A stretch of 64,000 bases of DNA from Nevskia sp. (GTDB lineage: Bacteria > Pseudomonadota > Gammaproteobacteria > Nevskiales > Nevskiaceae). Location of the stretch: contig JAQGNU010000089.1 of assembly GCA_028291645.1 (NCBI GenBank), positions 24,740 through 88,739 on the forward strand, read 5' to 3'. The notes beneath the pieces were generated by a model. The model saw only the letters and a list, made by a program, of their open reading frames with translations, searched no databases and was not told the origin of the DNA. The stretch's first letter is position 1. Each line of letters begins with the position of its first letter. Below, piece after piece: positions 1-64,000 of the stretch. Position numbers and translations under genes: made by a program.

Positions 1-2
1 AG

Positions 3-122
3 GGTCACGACCTGCTGTATTACGAAAATATCGAGGGCGGCCACGGCGGTGCGGCCAATAACAAGCAGCAGGCTTACATGAGCGCGCTGGCCTTCACGTT
101 CTTGTGGAAACAGTTGCGCTAA
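3..122 (+). CDS. C-terminal end of a prolyl oligopeptidase (S9) family protein, 5'-truncated by the window edge
   Basis: Frame 3 reads GHDLLYYENIEGGHGGAANNKQQAYMSALAFTFLWKQLR*, typical of an S9 peptidase C-terminus with the catalytic GGHG. Confidence 0.75.
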   Translation, partial: GHDLLYYENIEGGHGGAANNKQQAYMSALAFTFLWKQLR

Positions 123-257
123 GCCTTCCCAAGAGGGTGCTTACCGCATCGGAACAGGCGCAGGTTGCAAACAGCAGGGCACCGTCGAAGTTCGCTCTAT
201 ACTCTCCCACGCAGCTTCATAAAAAAGTCATAGAAGCACAGTGCGAGGAGAGGGACG

Positions 258-2222
258 ATGCGAGGACTACGTACCGGCGCGGCCGGAATGTTGGCGCTGT
301 TGCTGGTGGCCTGCGGCAGTTCCTCATCGGCGGATGGAAACGTCTTCGATAAACCGACCGGCGTCTGCGCCAGCCCGACGCCGGCTGGCGCGGTCGATCA
401 GACCATCACCGAAAACATTCCTTCGGATTTCGATCCGACGGCGAATCCGGCGCCGACCACGACGATCGCGTTCAGCGTGCTGCTGCCCAAGCGCTGCCCC
501 GGCGATGTGTTCCCGCTGGTGCTGCAAAGCCATGGCTACGGCGGCAATCGGCTGAAGACCTTGGCGCCGGACGGCACGCTGCATCCGCAAGATCCGCATT
601 TCGATTCGATCGACGAACTGGTGCAGGCGCTGCCGTATCACGGCTATGTCGTCATCAGCTACGACGAGCGCGGTCATGGCGATTCGACCAATGCCAATGC
701 GCGCATCATCGATCCGCGGGCCGAGGTGCAGGATGCGATCCACATTCTCGACTGGGCGTACGACAACGCGGCGACTTACAACATCCAGACGCTGCCGCAT
801 TCAGGCATCGACAAAGACCTCGACGTCGGCACCATCGGCTACAGCTACGGCGGCGGTTTCGAGATGCCGCTGGCGGCGCTCGATGCGCGCATCAAGACGA
901 TCGTGCCGAACGGCACCTGGAACGATCTGCTGTACAGCCTGCTGCCGGGCGATGCGGTGAAGCTGTCGTTCGATGGACTGCTGTGCCTGCTGGCGACGAC
1001 TGCGTCCACTTCCGCGCCGATTCCGCTCGGCGTGCACAACACGCCGCTGGTGGCGACGCTGTGCAATACCGTCGGCGTGCAGAGTCTGCTGCTCGCATCG
1101 ACGATCCGCACGCGTACCGATCTGGTCAATGCCATGGCGCGGCCGACGGCGATCCCGCGCAGCGTCGCCGCAAGCGAACTCGATCCGTTCTTCTTCACGC
1201 ATAGTGCGGCGTATTTCGAGCAGCAGGAAAAAGCCGGACAGCCCTGGGGTTTCGGCGAGTCGGCAGCCAAGCTGCGCAAAGTGCCGGCGCTGTTCCTGCA
1301 GGGCAATCGCGACACGCTGTTCAATCTCAACGACGCCTACTTCAACTACAGCTATTTCAGCGGCACCGGTGCGGACGTGCGCATGCTGACTACCGAAGGC
1401 GGCCATATGAATCCGCTCGCCGCGCAGTTGCAGGGGCCGGCCAATTGCGGTTCGGTGCAGGGCGTCAGCGCGATCCTCGCGTGGTTCGACGACAAGCTCA
1501 AAAGCAAAGGCTCGTCGATCGTCGATGCGATTCCGAAAGTCTGCATCTCGGTGGCGGATACGCCGGCGGTGTCGATCGTCTCGACCACCTACACCGGCAC
1601 CGATGTCGGCGTTGCGCTGAACGACTATCCGATCGGTTCGCTCAGCGGCAGCGGCGCGGTGCCGACGTCGATGCCGACGCTCAGCGCCAATGTGCCGCTC
1701 GGTACGATCAACCCGGTGTTCGTGCCGGTGACGACGATTGCCGGCGACAATGAAGTGATTGCCGGTTCGCCGCGCATCAGCAAGCTCACGGTGACGCAGG
1801 GCCAGCCTGCGATCCAGACCGCGGTGGCTTACGTCGGCGTCGGCATCCAGCGCGGCAACTCGACCTTTCTGGTCGACGACGAAGTCACCGGCTTCGTCGC
1901 CGGCGATCACAGCAACAATCGCAGCACCAACGACACGGCAGTGCTGCTGCCGGGTATCGGCGAGCAATTGCAGAAAGGCGATGTCGTCGGCCTGCTGTTC
2001 TATCCGCAGCACGTGCAGTACGCGGCGATCGTCAGCGCCAACCTGGTGCCGGGTGCGATCAGCGTGATCGACTACGCGCTCGGCGTCAGCATTCCGCCGA
2101 TCACCTCCGCGTTGAATCTTTCGGCACTGGCGCTGCCGAATCCGTACTCGGTGACGATCACCGATCTGCAACTGCCGATTTTCGTGCCGGGGCAATATGC
2201 AGGCAGTCGCTTGCTGAAGTGA
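258..2222 (+). CDS. Secreted lipoprotein alpha/beta hydrolase (CocE/NonD or S15-like)
   Basis: 654 aa; lipobox-like LLLVACGSS; GYSYGGG nucleophile elbow; DERGHGDS. Confidence 0.75.
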   Translation: MRGLRTGAAGMLALLLVACGSSSSADGNVFDKPTGVCASPTPAGAVDQTITENIPSDFDPTANPAPTTTIAFSVLLPKRCPGDVFPLVLQSHGYGGNRLKTLAPDGTLHPQDPHFDSIDELVQALPYHGYVVISYDERGHGDSTNANARIIDPRAEVQDAIHILDWAYDNAATYNIQTLPHSGIDKDLDVGTIGYSYGGGFEMPLAALDARIKTIVPNGTWNDLLYSLLPGDAVKLSFDGLLCLLATTASTSAPIPLGVHNTPLVATLCNTVGVQSLLLASTIRTRTDLVNAMARPTAIPRSVAASELDPFFFTHSAAYFEQQEKAGQPWGFGESAAKLRKVPALFLQGNRDTLFNLNDAYFNYSYFSGTGADVRMLTTEGGHMNPLAAQLQGPANCGSVQGVSAILAWFDDKLKSKGSSIVDAIPKVCISVADTPAVSIVSTTYTGTDVGVALNDYPIGSLSGSGAVPTSMPTLSANVPLGTINPVFVPVTTIAGDNEVIAGSPRISKLTVTQGQPAIQTAVAYVGVGIQRGNSTFLVDDEVTGFVAGDHSNNRSTNDTAVLLPGIGEQLQKGDVVGLLFYPQHVQYAAIVSANLVPGAISVIDYALGVSIPPITSALNLSALALPNPYSVTITDLQLPIFVPGQYAGSRLLK

Positions 2223-2594
2223 GCTTGGCCGGATTGTCGCGGCGCGAATGCCTTGCGGATGATCCGTTTGCAGACCACGGCGCGTGCAATGCGCGCCGTG
2301 GTCTTCGGCACATCTGCAGACCCTGCTGCAGCGCGTAAAGAAGCGTAAAAGCGCTGCGATTCCGCGGCACTAGCGGCTTCATTCAGGTGTCATTCATCTG
2401 CCTGGATCGAAGCTCACGTCAGCGGTGTGATGCGGTGACTGCAATGGAGCGGCGTCGATGAAGCGCGCGGACTTTCTGAACACGAGCTTACCAACGGGCC
2501 TTGCCGATGTCGGTACGCTGCGGCTGGCTCGTCTTCAGATCAATCCGCCGCTGCGTTGCGGCATTGCGAATCTTTCCAGCGTGAGCAGGCAGCC

Positions 2595-3317
2595 ATGAAA
2601 CATCTCTCGATCATTCCAGCGGCCGGTGTGTTGATCGGCGCGCTGATGTTGCTGGCGCCGCTCGCGGCCGCGGCGCATACGCGGGTGGGTGTTGGCATCG
2701 GCATCGGCGTACCGGGGCCTTACTACGGATCGCCCGGTTATTACTATCCGCCGCCGGCGTATTACTACGGTCCGAGCTACTACTACCCGCCGCCGGAAGT
2801 GAGGTATGAAGCGCCGCCGGTCATCGTGCAGCAGGCGCCCGCCGCATTCTGGTACTACTGCCCGCCGGCGCGCGCTTACTTTCCGTACGTGAAGGAATGC
2901 CCGAGCGGCTGGCAGGCGGTGGCGGCGCAGCAGCAGCCGGCGTCGACCCATCTGCAAGCGGCGCCGGCACCGGCGGGCCGCGTGACCTACCGCCTCGGCG
3001 ACGTGCTGTTCGCGACCGGCCAGTCCGAACTGCAGGCCGGCGCGATGGGCACGCTCGATTCGCTGCTGGCATCGATCAACAAAGAGCCGAATCGCCGCAT
3101 CGTCATTGAAGGGCACACCGACGCCACTGGCCGCGGTGCCGATAACCTCGGCCTGTCGCAACGCCGTGCCGATGCGGTGAAGCAGTACCTGGTCGCGCAT
3201 GGCGTGCCGCCGAACCGCATCACCGCGGTCGGCAGAGGCGAGGCCGGTCCGATCGCCAGCAATGCGACGGTCGACGGGCGGCAGCAGAATCGCCGCGTCG
3301 ACATCATCGTCAGTTAA
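2595..3317 (+). CDS. OmpA-family peptidoglycan-binding protein with a Tyr/Pro-rich N-terminal part
   Basis: C-terminal IEGHTDATGRGADNLGLSQRRADAVKQYLVAHGVPPNRITAVGRGE is a typical OmpA domain; signal peptide after ATG 2595. Confidence 0.85.
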   Translation: MKHLSIIPAAGVLIGALMLLAPLAAAAHTRVGVGIGIGVPGPYYGSPGYYYPPPAYYYGPSYYYPPPEVRYEAPPVIVQQAPAAFWYYCPPARAYFPYVKECPSGWQAVAAQQQPASTHLQAAPAPAGRVTYRLGDVLFATGQSELQAGAMGTLDSLLASINKEPNRRIVIEGHTDATGRGADNLGLSQRRADAVKQYLVAHGVPPNRITAVGRGEAGPIASNATVDGRQQNRRVDIIVS

Positions 3318-3326
3318 CGAGGCGAC

Positions 3327-3944
3327 ATGCCCATCCATTCGCAATTCAATTTGAAGAAAGTGCTGCTCGTAGCGACTGCGGCTGCGCTGCTTGCGGTTCC
3401 GCTCAGCAGCTTTGCGCAGCGGCATGGTCCTGGTGGCGGTGGTTATCACGGCGGTGGCGGCTATCACGGCGGCGGTTACTACGGACGTCCCGGCTGGGGC
3501 GGCCACTATCCCGGTCCGGGTGGCTGGCATGGCGGCTACTGGTACCACGGCGGCTACGGTGGCTACGGCGGACGTGTCGGCTGGTGGTGGGTCGGCGGCA
3601 ATAACTGGTATCTGTATCCGGCGCCGATCTACCCGTATCCCGACTATGCGCAGCCGCCGGCGACGGTGCTGCCGTCGCCCGCAGCGCCGCCGCAGGGCGC
3701 CGCGGCACCGCAATACTGGTACTGGTGCAGCGCGCCCGAGGGTTACTACCCTTACGTCAATCAATGCAGCGTCGCCTGGCAGCCCGAAGTCGCGAGTGCG
3801 CCCGATCAGCAGGATGAAGCAGCCGATGATGCAGAGTCGGATGCAGAGTCGGATGATGCGCCGCCCGCGCCTGATCAAGCGGGCGCACCGCTACAGCCGA
3901 TGCCGCCGCCGCGATCCTCCGTCCCCATCGCACCGCCACCTTGA
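3327..3944 (+). CDS. Gly/His/Tyr-rich secreted protein
   Basis: Signal peptide, GGGYHGGGGYHGG repeats; ends in an acidic, Pro-rich tail. Confidence 0.65.
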   Translation: MPIHSQFNLKKVLLVATAAALLAVPLSSFAQRHGPGGGGYHGGGGYHGGGYYGRPGWGGHYPGPGGWHGGYWYHGGYGGYGGRVGWWWVGGNNWYLYPAPIYPYPDYAQPPATVLPSPAAPPQGAAAPQYWYWCSAPEGYYPYVNQCSVAWQPEVASAPDQQDEAADDAESDAESDDAPPAPDQAGAPLQPMPPPRSSVPIAPPP

Positions 3945-3976
3945 ACACGCACCTCGTCGTCTATCGGAGTTTTGAG

Positions 3977-4468
3977 ATGAATCGCCCCCTGTTGATCTGC
4001 TGCAGCCTTGCCGCTGCGGGACTGCTGTCCGCTTGTGTCGAGATGCCGTACGAGCCGACCGTTGCGGTGATGCCGGCGCCGTACAAACCGTTCGAAGTGT
4101 TCCAGGCCGAAGACCAGATGTGCCGCGGCTATGCGCAGCAGCAGATCGGCGGACAGCAGGCGGGTGCCGCCGCCAACAACGACACCGCGACCGGTGCAGT
4201 CGCCGGTGCGGCGATCGGTGCGGCGTCCGGTGCGGCGATCGGCCAGTCCGGTGCCGCGGCTGGCGTCGGCGCGGGGATCGGATTACTGGCCGGTGCCGCG
4301 GTCGGCAACGACTACGGCAATCGTTCGGCCGGCTATCTGCAGTACCGCTACAACCTGACCTACCAGCAGTGCATGTATTCGAAAGGCAACCAGGTGCCGA
4401 ACTTCGCGCCGCCAGCGTCGATGTCGCCACCGCCGCGCTATCAGCAGCAACCGCGCGCGCCGGGCTAA
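3977..4468 (+). CDS. Glycine-zipper lipoprotein
   Basis: MNRPLLICCSLAAAGLLSAC lipobox; AGAAIGAASGAAIGQSGAAAGVGAGIGLLAGAAVG glycine zipper. Confidence 0.75.
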   Translation: MNRPLLICCSLAAAGLLSACVEMPYEPTVAVMPAPYKPFEVFQAEDQMCRGYAQQQIGGQQAGAAANNDTATGAVAGAAIGAASGAAIGQSGAAAGVGAGIGLLAGAAVGNDYGNRSAGYLQYRYNLTYQQCMYSKGNQVPNFAPPASMSPPPRYQQQPRAPG

Positions 4469-4570
4469 AAAAGCATTCGTCTCTTGGTCGCGGCAGTCGG
4501 CCGAGGTAGCCCTCGGCCGAACGTGCAGGCGTTGCGGCATCGATCAGATAAAAAAACCTAGAATCGTGCA

Positions 4571-5332
4571 ATGAACCTGCAAGGCAAAGTCGTCGTCGTT
4601 ACCGGTGCGGGCCAGGGCATCGGCCGCGCAATCGCCGTTTCGCTGGCCGCGTCCGGCGCGCAGCTCGCACTGATTGATCTGAACGCTGAAGCGCTCGAAA
4701 CCTCATGCCGTGCTTGCATGGAACACGGCGTGCGGGCGCAGGCATATCTCGCCAACGTTGCCGATGAAGCAGCGGTGCAGCAGGCTTTCACCGACATCGA
4801 GCGCGATTTCGGCCGGCTCGATGGCCTGGTCAACAACGCTGGCATCCTGCGCGATGCACTGCTGGTGAAAGTCAAGGACGGCGCCGTCGTCGGCGCGATG
4901 AGCCTGCAGCAATGGCAGGCGGTGATCGACGTCGATCTGACCGGCGTGTTCCTGTGCGGACGCGAAGCGGCGTCGCGCATGGTGCGGCTCGGCAATGGCG
5001 GCGTCATCGTCAACCTGTCCAGCGTGTCGCGCCACGGCAACCCCGGCCAGTCGAACTACAGCGCGGCCAAGGCCGGCGTCGCCGCGATGAGCGTGGTGTG
5101 GGCGAAAGAACTGGGACGCTACGGCATCCGCGCCGGCAGCGTCGCGCCGGGCTTCACCCGCACCGAAATCCTGTCGGGCATGAAGCCGGACGTTCTGCAG
5201 AAAGTGCTGGCGCCGGTGCCGTTGAAGCGACTCGGCGAAGTCGAGGAAATCGCGCAGGCGGTGCACTTCATCTTCGACAACGACTTCTTCACCGGACGCT
5301 GCATCGACATCGATGGCGGCTTGAGTCTCTAA
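4571..5332 (+). CDS. SDR family oxidoreductase (FabG-like)
   Basis: VTGAGQGIGRAIA, NNAG, YSAAKAG motifs. Confidence 0.9.
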   Translation: MNLQGKVVVVTGAGQGIGRAIAVSLAASGAQLALIDLNAEALETSCRACMEHGVRAQAYLANVADEAAVQQAFTDIERDFGRLDGLVNNAGILRDALLVKVKDGAVVGAMSLQQWQAVIDVDLTGVFLCGREAASRMVRLGNGGVIVNLSSVSRHGNPGQSNYSAAKAGVAAMSVVWAKELGRYGIRAGSVAPGFTRTEILSGMKPDVLQKVLAPVPLKRLGEVEEIAQAVHFIFDNDFFTGRCIDIDGGLSL

Positions 5333-5599
5333 GAGCTCATAACAAAATGAATCACGCCTGCGTTGTTTCCAAAATTGTGCGGGGCAAGGCGCGAGCCGCG
5401 GAGCATAGTCGTTCTATGGTCAAGGCTCGCAACGCAGCACCGTGCAATTTTGGAAACAACCCGAAGGGACGGGGCCATTTTTGCGCATTGCGGCGTCTCT
5501 CGTCGCGCCCATGGAACAACCATGCGCGCTCCTCGTTTCTTGCACTGCGCAAAAATGACCTCCGTCGCAGGTGCGATTCATTTTGTTATGAGCTCTAAG
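5327..5599. mobile_element. Putative MITE-like or structured repeat element with terminal inverted repeats and two internal hairpins
   Basis: 31-bp imperfect TIRs (5332-5362 and 5566-5596, 29/31 matches); internal arms 5362-5382/5440-5460; a second hairpin around 5470-5560; CTCTAAG direct repeat at both ends (5327-5333, 5593-5599). Confidence 0.65.
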
Positions 5600-5738
5600 G
5601 CTTTGCGGTGCCTACTGGAAATCGGCGCGTCAAATCGGTAGCGTGAGCACAGCGGTCCGGCATTAGCCGTCGCCGGGGAAAGTGAAGGAAACGTTGCAGA
5701 AACCTCACAAGAATTAAAACAGACAAGGGCCGGTTTGC

Positions 5739-8708
5739 ATGCGATCACTATTGGCACTGCTGCGCCGCTTCCGGATCAGCCTCGCGGTCATCACTGCGCT
5801 GTTGCTGATCTACGCACTGCTCGGCTTCCTGCTGGTGCCGCATTTGGCGCGCTCGGCGATTCAGCAGCAGCTCGCCATCGACGGCCGCCAGCTCACGATC
5901 GGCAAATTCCGTTTCAATCCGTTCAGTCTCGAAGCCAACATCGAAGCCTTTGCGTTGAACGACGACAAGGCTGCACCGATCGTCGCATTCAAATCGCTGA
6001 AGGTGAACGTCGGCGTTTTCGCGTCGATCTGGCGGCGCGGTCTGGTGCTGCAGGAAGTCAATCTCAACGGGCCTTACGTCTCGCTGGTGCATGAGGTCGA
6101 TGGCTCGATCAATCTGATCAAGCTGGTGCCGCCGTCGAAGGCGCCGCCGCAGCCGCAGACCGCGCCCAGCGCGCCACCGCGCATCCGTATCACCACGCTG
6201 GTGGTCGACGATGGCAAGGTCGACATCAAGGATCTGGCGCGGCCGCAGCCGTTCGCGACCCGCTTGAGCCCGATCCGTTTCAGCCTGAAGGATTTCCGCA
6301 CCGAACTCGGCCACGACAACGCCTATCAGTTCAGCGGCACCGCGCTGAGCGGCGAACACATCGACTGGTCCGGCGGATTCACCGTGCAGCCGCTCGGTTC
6401 GACGGGTCAATTCGCGCTGAAGAATCTGCAGGCCAAGACCATCGATGCCTATCTGCAGACCCAGCTGCCGATGCGGCTGGTGTCCGGCGTCGGCGAGTTG
6501 AACGGCAGCTACAAGCTGAGCTTCGATCCGGCACTGGCGCTGGATGTCGCGCTGCCGGCGCTGACGGTGCGCGACTTCGCCGTTGCCGAACGCGGCGCCA
6601 GCAGTGGCGAGCCGCCATTGGCGATTGCCGAGTTAGGCGTGCAGGGCGTGGCGCTGTCGCTGGCGCAGCGCACGGTCACGGTCAAGAACGTCGATATCAA
6701 GGGCGCGCACGTCAATGCGCAGCGCGACAAGGACGGCAGTCTGAGCCTGATGCGGCTGCTGTCTGCGCCGAACAGCAAAGCGAAGTCGCCGCCACCACCG
6801 GTGCAGGTCGCAGCACCCGCAGCGGCGGCGTCGCCACCGGCGACGAAGGAAGCCGCCTGGCGTATCGGTGTCGACAGCATCAAGCTCGATGCCGCCTCGA
6901 TCGCGCTGGACGATCGCGCGGTGACGCCGGCCACGCACTTCGTGTTGAACCCGATCAACCTCAGCGTTGGCGGCTACAGCAGCGACACCGACGCCAAACT
7001 GAAGATCGAGGCCGATCTCAAGCTCGAACAGGGCGGCCAGCTGGGCGTCAACGGCGATCTGCAACTGCAGCCGCTGAGCAGTGCGATGACGGTGACGCTG
7101 CAAGGCTTCGAACTACCGCTGCTGCAGCCTTACCTGACGCCACTGACCGGCCTGACGCTGAAGTCCGGCAAGTTCGGCGGCAAGGGGCAGCTGCATTACC
7201 TCGCCAAGCCGAACGCGCCGATGCAATTGAGCTTCGCTGGCGACGTCAACATTGCCGACTTCGTCGGCAAGGATCAGGCGCAGCAGGATTTCATCAAGTG
7301 GCGCCAGCTCGATGTCGTCGGCATCGACTACCAGCAGACGCCGCAGAAGCTTGCGATCGATCGCATCGCGCTGAGCGTGCCGTATGCGCGCGTCGTCATC
7401 GAGCAGGATCGCTCGCTGAACGTGTCGCACGTGATCAATCCCAAAGGCGATGCGGCGGCGGCACCGATGCCTGCAGCGCCGTCGCCGGCCAATCCGACTA
7501 GTAAGGGCAAGCCGCAGCCGAAAGCCGCTACTGTTGCTGTAGCGGCGAAACCGATGGCGATGCGCATCAACACGATCAGCATCGACAAGGGCAGCGCGAA
7601 TTTCGCCGACCGCTCGATCGAGCCGCAGTTCGCCACCGCGATCGTCGGCCTGGTCGGCAAGATCACCGGACTGTCGACCGACCCGGCCTCGCGCGCCAAG
7701 CTGCGTATCGCCGGCAGCGTCGACAAATATGCGCCGGTGCTGATCAGCGGCGAGATCAATCCGCTGGCGGCGACCAAGTATGCGGATGTGAGCTTGAGCT
7801 TCCGCAACATGGATCTGACCACGTTCAATCCCTACTCGGGCCGCTTTGCCGGCTACAACATCGTCAAGGGCAAGCTCACCACCGAGCTGAAGTACAAGAT
7901 CCAGGATCGCAAGCTCGACGCGCAGCACCACGTCATCGTCGATCAGCTCGAATTCGGCGAGGCCACCGGCTCGAAGCAGGCGGTGCCGCTGCCGGTGCGA
8001 CTGGCGGTGTCGCTGCTGAAGGATCGCCACGGCGTGATCGACATCGAATTGCCGGTCAGCGGCAGCCTCGACGATCCGACCTTCAGCGTCGCTCCGATCA
8101 TCTGGAAAGTGTTCGTCAACCTGCTGACCAAGGTGGTGACTGCGCCGTTCGCGGCGATCGGCCGGCTGTTCGGCGGCGGCGATGAACTCTCATACGTGGA
8201 TTTCGCCGCGGGCTCCGCGAGCCTGAGCGAAAGCGAGGCCGGCAAGCTCGGCAAGCTGGCGTCGGCACTGGTCGAGCGTCCGCAGCTGCGGCTCGACGTG
8301 CCGCTGGCGGTGGCCGAAGCGCAGGACCGCAAAGCGCTGGCGCAGGCGGCGCTGGATAAGTTGTTGCCGCCGGCGCAGCTGAACGCCACCGCGAAGGATC
8401 GTCTGAAAGCGCTCGAACGCGTGCATCGCGATCTGCTGAAGAAGTCGCCGAGCTATCCGGATGCGACTTCCGACAATAAGGATGAAGTGATCAAGAGCCG
8501 CACCGAATTCGTCCAGGCCGCTTTGATCGAACGTCTCGCGCCGGACGCGGCGGCCCTGCAGGCACTCGGCAAGGAACGCGCGCAGGCGGTGCAGGCGGCG
8601 ATACTCGGCAACAGCGGCGTCAGCGCCGAGCGCATCTTTGTTGTCGCCGGCAGTGATTCGGCCGCGACCGATTCCGGCGCTGTGCGCATGGCCTTGAAGC
8701 TGGAATGA
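5739..8708 (+). CDS. Large AsmA-like / DUF748-type envelope protein
   Basis: 989 aa; N-terminal TM; repeated AsmA-like beta segments; VDFAAGSASLSESEAGKLGKLASAL near the C-terminus. Confidence 0.75.
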   Translation: MRSLLALLRRFRISLAVITALLLIYALLGFLLVPHLARSAIQQQLAIDGRQLTIGKFRFNPFSLEANIEAFALNDDKAAPIVAFKSLKVNVGVFASIWRRGLVLQEVNLNGPYVSLVHEVDGSINLIKLVPPSKAPPQPQTAPSAPPRIRITTLVVDDGKVDIKDLARPQPFATRLSPIRFSLKDFRTELGHDNAYQFSGTALSGEHIDWSGGFTVQPLGSTGQFALKNLQAKTIDAYLQTQLPMRLVSGVGELNGSYKLSFDPALALDVALPALTVRDFAVAERGASSGEPPLAIAELGVQGVALSLAQRTVTVKNVDIKGAHVNAQRDKDGSLSLMRLLSAPNSKAKSPPPPVQVAAPAAAASPPATKEAAWRIGVDSIKLDAASIALDDRAVTPATHFVLNPINLSVGGYSSDTDAKLKIEADLKLEQGGQLGVNGDLQLQPLSSAMTVTLQGFELPLLQPYLTPLTGLTLKSGKFGGKGQLHYLAKPNAPMQLSFAGDVNIADFVGKDQAQQDFIKWRQLDVVGIDYQQTPQKLAIDRIALSVPYARVVIEQDRSLNVSHVINPKGDAAAAPMPAAPSPANPTSKGKPQPKAATVAVAAKPMAMRINTISIDKGSANFADRSIEPQFATAIVGLVGKITGLSTDPASRAKLRIAGSVDKYAPVLISGEINPLAATKYADVSLSFRNMDLTTFNPYSGRFAGYNIVKGKLTTELKYKIQDRKLDAQHHVIVDQLEFGEATGSKQAVPLPVRLAVSLLKDRHGVIDIELPVSGSLDDPTFSVAPIIWKVFVNLLTKVVTAPFAAIGRLFGGGDELSYVDFAAGSASLSESEAGKLGKLASALVERPQLRLDVPLAVAEAQDRKALAQAALDKLLPPAQLNATAKDRLKALERVHRDLLKKSPSYPDATSDNKDEVIKSRTEFVQAALIERLAPDAAALQALGKERAQAVQAAILGNSGVSAERIFVVAGSDSAATDSGAVRMALKLE

Positions 8709-8850
8709 GCGCAGCGCGTTGCGCCGACTAACGGCAATGAGGTTCGTCGAAACGGCAAGCTTATGCTACTGATATTTCTGACATCGCCAAATCAAATATC
8801 TGATATGAAAATCTGTCGAAGGCTCAAGTAAAGCTGGGCTTGTTGTTTCC

Positions 8851-8874
8851 AACGGTTTGAGGAAGCGAACCGTT
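8851..8874 (-). terminator. Hairpin downstream of the 8886-9500 gene
   Basis: AACGGTT-N10-AACCGTT, 7-bp perfect stem, 12 bp past the end of the minus-strand ORF; no strong U-run. Confidence 0.35.
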
Positions 8875-8885
8875 GCCAAGGGCAA

Positions 8886-9500
8886 TCATGAGGTTGGGCG
8901 ATTCTTAGGCAGTGGCAATCTATATTGGCAACTGGTCCATTTCGCAGCGGGGCCAAAGAACTTTCTCGATAGCTTATCCGCGGATAACCGGCCCATTATC
9001 TGAACATGCTTCAAGACCTTTAAGACCAGCCGTTCAAATCGGCGTAGTTCAGGCATCCCCTCGCAAACAAGATGAGAGGTGTAGCAGTCGAAACCGAGCT
9101 TTTGCTTTGTTTCCCGGCCGACGATCAAATAAATGTGAGCGCCTTCATGTTCATCTGATACAGCATGAGCAAAATGTTTGTTCCGCAGCCCGCGTATATT
9201 TTCGTGAGTATTGAGATCCGTCTTCGAAATTCGAGGCACTTCTTCAATCCGGAGTCTCAGCCGCTTGCCTGTAGCGAAGGAACGGAGATACATCGTTACG
9301 GCGTAGACGAATAGTGCCTCGATATGAATGACAGATAAATCGTCCGGCGGACGGACTGACTTAAAGTCAAGATGTTTATTTATCTCGATAACCTCAATGA
9401 TGGATTTATGTGCTGCATCCAGATTTGACTGCAGCAGAAACCAAGCCTCGGCATCAGCTTTGTCCGAATCATGGAACTTGTAGGCAATAGGTCTCTTCAT
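8886..9500 (-). CDS. Hypothetical protein with a HEPN-like RX5H motif
   Basis: 204 aa; HENIRGLRNKHFAHAVSDEHEG contains R-N5-H; 26 bp downstream of the AlbA_2-like gene, same strand. Confidence 0.6.
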   Translation of the reverse strand: MKRPIAYKFHDSDKADAEAWFLLQSNLDAAHKSIIEVIEINKHLDFKSVRPPDDLSVIHIEALFVYAVTMYLRSFATGKRLRLRIEEVPRISKTDLNTHENIRGLRNKHFAHAVSDEHEGAHIYLIVGRETKQKLGFDCYTSHLVCEGMPELRRFERLVLKVLKHVQIMGRLSADKLSRKFFGPAAKWTSCQYRLPLPKNRPTS

Positions 9501-9526
9501 CGATCTTCTGGGAAGTCTTCACCCGG

Positions 9527-10891
9527 TCACTGCTTCAGGAGCAAAGATTTGTCAACACGGCCGCGACCTTCCTTGAGCACGTAGCCGGGAATTTTCTCCG
9601 GCTCGATCCCGAACCACAGGTAGATCTCGCTCAGGATGCCGAACGCTAATTCGTCCGACCGAAAATTGCTGCTTGGAACCTTCACCGTCTTATGCATCGT
9701 GTGGTTCGGCGCGATGTGGGCTTCTCTAAGGAAGCTATTAGGTCCGTAGGGCCGCAGGATGCGCGGCGGGTCTCCGGCCATGCTGTAGAACTCGGCGCGG
9801 AACACGATACTGCTAGGCTGTTCCTGGGCGTCGTTCAGGACGTGGTTGTAGAACTCCGTGAAACTCAGCACCGATTCCACCAGTGCAATCGAGTTGATTG
9901 TCCCGTCGTGGTGCCGACCCCATCCGAGGTACTGCTCATCGGCCGCCGCGGCGAGCACCAACATGCCGTCCCGGTATAAATCGATGACCTTCACCGTGCC
10001 ATTGGATACACGGATGCACTCGCCGGCCTCAATCCGTGGCGAGTCCAGCGTTTGCATGTTCCAGCCGGCGTCGCGGGAATCAGGTGGATTCTCCAGCAAC
10101 CTACGAATGCTGCCGTTCGTCTTCAGCCAAATGCTTCGCAGCGACATTGACGGCTCCGGCACTGCTGCCAAGACCAACGCAGGATTGCCGCGCAGTGTGC
10201 CGAAATCCAGAACGTGCTCAATACGCTGCTGCGCCAACTCAGTGGAGTGCTTGCGCATGGTGTCCTGTTGCCTTGCGGCCAGAACATTTGCCAACAGCAA
10301 CTCGATCGCCGCGAAACGCTCGTCAATTGTCCGTTCATATGACAAGCCAAGATTTAGGTACTTGTGCAGTTCCTCGACGGTCAACGGCAGATTCTTATCG
10401 CCCTTACGTTCTGCATAACCAAACAGAGTCTCCACGACCTTGGCGCCGTCGATCACCCTTTTAATTAGAAAGGGCTTCGCAGAGGCTTTTTGCGGGGGCA
10501 CCCGCACGACTACGAAACCCTTGGCGGCATCCGCCGGAGCAGACGGAATCCACTCGATCGAAAGGCCCTGCACATCCGGAAACACCCACGAACGAACGAT
10601 GCTCCCGTATTGGTCGGTGTTCACCAGATCGCGATCGAGCGGGTGAAGGTCCACGACCTCATCACCAAAACTCGTCGTGCTCTTGGCGGTTCTGATGCCG
10701 ATAATTACGTAGCCACCCTGATTGTTGGCGAACGCAACAACGTCCTTAGCCAACTCGCGCTTGCCGGCGTCCTCTGCGACTTTATAAGGCTGTTTCTTGC
10801 AATCCAGCACATCGTTTTCGACCTGGCCAACCAGTTCGTGGAAAGCGCAGCGCTGGATGATTCCCTCTAGATCGTTTGCGGACAGCGGCAT
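9527..10891 (-). CDS. AlbA_2/Schlafen-type putative ATP/DNA-binding protein
   Basis: VENDVLDCKKQPYKVAEDAGKRELAKDVVAFANNQGGYVIIGI matches the Schlafen AlbA_2 domain pattern. Confidence 0.75.
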   Translation of the reverse strand: MPLSANDLEGIIQRCAFHELVGQVENDVLDCKKQPYKVAEDAGKRELAKDVVAFANNQGGYVIIGIRTAKSTTSFGDEVVDLHPLDRDLVNTDQYGSIVRSWVFPDVQGLSIEWIPSAPADAAKGFVVVRVPPQKASAKPFLIKRVIDGAKVVETLFGYAERKGDKNLPLTVEELHKYLNLGLSYERTIDERFAAIELLLANVLAARQQDTMRKHSTELAQQRIEHVLDFGTLRGNPALVLAAVPEPSMSLRSIWLKTNGSIRRLLENPPDSRDAGWNMQTLDSPRIEAGECIRVSNGTVKVIDLYRDGMLVLAAAADEQYLGWGRHHDGTINSIALVESVLSFTEFYNHVLNDAQEQPSSIVFRAEFYSMAGDPPRILRPYGPNSFLREAHIAPNHTMHKTVKVPSSNFRSDELAFGILSEIYLWFGIEPEKIPGYVLKEGRGRVDKSLLLKQ

Positions 10892-11005
10892 ACGCGGCGG
10901 CAGTTGTAGCGGGCCTACAGCTTAGTCCGACCTAACTGGCCGCGCATTGCAGGTTTTGCTGTTTCTATATCAACGCGCTCGTGAGCGGATAAGTAAGGCC
11001 GGAGC

Positions 11006-11572
11006 TCAACTCTTCAGCATGTCCTTCTTCAGGCTGTCCTGCACCGGGTGCGATCCCAGCCAGATCTTCAGTAAGGCGCTCGACAGATCGGCACCGGCGA
11101 CCGCTTCTTTCTGCTGACCGTTGTAAGTGATGCGCGTGCTGCCGTCGGCGCCGAAATCGAGATTCAGAACGTCGCCTTTCTTGACCGCGCCGACTTCCTT
11201 GAAGCGCGCGTCGAGTTGCCTGATCTTCGGCTGCAACTGCTGCAGTTCGGCTTTCGATACATTCGCTTCGAGACCTTCGTGGAAAGCGTTCTGCAAGGTA
11301 TCCGCATCGAGATCGCGCTTCATCACCAGCGCCACGCGGCGCGGCGCCTTGTCGTTGATGATGGCGTTGGCGTCGCTCGATTTCGCCGGCAGATAGAGGC
11401 CCAGCACGTAGACATCGGCGAGGCCGAACTTGGTGCGCAAGCCGGCGCCGTTCAATACCAGCTGCTGACCGCCGACGCTGGCAGTGTCCTGCAGCGTCAC
11501 GCCCGCGACCTGCGCGGCCAGTGCCGGTAAACTCGCAGCCGCCAGCAGCGCGGCGATCCATCTTGCGTTCAT
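11006..11572 (-). CDS. Chalcone isomerase-like secreted protein
   Basis: Signal peptide MNARWIAALLAAASLPALA; VLNGAGLRTKFGLADVYVLGLYLP typical of the family. Confidence 0.75.
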   Translation of the reverse strand: MNARWIAALLAAASLPALAAQVAGVTLQDTASVGGQQLVLNGAGLRTKFGLADVYVLGLYLPAKSSDANAIINDKAPRRVALVMKRDLDADTLQNAFHEGLEANVSKAELQQLQPKIRQLDARFKEVGAVKKGDVLNLDFGADGSTRITYNGQQKEAVAGADLSSALLKIWLGSHPVQDSLKKDMLKS

Positions 11573-11672
11573 GTCATCCTCCAGGAATTGTTGGTCTGTT
11601 GCGCCATCAGCGCGTTGGCAATGTATGGCGCCGTAGTTCATAGACACTGAGTTTTCCGCGAGCGTTCCTGCG

Positions 11673-12323
11673 ATGACCGAGCCTTCCCACCGACGCAGTC
11701 CACGCGCCCAGCCGCTGCCGGCGATGCTGCAGCAGCTCGGCCTGGCGCCGGACCGGCTTGCGCCGCTGCAGGCCTATCTGGCCGAACTGGCGAAATGGAA
11801 CCGGGCTTACAACCTCACCGCGATCCGTGATCCGGCCGAGATGGTGACGCGGCATGTACTCGATTCACTGGCGGTGCTGCCGCATCTGCCTGGGTCTTCG
11901 CTGCGGCTGCTCGATGTCGGCAGCGGCGGCGGCATGCCGGGTCTGGTGCTGGCGATCGTGCGGCCGCAATGGCAGGTCACCGTGCTCGATGGCAACGGTA
12001 AGAAAGCGCGCTTCCTGCGCCATGCGGTACGCGCGCTGGGCCTCGGCAATGTCGAAGTCGCGGAGGCGCGCGTCGAGGACTGGCAAGCGCCGCAGCCGTT
12101 CGATTGCATCATCAGCCGGGCGTTCGCCGCGCTCGCCGAATTCGTCGCTTTGAGCGAGCATTTGCTGGCGGCGGATGGCCGCTGGCTGGCGATGAAGGGT
12201 AAAGTGGCGCCCGCGGAACTCGCAGCGCTGCCGGCCGGCAGGGCGATCGAGGCGATTCATCCGCTGGAAGTTCCAGGCCTTGCGGAAGCGCGCAGCCTGG
12301 TCGTCGTACGGCGCAGCCAGTAA
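11673..12323 (+). CDS. rsmG: 16S rRNA (guanine527-N7)-methyltransferase
   Basis: KWNRAYNLTAIRDPAEMVTRHVLDSLAVLP, LLDVGSGGGMPGLVLAI; precedes parA-parB. Confidence 0.93.
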   Translation: MTEPSHRRSPRAQPLPAMLQQLGLAPDRLAPLQAYLAELAKWNRAYNLTAIRDPAEMVTRHVLDSLAVLPHLPGSSLRLLDVGSGGGMPGLVLAIVRPQWQVTVLDGNGKKARFLRHAVRALGLGNVEVAEARVEDWQAPQPFDCIISRAFAALAEFVALSEHLLAADGRWLAMKGKVAPAELAALPAGRAIEAIHPLEVPGLAEARSLVVVRRSQ

Positions 12324-12330
12324 AAACAAC

Positions 12331-13116
12331 ATGACCCATATCATCGCCGTCGCCAACCAGAAGGGCGGCGTCGGCAAGACCACCACCGCCGTCAATCTCG
12401 CCGCCTCGCTGGCCGCGACCAAGCGCCGCGTGCTGCTGGTCGATCTCGATGCGCAGGGCAATGCGACGATGGGTGTGGGTGTCGATAAATACAAGTTGAA
12501 GGTGACCACGCGCGACGTGCTGCTGGAACAGGCGCCGACCGCCGACGGCATCCAGTTCCTGTCGGCGCTGGGCTTTTCGATTCTGCCGGCGAATGCCGAC
12601 ATGACCGAGGCCGAAATCAAGCTGCGCGAAATGGCCGCGGGCGATTTCGCGCTGAAGCTGGCCTTGGAACAGGTCGAGGGACAGTTCGACTACGTCCTGC
12701 TGGATTGTCCGCCGGCGCTGTCGAAACTCACCGTCAACGCCTTCGTCGCCGCCGACGGCGTGCTGATCCCGATGCAGTGCGAGTATTACGCGCTGGAAGG
12801 TCTGACCGCGCTGGTCGATACGATCCAGAAGATCAAGCGCGTGATCAATCCGAAGCTGGAGATCGAAGGTCTGCTGCGCACCATGTTCGATCCGCGCAAC
12901 AACCTGTCGAACGACGTGTCGGCGCAGCTGCTGCAGCATTTCGGCGACAAGGTCTATCGCAGCATCGTGCCGCGCAATGTGCGTCTGGCGGAAGCGCCCA
13001 GCCACGGCCTGCCGGCGATCAGCTACGACCCGCTGTCGGCCGGCGCGAAAGCTTATCTGGCGCTCGCCGGCGAAGTGCTGCGGCGCCACGACGGCGGCCA
13101 GATTGCACTGGACTAG
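12331..13116 (+). CDS. parA: Chromosome partitioning ATPase ParA
   Basis: MTHIIAVANQKGGVGKTTTAVNLAASLA deviant Walker A. Confidence 0.95.
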   Translation: MTHIIAVANQKGGVGKTTTAVNLAASLAATKRRVLLVDLDAQGNATMGVGVDKYKLKVTTRDVLLEQAPTADGIQFLSALGFSILPANADMTEAEIKLREMAAGDFALKLALEQVEGQFDYVLLDCPPALSKLTVNAFVAADGVLIPMQCEYYALEGLTALVDTIQKIKRVINPKLEIEGLLRTMFDPRNNLSNDVSAQLLQHFGDKVYRSIVPRNVRLAEAPSHGLPAISYDPLSAGAKAYLALAGEVLRRHDGGQIALD

Positions 13117-13231
13117 AAGCAGTCTCCGGTTGCCTGTTTCGAGTTTCCAGTAAAAGCGTCGAAAGCAGGAATGTTGCATCTAAGTTAGCTTCTCACTGGA
13201 AACCGGACACTGGAAACTGGAAACTGCCGTC

Positions 13232-13699
13232 ATGTCCTACGTCGAAAAGAACCTGCTGCCCGGCGAAACCATCGTCCATAAAGGACGCGTGCACTGGATC
13301 GTTTACGGCAAAAGCATCGGCCTGATCATCGTCGGCCTGTTGCTGATGTATCCCTGGAGCCAGGACGCGGGCTTCAGCAAGCTGTGGATCTTCGGCGCGG
13401 TGGCGCTGCTGCTGGCCGTCGTCGTCGCGATTCCGGCGGCAATCCGTGCGCTGACGACGGAACTGGTGGTGACCAGCCGCCGCGTCGTCGCCAAACGCGG
13501 CATCGTGCGCCGCGATACGTTCGAGATGCTGCATCGCAGAGTCGAGAGCATCTCGGTGCATCAGAGCATCGCCGGCCGATTGCTCGGCTACGGCACGCTG
13601 GAGTTGCACGGCACCGGCGGCGGACTCGAAACGATTCCGACAGTGGCCGATCCACTCGGCTTCCGCAATGCCGCGATGGCGCAGTCCGACGCCGCTTGA
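13232..13699 (+). CDS. PH domain (bPH2/YdbT-like) membrane protein
   Basis: Two TM segments then TELVVTSRRVVAKRGIVRRDTFEMLHRRVESISVHQSIAGRLLGYGTLELHGTGG. Confidence 0.85.
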   Translation: MSYVEKNLLPGETIVHKGRVHWIVYGKSIGLIIVGLLLMYPWSQDAGFSKLWIFGAVALLLAVVVAIPAAIRALTTELVVTSRRVVAKRGIVRRDTFEMLHRRVESISVHQSIAGRLLGYGTLELHGTGGGLETIPTVADPLGFRNAAMAQSDAA

Positions 13700-13811
13700 G
13701 CATCGCGTCCGCCAACCAACAGTCCGCACAGAGAAATGAGTCGATGAAGCTGCAAAGTCAGATCGAGCGCAGCGCGCGGTGCGCGCCGCACGTGTGCAGA
13801 GGCGTCCGCGC

Positions 13812-14654
13812 ATGAGCGTTAAGAAACGTGGATTGGGCCGCGGACTGGACGCGCTGCTCGGCAGCGTCTCCAGTTCCGCCAACGATCCGCCGGAAGAACT
13901 GCGCGAACTGGCACTCGACAACCTGTCGCCGGGCCGCCATCAGCCGCGCCGCAATTTCGATCCGGAAGCGCTGCAGTCGCTGGCCGATTCGATCCGCGCG
14001 CAGGGCGTGGTGCAGCCGATCGTCGCGCGCGAAGCCGGTGGCGGACGCTATGAGATCGTCGCCGGCGAACGCCGCTGGCGTGCGGCGCGCATGGCCGGTC
14101 TGACGACGATTCCGGCGGTCGTGCGGCAGATGCCGGACCAAGCGGCGATGGCGATCGCGCTGGTCGAGAATATTCAGCGTGCCGATCTGAATGCACTGGA
14201 AGAAGCGGAAGCCTTGAAGCGCCTGATCGACGAAGTCGGCCTGACGCACGAGCAGACTGCCGAGGCGGTGGGTCGCTCGCGTGCCGCGGTCAGCAATCTG
14301 CTGCGCCTGATGGATCTGCATGCCGACGTGCAGGCCTTGCTGCGCGACAACAAACTGTCATTGGGTCATGCCAAGGTGTTGCTGGCGGTGGCGGTCGATC
14401 GGCAACTGGCGCTGGCGCGGCAAATCATCGAGCAGCAATTGTCGGTGCGCGAGACCGAGCGCCTGATCGAAGGCTTGCCGAAGAAGGCAGCGGCCCAGCC
14501 GAAAGCCAAGGCCGCAGCAGTGCAGGATGAGGAGTTGAGCGCACGCCTGGGCTTGCCCGTGCAGCTGAAGAAAAACAGCCGCGGCCGCGGCCGCATCATC
14601 GTCAGCTTCAGGAATCAGGCGGAACTCGATCGCCTGCTGTCGCGTTTCGGCTGA
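13812..14654 (+). CDS. parB: Chromosome partitioning protein ParB
   Basis: KKRGLGRGLDALLG; HQPRRNFDPEALQSLADSIRAQGVVQPIVAR; RYEIVAGERRWRAA. Confidence 0.95.
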   Translation: MSVKKRGLGRGLDALLGSVSSSANDPPEELRELALDNLSPGRHQPRRNFDPEALQSLADSIRAQGVVQPIVAREAGGGRYEIVAGERRWRAARMAGLTTIPAVVRQMPDQAAMAIALVENIQRADLNALEEAEALKRLIDEVGLTHEQTAEAVGRSRAAVSNLLRLMDLHADVQALLRDNKLSLGHAKVLLAVAVDRQLALARQIIEQQLSVRETERLIEGLPKKAAAQPKAKAAAVQDEELSARLGLPVQLKKNSRGRGRIIVSFRNQAELDRLLSRFG

Positions 14655-14792
14655 CGCCGACGCTGCAGCCCAACATGCAGCCAAGTATTTAGGGCGTTTA
14701 GATTGACCTGCTCTCCGCACGCCCGTTAAAATGCGGCCCCCCGCGAACGCCGTGCCCTGAGAATCTTGGGGCTCGGCGGCTGGACTGACGAC

Positions 14793-16089
<1,297 letters not shown>

Positions 16090-16136
16090 AGCGCTTTCAA
16101 ACATTTCATTCATTTCGATCACCCTTTAACGATTGA

Positions 16137-16442
<306 letters not shown>

Positions 16443-16481
16443 AGCCATTCCGGTTCCTTTCTCCGGACGGAGTAGCAAGCG

Positions 16482-16952
16482 ATGGATTTAAACGCAACGC
16501 TGATTGTTCAGAGCTTCACCTTCCTGGTGTTCGTGGCGCTGATGTGGCGTTTTCTTTGGCCACCGATTCTTGGCGCAATGCAGACGCGGCAAGCCAAGAT
16601 CGCCGAAGGGCTGTCGGCCGCCGAGCGTGGCGAGAAGGCACTGAAAGACGCGGCCAACAAGAGCGAAGGCGAACTGAAGGCGGCGCGCGCGCAGGCGCAG
16701 GAAATCATCGGCGCGGCCAACAAGCAGTCGGCCCAACTGCTGGAAAAGGCCAAGGCCGATGCGGAAGCCGAAAAGGCCCGCATCCTGGCGGCCGGTCGTT
16801 CCGAGGCCGAGCGCGAAATCGCGCAGGCCAAGGAAGCGCTGCGCAAGCAGGTCGGTGATCTGGCGGTGGCCGCTGCCACCAAGATCCTGAAGCGCGAGAT
16901 CGACGCCAAGGCGCATGCCGACGTGCTCAGCGAACTGGCGGCGCAAGTCTGA
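16482..16952 (+). CDS. atpF: F0F1 ATP synthase subunit b
   Basis: MDLNATLIVQSFTFLVFVALMWRFLWPPI followed by coiled coil. Confidence 0.95.
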   Translation: MDLNATLIVQSFTFLVFVALMWRFLWPPILGAMQTRQAKIAEGLSAAERGEKALKDAANKSEGELKAARAQAQEIIGAANKQSAQLLEKAKADAEAEKARILAAGRSEAEREIAQAKEALRKQVGDLAVAAATKILKREIDAKAHADVLSELAAQV

Positions 16953-17488
16953 TGGCCGAGCTGCAATCCCTCGCGCGGCCCTACGCCAAGGCGGTGTTCG
17001 AACTCGCACGCGAGACGAATGCGCTGCCGGCCTGGTCGCAGACGCTGGCGACGTTGGCGTTGACCGCCAGCGACGCGCAGGTGGTGGCCGAGATCGGCAA
17101 CCCGCGCTTCTCGCGCGGCGACGCCGCCAAGCTGATCATCGGCGCGCTCGGCGAGCGGCTCAATGCGCAGGCGCAGAACTTGGTGCGTCTGCTGGCCGAA
17201 AACCATCGCATCGCGCTGCTGCCGGCCCTAGCTACCGAATTCGAAGCGCTGAAAGCGGAAGCCGAGAAGCGCGTCGAAGTCGACATCACCACTGCCAGCG
17301 AGATCGACAGCGCGCAGAAGCAGTCGCTGGCGAGCGCCATCGGCAAGCGCCTGTCGCGTGAAGTGGAAGTGACCTGGAACACCGACGCCAGTCTGATCGC
17401 GGGTGCGGTGATCCGCGCCGGCGATCTGGTCATCGACGGCTCCGTGGCGGATGAATTGACCCAGCTGCGCCATTCCTTAGTTAGTTAA
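16952..17488 (+). CDS. atpH: F0F1 ATP synthase subunit delta
   Basis: LARPYAKAVFELA; start overlaps the atpF stop. Confidence 0.95.
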   Translation: MAELQSLARPYAKAVFELARETNALPAWSQTLATLALTASDAQVVAEIGNPRFSRGDAAKLIIGALGERLNAQAQNLVRLLAENHRIALLPALATEFEALKAEAEKRVEVDITTASEIDSAQKQSLASAIGKRLSREVEVTWNTDASLIAGAVIRAGDLVIDGSVADELTQLRHSLVS

Positions 17489-17495
17489 CTCTTAA

Positions 17496-17517
17496 GCGGG
17501 GCGCCGACGCGCCCCGC
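17496..17517 (+). other. Intercistronic GC-rich hairpin between atpH and atpA
   Basis: GCGGGGCGC-CGAC-GCGCCCCGC, perfect 9-bp stem with 4-nt loop. Confidence 0.7.
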
Positions 17518-17552
17518 CCATTTAAATATTGGGCGAACCGAGTAAAAAGCTT

Positions 17553-19109
17553 ATGCAACAACTCAACCCTTCCGAGATCAGCGAACTGATCAAGGCCCGC
17601 ATTCAGAACTTCGAAGCGGCCAGCGAAGCGCGCAACACCGGTACCATCGTGTCCTTGCAGGACGGCATCGTCCGCATTCATGGTCTGAGCGATGCGCTGC
17701 AGGGCGAAATGCTCGAATTCGCGTCGAACGAAAAAGGCGAAGCCACTTTCGGCCTCGCGCTGAACCTGGAGCGCGACTCGGTCGGCGCGGTGGTGCTGGG
17801 CGACTACAAGCATCTGAAGGAAGGTGGCACGGTGAAGACCACCGGCCGCATTCTCGAAGTGCCGGTCGGCGAAGCGCTGCTCGGCCGCGTGGTCGATGCG
17901 CTCGGCCGCCCGATCGACGGCAAGGGCCCGATCGCCGCCAGCGGTACTTCGCCCATCGAGAAAATCGCACCGGGCGTCATCACCCGCAAGTCGGTCGACC
18001 AGCCGGTGCAGACCGGTCTGAAGTCGATCGACGCTATGGTGCCGGTCGGCCGCGGCCAGCGCGAACTGATCATCGGCGATCGTCAGACCGGCAAGACCGC
18101 GGTCGCGATCGACGCCATCATCAACCAGAAGCACACCGGCATTAAGTGCATCTACGTCGCCATCGGCCAGAAGGCCAGCTCGATCGCCAACGTCGTGCGC
18201 AAGCTCGAAGAGTTCGACGCGCTGGCACACACCATCGTCGTCGCCGCTACGGCTTCCGAAGCGGCCGCGCTGCAGTTCATCGCACCGTTCTCCGGCTGCA
18301 CGATGGGCGAGTATTTCCGCGACAAGGGCGAAGACGCGCTGATCGTGTACGACGATCTGTCGAAACAGGCGGTCGCCTATCGCCAGGTGTCGCTGCTGCT
18401 GAAGCGTCCGCCGGGCCGCGAAGCCTATCCCGGCGACGTGTTCTATCTGCATTCGCGCCTGCTGGAGCGCGCCGCCAGAGTCAATGCCGAATACGTCGAG
18501 AAGCACACCAATGGCGCCGTCAAGGGCAAGACCGGTTCGCTGACCGCGCTGCCGATCATCGAAACCCAGGCCGGCGACGTTTCCGCATTCGTGCCGACCA
18601 ACGTCATCTCGATCACCGACGGCCAGATCTTCCTCGAAACCGATCTGTTCAACGCCGGTATCCGCCCCGCGATCAACGCCGGCATCTCGGTGTCGCGCGT
18701 CGGTGGCGCCGCGCAGACCAAGGTCATCAAGAAGCTCGGCGGCGGCGTGCGTCTGGCGCTGGCGCAGTACCGCGAACTTGCGGCCTTCGCACAGTTCGCC
18801 TCGGACCTCGATGAAGCCACGCGCAAGCAGCTCGAACGCGGCACCCGCGTGATGGAGCTGATGAAGCAGAAGCAGTACGCGCCGCTGTCGGTCGGCCAGA
18901 TGGCCGGCACGCTGTACGCGGTGGAGAAAGGCTTCATCGACAAAGTCCCGGTCGAACAGGTGCTCGAGTGGGAAGCCGGCCTGCACCAGTTCCTCGGCAG
19001 CAGCCACAAGGAATTGCTGGGCAAGCTCGACAAGGGCGACTGGAACGATGGCCTCGACGCCGAGCTGAAAGCGGCGATGGAAGCCTACGTCAAGCAGTCC
19101 GCGATTTAA
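17553..19109 (+). CDS. atpA: F0F1 ATP synthase subunit alpha
   Basis: [35 protein letters not shown]. Confidence 0.97.
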
Positions 19110-19134
19110 GTTTATGAAACCGCAGCGCGAGCTT

Positions 19135-19224
19135 GCCCTCACCCTAACCCTCTCCCAGAGGGAGAGGGGATTCATTCTTTTGCCTCTCCCTCTGGGAGAG
19201 GCCGCGCGCAGCGCGGGTGAGGGC
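19135..19224. repeat. Palindromic CCCTCACCC...GAGGGAGAGGG-type intergenic repeat
   Basis: GCCCTCACCCTAACCCTCTCCCAGAGGGAGAGGGG ... TGCCTCTCCCTCTGGGAGAGGCCGCGCGCAGCGCGGGTGAGGGC; internal hairpins and a 10-bp terminal inverted repeat (GCCCTCACCC/GGGTGAGGGC). Confidence 0.85.
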
Positions 19225-19226
19225 TA

Positions 19227-20087
19227 ATGGCCGGCGCAAAAGAGATCCGCACCAAGATCAAGAGCGTGAAGAACACGCAGAAGATCACGCGCGCGATGGA
19301 AAAAGTCGCCATGTCGAAAATGCGCAAGGCGCAGGAACGCATGGTCGCCGCGCGCCCGTACGCGGAGAAGATTCGTCGCACCGTCAGCCATCTGGCGCAG
19401 GCGAATCCGGAGTACAAGCATCCGTACATGCTGGAGCGCGAGGTCAAGCGCGTTGCCTTCATCATCGTGTCGTCGGATCGCGGGCTGGCGGGTGGACTCA
19501 ACACCAACTTGTTCCGCGCGCTGATCCGTGCGATCCGCGACTGGAAAGAGCAGGGCGTGGAATCCGAGTACGCAATCATCGGCAACAAGGGTGTGGCGTT
19601 CTTCAAGCGCGTCGGCGGCAAGGTGGTGGCGCAGGTCACGCATCTCGGCGACAAGCCGCATATCGACCAGCTGCTCGGCACCATCAAGGTCGTCACCGAC
19701 GCCTATCGCGAAGCTTCGGTCGACCGCGTATTCCTGGCGTCGGCGCAGTTCGTCAACACGATGACGCAGAAGCCGCATATCCGTCAGCTGCTGCCGGTCG
19801 AGCCGATCGAAACCAAGAATCTGCCGGAGCACTGGGATTACATCTACGAGCCGGAAGCGGTCGACCTGCTCGACACCGTGCTGGCGCGTTACGTCGAGGC
19901 GCAGGTGTATCAGGCGGTGGTCGAGAACGCCGCCAGCGAACAGTCCGCGCGCATGGTGGCGATGAAGTCCGCCACCGACAACGCCGGCAAGATCATCAGT
20001 GGCTTGCAACTCGCCTACAACAAGGCGCGCCAGGCCAGCATCACCAAGGAACTGGCGGAAATTGTCGGCGGCGCCGCCGCCGTTTAG
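19227..20087 (+). CDS. atpG: F0F1 ATP synthase subunit gamma
   Basis: [36 protein letters not shown]. Confidence 0.96.
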
Positions 20088-21542
<1,455 letters not shown>

Positions 21543-21566
21543 GGCTCATTCGCGCACGAGAGACCC

Positions 21567-21986
21567 ATGGCAACCATCAGCGTCGATATCGTTTCGGTAG
21601 AAGGGCAGATCCATCACGGCGAGGCCGCGATGGTGTTCGCGCCGGCCGAGATGGGCGAACTCGGCATCCTGCCGCGTCACGCGCCGCTGCTGACACGGCT
21701 GAAGCCGGGCGCGGTGCGCGTGCGCGATGCCGATGGCACCGAGCATTCGTTCTTCGTCGGCGGCGGCATACTCGAAGTGTTGCCGCACCTGGTCACGGTG
21801 ATGGCCGACATGGCACTGCGCGCCAAGGATTGCGACGAGAAGGCGGCGGCGGCGGCCAAGGCACGCGCCGAAAAGATGATGGCCTATGCCAAGACCGAAA
21901 CCGACATTGCGCGCGCGCAGTTCGAGATGATTCAGGCCCAGGCGCTGGCCGAGTTCCTGCAGAAGGCCAAGAAAGGCCACACCTGA
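21567..21986 (+). CDS. atpC: F0F1 ATP synthase subunit epsilon
   Basis: MATISVDIVSVEGQIHHGEAAMVFAPAEMGELGILPRHAPLLTRLKPG. Confidence 0.95.
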   Translation: MATISVDIVSVEGQIHHGEAAMVFAPAEMGELGILPRHAPLLTRLKPGAVRVRDADGTEHSFFVGGGILEVLPHLVTVMADMALRAKDCDEKAAAAAKARAEKMMAYAKTETDIARAQFEMIQAQALAEFLQKAKKGHT

Positions 21987-21995
21987 GCGTGGCCT
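21974..21995 (+). terminator. Candidate terminator hairpin at the end of the atp operon
   Basis: AGGCCAC-N8-GTGGCCT, followed by a second hairpin CGGCGCC-N7-GGCGCCG (22001-22021) between convergent genes; no U-run. Confidence 0.4.
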
Positions 21996-22011
21996 GATCG
22001 CGGCGCCGACC

Positions 22012-22527
22012 TCAGGCGCCGTGCGTCACCAGCAGCCAGGCGCTGCGACTGCCGGAAAGAATCAGCGTGATCATGCCGGTAAATAGCAGCGTCCAGAAGA
22101 TGTCGACGCGTGTCGTCCCAAGCAGCAGCAAAGCACCTGCAATCAGCAGTGCAGCATTTCCGAGCAGTGACAGGATCAGGCGCTGCATGACCGGTCCGCG
22201 CGAATGCGGCGTCGGCGCAGCACGCACGACGGCGATCACGCCGCGCAGCACGCGATGGCCGCCAACGATGCCAACCACCGCGAGAAAGCCGCCGATCTGG
22301 GTCGCCGAGTAAGGCACCTGCATGAGCAGCGATACCAGCAGCACATTGAGGAAGTCGGCGAAGGTCTGGCGCGCCAGGGTGCGCATGCCAACATCGCCGG
22401 CCGCGCCGAGCAGCTCCGGTTTGAGCGTCATCGCGACGAATACCAGGCCGACCAGACCACCGCTGACTTGCGCGGTCGAGCTGAAGAACGACAACCAGTT
22501 CTCGCTATGCAGGCTGCTGATTTCCAC
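22012..22527 (-). CDS. Integral membrane protein of unknown function
   Basis: Several TM helices; likely GTG start at 22527 (VEISSLHSENWLSFFSSTAQVSGGLVGLVFVA). Confidence 0.6.
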   Translation of the reverse strand: MEISSLHSENWLSFFSSTAQVSGGLVGLVFVAMTLKPELLGAAGDVGMRTLARQTFADFLNVLLVSLLMQVPYSATQIGGFLAVVGIVGGHRVLRGVIAVVRAAPTPHSRGPVMQRLILSLLGNAALLIAGALLLLGTTRVDIFWTLLFTGMITLILSGSRSAWLLVTHGA

Positions 22528-22649
22528 CCGAATCTCCGATGTGCCGCGAGCCGCATGGTCGCAACTGCGCCGGCGCGCGGCAAGCCGCAGCAGCGGATTT
22601 GTCCGGCTGATCCTATGATGATGCCTGTCCGTGCAGAGGCTGATCGAGG

Positions 22650-24035
22650 ATGACGATGCAGGCGTCCATACACGCGGTGATTTTGGCGGCGGGCCAGGGC
22701 ACGCGCATGCGCAGCGCACTGCCGAAGGTGCTGCACCCGGTCGGCGGCACACCGATGCTGGGCCGCGTGCTCGCGGCGGCGCAGGCGGCAGGGGTCAACC
22801 ATAGTCATCTGGTGCTGGGTCATGCTGCGGAGCAGGTGCGCGCATGGCTCGCTGCGCAGAGCGGTTTCGATGCGGCGACGGTGGTTCAGCCGCAGCAGCT
22901 GGGTACTGCGCATGCGGTGCAGCAGGCGCTGCCGGAGATTCCGGACCATGCGCTGGTGGTGGTGTTGTACGGCGACGTGCCGCTGGTTACGCCGGCGACG
23001 ATTCAGGCGCTGATCGCCGCGGCCAAGGTCGGCTTGGCGCTGGTCACGGTCGAAGTCGTCCAGCCACACGGCTATGGCCGCATCCTGCGCGACAGTGCGC
23101 GGCGCATCACCGGCATCGTCGAGGAACGCGACGCCAGCGCAGCCGAGCGCGCGATCCACGAAATCAATACCGGCCTGCTGGCCGCACCAGCGAAGCGGCT
23201 CAAGCGCTGGCTGTCGAAAGTGAAGAACGACAATGCCAAGGGCGAGTTCTACCTGACCGATGTCGTCGCGCTGGCGGCGAGCGATGGCGTCGAAGTCGCC
23301 GCGGTCGCGGCGGCCTCGGCCGACGAAGTCGAAGGCGTCAACGATCCGCTGCAACTGGCGCAGGCCGAGCGGCGCCTGCAGCAGCAGCAGACTGCGCAGC
23401 TGCAGCGCGACGGCCTGTTCCTGGCCGATCCGGCGCGCTTCGAATTGCGTGGCAGTCTCAAGATCGGCCGCGACGTGCGCATCGATGTCGGCTGCGTGCT
23501 GGAAGGTGCAGTGGAGTTGGGCGACGGCGTCGTCATCGGACCGTACTGCGTGCTGCGCAATGTGCGTCTCGGTGCCGGCACGCGCGTCGATGCGCACTCG
23601 GTGCTGGACACTGCGGTCGCCGGCAGCAACTGCCGCATCGGTCCGTTCGCGCGGCTGCGCCCCGGTGCGCAACTGGCCGATGAAGTGCATATCGGCAACT
23701 TCGTCGAGATCAAACAGAGCACGCTCGGCGCGGGCGCCAAGGCAAATCATCTGGCCTATGTCGGCGATGCCACCGTCGGCGCCCGCGCCAACATCGGCGC
23801 CGGCGTCATCACCTGCAACTACGACGGCGTCGACAAGCACCCGACCGTGATCGGTGCGGATGCCTTTATCGGCAGCGATTCGCAGCTGATCGCACCGGTA
23901 ACGATCGGCCAGGGCGCCTACATCGCGGCCGGCTCGACCATCGTCCGCGACGTGCCGGATCAGGCGCTCGCGGTGGCGCGGGCACGCGAGCAGAAGATCG
24001 TGCCGGACTGGCGGGCGCGCAAAAAGGACCGCTGA
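22650..24035 (+). CDS. glmU: Bifunctional GlcNAc-1-P uridyltransferase / GlcN-1-P acetyltransferase
   Basis: VILAAGQGTRMRSALPKVLHPVGG plus left-handed beta-helix C-terminus. Confidence 0.95.
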   Translation: MTMQASIHAVILAAGQGTRMRSALPKVLHPVGGTPMLGRVLAAAQAAGVNHSHLVLGHAAEQVRAWLAAQSGFDAATVVQPQQLGTAHAVQQALPEIPDHALVVVLYGDVPLVTPATIQALIAAAKVGLALVTVEVVQPHGYGRILRDSARRITGIVEERDASAAERAIHEINTGLLAAPAKRLKRWLSKVKNDNAKGEFYLTDVVALAASDGVEVAAVAAASADEVEGVNDPLQLAQAERRLQQQQTAQLQRDGLFLADPARFELRGSLKIGRDVRIDVGCVLEGAVELGDGVVIGPYCVLRNVRLGAGTRVDAHSVLDTAVAGSNCRIGPFARLRPGAQLADEVHIGNFVEIKQSTLGAGAKANHLAYVGDATVGARANIGAGVITCNYDGVDKHPTVIGADAFIGSDSQLIAPVTIGQGAYIAAGSTIVRDVPDQALAVARAREQKIVPDWRARKKDR

Positions 24036-24145
24036 GGAGCTGTCTTCGCAGAGTGCTTCAAGCCCGTGATCGTGTTTCGCGCAAAGCACGCGAACAACGC
24101 AAAGACTGTCAAGAAGCGAATTTGCTCAGCGCCTGTCCTCAAAAA

Positions 24146-24268
24146 TCCCCTCTCCCACTGGGAGAGGGCTAGGGCGAGGGGCGATCTCGCTGATGTGGAT
24201 GTGCTTCGTAACGACTGCGCCCCTCATCCGGCCCTCCGGGCCACCTTCTCCCGGCGGGAGAAGGGACA
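24146..24268. repeat. Second, diverged copy of the GAGGGAGAGGG-type palindromic intergenic repeat
   Basis: TCCCCTCTCCCACTGGGAGAGGGCTAGGGCGAGGGG ... GCCCCTCATCCGGCCCTCCGGGCCACCTTCTCCCGGCGGGAGAAGGG. Confidence 0.8.
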
Positions 24269-24377
24269 GCAGTCGATCGTTCTACTCTTTGAGGACGGCT
24301 TCTAAGGTCTGCGTAAGCTGGTCGGGCGATAATAACGACCAAACGCGGGAATCCCCGTCTCAGAGGAACGCTTTGCC

Positions 24378-26210
24378 ATGTGTGGAATCGTCGGCGCGGT
24401 CGCCCAGCGCAACGTCACCCCGATCCTGATGGAAGGCCTGCATCGGCTTGAGTATCGCGGCTACGATTCCGCCGGTATCGCCGTGGTCGCCGCCGATGGG
24501 CATCTGTGTCTGCAGCGCGCGGTCGGCAAGGTTGCGCAGCTCGAAGCCAAGCTGCTGAGCCATCCCTGCCCCGGCACCAGCGGCATTGCGCATACGCGCT
24601 GGGCCACGCACGGCGGCGTCACCGAGGCCAATGCGCATCCGCATGTATCGCGCGGCCGTCTCGCCTTGATCCACAACGGCGTCATCGAAAACTACGAAGG
24701 GCTGCGCAGCGAAGTGCTGGCGCTCGGCTACGAGCTGGCGTCGGCCACCGATACGGAAATCGTAGCGCATCTCATGCATCACGCGCTGACGCAAGGCCTC
24801 AGCTTGCGCGAAGCGGTACGTTCGGTGCTGGCACGCTGCACTGGCGCCTATGCAATGGCGGCGCTCGATGTCGTGGACCCGAAGCGGATCGTGCTGGCGC
24901 GTGTCGGCAGTCCGCTGGTGATCGGTCTCGGTATCGGCGAAATGTTTGCAGCCTCGGACGTCGCCGCGCTGCTGCCGGTGACCAATCGCTTCATCTATCT
25001 CGAAGAAGGCGACTTCGCCGAGATCACCCAGGACGCCGTCGAAGTGTTCGATGCGGCCGGCCGGCCGCTGCAGCGCACCGTGCATGAAATCAGCCTGCAT
25101 GCCGATGCCAGCGAGAAAGGCGGCTACCGGCACTTCATGGTCAAGGAAATCTTCGAGCAGCCGGCGGCCTTGATTGCGACGCTGCAGGGACGCATCGCCG
25201 GCGACCACGTGCTGCCCGCTTCGCTGGGTTCACGCGCCGAAGAGCTGCTGGCGCGGACGCGCCTGGTGCATATCGTCGCCTGCGGCACCAGCTATCACGC
25301 CGGTCTCGTCGCCAAGTATTGGATCGAGACGCTGGCGAAGATTCCCTGCCACGTCGAGATCGCCAGCGAATACCGCTATCGCGATGTCGTTGTGCCGGAC
25401 GACACGCTGTTCATGACGCTGTCGCAGTCCGGCGAAACCGCCGACACGCTGGCGGCATTGCGCTCCGCGCGCGCGGCCGGCTATCTGGCGCTGCTGACCG
25501 TCTGCAATTCCGCGCAAAGCTCGATGGTGCGCGAATCCGATCTGGTGATGCTGACCCAGGCCGGTGCCGAGATCGGCGTCGCCTCGACCAAGGCCTTCAC
25601 CACTCAACTGCTGGCGCTGCTGGTGTTTACGACGATGCTGGCGCGCACGCGCGGCCTCGACGCCGCGCGCGAACGCGAGATCGTGCGGCAGTTGCAGACG
25701 GTCGCGGGTGCGGTCGAACGCACGCTGATGATGGAACCGGTGATCCGCACGCTGGCCGAAGCCTTCGTCGAAAAACATCACGCACTGTTCCTCGGCCGCG
25801 GCCCGATGTATCCGATCGCGCTCGAAGGCGCGCTCAAGCTCAAGGAAATTTCCTACGTCCACGCCGAAGGCTACGCCGCCGGCGAACTCAAGCACGGCCC
25901 GCTGGCGCTGATCGACGAAACCATGCCGGTGATCGTCGTCGCACCGAACAACGAGTTGCTCGACAAACTCAAGTCCAATATCCAGGTGGTACGCGCCCGC
26001 GGCGGCCAGCTGTTCGTGATCGCCGACCAGGCCACCGGCCTCAAGGCTGAACCCGGCACCGTCATCATCGACATGCCGCACGCCGAACCGCTGGTTGCGC
26101 CGATCGTCTACACCGTGCCGCTGCAGTTGCTGGCGTATCACGTCGCCGTACTCAAAGGCACCGATGTCGACCAGCCGCGCAATCTGGCGAAGTCGGTTAC
26201 GGTGGAGTGA
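24378..26210 (+). CDS. glmS: Glutamine-fructose-6-phosphate aminotransferase (isomerizing)
   Basis: MCGIVGAVAQRNVTPILMEGLHRLEYRGYDSAGIA; C-terminal DQPRNLAKSVTVE. Confidence 0.96.
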   Translation: MCGIVGAVAQRNVTPILMEGLHRLEYRGYDSAGIAVVAADGHLCLQRAVGKVAQLEAKLLSHPCPGTSGIAHTRWATHGGVTEANAHPHVSRGRLALIHNGVIENYEGLRSEVLALGYELASATDTEIVAHLMHHALTQGLSLREAVRSVLARCTGAYAMAALDVVDPKRIVLARVGSPLVIGLGIGEMFAASDVAALLPVTNRFIYLEEGDFAEITQDAVEVFDAAGRPLQRTVHEISLHADASEKGGYRHFMVKEIFEQPAALIATLQGRIAGDHVLPASLGSRAEELLARTRLVHIVACGTSYHAGLVAKYWIETLAKIPCHVEIASEYRYRDVVVPDDTLFMTLSQSGETADTLAALRSARAAGYLALLTVCNSAQSSMVRESDLVMLTQAGAEIGVASTKAFTTQLLALLVFTTMLARTRGLDAAREREIVRQLQTVAGAVERTLMMEPVIRTLAEAFVEKHHALFLGRGPMYPIALEGALKLKEISYVHAEGYAAGELKHGPLALIDETMPVIVVAPNNELLDKLKSNIQVVRARGGQLFVIADQATGLKAEPGTVIIDMPHAEPLVAPIVYTVPLQLLAYHVAVLKGTDVDQPRNLAKSVTVE

Positions 26211-26596
26211 GCTGAATGGGCGACGGGTGCTTGTTGATTTGAAACAATAAGGTCTGTCGAGGCGAAATGACGCCCGTCAAAAATGCGGACGTAACAAGTT
26301 TATTTTGTTAGGGCCTATCGGCGATAAGCAAATTTGAGAAGGTCTGTCGCTGTTTCTTGCAAACAAAGCCGCACATTCCCGGCGTCAAACGGTGACGGAT
26401 CGCCAGAAATATTCCCGACCCAGAGGCAGCTGGAGCTAAATACGACTGCTGCTGTCCGTCAGCTATGTGCCAGGAGCGGACGTACGCAATTGGAGCTGCA
26501 GAAACAGAAACGAAGTGCTCTCTCGAGGGAGCGACCAGGTATGCTGTCCGTGATGTGAAATCAACGCGGTGACGCTGAAATGAAGAACAACGCTAA

Positions 26597-27625
26597 ATGA
26601 TTACACGAGGCCACTATATCGGCGAGGTGATCGATGAGCTGTCCGCGCTCGCGGAGCAGGTGAAGCTCCGGAACCGCCTGGGACTGACCGATCTGACCGT
26701 ATATTCCGAGAACTTTTTCAGGGACATTCTTAATGTTGTTCTGAACATTGACCTGAAGAACCTCAACGCAGATCGATCCAATGAACCAGGCCTCGATCTA
26801 GCCGACTTGCGCGCACGTAAAGCCTTTCAGATCACGTCATCCGCTACCAGCGAGAAGGTTAATCACACGCTGGAACGGATAACTGACGATCATCTTTCGA
26901 CATACGACAAGATCATCGTACTAGCGATCGGAAAAAAACAGAGCAAGTACACACTAGATCCCGCAATGGCCACTCGTTGCCGCTTCAATGATGGCGATAT
27001 TTGGGATATTTCGACGCTGGCTCGGTTGGCAGTGGATCTTGAAATTGAGCGGCTGAACCAGTTGGTCCAGGTGATTCGTGACAACGTGCTCCGCGTCCGA
27101 GTAGAGCTTGAAGTACCGGACGATACTGGCCGCTTTCCCACCAGTGGGTTCGACCGGTGGGAGCCGCGGCCTGCCCCGAAGATCGGAAGCGGGGATGCCT
27201 TCGTTCTTTTTTGCCGCGACGGTACGGGGGAACTGCCAATTCAAGACGAGAAAAATATTCGTAGCAGCATCCAGAAGCTTGCCAAAAAGTTGGCCAGAAC
27301 CCCGCGACTGACGCGGGAGTTTCTAGCGATGCTTTACGAACTAAAGGAGTCGAAGAAGACCAGGAGGAGCGACGGAGACCACATCCTGCTGGGCAAAGTT
27401 GAGCGCGAATATCTCGGGCGTGATCTGAAAGGAGAAATCGGTATCCTGGAACACGAGGGATTCGTGTCTGTCTCTGCAGAAGACGTCTACGACATGGGGC
27501 TTCCCGAACTCATTCTTTCAATCTCTCCAAACGAGGATCTGAATGGCCCGTTTTCGGACTTTATGAAAGCAAAAAATATGAGCTATCGAAAAGTCATAGG
27601 CAATGCAGATCTATCAGCTTTCTAG
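26597..27625 (+). CDS. SMEK-domain-like protein, putative accessory/defence gene
   Basis: N-terminus ITRGHYIGEVIDELSALAEQVKLRNRLGLTDLTVYSENFFRDILNVVLNIDLKNLNADRSNEPGLDLADLRARKAFQITSS resembles SMEK-type proteins. Confidence 0.6.
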   Translation: MITRGHYIGEVIDELSALAEQVKLRNRLGLTDLTVYSENFFRDILNVVLNIDLKNLNADRSNEPGLDLADLRARKAFQITSSATSEKVNHTLERITDDHLSTYDKIIVLAIGKKQSKYTLDPAMATRCRFNDGDIWDISTLARLAVDLEIERLNQLVQVIRDNVLRVRVELEVPDDTGRFPTSGFDRWEPRPAPKIGSGDAFVLFCRDGTGELPIQDEKNIRSSIQKLAKKLARTPRLTREFLAMLYELKESKKTRRSDGDHILLGKVEREYLGRDLKGEIGILEHEGFVSVSAEDVYDMGLPELILSISPNEDLNGPFSDFMKAKNMSYRKVIGNADLSAF

Positions 27626-27791
27626 TCCGGGGGAGGGTTAGCTACGACTCGCTCGGACGCGATGAAATTCGAGAGCAATCTAATAAGCATGCTGTGTCGC
27701 CTGCCAGTCACTGAGATTGCGAGTGCCGCTCACCGCTAACCTAAGCTTGGACGACCGTCCGCTCCGGGCTGTGAGCACCCGTCGTTTAGCT

Positions 27792-27911
27792 CTATGGTTC
27801 GCCCCGCTGATCGCCATCCACGTACAACCATCGCCCCTCCTCCCGCACGAAGCGGCTGGGCTCATATATCCGCATGGAATTGGACTCCAAACAGCAGTGC
27901 TACTCAAATAC
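27792..27911 (-). pseudogene. Degenerate C-terminal fragment resembling YchJ/UPF0225-type proteins
   Basis: Minus strand reads VFE*HCCLESNSMRIYEPSRFVREEGRWLYVDGDQRGEP* with an internal stop. Confidence 0.45.
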
Positions 27912-27970
27912 GAGGGACGTCGGTTCCGCGCGACCACGCCGGTATGGTGCGCTGCGCTTCCACGTCTCGC

Positions 27971-28115
27971 TCGCGCCGCGCTCAGACCGGCGCAGGCACC
28001 AGGCGCAGGCGGGTGATTTCCGAAGGCGCAAAGAAGCGCAGCGGCGGTCCCCAGTAGCCGGTGCCGCGGCTGGTGTAGATCAATAGCTGGTTGAGGCGTT
28101 TGTGCCGCGACGAAG
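27971..28115 (-). pseudogene. Remnant 3' end of a metallophosphoesterase gene, duplicate of the end of 30651-31808
   Basis: Encodes [37 protein letters not shown], identical in protein to the intact copy although the DNA differs at several sites. Confidence 0.8.
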
Positions 28116-28568
28116 ATGCGCTTCGAGACCGGATCGCATTCTGGCGGCGTGGCTTTCCATCGCACCAATCAATCGATGCTCACGTGTCGTATGGCGTTGA
28201 ATCGGTGACGTCTCGATGTCGCAGCGGCTTGGCTGCGTACAACAGATGCTTAACGTAAGAGTCAAAAATATTTTCGAGCTGACGCCGCTATCGTTCTTAT
28301 CTCTCTATAAGGTGATGTTAAGTAATGAATCATAAGATACTCGGTTGTATCGACAGTTAGCATTCAAAAAAGATTTTCATTGCGTCTTAGTCGATAGAAA
28401 TAAACTCCAGTAAATACTGGCGTCCACGTCAATAAATAGATCTTCTATTAATCGTATTGACGGCGCCCATGCGCCTCTCTGAGCAAGCCGATGCTGCTCT
28501 GCGATGGATTAAAAAAAATTAACTAAGACATCTGTTGTTGTCGCGCGACGTTGACCCCCTCCTATCTA

Positions 28569-28610
28569 TTGACCACGGTCAATGCGGTTTAGAAATCACG
28601 CACGCATATT
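28569..28610 (+). promoter_or_regulatory. CRP/FNR-type box TTGACCACGGTCAA (28569-28582) plus -10-like CATATT (28605-28610), upstream of the porin
   Basis: Perfect TTGAC-N4-GTCAA; hexamer begins 23 nt after the palindrome. Confidence 0.65.
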
Positions 28611-28903
28611 CGTATGCGGCGCTGTTGCTGTTGGTCTGTTTCTTCAAATTAGATGCGCCAATTGAAACGTCCTAAGGGAGGTAGGAAGACGGGTCAGTCA
28701 TTAGCAATGACGCAGATGGCGCACAACGTCGAAGGCCGTCGAATTAGCAGCGCTTATTTTTGACGTTGCGTAGATCAACCGGCTTTACCCGCTTGTCGTT
28801 GTAGTTCCGCAGTGGCTTGAGTGCGTGACGATCCGCTCGATGCGGCGCACGTACAGGGTGTCTGCGTGCCCGGTTTCAAAAAAATCATATGAGGAGATTG
28901 AGG

Positions 28904-30502
28904 ATGAGATTACTTCTAAAGCGTTTGTGCATTGCTTGCAGCATTGCCTGTTATGTTGCAGTCGCAGGCTATGCAAGCACCGTGGTAGCTGATGACGGCA
29001 CCAAACAGGAAATCGACACATTAAAGAAAGAGGTCGATGAGCTGACGACCAAAATTAATAAGCTCTCGACCGAACAGCAGTCTGCGGCGGCACCACCGAC
29101 CAAGACTGTTAAATCTGATGAATCACGACTCCAAGGCTTTCTGGATTTTCTCAAAAGCAATGAGTTTTACGGCAACATCGATGTCTCCGTCGACGACGCC
29201 ACCAAGGGCTTGAAACACAGCTATTCGGAGGGCGGTCCGGGTGGACCACCGACGGCGCCAGTCGGAAAACTGGGATGGCTGCCTGGGATTTCCACCAATG
29301 CCACCTACTTTGGAGTACGTGGCGTGCACGCGCTGGGAAGCAGCGTCAATCTGGTGTACCAACTCGAGACCCAGGTTGACGTCACCGCGATGCCAGGCAC
29401 CAGCAATAACAACTCGAGCAGCAGTTCCGTGGTGAAAGGTGGCTTGGCCTCGCGCACTAGTTATCTCGGCTTCGCGAGTCCTTGGGGAGCGATCAAGGCG
29501 GGCAAGGGATATGCACCTTACAAAACCTCCACCGACCGGATGAACCCGTTTAACGCGATGCTCGGCGACTACTCGATCATCATGGGGAATACCGGCGGTG
29601 ATAACCGGGTTGAGTTCGGCGGCTACCTGGATCACTCAATCTGGTACGAGTCGCCCAAGATGCACGGCTTCTCCTTCAATGTCTTGGTCGCGCCAGGTCA
29701 AAACCGTGCTGGTGATGACGGCAACATCGCGCAGGGAGAGTCTGATTGCACCGGTGGCAACGTACCCGGTAGTGGCGCACTGCCGCCGAGTTGCAATGAC
29801 GGCTCGTTCGGGACTGCTTACAGCGCCAACCTCGCCTACGAAGGTGCAAAATCGTTCCCGCTTTACGTAACGGCAGCCTATGAACTACACCGAGACGCCA
29901 ATCGCATCAGCGACGTCGCGGGGCCTGATCCGAGCAATCCAAACAGTAACGTCGTTCCGCTCGATCCGCGTGATGTCGGCAACGAATGGGCTGCAAAAAT
30001 TGGCGTGCAATATATTTTTCCGACACGAACAACAGTTAGCGCAATCTGGGAGAACCTGCACAGACAGATACCGGAAGCCTTGCAGTTCCAGAACGAACGC
30101 TCGCGCCGCGGCACTTGGCTGGCTGTGACACAGGGCCTCACCGACAAGGACACGCTTAGCCTTGGTTGGGCACATGCCGGCAAGTCACCTGGCGATCCGG
30201 GGCAACACAACTCGCCGACCGGATTCAGTCCCGACAATGAGGCCAACATGTTTAGCGTTGCGCTCAAGCACTCGGTAGACAAGCAAACCACCATTTACGG
30301 CAACTGGGCATTTACGGCGAATCAATCCGCAGCGCACTACGATCTCGGCGCAGGCCCTCATGGGCTTAAGACCGACTGCCACGACGCAAGCACGCTCGCC
30401 GCTTTTGACCCCACCACCGGCACGGTGACCGGCGACGGTCCGCGTTGCTTCGCCGGCGGAAAACTAATGGGCGTTTCGGTCGGTGTGAACTACAAATTTT
30501 AG
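28904..30502 (+). CDS. Gram-negative porin
   Basis: Signal peptide, coiled-coil N-terminus, FYGNIDVSVD, YLGFASPWGAIKAGKGYAPYK, C-terminal VSVGVNYKF; SD GAGGAG upstream. ORF track start is 28889. Confidence 0.85.
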   Translation: MRLLLKRLCIACSIACYVAVAGYASTVVADDGTKQEIDTLKKEVDELTTKINKLSTEQQSAAAPPTKTVKSDESRLQGFLDFLKSNEFYGNIDVSVDDATKGLKHSYSEGGPGGPPTAPVGKLGWLPGISTNATYFGVRGVHALGSSVNLVYQLETQVDVTAMPGTSNNNSSSSSVVKGGLASRTSYLGFASPWGAIKAGKGYAPYKTSTDRMNPFNAMLGDYSIIMGNTGGDNRVEFGGYLDHSIWYESPKMHGFSFNVLVAPGQNRAGDDGNIAQGESDCTGGNVPGSGALPPSCNDGSFGTAYSANLAYEGAKSFPLYVTAAYELHRDANRISDVAGPDPSNPNSNVVPLDPRDVGNEWAAKIGVQYIFPTRTTVSAIWENLHRQIPEALQFQNERSRRGTWLAVTQGLTDKDTLSLGWAHAGKSPGDPGQHNSPTGFSPDNEANMFSVALKHSVDKQTTIYGNWAFTANQSAAHYDLGAGPHGLKTDCHDASTLAAFDPTTGTVTGDGPRCFAGGKLMGVSVGVNYKF

Positions 30503-30639
30503 TTAGGCGAAAGAGACCCGCGGCTGGGCATATTCAGCGATCGTGATCTGAACTCGGTCTGATCCGTTTCGCTGCATGCGCCCAGCCGATGGGCCTAACC
30601 AATGGTTGTCCACTTTTTCGCAGGAACTCTCCATCTCGT

Positions 30640-30786
30640 TCGCGCCGCGCTCAGACCGGCGCCGGCACCAGGCGCAGCCGCGTGATTTCCGAAGGCGCAA
30701 AAAAGCGTAGCGGCGGTCCCCAGTAGCCGGTGCCGCGACTGGTGTAGATCAATAACTGGTTGAGGCGCTTGAGTCCAGCGACGAAG
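30640..30786. repeat. Direct repeat partner (copy B) of 27971-28115, flanking the porin segment
   Basis: By eye, roughly 8 substitutions over about 130 bp plus small indels at the distal end. Confidence 0.8.
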
Positions 30787-31808
30787 GGTTGCTGCATGCG
30801 GACGAAGAAGTTCCAGGGCAGGAACTGGCCGCCGTGGGTATGCCCGGAAAGTTGTACGTCGAAGCCGGCGGCGGCGGCCGCTGCTGCAGAACGTGGCTGG
30901 TGCGCCAGCAAAACTTTGACCGACGTCGGCTCTGTGCCGCTGGCAGCCGCAGCCGGATCACTGCGGTGCGCGGCATCGTGATGATGCGCGGAATAGTCGG
31001 TGACGCCGCCGATCAACAAGCGCTCGCCGTCGTGTTCGATCACCTTGCCTTCGTTGAGCAGCACGCGCAGACCCAGACGGCGCCACTCCTGTACCCAGGC
31101 ATCGGCGCCGTGGTAATACTCGTGGTTGCCGGTCACGCAATAAGTGCCGTGGCGCGCGCGCAACTCCGACAAGGGTGCGACGTGCGTGCGCAGCTGATCA
31201 ACGCTGCCGTCGACGATATCGCCGGTGATTGCGACCAGATCTGCGCCGAGGCCGTTGACGCGGCGAACGATGGCATCCAGGTAATTGCGCTTGATCGTCG
31301 GCCCGACGTGGATGTCGCTCAACTGCACGATGATGAAGCCCGAGAGTGCCGCGGGCAGGCCGGCGATCGGCAGATCGATATGCACGACCTCGGCGAGTCG
31401 GCGCGCGTTCAACAGACCGACCAGGCTGATCATCAGGCTGAGTCCGACCACCGCCTGCGCCGAAGCGCGCTGCAAATACGCCAGGTCCAAGGTGCCGGGC
31501 TGCAGGAAATTCCAGGCCGACAGCAGCGCGAGCAGCACATCGCGCAGCAGAGACGACACCAGCAAGCTCGAGAACAAACCCATTGCGAGATAGCCCACCC
31601 AGGCCAGTGCATCGGCGGCCCGCGTCGGCAAATTGCTAAGGCGGACGAGCAGCGGGGCCGGCGCCAGCACAGCGGAGGCGAACAGCGCTGCCAAGGCGAG
31701 ACCGGTTCCGAGCGGACCGAGCGCCAGCGCGGGCAATAAACGCCAGGCGACGTACCCATGCAACGCCAGATTTAATAGGGTGACGATCAGCAAGGGGTTT
31801 CGGCGCAT
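30651..31808 (-). CDS. Membrane-anchored metallophosphoesterase (YkuE-like)
   Basis: LSDIHVGPTIKRNYLDAIV, TGDIVDGS, TGNHEYYHG, LSGHTHGGQ. Confidence 0.88.
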   Translation of the reverse strand: MRRNPLLIVTLLNLALHGYVAWRLLPALALGPLGTGLALAALFASAVLAPAPLLVRLSNLPTRAADALAWVGYLAMGLFSSLLVSSLLRDVLLALLSAWNFLQPGTLDLAYLQRASAQAVVGLSLMISLVGLLNARRLAEVVHIDLPIAGLPAALSGFIIVQLSDIHVGPTIKRNYLDAIVRRVNGLGADLVAITGDIVDGSVDQLRTHVAPLSELRARHGTYCVTGNHEYYHGADAWVQEWRRLGLRVLLNEGKVIEHDGERLLIGGVTDYSAHHHDAAHRSDPAAAASGTEPTSVKVLLAHQPRSAAAAAAAGFDVQLSGHTHGGQFLPWNFFVRMQQPFVAGLKRLNQLLIYTSRGTGYWGPPLRFFAPSEITRLRLVPAPV

Positions 31809-32669
31809 GCACTCAATCTTGTACGGCGCCGGTGAAATTCAAGTGGCTGCGGAACGATCGCTACTACTGGTTCTTCTTTTCAGACCATCGCATTAACCGC
31901 GCTGACTGGAGGTTCAACTCGCAGGCGCACTCAACCCGGGAATTTTTGCGGACTGCTATTGACGGGTGCGTTGATGCGCGCGCTGACCGTCGGCGTCGGC
32001 AAGCTGTTCGCGGGGGCGAGCAGTGCATCGAGCGGCAGGGCTTGGGACTGCGCCGGCTGGTGCCAGATGATCTGGGCAGTGCACAAGTAAAGAACGATTG
32101 CCAAGGGATAGAAGCCCGCCGCGGCGAAGATATAGGACCTCGGCACCAATGATTTCATTGCCATCACTCACTCACTCCAAGCGCCTTCGAAAAGGCTGAT
32201 CGACGCCCGTATTCGCTGCAGTCCAGAGATCGCGGCAGCACGCCGAACAGCGCGTTCGGCTGGGCCGCTGAAGACTTCGCGGGATCGCGTCCTGAATAGG
32301 CGGGAACCAACACTGGCGCGCATGTTAGTTACCGGTAAGTAACATGTCAAGTTGAGCAACTTCGCGCAGGCATCCACGGTCAAAATATCCGCGGGTGGCT
32401 GCGGGATCGCGGCGCTGCACGCGGCGCGATTTGAGTTGCGCATGCATTTTCCGCGGGGCTATCCAGTGCAAGGGATCGCGCGGTTTGTAGACGGCGGCCG
32501 GAGCAAAGAACATCATCTGCGTTCAGGTTCATTCGCATTGAATGCGTCGATCAAGGCCGCTATCGTTTGCGCAATCCCATCGCGGGGCATTTGGCCGAGG
32601 GTCGCTGATCGCGGGTTCTGGCCGCTCCGCTGCGTCGTTGTGTTGTTGTCTGTGGCAAGGAGAAAGTCG

Positions 32670-33374
32670 TTGCGAGCTTTAGCTGCCTTTATCGTGTTGT
32701 TCTGCTCGGCTTGCGCCAGCTATGTCACTCCGGGCGGGCCGGTACACTTCGCAGACATCAATCGCGCCGATATCGCCGCGCTTGCGTCGCGCCAACCGTC
32801 TCCGCATTTCCCGGTGAACATCGCGGTGGTGCGCGTGCAAGCGCCGCAATACAAATCCTATTCGTCGGAAAGTTATGGCAGCGGTCGTTTCAGTGTCGTG
32901 ACGACGCAGGAATTGCTGACAGAAGAGCAGTTGCAAGCACTGTCGAAGTGGCCTTCGGTGGCCGCTGTCGTGCCGGTCGATCGTCTGCTGCTGCCGGCGA
33001 AACTGGATTCGCTGGACGACTTGCGGCTGGCGGCCGCGAAGCTTCAAGCCGACGTGCTGCTGATCTACACCGTCGATACCTCATTCGAGATCAAGGGGCG
33101 CGGCTATGGTCCGCTCAGCGTGATTTCACTGGGCCTGATTCCCGATCGCGATGCCTACATCACGTCTACCGCTGCGGCCGTCTTCACGGATGTCCGCACC
33201 GGCTTCACCTATGGCGTCGCGGAAGCGACGGCCAAGGCGTCCGACCTGAGCAATGCGTGGGGCTCCAGCGACGCCGTCGATAAAAAACGGCTGGAAGCCG
33301 AGCATCAGGCCTTCGCTTCGCTGCTGACGCAGGCGGAAAAAACCTGGACCAGCATCGCGCAGCAGTATCGATAA
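32670..33374 (+). CDS. Lipoprotein of unknown function, probable TTG start
   Basis: SD AAGGAG, then TTG CGA GCT...: MRALAAFIVLFCSACASYV lipobox; in frame with ORF 32352-33374. Confidence 0.6.
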   Translation: MRALAAFIVLFCSACASYVTPGGPVHFADINRADIAALASRQPSPHFPVNIAVVRVQAPQYKSYSSESYGSGRFSVVTTQELLTEEQLQALSKWPSVAAVVPVDRLLLPAKLDSLDDLRLAAAKLQADVLLIYTVDTSFEIKGRGYGPLSVISLGLIPDRDAYITSTAAAVFTDVRTGFTYGVAEATAKASDLSNAWGSSDAVDKKRLEAEHQAFASLLTQAEKTWTSIAQQYR

Positions 33375-33570
33375 GTCGCCAGCTGACGAGACGACCCAGC
33401 GGCCACTGGTGGCGGCGATGCCGCCGCTGAATGAGGTGGGCCGCAAGCCGCGCGCGGAACTTCGCATGCCGAACGGTGCGAACTTCGCGGGCGCAGCGTC
33501 ACTCCAACGCAAGACTAGGCTGCTCCCATCAGTTTCCGATCAGTTTCCGAATAGATCTCGAAGTATTGCC

Positions 33571-36150
33571 ATGCTCGTACGTCGTCTCTGCTTACTTTTC
33601 GCAATCCTGCTGGCGGCATCGGCGCACGCAGCACCGGCGCCGTTCGACCTTTCCGGCCCGACCCTCGACGTCGTCATCACGCGCGGCGCGCAGATTCTTC
33701 CGGCTTCGGAAGTGCCTAATCTCGCGGTGGGCGACCGCATCTGGATAAAAGCCGATCTGCCGTCGACGCAGTCCGCCAACTACTTGATGGTCGCTGCATT
33801 CTTGAGCGGCTCGACCAATCCGCCGCCCGAGAGCTGGTTCTTCCCGTGCAAAACCTGGACCGGCAAATGTGCACGCGAAGGCCTCAGCGTGACGGTGCCG
33901 CCGGGCGCGCAACAGGTGATCGTGTTTCTGGCGCCCGAGACCAGCGGCGATTTCCGCACGCTGGTGAGCGCGGTGCGCGGGCGTCCGGGCGCATTCGTGC
34001 GCGCGTCGCAGGATTTGAACCAGGCGGCGCTCGACCGCTCGCGGCTCGATCACTATCTGTCGACGATCCATCAGCTCGACAGCACCGATCCATACAAATT
34101 GAAGGATGTCGCGCCCTTGCTTGCGCGCAGCCTGGCGATCAAGGTCGACGAAAAATGCCTGGACCGGCTGGCGGAACTGCAGGCGCCTTGCCTGATGTCG
34201 GGTCAGGAATCGCTGATCCTCAACGACGGGCACAGCACTTCGATCGTGCAGGCGCTGACTGCGGGGCCCGGCGCCGATCTGGTGATGGAGGCCAGCGTGA
34301 CGCCGCAACTGGGTTTTGGAATCTACAGTCCGTATATCGCATCGGTGATCGATATCGCGCGCATTCTGGATTCCTTTCGCACCGCGCAGTATCAATACAT
34401 TCCGGCGCTCGCCTCGCAGCGGGGCGACAAGCTGGCGCTGACGCTGAACGCAGCGCCTTCGTTTCACGATCCCAAATCGGTCTTGGTGATCGCGCTGCCG
34501 GCGGTGGAACAATCGCTGTTGCCGCCCCTGCATGCGGTGAACCCGACCGAGATTTACTGCGCCAGCCGCACGGCGCTGGTGCTGCCGGTCGAAGGCGCGC
34601 CGCTGGTATTTTCCACCGGCTATGCGCATGACCTCACGCTGAGCGTGACCGGCATCGACGGCAAGACCATCAACCTGCCCGCCAAAGCCGATGGTGCGCA
34701 AGGCGGCTACATCGTCGACACGTCCAGGCTGAAGTCCGCCACGCTGGGCGAGACCGTGCATGCCTCGCTGCAGGGTTATTGGGGCTTCGAGCCCTACGCA
34801 GGGCCCGGCTTCCAGTTGCGCAATGCGCATGCGAAAGCCTGGGTGCTGGCGGACGGCGACGAAGATGCACTGATCGTCGGCCGCCAGGATACCGTGCACC
34901 TGCAGGCCGACAGCGTCAGCTGCGTCGACGGCATCATGCTCAAGGATCCTGCCGGCAAAGAGCTGCAGGCGGAGTGGAAAGCGGTCAAGCCCAATCAAGT
35001 GGAAGTGAAGCTGCCGCTGCAGGACGCGCAGCCCGGCGCGATGACTTTGCTGATCACCCAATACGGCGTCAGCCAGCCGCAGCTGGTTCCGCTAAAGACT
35101 TTTTCCGCCGCCGGACGTCTCGACGCGTTCTCCATCCACGCCGGCGATAGCCAGGGAATTCTGAAGGGCGGCCGCCTCGATGAGGTCGCCAGTCTGTCGA
35201 TTGGCAACATTGTGTTCCTGCCCGGTGCGCTGTCGACGCGGGCCGGCAGCGACGCACTGCCGATGATCGCGCAAGACGCGCAAGCGGTGGCGAGTCTGAA
35301 GCCGGACCCGACCGTCGTCGCCAAAGTGACGCTCAAAGATGGGCGCGTCGTTGCGCTGAATGCATCGGTGGATGCGCCGCGTCCGCGCGTGAGCTTGATC
35401 GGCAAGAGCGTACAGGCCTCGCACGCCAGCGGCGACAGCAATATCCAGCTCGCGAACCAGGACGAGTTGCCGCAGGACGCGAGGCTGACGTTCTCCGTGC
35501 GTGCGCAGTCGCCGTCGACATTTACGCGTGACCAGACCATCGAAATCGCGACCGCGGACGAGTCGTTTTCCGCCAGCCTGAGCCTCAGCAACGGCGGCAT
35601 CACGCTGGGCGACGCGCGGGTGGCGGTGGCGACGCTCGATCCCGCCAAGGCATTTGGATCGTCCGCGTTCGGGCCGCTGAAGTTCCGGGTTCTCGCGAAC
35701 GCGGTCGCCGGCGACTGGCAGCCGCTGGCCACGCTGGTGCGCTTGCCCGCCCTGAAGGATCTCAAGTGTCCGGCGACGCCCGAACTGGCCTGCAGACTTT
35801 CCGGCTCCGGCCTGTTCCTGGTCGATTCCGTATCCAGCGATCCGCAGTTCGAGCATGCGGTGCAGGTTCCGGATGGCTTCCCGGGATCTACTCTGCCGGT
35901 ACCGCGCCCCAGCAATGGCCGGCTCTACGTCAAGCTGCGCGACGATCCGTCGGTGGTCAACACCGTCGCGCTGGAGGCCCAGCAGCTGCCCCCCTCGGCC
36001 GACGAACTCGCGCGCGCGGCGGCCACGCAGGAGGCCGCGAGCCCCAAACCCGAGACTATCGGCGGCGCAAACCCGCCAGCGGCAGGCGGCGCCGCGTCGA
36101 GTCCCGCCGCGCCCGTGCCGCCGCCCGCAGCGAGCAGTCCGCCGCAGTAG
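33571..36150 (+). CDS. Large secreted protein of unknown function
   Basis: MLVRRLCLLFAILLAASAHA signal peptide; about 860 aa; Ala/Pro-rich C-terminus. Confidence 0.7.
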   Translation: MLVRRLCLLFAILLAASAHAAPAPFDLSGPTLDVVITRGAQILPASEVPNLAVGDRIWIKADLPSTQSANYLMVAAFLSGSTNPPPESWFFPCKTWTGKCAREGLSVTVPPGAQQVIVFLAPETSGDFRTLVSAVRGRPGAFVRASQDLNQAALDRSRLDHYLSTIHQLDSTDPYKLKDVAPLLARSLAIKVDEKCLDRLAELQAPCLMSGQESLILNDGHSTSIVQALTAGPGADLVMEASVTPQLGFGIYSPYIASVIDIARILDSFRTAQYQYIPALASQRGDKLALTLNAAPSFHDPKSVLVIALPAVEQSLLPPLHAVNPTEIYCASRTALVLPVEGAPLVFSTGYAHDLTLSVTGIDGKTINLPAKADGAQGGYIVDTSRLKSATLGETVHASLQGYWGFEPYAGPGFQLRNAHAKAWVLADGDEDALIVGRQDTVHLQADSVSCVDGIMLKDPAGKELQAEWKAVKPNQVEVKLPLQDAQPGAMTLLITQYGVSQPQLVPLKTFSAAGRLDAFSIHAGDSQGILKGGRLDEVASLSIGNIVFLPGALSTRAGSDALPMIAQDAQAVASLKPDPTVVAKVTLKDGRVVALNASVDAPRPRVSLIGKSVQASHASGDSNIQLANQDELPQDARLTFSVRAQSPSTFTRDQTIEIATADESFSASLSLSNGGITLGDARVAVATLDPAKAFGSSAFGPLKFRVLANAVAGDWQPLATLVRLPALKDLKCPATPELACRLSGSGLFLVDSVSSDPQFEHAVQVPDGFPGSTLPVPRPSNGRLYVKLRDDPSVVNTVALEAQQLPPSADELARAAATQEAASPKPETIGGANPPAAGGAASSPAAPVPPPAASSPPQ

Positions 36151-36391
36151 CAGCTCCATCAGGCCCGATCGAGCAGCTGCATCTATTTCCGCAAAATTCG
36201 CGCGCCAGGCGACGCCAGGCGCCATCCCAGCGCATCGATATGGGATCGAATTGCGCGTAAATGCTTGTTTGTGGTGCTATCCCCGAGCGAAAAGCAAGTG
36301 CGCGGGCTCAAGGGATGGTATGGTGCGCCGCCGTATTGCCTCGAAACTTGGCTGAACAGTTAGCCCCGCATCGAGGCAGGAGACATCGTAA

Positions 36392-38248
<1,857 letters not shown>

Positions 38249-38320
38249 AGCGATGATTGCGGCGGCTCAGCGTCAGCTGACGACGCGAGTAATGGCGTAG
38301 CCGGTCGCGAGTGATCGAAC

Positions 38321-38342
38321 GGGTGCTGTTTAAGCAGCACCC
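38321..38342 (+). terminator. Candidate rpoD terminator hairpin
   Basis: GGGTGCTG-TTTAAG-CAGCACCC, 8-bp perfect stem; no U-run. Confidence 0.45.
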
Positions 38343-38432
38343 GGTGCGACGGTGGGGGCGCTACGCGACGCCCACAGGCCTTGGCAAAGTTCCTGCAACA
38401 ATGGCCAGACCGACCGACAGCACCAGGCGCGC

Positions 38433-39311
38433 ATGCAAGCGGACGAGATTTTGAACCCAGACGACTACGGCAGCCCTGCGGCCTATGTCCGCCTGGGCGG
38501 TCGCGGCACTGTCGATGGGTCTGCGGAAGTTGGCAGCGACGCGAAACCGTTCGTGCTCGACGATGGTCTGATCAGGACTCTGCACTTCACCACGGCTTTC
38601 GTGCAGAGCGAGATGAACATTGGCCAGCCCGACATGCTCATCTTGCGTTACACGCGCAAGATGATGGCCTTCCTATTGTTCTGTCCGCGCCCTGAGCATG
38701 TGATTATCGTCGGGCTCGGCGGCGGCTCCTTGACCAAGTTCTGCTACCGCCAGCTGCCGCGCGCACGGATTACCACGGTTGAAATCGACGAAGACGTGAT
38801 CAAGTGGGCGCACTTGTTCCAAGTCCCGGTCGATCGCCAGCGCATCAGCATCGTTCATGCCGATGCGACTGAATACTTCGCGGCAACCGAGGAACGCGCC
38901 GATGTCATCCTGGTCGACGGCTGCGATGCACACGGCACCGCGCCGGTATTCTGCAACGAGTCTTTTTACCGGAATCTGCGTGCACGATTGCGTCCGCGCG
39001 GTGTGCTGGTGGTGAATCTGGTGGGCTCGGCCGAAGTCGTCAAGATTCATCAACACTTCATCGCGGCCGTGTTCGCCAGTCGGCTGGTGGTGCTGGATGT
39101 CAGCAACGAAGGCAACCGCGTGGCGTTTGCGTTCAACGATCCCTGGCGTCCGCCGGACTGGGTGGACATGCATCGCGACGCGAAAAGACTGCTGCGCCGC
39201 CACGGCCTCGATTTCCCCGCCTTTGCCCGCAAGCTGCAGCGCAGCTACGAGCGCCAGGCGATCGGAACGCCGCGCATAGCGGACCAAGCAGCGTGGAAAG
39301 TCGAAAAATAA
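38433..39311 (+). CDS. Spermidine synthase-like SAM-dependent protein
   Basis: VIIVGLGGGSLTKFCYRQLPRARITTVEIDEDVIKWA; VILVDGCDAHGTAP. Confidence 0.8.
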   Translation: MQADEILNPDDYGSPAAYVRLGGRGTVDGSAEVGSDAKPFVLDDGLIRTLHFTTAFVQSEMNIGQPDMLILRYTRKMMAFLLFCPRPEHVIIVGLGGGSLTKFCYRQLPRARITTVEIDEDVIKWAHLFQVPVDRQRISIVHADATEYFAATEERADVILVDGCDAHGTAPVFCNESFYRNLRARLRPRGVLVVNLVGSAEVVKIHQHFIAAVFASRLVVLDVSNEGNRVAFAFNDPWRPPDWVDMHRDAKRLLRRHGLDFPAFARKLQRSYERQAIGTPRIADQAAWKVEK

Positions 39312-39343
39312 TCGTCGTTCACCGGCACGCTGGCCGCAGCGTA

Positions 39344-41038
39344 TTAATTGGTCTGGTCCGGCGATTCAGGCTGCGCCTGCGAATGCGTGGTCACGCCGGG
39401 CTCTTCGCAGGCGCGCAGAGCGACTCCGAATTTTCCGAAGTAGCGACGCGGACCCCGATGCTTGCCGACCAGGCCCGCCCTGACCAGCTTGCGCAGCACA
39501 TTGGTGCGCGCTTCGCACAGCAGCACGCGTACGCCGCGGCGCTCGAGGCTTTGCGTCGCTTCATCGAGCGCCTGAATGCCGGTGATGTCCATGAACGGCA
39601 CCCGCCCCAGGCGGATCACGACACAGCGCGGGTCGGTGTGGGTCTGCTGCAGCGCGCGCTCGAGGCTCTCGACCGCGCCGAAGAAAAACGGACCTTCGAT
39701 CGAGTACACCAGCACATCGGCGGGCAGCCGCGCGAGATCGCTGCTTTGCAGTTCGGCGCGGATGGCGCTTTCGTCGACCCGCAGCACCTCGACCGACGAG
39801 GCCATGCGCCGCAGGAACAGCAGCATCGCCAGGATGACGCCAACGTTGACCGCGACCACCAGGTCGGTAAACACCGTCAGCAAGAACGTGATCAGCAGAA
39901 TCGCGACGTCGGTGCGCGGCGCTGTCCGCACCATCCGCACGAAGTGCCGCGCCTCGCTCATGTTCCAGGCCACCACGAACAGGATCGCCGCCAGCGCGCA
40001 CAGCGGCACCTGCGCGGCGAGTGGCGCCAGCAGCAACAGGATCAGCAGCAGCGTCAGCGAATGAACGATGCCTGCGAGCGGACTGGTGCCGCCGTTGCGG
40101 AAATTGGTCGCGGTGCGTGCGATCGCACCGGTCGCGGCAAAACCGCCGAACAAGGGCGCTACCAGATTGGCGATGCCCTGACCGATCAGTTCCTGGTTCG
40201 AGTCATGGCGGGTGCCGGCCATGCCATCCGCGACGACGGCGGACAGCAGCGACTCGATCGCGCCCAGCATGGCAATGGTGAACGCGGCCGGCACCAGCAA
40301 GCTGAGCCGGTCGAAAGAGATCTCCGGCAGGCTCAAGTGCGGCAATCCCCGCGGGATGCCGCCGAAGGCGCTCGCAATCGTCGCCACGCCTTCGAACGAG
40401 AAGCCGGCTTGAATGACCGTTGCGGCAACCATCGCCAGCAAGGGACCGGGGACACGCGCGAGTCCTGGGATGCGCGGGCCATAGAGCACCAGTCCGAGGC
40501 TGAGCAGCGCCAGCGCGGTGGTTGCGGGATGCAGCTGCGGCAGCATTTCGAGCAGATGCAGCAGCTTCTCGTGGAAGTGCGTGCCCACGGGCGCGGGCAG
40601 GCCGAAGAAGTCTTTCCATTGACCGACCCAGATGATGACGCCGATCCCGGCGGTGAAGCCGACGATCACCGGATCGGGAATGAAACGCAGCACGCCGCCG
40701 AACTTGGCCAGGCCGAACAGGATCAGGATGACGCCGGCCATCGAGGTGGCGAGCAGCAGCCCATCGACCCCGTACTTGGCGGTGACGCCGGCGAGGATGA
40801 CGATGAACGCGCCGGTCGGCCCCGCGATCTGAATGCGGCTGCCGCCGAATAAGGACACCACCAGACCGGCGACGATCGCCGTGTAGATGCCCTGCTCGGG
40901 CTTGACGCCCGAGGCGATGGCGAAGGCCATGGCGAGCGGCAGCGCCACCACGCCGACAATGATGCCGGCCACCAGGTTGCGTGCCCACTGATCGCGCCGG
41001 AACAGCCCCGCTCGAGCGGCCGCCACGACCGCAATCAT
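39344..41038 (-). CDS. SulP/SLC26-family anion transporter with STAS domain
   Basis: GIYTAIVAGLVVSLFGGSRIQIAGPTGAFIVIL; C-terminal STAS domain (VPFMDITGIQALDEATQSLERRGVRVLL). Confidence 0.9.
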   Translation of the reverse strand: MIAVVAAARAGLFRRDQWARNLVAGIIVGVVALPLAMAFAIASGVKPEQGIYTAIVAGLVVSLFGGSRIQIAGPTGAFIVILAGVTAKYGVDGLLLATSMAGVILILFGLAKFGGVLRFIPDPVIVGFTAGIGVIIWVGQWKDFFGLPAPVGTHFHEKLLHLLEMLPQLHPATTALALLSLGLVLYGPRIPGLARVPGPLLAMVAATVIQAGFSFEGVATIASAFGGIPRGLPHLSLPEISFDRLSLLVPAAFTIAMLGAIESLLSAVVADGMAGTRHDSNQELIGQGIANLVAPLFGGFAATGAIARTATNFRNGGTSPLAGIVHSLTLLLILLLLAPLAAQVPLCALAAILFVVAWNMSEARHFVRMVRTAPRTDVAILLITFLLTVFTDLVVAVNVGVILAMLLFLRRMASSVEVLRVDESAIRAELQSSDLARLPADVLVYSIEGPFFFGAVESLERALQQTHTDPRCVVIRLGRVPFMDITGIQALDEATQSLERRGVRVLLCEARTNVLRKLVRAGLVGKHRGPRRYFGKFGVALRACEEPGVTTHSQAQPESPDQTN

Positions 41039-41177
41039 CTAGCCAGCCTCGGGATGTGTCATGCGAACGATACTAGTGGGTATGCGGTAGCTGCGTACGC
41101 GAGAGCGATCCCTTCGCCGTGCCGCGCGATCGCCGCCGTCGCGATCGAACATTTAGTTTCACCGAGCTTGCGAAATA

Positions 41178-41220
41178 TTGACCGCGGTCAATGCGGTGCG
41201 CGAATCCCTGTCCATATGAT
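41178..41220 (+). promoter_or_regulatory. CRP/FNR-type box TTGACCGCGGTCAA (41178-41191) plus -10-like TATGAT (41215-41220), upstream of oxc
   Basis: Perfect 14-bp palindrome; hexamer begins 24 nt after it. Confidence 0.7.
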
Positions 41221-41329
41221 TCCCCCGCAATCCAACGGCGCTGCGAATGCGTACCCGCTGGCAGGCATCAATTAATAAGAGTTCGGCTCGCAAGTCCGCT
41301 CTACAACAGAGAAGTTACTAGGAGAAACC

Positions 41330-43135
41330 ATGGCATCAGTCCTCACACAGGCGCCACCGACGATCGCGACGACGGCGGACGGCACGCTCAAGGCGAAAGG
41401 TGGCGAGGCTGGCGCCACGTCGGGCGGCCATCCGCACGACGCACAGGCAGAGCAGACCGACGGGTTTCATCTGGTCATCGATGCGCTGAAGCTGAACGAT
41501 CTCAACACGATCTTTGGTCTGGTCGGCATTCCGATTACCGACCTCGCGCGCCTCGCGCAAGGCGAAGGCATGCGCTTCATCGGCTTCCGCCATGAACAGC
41601 ACGCGGGCAATGCCGCCGCAATCGCCGGCTATATGACGCAGAAGCCCGGCATCTGCATGACCGTGTCCGCACCCGGTTTCCTGAATGGCCTGACGGCGCT
41701 GGCCAATGCGACCACCAACTGCTTCCCGATGATCCTGATCAGCGGATCGAGCGAGCGCGAGATCGTCGATCTGCAGCAGGGCGACTACGAGGAAATGGAT
41801 CAGCTGAGTGCTGCCAGACCGTATGCCAAGGCGGCCTATCGTGTGCTCCACGCCGAAGACATCGGCATCGGCGTCGCCCGCGCGATCCGTGCGGCCGTCT
41901 CCGGCCGGCCCGGCGGCGTTTATCTCGATCTGCCGGCGAAACTGCTCGCGCAAACGCTCGATGCAGCGCGTGGCAAGAAATCCTTGGTGAAAGTGGTCGA
42001 TCCGGTGCCGCGTCAAATCCCGGCGCCGGATTCGATCAAGCGCGCGCTCGATCTGCTGAAAAGCGCCAAGCGTCCGCTGATCCTGCTCGGTAAAGGCGCT
42101 GCCTACGCGCAGGCCGATGCCGACATTCGCGCGCTCGTCGAAAAAACCGGCATTCCGTATCTGCCGATGTCGATGGCCAAGGGTCTGCTGCCGGATACCC
42201 ATCCGCAATCGGCTTCGGCCGCGCGCTCTTTCGTGCTGGCCGAGGCGGATGTCGTGCTGCTGATCGGCGCTCGCCTGAACTGGCTGCTCGCACATGGCAA
42301 AGGCAAGACCTGGGGTGGACCGAAGCAGTTCATCCAGGTTGACATCGCGCCGACGGAAATCGACAGCAACGTGGCGATCGCAGCCCCCGTGATCGGTGAC
42401 ATCGGCTCTTGCGTGGCGGCGTTGCTGGCCGGCATCGAGTCCGGTTTCAGCCAGCCCAGCGCCGAGTGGACCGGTGCGATCACCGAACGCAAAGACAAGA
42501 ACCTGGCGAAGATGGCGGTGACGCTCGAGCAGAATCCGTCGCCGATGAACTTCCACAGCGCGCTGCGCGCGATCCGCGATGTACTGAAGACGCGTCCAGA
42601 TATCAACGTCGTCAACGAAGGCGCCAACACGCTCGACTATGCCCGCAGCATCATCGACATGTACGAGCCGCGTAAGCGCTTCGACTCCGGCACCTGGGGC
42701 ATCATGGGCATCGGTATGGGTTATGCCATCGGTGCTGCGGTCGTCAGCGGCCTGCCGGTGGTTGCCATCGAAGGCGACAGCGCGTTCGGTTTCAGTGGCA
42801 TGGAACTCGAGACCATCTGCCGCTACGAGCTGCCGGTCTGCACCATCGTGTTCAACAACAATGGCGTTTATCGCGGCACCGATGTGAACCTGAGCGGCGG
42901 CAAGGATGTTGCGCCGACCGTTTTCGTCAAGGGCGCGCGCTACGACAAGATGATCGAAGCCTTCGGCGGCGTTGGCTACAACGCGACGACGCCGGCAGAA
43001 CTGACGCAAGCACTGACCGCAGCCATCGCGTCGGGTAAACCGACCCTCATCAACGCCGTCATCGACGAAGCCGCGGGCACCGAGAGTGGCCGCCTGACGA
43101 ATCTGAACCCGCAAAGCGCGGCGAAGAAGAAGTAG
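41330..43135 (+). CDS. oxc: Oxalyl-CoA decarboxylase
   Basis: ThDP enzyme; [83 protein letters not shown]; next to formyl-CoA transferase. Confidence 0.95.
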
Positions 43136-43161
43136 TCCAAGTCAACCCAAGGAAAACTCAA

Positions 43162-44415
43162 ATGAGCAACAAGCCACTTGCAGGCATCAAGATTATCGAC
43201 TTTACCCATGTGCAAGCCGGCCCCGCTTGCACGCAGTTGCTGGCCTGGTTCGGCGCCGACGTCATCAAGGTCGAGCGCCCCGGTTCGGGCGATGTGACCC
43301 GTTCCCAGCTGCGCGACATCCCGGATGTCGACGCGCTGTACTTCACCATGCTCAACAGCAACAAGCGTTCGCTGACGCTGGATACGAAGAAACCCGAAGG
43401 CAAGGAAGTGCTGGAAAAGCTGATCCGCGAATCCGATGTGCTGGTGGAAAACTTCGGTCCCGGCGCGCTCGACCGTATGGGCTTCACCTGGGAACGCATC
43501 AACGAGCTGAACCCGAAGCTGATCGTCGCTTCGGTCAAGGGCTTCAGCGACGGCCACCACTACGACGACCTCAAGGTCTATGAAAACGTGGCGCAGTGTG
43601 CCGGCGGTGCGGCCTCGACCACCGGCTGGTGGGACGGTCCGCCAACCATCAGCGCCGCCGCGCTGGGCGACAGCAACACCGGCATGCATCTGGCCATCGG
43701 CATCCTGACGGCGATCATCGGCCGCCAGCAGACCGGCAAGGGCCAGAAGGTTTCGGTGTCGATGCAGGACAGCGTGCTCAACCTGTGTCGCGTGAAGATG
43801 CGTGACCAGCTGCGCCTGGACCGCCTCGGTTACCTGGAAGAGTACCCGCAGTACCCGCACGGCACGTTCAGCGATGTCGTGCCGCGCGGCGGCAATGCCG
43901 GCGGCGGCGGCCAGCCGGGCTGGGTGCTGAAGTGCAAGGGCTGGGAGACCGACCCGAACGCCTACATCTATTTCACCATCCAGGGCCATGCCTGGGCGCC
44001 GATCTGCAAAGCGCTGGGCAAGGAAGAGTGGATCGACGATCCCAACTACAACACCGCCAAGGCACGCCAGCCGCACATCATGGAGATCTTCGGCGAGATC
44101 GAGACCTGGCTGTCGAACAAGACCAAGTTCGAAGCGGTCGACATCCTGCGCAAGTTCGACATCCCCTGTTCGCCGGTGCTGACGATGAAGGAACTGGCCA
44201 ACGACCCGTCGCTGCGCGCCAGCGGTACCATCGTCGACGTGCCGCACAAGGAGCGCGGCAGCTACCTCACCGTCGGCAGCCCGATCAAGTTCTCCGACCT
44301 CAAACCCGAGATCACCGGTTCGCCGCTGCTGGGCGAGCATACCGACGAAGTGCTGGCGCAACTGGGCTACGGCAAAGACCAGATCGCGGCGCTGCACAAG
44401 TCCGCAGCGGTCTGA
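43162..44415 (+). CDS. frc: Formyl-CoA:oxalate CoA-transferase (CaiB/BaiF family), copy 1
   Basis: [44 protein letters not shown]; follows oxc. Confidence 0.93.
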
Positions 44416-44497
44416 ATCGTAGAGTTCCTCCGCGCGCACTGCGTCCATCGCGGACGCAGTGCGCGTAGGATGGCCGCGCGGCACTGAGGAGATTTCT

Positions 44498-44935
44498 GTG
44501 CTTTCGAATGTCGACCTGCAGCAACTGGTCGTCGGCGCTGCCGACGCGATCATCGTGTGCGATGCGCAGGGCGCCGTCCGCTTCTGGAATCATGCCGCCG
44601 AACGCATCTTCGGTTTCTCCGAAGCCGAAGCGCTCGGCCAGCCGCTGGACCTGATCATTCCGCAGCGCCAGCAACAGCGCCACTGGGAGGGTTACCACAA
44701 GACGATGGCGACGGGCGTGACCAAGTACGGTGCGGATCTGTTGCGCGTGCCTGCGCTGCATAAGGACGGGCACACGCTGTCGATCGCATTCACCGTCACG
44801 CTGTTGTTGTCGTCGGATCAGAAAGTCGATGGCATCGCTGCGATCGTGCGCGACGAAACCCGCCGTTTCGCCGAGGAGCGCGAATTGCGCAAACGCGTCG
44901 CCGAACTCGAGGCCGAGATAGCGGCAGACCGCTAA
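44498..44935 (+). CDS. Single PAS-domain protein, probable GTG start
   Basis: SD GAGGAG, GTG; LVVGAADAIIVCDAQGAVRFWNHAAERIFGFSEAEALGQPLDLIIPQRQQQRHWEGYHKTM. Confidence 0.8.
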   Translation: MLSNVDLQQLVVGAADAIIVCDAQGAVRFWNHAAERIFGFSEAEALGQPLDLIIPQRQQQRHWEGYHKTMATGVTKYGADLLRVPALHKDGHTLSIAFTVTLLLSSDQKVDGIAAIVRDETRRFAEERELRKRVAELEAEIAADR

Positions 44936-45065
44936 CGCCGCCGCGTCGGCCAGGTTCGGCGACATCCGGGTCGATCCTGCTTCGGATGTGCGGATGTAGT
45001 CGTCAGCTGCGAGCGTTATGAAGTCAGGCAAAGTTATTCTGCTGCGCGAGTCATAAAAATTCGGA

Positions 45066-46325
45066 ATGAGGAGTTCCATGAGCAAGGCATTAGACGGCGT
45101 CCGCATCCTGGACTTCACCCACGTGCAATCCGGACCGACCTGCACGCAGTTGCTGGCCTGGCTCGGCGCCGACGTCATCAAAGTGGAACGCCCCGGCGAG
45201 GGCGACGCGACGCGCGCCCAGCTGCGCGATGTCGCCGATGCCGACAGCCTGTATTTCACGATGCTGAACCACAACAAGCGCTCGCTCACGCTCGACACCA
45301 AAGACCCGATCGGCAAGGAAGTGCTGGAGACGCTGATCCGCTATTGCGACGTGCTGGTCGAGAATTTTGCGCCCGGCGCACTCGATCGCATGGGCTTCAC
45401 CTGGCAGCGCATCAACGAGCTCAACCCGCGCATGATCGTCGCCTCGGTCAAGGGCTTCGGACCCGGCCCCTACGAGGATTGCAAGGTTTACGAGAACGTT
45501 GCGCAGTGCGCCGGCGGTGCGGCCTCGACCACCGGCTTCGACGATGGCCCGCCGATGGTAACGGGTGCGCAGATCGGCGACAGCGGCACCGGCTTGCACC
45601 TGGCGCTCGGTATCGTCGCCGCGCTGTATCAGCGCAACAGCACCGGGCACGGCCAGAAGGTATTGGCACCGATGCAGGATGCGGTGCTGAATCTGTGCCG
45701 CGTCAAGTTGCGCGACCAGCAGCGCCTGGAACGTACCGGCACCATGCACGAGTACCCGCAGTATCCGGACGGCAAGTTCGGCGAAGCGGTGCCGCGCGCC
45801 GGCAATGCTTCCGGTGGTGGCCAGCCCGGTTCGATCCTCAAGTGCAAGGGTTGGGAGACCGATCCCAATGCCTACATCTACTTCATCACGCAGGGCGCCG
45901 TGTGGCCTGCGGTATGCAAGGTTATTGGCGAGGAAGGCTGGATCACGGACGAAGCCTTTAAAACACCGGCTGCGCGCCTGCTGCATCTGAAGCCGATCTT
46001 CGCGCGCATCGAGCAGTGGACCATGACCAAAACCAAGTTCGAGGCGATGGATATCCTCAACAAGTACGACATCCCCTGCGGCCCGATCCTATCGATGAAA
46101 GAGATTGCGCAGGAACCGTCGTTGCGCGAAACCGGCACCATCGTCGAAGTCGATCATCCCACGCGCGGCAAATATCTGACGGTGGGCAACCCGATCAAAC
46201 TATCCGATAGCCCGACCGAGGTGACGCGTTCGCCGCTGTTGGGAGAACACACCGAAGAGGTGTTGGCGCAACTCGGCTACAACGCGGAACAAGTCGCGCT
46301 GATGCGCGCCAAGAAAGTCATCTGA
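45066..46325 (+). CDS. CaiB/BaiF family CoA-transferase, Frc paralogue (copy 2)
   Basis: Strongly similar to copy 1: [69 protein letters not shown]. Confidence 0.9.
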
Positions 46326-46375
46326 CCGGCGTGAAGGCCAAGATCTGATGGGAATCGTTACGAAACAGTCGCGCA

Positions 46376-46409
46376 ACAAAAAAGCGCAAGCTGATGAAGG
46401 CTTGCGCTT
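46376..46409 (-). terminator. Rho-independent terminator; U-run on the minus strand, may act bidirectionally for frc2
   Basis: Minus strand reads AAGCGCAAGC-N8-GCTTGCGCTT then TTTTG; perfect 10-bp stem (arms 46382-46391 and 46400-46409) with an A-rich run on the plus strand at 46378-46383. Confidence 0.8.
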
Positions 46410-46517
46410 CTTCATGCACTTCGGTCTGTTGCAAGCGCGCGACGCTAACGTGTCGCTACATCGACGACGACCGACCGCTGCGTTCTGTTTCGCTCAAAGC
46501 CCGCTGGCGGGCTCGCC

Positions 46518-46670
46518 TTACAGGCCGCGCAGATACGTTTCGTCGTAATGATCCATCGAACGCTCGATGTCCTTGGCCAGCTTCTTGACCTTCAACCACA
46601 CGGCCAGGATTTGCTGCTTGAAGCCGGTCTTCCAGCTGCCTTCTGCGACCACCATTTCTTGCGTACTCAT
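46518..46670 (-). CDS. Unannotated 50-aa small protein in the oxalate cluster
   Basis: ATG 46670; MSTQEMVVAEGSWKTGFKQQILAVWLKVKKLAKDIERSMDHYDETYLRGL*; SD CAGGAGA about 8 nt upstream; followed by the U-run terminator. Below the size cut of the ORF track. Confidence 0.75.
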   Translation of the reverse strand: MSTQEMVVAEGSWKTGFKQQILAVWLKVKKLAKDIERSMDHYDETYLRGL

Positions 46671-47220
46671 CACACGGTCTCCTGTAACTAGCTGAAACTG
46701 AAAAACTATTTATTGAGATTGCCCGAATCTTCAGTGCGTAGGCTACGCGGATTGTTGCAGCGCATCAAGCGAGATATTGTCAAGCAATAGTTTAGAAAAG
46801 CTAACTCGGCGCGGCGGCTTCACGCGCTTTTGGGCTCGACTGACCTCGAATTTGGGGGCGGATCATAGCTGATCCAAGATTTGATCCAAGTGCCCCGAAT
46901 TGCGGCGACGAAATTGCGAGTTCTGCGAATTTCGGCCGCAACGCAGCTTAAAAGTTCGTTCCACTTCTGCGTGATCTGCGCCGGCTTGGGAGATGTCGGC
47001 CGAGAGTTGCGATCGGCTTAAGTCATCAAGCACCAGTTTTGCGACCACGAAGCGGAATGTCGGTTGCGAGAAGCGTCGTCGCGCAGCTGATCTGCATCCA
47101 TCGTGCGCGCATGCCCTCGTGCACATCGTCCGCATCGTTCAATCGAGTTGCTCGAGCAGCACGCGAAACACACATCGCGTCGGCAAGCTGATCGCTTTCG
47201 TTTTTTTAATTTCTTGAATC

Positions 47221-47263
47221 TTGACCGCAGTCAAGGCGTTGCACGAACGAGTTTTCACACAAT
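47221..47263 (+). promoter_or_regulatory. CRP/FNR-type box TTGACCGCAGTCAA (47221-47234) plus -10-like CACAAT (47258-47263), upstream of gcl
   Basis: TTGAC-N4-GTCAA; hexamer begins 24 nt after the palindrome. Confidence 0.65.
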
Positions 47264-47577
47264 CGCACCATCGTTTTTGCCCGAGCATTTTGTTCGGTCT
47301 GGACGATCAAAAAAGACCATGCACAAATGGATTGCGCGAGGAGCGGACTTTGAACTTGCAGCTGAATCGTATTCGCGAAAAGCCCAGCGTAGTGTCGGGC
47401 TCGATACGCGTATGCGCACCGATGCAACTCCGCGAAGGTCCCGCCGATAGCGAACCGCGGCGGGTCGCCGCAGACATTTGGGTTGCTTGCACCAGCAGCC
47501 GTGTGAGCTTGCTGAACGAAGTCCCTTCGCGCCCGCACGCGCGGCTTCATTCGTAGTCCCTTTCAGGAGAATTTTGC

Positions 47578-49335
47578 ATGGCCAAGATGACGGCGGCCGA
47601 CGCGGCGGTCCGCGTGATGGAAATCGAAGGCGTGGAACACGCGTTCGGCATACCCGGCGCGGCAATCAATCCGCTCTACGCCGCGATGCAGCGGCGCGGC
47701 AGCATCGCGCACGTCCTGGCGCGCCACATGGAAGGCGCATCGCATCTCGCCGAGGGCTACACGCGCAGCAAGGCCGGCAACATCGGCGTCTGCATCGGCA
47801 CCTCGGGGCCGGCGGGCACGGATATGATCACCGGCCTGTATTCCGCGCAGGCCGACTCGATTCCGATTCTCTGCATCACCGGGCAGGCGCCGCGTGCGCG
47901 TCTGTATAAAGAAGACTTCCAGGCGGTGGATATCGAATCGATCTCCAAGCCGGTGACCAAGTGGTCGGTCACGGTGCGTGAGCCGGCGCTGGTGCCGCGT
48001 GCGTTCCAACAGGCGTTTCATCTGATGCGCTCGGGTCGTCCGGGGCCGGTGCTGATCGATCTGCCGTTCGACGTGCAGATGGCCGAGATCGAATTCGACC
48101 CGGACACCTACCAGTCGCTGCCGGCCTACAAGCCGACCGCGCAGCGCAACCAGATCGAGAAGGCCCTCGACATGCTCGCCGCCGCGAGCCATCCCTTGAT
48201 CGTGGCCGGTGGCGGCATCATCAACGCCGATGCGTCGGCGCTATTGGTGGAGTTCGCCGAACTGACCGGCGTGCCGGTGATTCCGACCTTGATGGGCTGG
48301 GGCACGATCCCCGACCAGCATCCGCTGATGGCCGGCATGGTCGGCCTGCAGACGCAGCATCGCTATGGCAACGCGACGATGCTGGCTGCGGACTTCGTGC
48401 TCGGTATCGGCAACCGTTGGGCGAATCGGCACACCGGCTCGGTCGAGGTCTACACCGAAGGCCGCAAGTTCGTGCACGTCGATATCGAACCGACCCAGAT
48501 CGGCCGCGTGTTCTGTCCCGATCTCGGCATCGTCTCGGACGCCAAGGCGGCGCTCGAACTGTTCGTGCAGGTGGCGCGTGAACGCAAGCAGGCCAACAAG
48601 CTGCCGGACCGGAGCGAGTGGGCTGCTGAATGCCTGGAGCGCAAGCAGACGATGCTGCGCAAATCGCATTTCGACGAGATTCCGATCAAGCCGCAGCGCG
48701 TCTACGAGGAAATGAACAAGGCTTTCGGCACCGATGTCTGTTACGTCAGCAGCATCGGTCTGTCGCAGATCGCCGGCGCGCAGTTCCTGACGGTGAACAA
48801 GCCGCGTCACTGGATCAACTGCGGCCAGGCCGGTCCGCTCGGCTGGACCATTCCGGCCGCGTTGGGTGTGTGCGTGGCCGATCCGTCGCGCAAGGTGGTG
48901 GCGCTGTCCGGCGACTTCGACTTCCATTTCATGATCGAGGAACTGGCGGTCGGCGCGCAGTTCAAGATCCCGTACATCCACGTGCTGGTGAACAACTCCT
49001 ACCTCGGCTTGATCCGGCAGGCGCAGCGCAATTTCAAGATGGATTACTGCGTGCAGCTGTCGTACGACAACATCAACGCACCGGAGCTGAACGGCTATGG
49101 CGTTGATCACGTCTCGGTGGTGGAAGGCCTCGGCTGCAAGGCGATCCGGGTGACGCGCCCGGACGACATTCTGCCGGCGCTGAAGCAGGCGCAAGCCTGG
49201 CTGAAGGAGTTCGCCGTGCCGATCGTAGTGGAGATCATCCTCGAGCGCGTCACCAACATCGCGATGGGCACCGAGATCAACGCCGTCACCGAGTTCGAGG
49301 AAATACTCGACGTCGAATCGGCCATCAGTGCCTAA
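47578..49335 (+). CDS. gcl: Glyoxylate carboligase (tartronate-semialdehyde synthase)
   Basis: [63 protein letters not shown]; ThDP fold; followed by hyi. Confidence 0.95.
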
Positions 49336-49397
49336 GGCAAGCAGCGTCGTCGGCCGCAGCAGCGGCCGCGATGCATACATTCAAGGAGGAACACCGG

Positions 49398-50174
49398 ATG
49401 CCTAAGTTCGCCGCCAACCTGACGATGCTGTTCAACGAGATCGATTTTCTCGACCGCTTTGAAGCGGCATCGAAAGCCGGCTTCACCGGCGTGGAATATC
49501 TGTTTCCGTACGCGTATCCCGCGGCACAGCTCGCCGCGCTGCTGAAGAAGCACCGTCTGACGCAGGTGCTGCACAACCTGCCGGCGGGCGACTGGGCGAA
49601 AGGCGAGCGCGGCATCGCCTGCCTGCCGGATCGCGTTGCGGAATTCCAGGACGGCGTCGGCAAGGCGATCAGCTACGCCACCGTGCTCGGCTGCGAACAA
49701 CTCAATTGCCTGGTCGGCATTGCGCCCAAGGGCGTGCCCGCAGACCAAGTGCGCGCAACCGTGCTGGCCAATCTCAAATTCGCCGCCGCGGCGCTGAAGA
49801 AAGCCGGCATCCGGCTGCTGATCGAGCCGGTCAACACCTTCGACATTCCGGGCTTCTATCTCAACCGTACTGCGCAGGCGCTCGACTTCATCAGCGAAGT
49901 CGGCTCCGACAACCTGTTCCTGCAGTACGACATCTACCACATGCAGCGCATGGAGGGAGAACTCGCCAACAGCATCAAGGCGCATCTCTCCAAGATCGCG
50001 CACCTGCAGCTGGCCGACAATCCCGGCCGCAACGAACCCGGCACCGGCGAGATCAATTACGCGTTTCTGTTCCAGTTCATCGATCTGCTGGGTTACGACG
50101 GCTGGATCGGCTGCGAATACAAGCCGCGGACGACGACCACCGACGGCCTCGGCTGGCTCAGTTCCTGTCTTTAG
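49398..50174 (+). CDS. hyi: Hydroxypyruvate isomerase
   Basis: MPKFAANLTMLFNEIDFLDRFEAASKAGFTGVEYLFPYAY; SD AAGGAGG. Confidence 0.93.
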   Translation: MPKFAANLTMLFNEIDFLDRFEAASKAGFTGVEYLFPYAYPAAQLAALLKKHRLTQVLHNLPAGDWAKGERGIACLPDRVAEFQDGVGKAISYATVLGCEQLNCLVGIAPKGVPADQVRATVLANLKFAAAALKKAGIRLLIEPVNTFDIPGFYLNRTAQALDFISEVGSDNLFLQYDIYHMQRMEGELANSIKAHLSKIAHLQLADNPGRNEPGTGEINYAFLFQFIDLLGYDGWIGCEYKPRTTTTDGLGWLSSCL

Positions 50175-50228
50175 AACGATCGCGACCAGCGTTGCTGCAC
50201 CACCCAATACAAATGAGGAGACACGAGC

Positions 50229-51131
50229 ATGGCTAAGGTTGGATTCATCGGTTTGGGCATCATGGGCGCGCCGATGGCGGGTCATCTGCGTACCGGCGGC
50301 CACGAGTTGTACGTCTACGATCTCAATCCGGTGCCGAAGGACCTGGTCGACAAAGGCGTCGTCGCCTGCAGCTCCGGCAAGCAGGTCGCCGAGCAGGCCG
50401 ACATCATCATCACGATGGTGCCCGACACGCCGCACGTCGATGCGGCGCTGTTCGGTAAGGGCGGTGTCGCCGAAGGTTTGAAGGCCGGCAAAACCGTGGT
50501 CGACATGAGTTCGATCTCGCCGATCGAGACCAAGAAGTTCGCGCTGAAGATCAACCAGCTCGGCTGCGAGTATCTCGATGCGCCAGTGTCCGGCGGCGAA
50601 GTCGGCGCCAAGGCGGCATCGCTGACGATCATGGTCGGTGGCCCCGAGGCCGCCTTCGGCAAGGTCAAGCCGCTGTTCGACCTGATGGGCAAGAACATCA
50701 CGCTGGTCGGCGGCAACGGCGATGGCCAGACCTGCAAGGTTGCCAACCAGATCATCGTTGCGCTGACCATCGAAGCGGTCGGCGAAGCCTTGCTGTTCGC
50801 ATCCAAGGCCGGCGCCGATCCGGCCAAGGTGCGCCAGGCTTTAATGGGCGGCTTCGCCGCGTCGCGCATTCTCGAAGTGCATGGCGAGCGCATGGTCAAG
50901 CGCAATTTCGAGCCGGGCTTCCGCATCGAGCTGCATCAGAAAGATTTGAACCTCGCGCTGCAGGGCGCACGTGCGCTAGGCGTATCGCTGCCGAATACGG
51001 CGAGCTGCCAGGAATTGTTCAACACCTGTGCTGCACACGGCGGTTCCAAGTGGGATCATTCGGCCATGGTGCGTGCGCTGGAATTGATGGCGAATCACGA
51101 GATCGGCGCGCAGCAGAACAGCGCTGGCTGA
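50229..51131 (+). CDS. glxR: 2-hydroxy-3-oxopropionate (tartronate semialdehyde) reductase
   Basis: MAKVGFIGLGIMGAPMAGHL; DAPVSGGEVGAKAASLTIMVGG. Confidence 0.93.
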   Translation: MAKVGFIGLGIMGAPMAGHLRTGGHELYVYDLNPVPKDLVDKGVVACSSGKQVAEQADIIITMVPDTPHVDAALFGKGGVAEGLKAGKTVVDMSSISPIETKKFALKINQLGCEYLDAPVSGGEVGAKAASLTIMVGGPEAAFGKVKPLFDLMGKNITLVGGNGDGQTCKVANQIIVALTIEAVGEALLFASKAGADPAKVRQALMGGFAASRILEVHGERMVKRNFEPGFRIELHQKDLNLALQGARALGVSLPNTASCQELFNTCAAHGGSKWDHSAMVRALELMANHEIGAQQNSAG

Positions 51132-51248
51132 GCGCTGACATCGTGATCAAGCCGCGTGACCGGCGACCTGGAAATGCGCGCCGGTATCGCGCTGACTTGA
51201 GCGCAGCGCGCCGCCTGTTCAATGCTGTAACGAGGCCAGCGATGGCGA

Positions 51249-52571
51249 TTGCCTGGTGGAATGCGAATGCAAGCCCCGCGTGAGTTGCTGCGACAACTGT
51301 TCGACGCTGCCGTGGCGGCGGCGGCGCCGGACAAATGCATTCCGCAGTATCTGCCGGAGCCACCGACAGGACGCCTGATCGTGATCGGCGCCGGCAAGGC
51401 CTCGGCAGCAATGGCGCGCGCCGTGGAAAAAAACTGGGCGGCCGAACTCAGCGGTCTGGTGGTAACGCGTTACGGCTACGCCGTGCCCTGCGAGCGCATC
51501 GAGATCATCGAAGCCGCGCATCCGGTGCCCGATGCCGCCGGCCTGCAGGCCGCGCAGCGCATGCTGGAACGCGTGCAGGGTCTGTCGCCGGACGATCTGG
51601 TGCTGTGCCTGATTTCCGGCGGCGGCTCGGCGCTGCTGTCGCTGCCGCTGGCCGGACTGACGCTCGGAGACAAACAGAACGTCAATCGCGCGCTGCTGAA
51701 ATCAGGCGCCAGCATCAGCGAGATGAATTGCGTGCGGCGTCATCTGTCGGCGATCAAGGGCGGCCGGCTGGCCGCGGCCTGCTATCCCGCACGCGTACTG
51801 ACGCTGCTGATCTCGGACGTGCCCGGCGACAATCCGATCGACATCGCTTCGGGGCCGACCAGCGCCGATCCCACCACCTGCGCCGACGCGCTCGAGATCG
51901 TCAAGCGTCGCGGCATCGAGCTGCCGCCCGCAGTGCGCCGGATTCTGGAAAGCGGGCAGGGCGAAAGCGTCAAGCCGGGCGACCCGCGTCTGGCGCGCGC
52001 CACCACGCGCTTGATCGCCACGCCGCAGATGGCGCTCGAAGCGGCTGCCGCGGTTGCTGCGGCTGCCGGTGTTCCCGCAGTGCTGCTCGGTGACAGTCTC
52101 GAAGGCGAGGCTTGCGAAGTCGGCAAAGTGATGGCCGGCATTGCGCGCGCGGTGGCGCAGCACGGTCATCCGCATGCCGCGCCCTGCGTGCTGCTGTCCG
52201 GCGGCGAGACCACGGTGACGGTGCGCGGCAGCGGCAGCGGCGGTCGCAATGTCGAATTCCTGTTGGCGCTCGGTGTCGCGCTCGATGGCCATGCCGGCAT
52301 CTGGGCGATCGCCGGCGATACCGATGGCGTCGACGGCGCCGAAGAGCGCGCCGGTGCCTTGCTGACGCCGGACACGCTGACGCGCGCGTTCGCACTGGGC
52401 ATCAATCCGAAAGACAGCCTGGCCAACAACGACGGCCATGGATTTTTTACCGCGTTGGACGATTCCGTAGTGACCGGTCCGACGCTGACCAACGTCAACG
52501 ACTTCAGAGCAATCCTGATCACGCAAGAGGCGGCCAAGGGGCCGACAACTAAAGATGCGCCGACAACGTAA
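51249..52571 (+). CDS. ttuD: Glycerate kinase (MOFRL/TtuD family)
   Basis: VIGAGKASAAMARAVE; LISGGGSALLSLPLAGLTL; SGGETTVTVRGSGSGGRNVEFLL. Confidence 0.92.
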   Translation: MPGGMRMQAPRELLRQLFDAAVAAAAPDKCIPQYLPEPPTGRLIVIGAGKASAAMARAVEKNWAAELSGLVVTRYGYAVPCERIEIIEAAHPVPDAAGLQAAQRMLERVQGLSPDDLVLCLISGGGSALLSLPLAGLTLGDKQNVNRALLKSGASISEMNCVRRHLSAIKGGRLAAACYPARVLTLLISDVPGDNPIDIASGPTSADPTTCADALEIVKRRGIELPPAVRRILESGQGESVKPGDPRLARATTRLIATPQMALEAAAAVAAAAGVPAVLLGDSLEGEACEVGKVMAGIARAVAQHGHPHAAPCVLLSGGETTVTVRGSGSGGRNVEFLLALGVALDGHAGIWAIAGDTDGVDGAEERAGALLTPDTLTRAFALGINPKDSLANNDGHGFFTALDDSVVTGPTLTNVNDFRAILITQEAAKGPTTKDAPTT

Positions 52572-53967
52572 CGCCAAGATTGTTGCCACGCTGGGGCCGG
52601 CCAGCGCTACTGTGGGAATCATCCGCGCGCTGTTCGACGCGGGTGTCGATATGTTCCGCCTCAACTTCAGTCATGGCAGTCACCAGCAGCATCAGGAGCG
52701 GATCGCGATGATCCGCCAGGTCGAGCGCGATGTCGGTCGTCCGATCGGCGTGCTGATGGATCTGCAGGGACCGAAGCTGCGCGTCGGCACGTTTGCCGCC
52801 GGGCCGATCGTGCTGCTGAGCGGCGCGCAGTTTCGCCTCGATCTGGATCCGAAGCCGGGCGACGTCGATCGCGTCTGCCTGCCGCATCCGGAGATTTTTG
52901 CGGCCCTCAAGCCAGGCACCGACCTGTTGCTCGACGACGGCAAGATCCGGCTCGAAGTCACGCAATGCGGACATGATTTTGCGCAGACGCGGGTGGTGAT
53001 CGGCGGCGCGCTGTCGGAACGCAAGGGCGTCAACGTGCCGCAGGTGCTGTTGCCGCTGTCGGCGCTGACCGCAAAGGATCGTCGCGATCTGGCGTTTGGT
53101 CTGGAACTCGGTGTCGACTGGCTGGCGCTGTCGTTCGTGCAGCGTCCCGAGGACATCGACGAAGCGCGCGAACTGGTCCGGGGCCGGGCGCAGATCATGA
53201 CCAAGCTGGAGAAGCCCGCGGCGGTTGAACGGCTCGACGAAATCATCGCGAAATCGGATGCGGTGATGGTGGCGCGCGGCGATCTCGGCGTGGAGCTTCC
53301 GGCCGAGCAGGTGCCGGCGATCCAGAAGCGCACTGTGCGCAGTTGCCGCGCCGCCGGCAAGCCGGTGATCGTTGCAACCCAGATGCTGGATTCGATGGTG
53401 AGCTCGCCGGTGCCGACGCGTGCGGAAGCGTCCGACGTCGCCACCGCGATTTACGACGGCGCCGACGCGGTCATGCTGTCGGCCGAATCGGCGAGCGGCA
53501 AGTATCCGGTCGAAGCGGTGCAGATGATGGACCGCATCATCCTGCAGGTGGAGAAAGATCCGATCTGCCGCCAGTTCATGGAGGCTTCGCATACACCGCC
53601 GCAGCACACCATGGCGGATGCGATCTGTTGCGCGCTGCGCCACGTCACCAAGCTGATGCACCCGGCGGCGATCGTGACCTATACCAGCTCCGGACATACC
53701 AGTCTGCGTGCGGCGCGCGAACGTCCCGAAGCGCCGATCCTCAGCATGACGCCGGCGATTGGCACGGCGCGGCGGCTGGCGTTCGTGTGGGGCGTGCACT
53801 CGGTGCACACCCACGAAATCGCCGATGTGCAGGAGATGGTCGACTACGCCACGCAGACCGCGCTGAGCGAAGGTTTCGCGCAGAGCAAAGACATCATCGT
53901 CATCGCCGCCGGCATGCCGTTCGCGACACCCGGCACGACCAATCTGTTGCGCATCGCGCAGCTTTGA
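52555..53967 (+). CDS. pyk: Pyruvate kinase
   Basis: RRQRNAKIVATLGPASATVGIIRALFDAGVDMFRLNFSHG; MVARGDLGVELP; overlaps the end of ttuD. Confidence 0.95.
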   Translation: MRRQRNAKIVATLGPASATVGIIRALFDAGVDMFRLNFSHGSHQQHQERIAMIRQVERDVGRPIGVLMDLQGPKLRVGTFAAGPIVLLSGAQFRLDLDPKPGDVDRVCLPHPEIFAALKPGTDLLLDDGKIRLEVTQCGHDFAQTRVVIGGALSERKGVNVPQVLLPLSALTAKDRRDLAFGLELGVDWLALSFVQRPEDIDEARELVRGRAQIMTKLEKPAAVERLDEIIAKSDAVMVARGDLGVELPAEQVPAIQKRTVRSCRAAGKPVIVATQMLDSMVSSPVPTRAEASDVATAIYDGADAVMLSAESASGKYPVEAVQMMDRIILQVEKDPICRQFMEASHTPPQHTMADAICCALRHVTKLMHPAAIVTYTSSGHTSLRAARERPEAPILSMTPAIGTARRLAFVWGVHSVHTHEIADVQEMVDYATQTALSEGFAQSKDIIVIAAGMPFATPGTTNLLRIAQL

Positions 53968-54119
53968 CAGCCGGCAGCCGTGAACGCTTGCGCTGCCGGT
54001 CCAAGCCGGTCTCCCGCGGCTGCAGCCTGATCGCCAAGCGCAATATTCCCTGCACGCCGGCCGAGGTGCGCGCTGGCGCTACGATTCATGTCACTCTGGC
54101 GTGATGACAGGAGAATCGC

Positions 54120-55115
54120 GTGAGCTTGCCAAACACCATGAATGCAGTGGCGATCCGCATGCCGGGTGGACCGGAAGCGCTGCAGGCGACGACGCGGCCG
54201 CTACCCGAGCTGCGTCCCGGCGAGGTGCTGATCCGGGTTGCAGCGGCGGGCGTCAATGGGCCTGATCTGGTGCAAAGGCGCGGCGGTTATCCGCCGCCGC
54301 CGGGCGCGTCCGATCTACTGGGCCTGGAGATCGCCGGTACGGTCGTGGCCGTCACCGAAGGCGCGGGTTCGCTCAAGATCGGCGACGAAGTCTGCGCGCT
54401 GGTCGCCGGCGGCGGCTATGCCGAATATTGCAGCGCGCCGGCGCGGCAATGCCTGCCGCTGCCGCAGGGCCTGACGCTGCTGCAGGCGGCGGCGCTGCCG
54501 GAGACCTTCTTCACGGTCTGGTCGAATATCTGGGACCGCGGCCGGCTCGCGCCCGGTGAAACGCTGCTGGTGCAAGGCGGCACCTCGGGCATCGGGGTGG
54601 CGGCGATCCAGATCGCTGCAGCCTTCGGCAATCGCGTGTTCGCAACCGCGGGCTCCGACGAGAAATGCCAGGCCTGCGAAAAACTCGGCGCGTATAAGGC
54701 GATCAACTACAAGACCGAAGACTTCGTCGAAGTCGTCAGGCAGCTCACCGACAAAAAAGGTGTCGACGTGATCCTCGACATGGTGGCCGGCGACTACGTC
54801 GCGCGCGAGCTCAAGGCGCTGGCGCCGGATGGCCGGCTGCTCATCATCGCGCTGCTCGGCGGCGCCAAAGGCAACGCGGATTTCTCGACGGTGATGCTGA
54901 AGCGTCTCACCGTCACCGGCTCGACCTTGCGTCCGCGTCCGATCGAGTTCAAGGCCGCGATCGCGGATCAGCTACGCAGCCGGGTATGGCCACTGATCGA
55001 CGCCGGAAAAATCAAGCCGGTGATTCACGCGACGTTCGCGTTGAAGGATGCCGCACAGGCGCACACGCTGATGGAAAGCGGTACGCACATCGGCAAGATC
55101 ATGCTGCTGCCGTAG
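54120..55115 (+). CDS. NAD(P)H quinone oxidoreductase (zinc-type MDR family)
   Basis: GVNGPDLVQRRGGYPPPPGASDLLGLEIAGTVV; LVQGGTSGIGVAAIQIA. Confidence 0.88.
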   Translation: MSLPNTMNAVAIRMPGGPEALQATTRPLPELRPGEVLIRVAAAGVNGPDLVQRRGGYPPPPGASDLLGLEIAGTVVAVTEGAGSLKIGDEVCALVAGGGYAEYCSAPARQCLPLPQGLTLLQAAALPETFFTVWSNIWDRGRLAPGETLLVQGGTSGIGVAAIQIAAAFGNRVFATAGSDEKCQACEKLGAYKAINYKTEDFVEVVRQLTDKKGVDVILDMVAGDYVARELKALAPDGRLLIIALLGGAKGNADFSTVMLKRLTVTGSTLRPRPIEFKAAIADQLRSRVWPLIDAGKIKPVIHATFALKDAAQAHTLMESGTHIGKIMLLP

Positions 55116-55198
55116 GTCCGGCGCGGCGAACCGCTGCTCTATTCGCGCAGCTTCGCCGCCGTAAGCGCCGCTTGATCGAAGGCGGCGGTACCTTTTGC

Positions 55199-56020
55199 TT
55201 ATCCCGCCAGCGCCGCCGACGCGCTGCGCGGTACCGATGACGCACCTCGGCTTGGCAAGGTATTCGACAGCGCGCCAATGCCTTCGATGAACACTTCCAC
55301 CGTCGCACCTTCCTTGATCGAGCCGATGCCGACCGAAGTGCCGCAGGCGATGACATCGCCGGGCAGCAGCGTCATGTCGTGCGAAATCAGGCTGACCTGT
55401 TGTTGCGGGCTGAAGATCATGTCGGACAGCGGATAGTTCTGCCGCTCGACGCCGTCCATCCGCGTAATGACGCGTGCCTGCTGCCAATCCAATGCAGTGG
55501 CGATCACCGGCCCGATGCAGCTGAAGCTGTCGAAGCCCTTGGAGCGGCACCACTGCGGGAAATTGATGTCCTCGTTGAGCAATTCGGCGGCGGTGACATC
55601 GTTGACGCAGGTGTATCCGAAAATATAGTCGTCGGCCGCATCGACCGAGACATTGCGACAGGTTTTGCCGATAACGATGCCGAGCTCGCCTTCGAACGCG
55701 ATCTTGCCCGCATAGTCCTTCGGACGAATGATCAGATCGTCGGGACCGGCCAAGGAGGTCGAAGGCTTCAGCAGGAACAAGGGATGTACCGGCGCGGCCT
55801 TGCCGAGCTTGGTGGAAAGCTCGCGGAAATTGTTCCATAGCGCCACCACCTTGCTTGGGACGCAAGGGCTCAGCAGCGACACCTGCGCAAGCGGCAACGT
55901 GGCGCCGCTCGGCGTCGGCGTGGACCAGAGATCGCCGCAGTATTCGACCACCTGATCCTGCTCGAGTGTGCCGAAGCCGATCTGTGCGTTATCCCGCTTG
56001 AAGCGTATCCATCGTTTCAC
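55199..56020 (-). CDS. Fumarylacetoacetate hydrolase family protein
   Basis: KPSTSLAGPDDLIIRPKDYAGKIAFEGELGIVIGKTCRNVS; GYTCVNDVTA. Confidence 0.85.
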   Translation of the reverse strand: MKRWIRFKRDNAQIGFGTLEQDQVVEYCGDLWSTPTPSGATLPLAQVSLLSPCVPSKVVALWNNFRELSTKLGKAAPVHPLFLLKPSTSLAGPDDLIIRPKDYAGKIAFEGELGIVIGKTCRNVSVDAADDYIFGYTCVNDVTAAELLNEDINFPQWCRSKGFDSFSCIGPVIATALDWQQARVITRMDGVERQNYPLSDMIFSPQQQVSLISHDMTLLPGDVIACGTSVGIGSIKEGATVEVFIEGIGALSNTLPSRGASSVPRSASAALAG

Positions 56021-56154
56021 GGTTGCGTGTCCTTTGCTCGGCTTTGATTTGCCGCGGTGGTTCTAGCCACCGCCGCGTTGTGGTGCTGCGATGTGCTGTT
56101 CCGACTGATGGGATGAATCCGACAACGAGGCCGTATCTTTTGAACCGGCAGCCT

Positions 56155-56784
56155 TCAGATTTTTCCCTGGTGCTTCAAGCGGCTCAGGGTTTCGGCCGAC
56201 ATGTTGAGATAGGACGCCAGTTCTTTCTTAGGGATGTGATCGGCCAACTCGGCATGCTTGCGCAGGAAGCGATGCACGCGGCCGGGCGCATCGAGCAGAT
56301 GCAGCGTGATGGTGTGCGCCATGATGTCGCTCATGATGCGGGTCACCTCGAACTCGAAGCTCTGCTTCAGTGGCAGGTGTTTGCCGATGAAGTTGACCCA
56401 GTCCGGCAGCGGCATCTTGACGACGCGCGCCTTGGTCACGCTGACGATGCTGTACGGCGTCTGATTCTTCAGGCGCCAGGCGGCGTAGCTGGTCTCGATG
56501 TCGCGCTCGCCGGCGAAACGCAGAATCATTTCCTTGGCTTCGGGACTCGTCACCACGCGTTTCAGGATGCCGTCGAGGATGAAGTACTGCTCCATCTCGT
56601 AGACGCCCTGATGCAGCAGAAGGTCACCCTTGTTGCAGTCGACCACCACCAGCTGCGGCGCCAGTTCGGCCGTTTCCGCTTCGCTCATTTCCTTGAGGAT
56701 GACGTTCTGCCGCAGCTGACGAAAGATGGAATTCTTGTCTGAATGATCCTGCACCCTCTCAATGTGCTTATCTAACTGCGTCAT
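56155..56784 (-). CDS. CRP/FNR-family transcriptional regulator; start uncertain, ORF track start is 56961
   Basis: Cyclic-nucleotide-binding fold (VVVDCNKGDLLLHQGVYEMEQYFILDGILKRVV) and HTH IPKKELASYLNMSAETLSRLKHQGKI. Confidence 0.88.
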   Translation of the reverse strand: MTQLDKHIERVQDHSDKNSIFRQLRQNVILKEMSEAETAELAPQLVVVDCNKGDLLLHQGVYEMEQYFILDGILKRVVTSPEAKEMILRFAGERDIETSYAAWRLKNQTPYSIVSVTKARVVKMPLPDWVNFIGKHLPLKQSFEFEVTRIMSDIMAHTITLHLLDAPGRVHRFLRKHAELADHIPKKELASYLNMSAETLSRLKHQGKI

Positions 56785-57006
56785 GGGTGTTCGCGCACGG
56801 CTCTGAACGGAGACCGCAAGCATGCGTCGAACATCGACCATGGTCAATTTCGACTGCACGCCGGCCGACGGCTGCGCCATTTGCTGGCTCATGGGTTCGC
56901 AGGGCCTTCGCAGCGGGCTTGGCCGGCGCCAAACGGGCACCGGCCGCTGCCGTGCGGGCATGCGGCTGCGGAGTCCATCGCCATGGCCCTTGTCACCGGG
57001 TTCGCG

Positions 57007-58089
57007 TCACGAGGTCTGCGGGACTTCCGTCGCCGCACCGGCGGCGCGGGCGGCTGCCGCGGAATGTGGCGCTACGCCGGCGGTGCCGAGCGTGCGTTCC
57101 TGTTGCAGCCGCTCGTCGGCGATGCCCTTGGCCAGCAGCTTGGTCAGCGCGAAAACCGTGTCGATGTGCGGCGTTGGTGTCTTGGTGAGGCGTCCCAGTT
57201 CGGCGACCGAACCCACCAGCGCGTCGATTTCCGGGTCGCGCTGCGCCTCGATGTCCTGCAGCATGGAGGTCTTGTGCTTGCCGACCTTCTCGGCGCCGGC
57301 GATACGCTTTTCCAGCGACACACGGAACGTAATGCCCAGCTTGTTGGCGATGCTCTGCGCCTCGGTCATCATCGCCGCGGCCAGTGCGCGCGTCAGCGGG
57401 TACTGGCAGATGTCGACCAAGGTCGCGCGCGCCAGCGCACTGATCGGATTGAACGTGAGATTGCCCCACAGCTTCAGCCAGATTTCGGCGCGGATATCGT
57501 CGAGCACCGGCGACTTGAATCCAGCCTTGGTAAAACAGTCGGCAACGCGTTTGACTCGCGCGCTGTTCGAGCCATCCAACTCGCCGACCGGGAAGCGGTC
57601 ACCTTCGATGTGCTGCACCACGCCCGGCTTGAGCAGTTCGGACGCCGGGTAGACCACGCAACCGATCACGCGCTCGGCCGGGATTTTCTCGCTGATCACG
57701 CCGGTCGGGTCGACCGACTCGACGTGACTGCCGGCCAGTGCGCCACCGTGTTTGTGGAAGTACCAGTACGGAATACCGTTCTGCATGGTGACGACCATCG
57801 TGTCCGGCCCGAACAGCTTCGGCACGTCGTTCGCGACCGTCACCACCTGGTGTGCCTTCATCGCGAGGATCACCAGATCCTGCGGACCGGCAGCCGCATA
57901 ATCGTTGGTCGCCTTGACGTCGCCGGCGACCAGCGTCGTCCCGTCGTGCAGAATCAGCTTCATGCCATTCTGGCGGATCGCAGCCAGGTTGGCACCGCGC
58001 ACCATGAACGTCACGTCCTCGCCCGCGAGGGCCAGTTTCGCGCCGACGTACCCGCCGATGGCGCCGGCGCCGATAATTGCGATCTTCAT
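57007..58089 (-). CDS. Ketopantoate reductase-family protein; putative oxalyl-CoA reductase (PanE2-like)
   Basis: MKIAIIGAGAIGGYVGAKLALAGEDVTFMVRG; family PanE/ApbA; location in the oxalate cluster suggests the PanE2 role. Confidence 0.8.
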   Translation of the reverse strand: MKIAIIGAGAIGGYVGAKLALAGEDVTFMVRGANLAAIRQNGMKLILHDGTTLVAGDVKATNDYAAAGPQDLVILAMKAHQVVTVANDVPKLFGPDTMVVTMQNGIPYWYFHKHGGALAGSHVESVDPTGVISEKIPAERVIGCVVYPASELLKPGVVQHIEGDRFPVGELDGSNSARVKRVADCFTKAGFKSPVLDDIRAEIWLKLWGNLTFNPISALARATLVDICQYPLTRALAAAMMTEAQSIANKLGITFRVSLEKRIAGAEKVGKHKTSMLQDIEAQRDPEIDALVGSVAELGRLTKTPTPHIDTVFALTKLLAKGIADERLQQERTLGTAGVAPHSAAAARAAGAATEVPQTS

Positions 58090-58276
58090 CGATGGTTTCT
58101 ACCGTGAAAGCGATTGCAAGGCCTGGTCAGGCCAAGGAACCTGGAGCCGCTGCGCGTCGCCAAAATTGGTGTCATGCCTAATTATCCTGCGCTGATGGCC
58201 GATTTCTACGGCTGCGGCACCTGGCCTTTATTCCTCCTCGGCGGCAGGACTCATGAGCCCTGCTGCGATGGCGCAA

Positions 58277-58319
58277 AGTATGGCGCTGCACTCCGGCGAG
58301 GTTCCTTGACCGGCGTCAA
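58277..58319 (-). promoter_or_regulatory. CRP/FNR-type box TTGACCGGCGTCAA (58306-58319, plus strand) with minus-strand -10-like CATACT (58282-58277), upstream of the PanE2-like gene
   Basis: TTGAC-N4-GTCAA; minus-strand hexamer begins 24 nt after the palindrome. Confidence 0.6.
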
Positions 58320-58414
58320 GAATCCGGAAAGTCTCTGATTCCGAGGTAAGCGGCAGGTTTGCGGCGACCATCGAAGTCACAGGCTCTGGCCGATTGGTTT
58401 GGGGCTTCCGACAA

Positions 58415-58456
58415 TTGACCGCGGTCAAGGCCCGACCGTCGGCGTGTATATAGAAT
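58415..58456 (+). promoter_or_regulatory. CRP/FNR-type box TTGACCGCGGTCAA (58415-58428) plus -10-like TAGAAT (58451-58456), upstream of the P-loop gene
   Basis: Perfect palindrome; hexamer begins 23 nt after it. Confidence 0.7.
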
Positions 58457-58588
58457 CGCTTGCAAGCCGGGTGCCAGCAGCAGTGCGGAAATCCGGCAAC
58501 GATGTCCTGCACGATCGCCAGATGCTACGGAAAAAGAAGCATCGCAGCTGACGTGCACGCGCAGTATATCGTCCGTTGAACCTCGCGA

Positions 58589-60460
58589 GTGAGGGCCCAT
58601 GTCGAAAGCGCCTACGAGTACGTGCACGGTAGTTCAGTCATGAATCTCGCCGCCGCGCGCGACGATGACGCGCTGGGCCCCTGGAATCCAGGCATCAGTT
58701 CGAACATCCCGCGCCGCCTGCTGCCGCGGTCGACGATTTTCCGTGCGGACAACGTCTTCACCAGTGTCGAGCGCGCGGTGGAGTTGCGCGATCTCACCGG
58801 CCTCGAGTTCAGCGAACTCGTCGTATTCCGTCCGCAGCGGCTGGTACTGCACGAAGTTCTGATCCGCGTCACCGGCGATCTTTCGGTGCCGGACGGATCC
58901 AGATACGAAGATCTCGGCATCAATTTCCGGCGCATGGTGCGCGTGATTCTCGCGCAGTACGTCGATCCCCGCATGGGCGAGATCGTCGACGCCTACGCGC
59001 AAATGCGGCAGCAGCTTGCGGCAGTCGTCGAAGCGGAACTGGTCAAGGCGATGTCACCGCCGCCGGAGCCAGCGGCATCGAGCAGCGCAAGCGTCTTCCG
59101 ATTGCCCTGGCTGCGCCGGCGCAGCCAGGCCACGCCGCGTACCGACGATGCCTCGCTATTTTCGCTGCCGCGCGCCGCCGACGCATGGGAAGCGCGCGCA
59201 AATACTGAAAGCGATGCGCTGACGCAAGCGGCGTTGCGCGCGCTGGCCCGGGTCGCGCAGGCGCTTTATCAAAGGAGCGGTCATTCCTGGGCTTCACAGC
59301 AACTGCTGGCCGCGATCGCGATCGATCTCGCCAGCAACAGCTACTGCAGCCGCGCGATCGGCCGTCTGATCGAGCCCTGCATGCGCGCGGCCGCCGCCGC
59401 CGAGGGTTATCGGTTCCTGCCCTCGCAGCAGTGTCCGATCGTGATCAACACCAAAGGCCCTTCCGCGTCCGGCAAGAGCACCCTGCGTCCGCTGCAGCGC
59501 ATGTTCACCGGCAAGATCGGCGTGCGCTGGGATGAATTCGCGCTGATCAGCCCGGACATCTGGCGCAAGCAGTTGCTCGACTACGCTTCGCTCGGCGCCG
59601 ATCATCGCTATGGATCGATGTTGACCAGCGAGGAGATCACTCTCATCGATCAGAAGCTCGACTACTACGTGGCGCGCGCGGCGGAGCAGGGGCGCATTCC
59701 GCATCTGCTGATCGACCGTTTCCGCTTCGGCAGCTTCGCCACCGAATCGGAGAATGCGCTGAGCAATCTGCTGAGTCGCTTCGGCCAGAAGATTTACTTC
59801 TGCTTCATGATCACGCCGCCGCAGGACATCGTCGAGCGCGCCTGGAAGCGTGGTCTCCAGTACGGCCGCTACAAGGCGGTCGACGATCTGCTCGCACACA
59901 GCGTCGAGGCCTACTCCGGCATGCCGCGCTTGTTCCTGGCATGGGCGCAGCGGCTCGACAAGCTGGTGCACTACGAATTTCTCGACAACAGCGTGCCGCT
60001 CGGGCATCGGCCCAAAACCGTTGCCTTCGGCAGCAACGGCACGATGGTCGTACTCGACGTCAACAAGATGCTCGACGTCGGGCGTTTCCGTAGCGTCAAT
60101 ATCAATGCAACCGCGCCGTCGCAGCTGTACGAAAATGCCGATGCCGTGCGCGATGCGCTGGCCGGCTACGCCGACTTTCTGTTGCAGTGCGTGCGACGCC
60201 TGCGCGAAGTCGTCTTCGCCGACCAGGCCAGCGGCCGCATCTACTTGCACGTTATTGCGGGACGCGCAGTATGGGCCGATCCGGCGGCGCTGAGCGTGGC
60301 GCTGCTGGATATCGACACCGCTGCCGGCATACGCGCCATCGCGCCTGGCATTGACCAAGTAGCGCATCCGATGGCGAACCCGCCGCGCTACGTGAAGGAC
60401 CTGCCGGGGCACGATCAGGCCAGTACGCTGGGTGACTGGAATGCCTCTACATTGCAGTAA
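58589..60460 (+). CDS. P-loop (zeta-toxin/kinase-like) protein of unknown function in the oxalate cluster
   Basis: 623 aa; Walker A-like INTKGPSASGKSTLRP; DEFALISPDIWRKQLLDY; alternative ATG start at 58640. Confidence 0.7.
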   Translation: MRAHVESAYEYVHGSSVMNLAAARDDDALGPWNPGISSNIPRRLLPRSTIFRADNVFTSVERAVELRDLTGLEFSELVVFRPQRLVLHEVLIRVTGDLSVPDGSRYEDLGINFRRMVRVILAQYVDPRMGEIVDAYAQMRQQLAAVVEAELVKAMSPPPEPAASSSASVFRLPWLRRRSQATPRTDDASLFSLPRAADAWEARANTESDALTQAALRALARVAQALYQRSGHSWASQQLLAAIAIDLASNSYCSRAIGRLIEPCMRAAAAAEGYRFLPSQQCPIVINTKGPSASGKSTLRPLQRMFTGKIGVRWDEFALISPDIWRKQLLDYASLGADHRYGSMLTSEEITLIDQKLDYYVARAAEQGRIPHLLIDRFRFGSFATESENALSNLLSRFGQKIYFCFMITPPQDIVERAWKRGLQYGRYKAVDDLLAHSVEAYSGMPRLFLAWAQRLDKLVHYEFLDNSVPLGHRPKTVAFGSNGTMVVLDVNKMLDVGRFRSVNINATAPSQLYENADAVRDALAGYADFLLQCVRRLREVVFADQASGRIYLHVIAGRAVWADPAALSVALLDIDTAAGIRAIAPGIDQVAHPMANPPRYVKDLPGHDQASTLGDWNASTLQ

Positions 60461-60524
60461 ATACAGGATGAACGGCCGTATGCGCGCACGGCGATGCAGA
60501 GCGCCGCATCAAATTCTCGAATTC

Positions 60525-60566
60525 TTAACCGCGGTCAAGGAGAACGGCAAAACGTTCTTGCAGAAT
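60525..60566 (+). promoter_or_regulatory. CRP/FNR-type box TTAACCGCGGTCAA (60525-60538) plus -10-like CAGAAT (60561-60566), upstream of oxlT
   Basis: One mismatch in the left arm; hexamer begins 23 nt after the palindrome. Confidence 0.6.
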
Positions 60567-60787
60567 CGGAGCAAGGCACATCGTCATGCTTGAGTGGAAC
60601 GGTGATGTCCTATAGCTGTAGACAAGAGTCATGAGCTTGATGGTACGGGGCTCACCTGGGAGGAGGTTTGCTGTCGAGACCACACGCAAGGATCACCGAT
60701 CGGCTGATCCGCGCAAACGAACGAAGCATTTGAATCCTGACAAAGCGATATGAGCCTTCTTAGAAGGCCGACGGAGCGAGACAGATC

Positions 60788-62125
60788 ATGAGCAATGTGA
60801 ATGAAGTCCAGTCGGACGAGGTGCGGTATACGGGGGTTACAAAAAATCGTTGGCTGCAACTGCTGTTCGGCGTCATCTGTATGGGCTTGGTTGCAAACCT
60901 ACAGTATGCGTGGACGCTGTTCGTCAGCCCGATCGAAGCAAAGAATCATTGGGGCCTGCCTGCAATTCAATTGTCGTTTTCAATTTTCGTGCTGGTGGAA
61001 ACCTGGTTGGTTCCGGTTGAAGGCTGGCTGGTCGACAAGCTCGGGCCGCGCCCGGTCATCGCGATCGGCGCCATCTTCGCCGGCATAGGCTGGGTGCTGA
61101 ATTCCTATGCCGCGTCCTTGACCGCGCTGTACGTAGCCGCAGTCATTTCTGGAATCGGCGCAGGTTGTGTTTACGGTACTTGTGTCGGCAATGCGCTGAA
61201 GTGGTTTCCGGATCGTCGCGGTCTTGCTGCAGGACTCACCGCTGCAGGCTTCGGTGCCGGTGCAGCGCTCACCGTGATTCCCATTGCCAATACGATTCAG
61301 AGCTCGGGCTATGAGAGCGCCTTCCTCTACTTCGGCATCATCCAGGGCGTCGCCATTTTCGTTCTGGCAATGTTCATGGTGCGGCCGCAGGCACCGAAAT
61401 TCATGCCGGTCAAGCGCACCATCGTCATGACCAAGGTCGACTACACCACCGGGCAAATGCTGAAGACGCCGGTGTTCTGGCTGATCTACGCATTGTTCGT
61501 GGCAGTGGCTGCGGGCGGATTGATGGCGACGGCGCAAATCGGTCCGATCGCCAAGGACTACGGCTTCGCCAAGCTGCCGATCACGATGCTGGGCTTCACC
61601 TTGCCGCTGCTGACGATGACGCTGTCGATCGACAATCTCTGCAACGGCTTTACGCGTCCACTGTGCGGGTTCATTTCCGACCGCATCGGCCGCGAGAACA
61701 CCATGTGCTTCGTGTTCGTCGGCGAAGGCTTGGCGATGCTCGGCCTGATGTACTTCGGGCACAACCCGTATGCGTTCATGACCTTTGCCGCGCTCGTATT
61801 CCTGTTCTGGGGTGAGATCTTCTCGATCTTCCCGGCGACCTGTGCGGATACCTTCGGCACCAAGTATGCGGCTGGCAACGCCGGTACTTTGTATACCGCG
61901 AAAGGTACGGCCTCGCTGCTGGTCCCGCTGGCGTCGGTGCTCTCGGCCGGCGGCAACTGGGATCGTGTGTTCATGGCCGCGGCTGCCATCACCATCGCCG
62001 CGGGCATCGCCGCCAAGTTCCTGCTGGCGCCGATACGCCGGCGCTCGATTGAAGGCTCTGCCGCGATGGCGGCCAAGCGCTTCAAGGTTCCGGGAAACGT
62101 CGGCACGGTTAAAGACGTCAGCTGA
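60788..62125 (+). CDS. oxlT: MFS transporter, oxalate/formate antiporter family
   Basis: WLQLLFGVICMGLVANLQYAWTLFVSPIEAKNHWGLPAIQLSFSIFVLVETWLVPVEGWLVDKLGPRP, OxlT-like; cluster context. Confidence 0.9.
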   Translation: MSNVNEVQSDEVRYTGVTKNRWLQLLFGVICMGLVANLQYAWTLFVSPIEAKNHWGLPAIQLSFSIFVLVETWLVPVEGWLVDKLGPRPVIAIGAIFAGIGWVLNSYAASLTALYVAAVISGIGAGCVYGTCVGNALKWFPDRRGLAAGLTAAGFGAGAALTVIPIANTIQSSGYESAFLYFGIIQGVAIFVLAMFMVRPQAPKFMPVKRTIVMTKVDYTTGQMLKTPVFWLIYALFVAVAAGGLMATAQIGPIAKDYGFAKLPITMLGFTLPLLTMTLSIDNLCNGFTRPLCGFISDRIGRENTMCFVFVGEGLAMLGLMYFGHNPYAFMTFAALVFLFWGEIFSIFPATCADTFGTKYAAGNAGTLYTAKGTASLLVPLASVLSAGGNWDRVFMAAAAITIAAGIAAKFLLAPIRRRSIEGSAAMAAKRFKVPGNVGTVKDVS

Positions 62126-62150
62126 GCCTCAGCTAAAAGCCTGTATGCCC

Positions 62151-62180
62151 CACGGGATGCGCATCCACGCGCATCTCGTG
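62151..62180 (+). terminator. Candidate oxlT terminator hairpin
   Basis: CACGGGATGCGC-N6-GCGCATCTCGTG, 12-bp stem with one wobble. Confidence 0.5.
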
Positions 62181-62425
62181 CGGTTTGTTGTCGCTGACAT
62201 CCGTGCGTCGCGGGCAGGCGCACGGGACACGCAGGCGTGATCGATGTCGATGGCAAAAGTGCGGCGCAGGAAAAGCCGGCGCTGATGGAACATTGCGCAA
62301 TTGGAATCGCGCGCACTCCGGACGCCGCTGCAGTCGGTGCTACAAAATCGCTGCTGGGCTGCAAGTGGGTCATACGCCCAGCCATATAAGGGTCTCCTGC
62401 CCGAGCAGGGGCAGGGGGAAAGAGA

Positions 62426-63502
62426 ATGCAGCGCGCCGGGTTCAAGTTCGGAATATTCGAACGGCTGTCAGCTGTTTTGGTGGCGGTGACGCTGCTACCG
62501 CTGTTGATCATCGGCGCTCTGGCGCACAGCTACATCAAGCATCGCGAAGAAAAAAACGCCGACGAAAAATTGCAGCTGATTTCGGCCCAGCTCACCGGCC
62601 AGGTCGACGACTGGACGCGCCTGAACCTCGATCTACAGAGAACCGTATCGAAGCTGCCGGAGATGCGCAGTCCCGGCTCTGCGCAGGGCGCCGCAAGCCT
62701 GAGCATCCTGGTGTCGGCGGAGCCGTGGATCTCGAATGCGCATGTGCTGGATCTGGCCGGCAACGATCTGGTGCGCAGCGACGGCAAGCCTCTGCAGCGC
62801 TTCGCCGATCGCCGCTATTTCCGCGAGGTGCTGTCCGGCGCCCCGTATGGTGCGGAAGTCATCTTCAGCCGCACGCTGCACAAGCCGGCGCTGAGCATGG
62901 CGGTGCCGCTGCTCGACGATGCGCGGAACACGGTGGCGGTGCTGGCGGTCGCATCCGAGCTCGATTCGATTGCGAAGTCGGTCGAGAACCTGCGTTTCGG
63001 CGCAACCGGTTTCGCCTTCCTGATGCAGGGCGATGGCACGCTCATCGCCAGTCCGCGTGTGAAAATCGGCGAGGAACTGCCCGATTTCAGTCACCATCCC
63101 GCCTACCGCGCCTACAAGGCCGGCCAGCCGAATCCCATCTCCTACACCGATAACGGCCGCGCCATCATCGCCCACGTGGCGCAGACCGAGGCCGGCTGGA
63201 TCAACGTCGTGCAGGAGGATTTCGACGAGAGCCGCGCCGCGGTGAGGCAGGCCGACCGGCTCGTGCTGCTGATGCTGCTTCCCGCCGCGGTGCTGGCGCT
63301 GGCCGCGGCTTTTCTGCTGTCCCGCAACTTCACCGCGCCGATTCGCAGCCTCACCGCAGTTGCCGATCAGATCAGCCTGGGGGAACTCGAGCATGACATC
63401 GTGCAGATCCGCCGGGGCGACGAAATCGGCGATCTGGCACGCGCCATCGAGCGCTTGGCCAAGAGCATGCGGCTCGCCATGGCGCGCCTGCAAAAGCGTT
63501 GA
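62426..63502 (+). CDS. dCache + HAMP sensor protein lacking a recognisable output domain
   Basis: N-terminal TM, periplasmic sensor (DRRYFREVLSGAPYGAEVIFSRTLHKPALSMAVPLLDD), second TM, HAMP; ends after HAMP. Confidence 0.8.
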   Translation: MQRAGFKFGIFERLSAVLVAVTLLPLLIIGALAHSYIKHREEKNADEKLQLISAQLTGQVDDWTRLNLDLQRTVSKLPEMRSPGSAQGAASLSILVSAEPWISNAHVLDLAGNDLVRSDGKPLQRFADRRYFREVLSGAPYGAEVIFSRTLHKPALSMAVPLLDDARNTVAVLAVASELDSIAKSVENLRFGATGFAFLMQGDGTLIASPRVKIGEELPDFSHHPAYRAYKAGQPNPISYTDNGRAIIAHVAQTEAGWINVVQEDFDESRAAVRQADRLVLLMLLPAAVLALAAAFLLSRNFTAPIRSLTAVADQISLGELEHDIVQIRRGDEIGDLARAIERLAKSMRLAMARLQKR

Positions 63503-63537
63503 TGTGCGCCTGAAGCGCTATTCGACCGAGCCCCAAT

Positions 63538-64000
63538 ATGAGCAGTGGCAATCGGCCTCTGATTGAAACCCTGCAGAGGCTCAGCGCGGCGCAAGCCACC
63601 GGCACGCTGTTCCTGAGCCTGCCCGACAAGCGCCAGGCGCGGATCGGACTGCTGCACGGCCAGATCATGCATCTGGCGCTGTTCACGCTGCGTGGTGAGC
63701 TAGTGATCCGCGCGCTCAGCAACCGGCCACCACTGAGCTTCAGCTTCCAACCCGGCGCCGTGCCCGACAGGCAGGGCGGGCTGCCCGAAACCAGCCTCCT
63801 CCTGCAGCAGCTCGCCGCCGGTCACCGCGAGCAGGCTCCTGCAGCGGCCGAGGCTCTGCCACCCCTGCCGCCGACATTGCCCGACAGCGTGTTGCAGGTG
63901 GTGACGCAGGAACTGGCCCGGTTCGTCGGGCCGATGGCGTCGATCCTGGTCGACGAACAGGCGGCGAGCGTCTCGGTCGAAGCCTTGCTGACGAAACTGG
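63538..64000 (+). CDS. DUF4388-like protein, 3'-truncated by the window edge
   Basis: MSSGNRPLIETLQRLSAAQATGTLFLSLPDKRQARIGLLHGQIMHLALFTLRGELVIRAL; frame open to the window end. Confidence 0.6.
   Translation, partial: MSSGNRPLIETLQRLSAAQATGTLFLSLPDKRQARIGLLHGQIMHLALFTLRGELVIRALSNRPPLSFSFQPGAVPDRQGGLPETSLLLQQLAAGHREQAPAAAEALPPLPPTLPDSVLQVVTQELARFVGPMASILVDEQAASVSVEALLTKL

Follow-up and report, generated by a model that had tools for sequence, protein, structure and literature searches.

A wingless CRP/FNR-type regulator in the oxalate gene cluster of Nevskia sp. is the probable reader of a TTGACC-NN-GGTCAA promoter box

The window, by which we mean the whole 64-kb stretch of Nevskia sp. DNA that was analysed, contains oxc, two frc genes, gcl, hyi, glxR, a glycerate kinase gene and oxlT, most of them confirmed at family level. 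Oxalyl-CoA decarboxylase is encoded by oxc (41330..43135, plus strand; NF006721, 1037 bits; TIGR03254, 1011 bits), which is followed on the same strand by frc1 (43162..44415; formyl-CoA:oxalate CoA-transferase, TIGR03253, 727 bits) and frc2 (45066..46325; formyl-CoA transferase, 715 bits). A stand-alone PAS protein of 158 aa is encoded between the two frc genes (44459..44935, plus strand). It is kept in this position, at ~57–69% identity, in most loci that carry the regulator described below, and it also occurs at lower identity in genome G322, which has no regulator. Further along the plus strand lie gcl (47578..49335; glyoxylate carboligase, 1139 bits), hyi (49371..50174; hydroxypyruvate isomerase) and glxR (50229..51131; tartronate semialdehyde reductase), and then genes for glycerate 2-kinase (MOFRL/DUF4147; 51249..52571) and pyruvate kinase (52555..53967). 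The oxalate/formate antiporter gene oxlT is at 60788..62125 on the plus strand (TIGR04259, 616 bits against a cut-off of 335). A SulP/STAS permease gene (39344-41038, minus strand) is divergent from oxc.

The regulator gene occupies 56155..56784 on the minus strand. Downstream of it, on the same strand, is a gene for an FAA-hydrolase-family protein (55199..56020), syntenic in several orthologous loci, and just upstream is a gene for a PanE/ApbA-family reductase (57007..58089, minus strand). The latter is a candidate oxalyl-CoA reductase by analogy with the family of Methylorubrum extorquens PanE2 and Cupriavidus necator ApbA2, CoA-acylating glyoxylate dehydrogenases (oxalyl-CoA reductases); ApbA2, found through PanE2, is needed for normal growth of C. 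necator on oxalate (PMC7486775). A 623-aa protein is encoded at 58589..60460 on the plus strand, with its own box and −10 element. It has no family match apart from weak P-loop AAA_33 similarity, and it is found, 71–73% conserved, in Nevskia-type loci only.

The earlier note had placed a CRP/FNR protein at 56155-56784, and an open reading frame with exactly these coordinates is present on the minus strand. It encodes 209 aa plus the stop codon and ends in IPKKELASYLNMSAETLSRLKHQGKI. A longer ORF of 268 aa was rejected as an over-extension; homologues begin at the Met of the 210-codon form, and this form is likely the correct one because three of them (L012, L013 and L034) share its start Met. 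The N-terminal region matches the beta-roll profile cNMP_binding (PF00027; 30.2 bits, cut-off 27.5), and HTH_Crp_2 (PF13545) gives a partial match that spans positions 2–42 of the 70 in the profile (17.8 bits, cut-off 27). The recognition helix reads AETLSRLK and the chain terminates at GKI, with no wing past the helix. In an alignment of 14 orthologues, in which L012 and L033, apparently one and the same contig from a single Nevskia MAG, were counted once (as in the box and −10 count below), the ETLSR motif is invariant and every protein ends at most seven residues after it.

ETLSR aligns with ETISR (VETISR) of Escherichia coli FNR, which bears out the proposal of an FNR-like recognition helix, and the boxes described below begin with TTGA, so that the E-xx-S-R/TTGA pairing of FNR is found here on both the protein and the DNA side. 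The only Cys of the regulator is C50; no Cys column is conserved across the 14 orthologues, one of which has no Cys at all. The expectation that the protein carries no FNR-type [4Fe-4S] cluster is thus upheld. H14, H136, H157 and H162 are invariant in the same alignment. An AlphaFold model built from six sequences reached a mean pLDDT of 55.9, too poor for the pocket to be read.

A profile of the regulator was compared with solved structures. The nearest were the uncharacterised Cytophaga protein 3dn7 (49.7 bits), DNR (30.6 bits) and CRP (29 bits). Chains of FNR, FixK2, NtcA, CooA and CprK were not retrieved from the PDB at an E-value of 0.01, although FNR as query does retrieve several of these characterised members. 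A tree of 26 rows, from which NtcA, CooA, CprK and FixK were left out, joined the regulator orthologues in one group (95/91), apart from FNR, CRP and DNR, with uncharacterised wingless CRP-type proteins as the sister group (90/93). The deep placement of the clade is uncertain because the branches are long. As far as tested, by profile and by this tree, the regulator did not fall inside a characterised clade with an unrelated ligand, the first of the refuting outcomes named in the earlier note.

Assignment as an FNR was rejected, since the four cluster cysteines are absent and both tree and profile place the protein elsewhere. What it shares with E. coli FNR is the E-T-x-S-R recognition helix, TTGA half-sites with 14-bp spacing and class II promoter geometry; it differs in its lack of conserved cysteines and of a wing past the recognition helix, and in its position in the tree. 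Judged from its sequence, the regulator is FNR-like at the DNA yet not an FNR. The layout of beta-roll, C-helix and HTH is that of E. coli CRP, with an alignable sensor domain (~29 bits), but a role as cAMP receptor was also rejected: in a hand-mapped alignment, the CRP contacts G71, E72, R82 and S83 are replaced by T98, S99, T109 and P110. DNR of Pseudomonas, a winged-HTH, NO/haem regulator of denitrification, is the nearest characterised solved relative and has the helix E-T-F-S-R, but occupies a separate branch. The wingless CRP-type proteins (Cytophaga 3dn7 and Gammaproteobacterial L086–L090 and L092) likewise end just past the recognition helix. However, they score only ~38–50 bits, their helices end in L-S-R or L-S-E without the E-T of E-T-L-S-R, and no oxalate context is known for them.

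TTGAC/GTCAA boxes had been reported in this DNA, and they proved real. A scan of the window for TTGAC-N(2-8)-GTCAA returned five exact matches where 0.35 were expected, all of them with the N4 spacer. The candidate operator has the consensus TTGACC-NN-GGTCAA, which is two-fold symmetric and has FNR/CRP spacing. The whole host genome contains ten exact palindromes, compared with three for a reversed-pattern control, and five of the ten fall inside the 64-kb window (binomial p ~3e-7). Those with the CC/GG core outside the window are on contigs C72 and C74. Chance occurrence was ruled out by the window count, the genome count, the promoter pairing and the statistics.

The box upstream of oxc (TTGACCGCGGTCAA, 41178..41191) is followed after 23 bp by the −10-like hexamer TATGAT (41215..41220, plus strand), at class II spacing. 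Service of this box to the divergent permease gene at 39344 was considered and dropped, there being no −10 on that side. Upstream of the gcl operon, the box TTGACCGCAGTCAA (47221..47234) is accompanied by CACAAT at 47258-47263, and upstream of a Porin_4 gene, TTGACCACGGTCAA (28569..28582), which is conserved in the congener G421, is accompanied by CATATT at 28605-28610. Two boxes lie between the reductase gene and the gene at 58589. The first, TTGACCGGCGTCAA (58306..58319), faces the panE-like, crp and fah genes on the minus strand, with CATACT at 58282-58277 of that strand, and is conserved in L012 and L034; the second (58415..58428), with the same sequence as the oxc box, faces the gene at 58589 on the plus strand, with TAGAAT at 58451-58456. 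The box upstream of oxlT, TTAACCGCGGTCAA (60525..60538), has one mismatch, is followed by CAGAAT at 60561-60566, and is conserved upstream of oxlT in L012 and L014–L016. Another box with one mismatch, TCGACCATGGTCAA (56834..56847), is located 50 bp upstream of the regulator. It has no −10 at class II spacing and is not conserved in L012 or L034, and it is possibly a chance match or autoregulatory.

Outside the window, host contig C74 (L036) carries a box between divergent thiC and ppc genes, with a −10 on each side. An NAD-dependent formate dehydrogenase gene adjoins ppc on this contig, and thiC provides a precursor of thiamine, on which Oxc and Gcl depend as TPP enzymes. On host contig C72 (L035, 4870), an exact box, followed 23 bp further on by TAGAAT, lies 590 bp upstream of a gene for an OprP-type porin; a congener with an OprP-type porin likewise carries the box. 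In G421, the thiC/ppc box (L137, contig C63) and both porin boxes recur.

The distance between box and −10 element is nearly fixed. With boxes oriented by their known target gene, or, for those at 58306 and 58415, by the −10 elements seen, 26 of 28 have a TATAAT-like hexamer (at least 4/6 matches) on the target side that starts 22–23 bp past the box, against a background of 4.7%, and no hexamer enrichment was found at this distance on the other side. Hexamers at this offset include TATGAT, CACAAT, CAGAAT, CATACT and TAATAT, and the promoters concerned are those of oxc, gcl, oxlT, the panE-like gene, porin, ppc and thiC. Since the hexamer begins 22–23 bases past the box, the box would be centred at about −41.5, where class II activators sit at CRP/FNR promoters, and this spacing suggests that the regulator is probably an activator. 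A degenerate pattern of box plus −10 has eight matches in the host genome, of which six belong to the oxalate cluster or to porin genes and the other two to the divergent thiC/ppc pair; the reversed control has none. Across 19 genomes, unrelated matches were also returned from regulator-free genomes, G414 foremost, so that outside regulator-bearing genomes the pattern has no diagnostic value by itself.

When 398 Pseudomonadota genomes were searched with the profile, eight orthologues of the regulator scored 361–396 bits and the next match 45 bits. With nothing between 361 and 45 bits, the clade is sharply bounded. Orthologues occur in several families, at 60–83% identity, and include proteins of a Nevskia MAG, a Ramlibacter MAG, Massilia, Herbaspirillum, Pseudoduganella and further genomes; a search of a plasmid collection returned only distant Bacteroidota Crp proteins. 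The orthologous genes are mostly near oxc and frc, often together with fah, panE-like and oxlT genes, and the box is in the gap before oxc. Of the 85 genomes in the order of the host, three have oxc, and these three alone have the regulator.

The pairing of box and regulator was examined in the 800 bp upstream of 30 oxc genes from the same genome sample. An exact box was found in all seven genomes with the regulator and in none of the 23 without it, and the latter (23/23) lacked even a box with one mismatch. Fisher's test gave p values of 5e-7 for genomes, 0.001 for genera and 0.029 for genera within class, in a sample in which several regulator-bearing genomes belong to one genus and with the remaining relatedness ignored. 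G312 is informative here, because its regulator is not beside oxc (it is on another contig) and yet the box is present at oxc. The box, the regulator–box pairing, the promoter spacing and the predicted regulon are computed results. Together, the association at the 30 oxc promoters, the conserved neighbourhoods, the gap in profile scores and the co-occurrence within the order support the earlier note's suggestion that this protein is the probable cognate regulator of the TTGAC/GTCAA boxes.

Boxes also precede other genes in regulator-bearing genomes, among them a TctCBA-type transporter in G366 and succinate/malate-CoA ligase-like genes in G312. G170 has no close oxc. There, the regulator is divergent from the gene for another TPP enzyme, followed by frc, with a box between them. 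The best model for this TPP enzyme is PRK05858, with a score below its cut-off. Two copies are present (L026, 10603-12309; L140, 2694-4400), which share ~27% identity with Oxc and both have a box and near-identical promoters; one is divergent from the regulator, and the other, with the box in front, is upstream of formate dehydrogenase-like genes. In this genome, oxalyl-CoA decarboxylase seems to have been replaced by another TPP enzyme. We interpret the predicted targets as fitting an oxalate regulon that comprises entry, TPP supply, decarboxylation, formate oxidation and anaplerosis.

We consider it highly likely that the regulator is a pathway-specific class II activator of the oxalate regulon, acting through TTGACC-NN-GGTCAA and switched by what is likely a pathway metabolite. 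As its clade travels with oxalate genes and the matched box precedes them, the regulator very probably switches on the use of oxalate. We infer that a dimer binds the palindrome through the FNR-like recognition helix; centred ~41.5 bp before the putative start site, it would contact RNA polymerase in the manner of class II CRP/FNR activators. The box would thereby drive oxc, gcl, oxlT, the panE-like/crp genes, two porin genes, the gene at 58589 and, on another contig, the divergent thiC and ppc. The ligand pocket appears to be of neither the cAMP nor the Fe-S kind, and oxalate, or oxalyl-CoA made by Frc, would most likely switch the regulator on.

The alternative that fares best is a regulator with haem, CO, NO or the redox state as its signal, which would couple oxalate oxidation to respiratory conditions. 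The four invariant histidines (H14, H136, H157 and H162) could in principle ligate haem, and DNR is the nearest characterised solved protein, but a conserved cysteine is absent and the predicted regulon consists of pathway-specific metabolic functions, not of respiratory ones; we regard this reading as improbable. Slightly less probable still is a regulator that is mainly a repressor, or a ligand-free constitutive activator whose level sets expression. Some CRP/FNR members act without a known ligand, and in Massilia-type loci a box lies 45–46 bp before the regulator start with no −10 placed for activation, as would suit negative autoregulation. However, the fixed box-to-−10 distance of 22–23 bp at metabolic targets is class II activator geometry, and a pathway-dedicated regulator normally requires a signal. 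It is very unlikely that another FNR/Dnr/FixK-type regulator, for oxygen or NO control, reads the boxes and that the adjacent CRP-type gene controls something else: the known boxes of FNR-type proteins span a range that includes TTGAC-N4-GTCAA, and a true FNR could sit in the missing sequence because the host genome is a 91% complete draft, but the oxc box tracks the regulator gene perfectly over 30 genomes, the other cNMP-binding proteins found in the host genome include no E-xx-S-R protein (its other Crp-type HTH proteins being one CRP-like and three atypical, all without the motif), and boxes genome-wide are at oxalate-linked genes, thiC/ppc and porins, respiration genes being absent.

For the pathway-specific activator, comparison of gene content narrows the choice of signal. 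In most loci inspected, frc genes accompany the regulator. A PanE-like reductase is encoded in all seven other regulator-bearing genomes and gcl in only one of them. Because gcl is missing in the other six, oxalate or oxalyl-CoA is likelier than products that follow glyoxylate, and we favour one of these two as the effector. Glyoxylate or later intermediates are less likely as a universal ligand; glyoxylate, formyl-CoA or haem-based sensing are possible alternative signals. We give about an even chance to the full proposal that the physiological ligand is oxalate or oxalyl-CoA and that the activator controls uptake, activation, decarboxylation and assimilation, and even thiamine supply through thiC.

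The regulator represents an as yet undescribed branch within the CRP/FNR family. In the open-access literature, to which the search was confined, subscription papers lying outside it, we found no account of a CRP/FNR protein that controls the oxc/frc pathway. Regulator, exact box and promoter geometry together form a candidate oxalate-responsive switch that is portable and can be tested directly. Promoter sequences could reveal oxalotrophy in soil, and engineered oxalate-degrading strains could use a native inducible promoter. NtcA, which senses 2-oxoglutarate, and CprK, which senses a chlorinated aromatic acid, are precedents for carboxylate sensing in the CRP family, but their chains were not matched by the regulator profile at an E-value of 0.01. 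Should oxalate or oxalyl-CoA prove to be the ligand, a sensor of a simple carboxylate would join NtcA in the family, as a dedicated oxalate sensor with a new class of effector. The predicted regulon also suggests new links between growth on oxalate and thiC, PEP carboxylase and specific porins.
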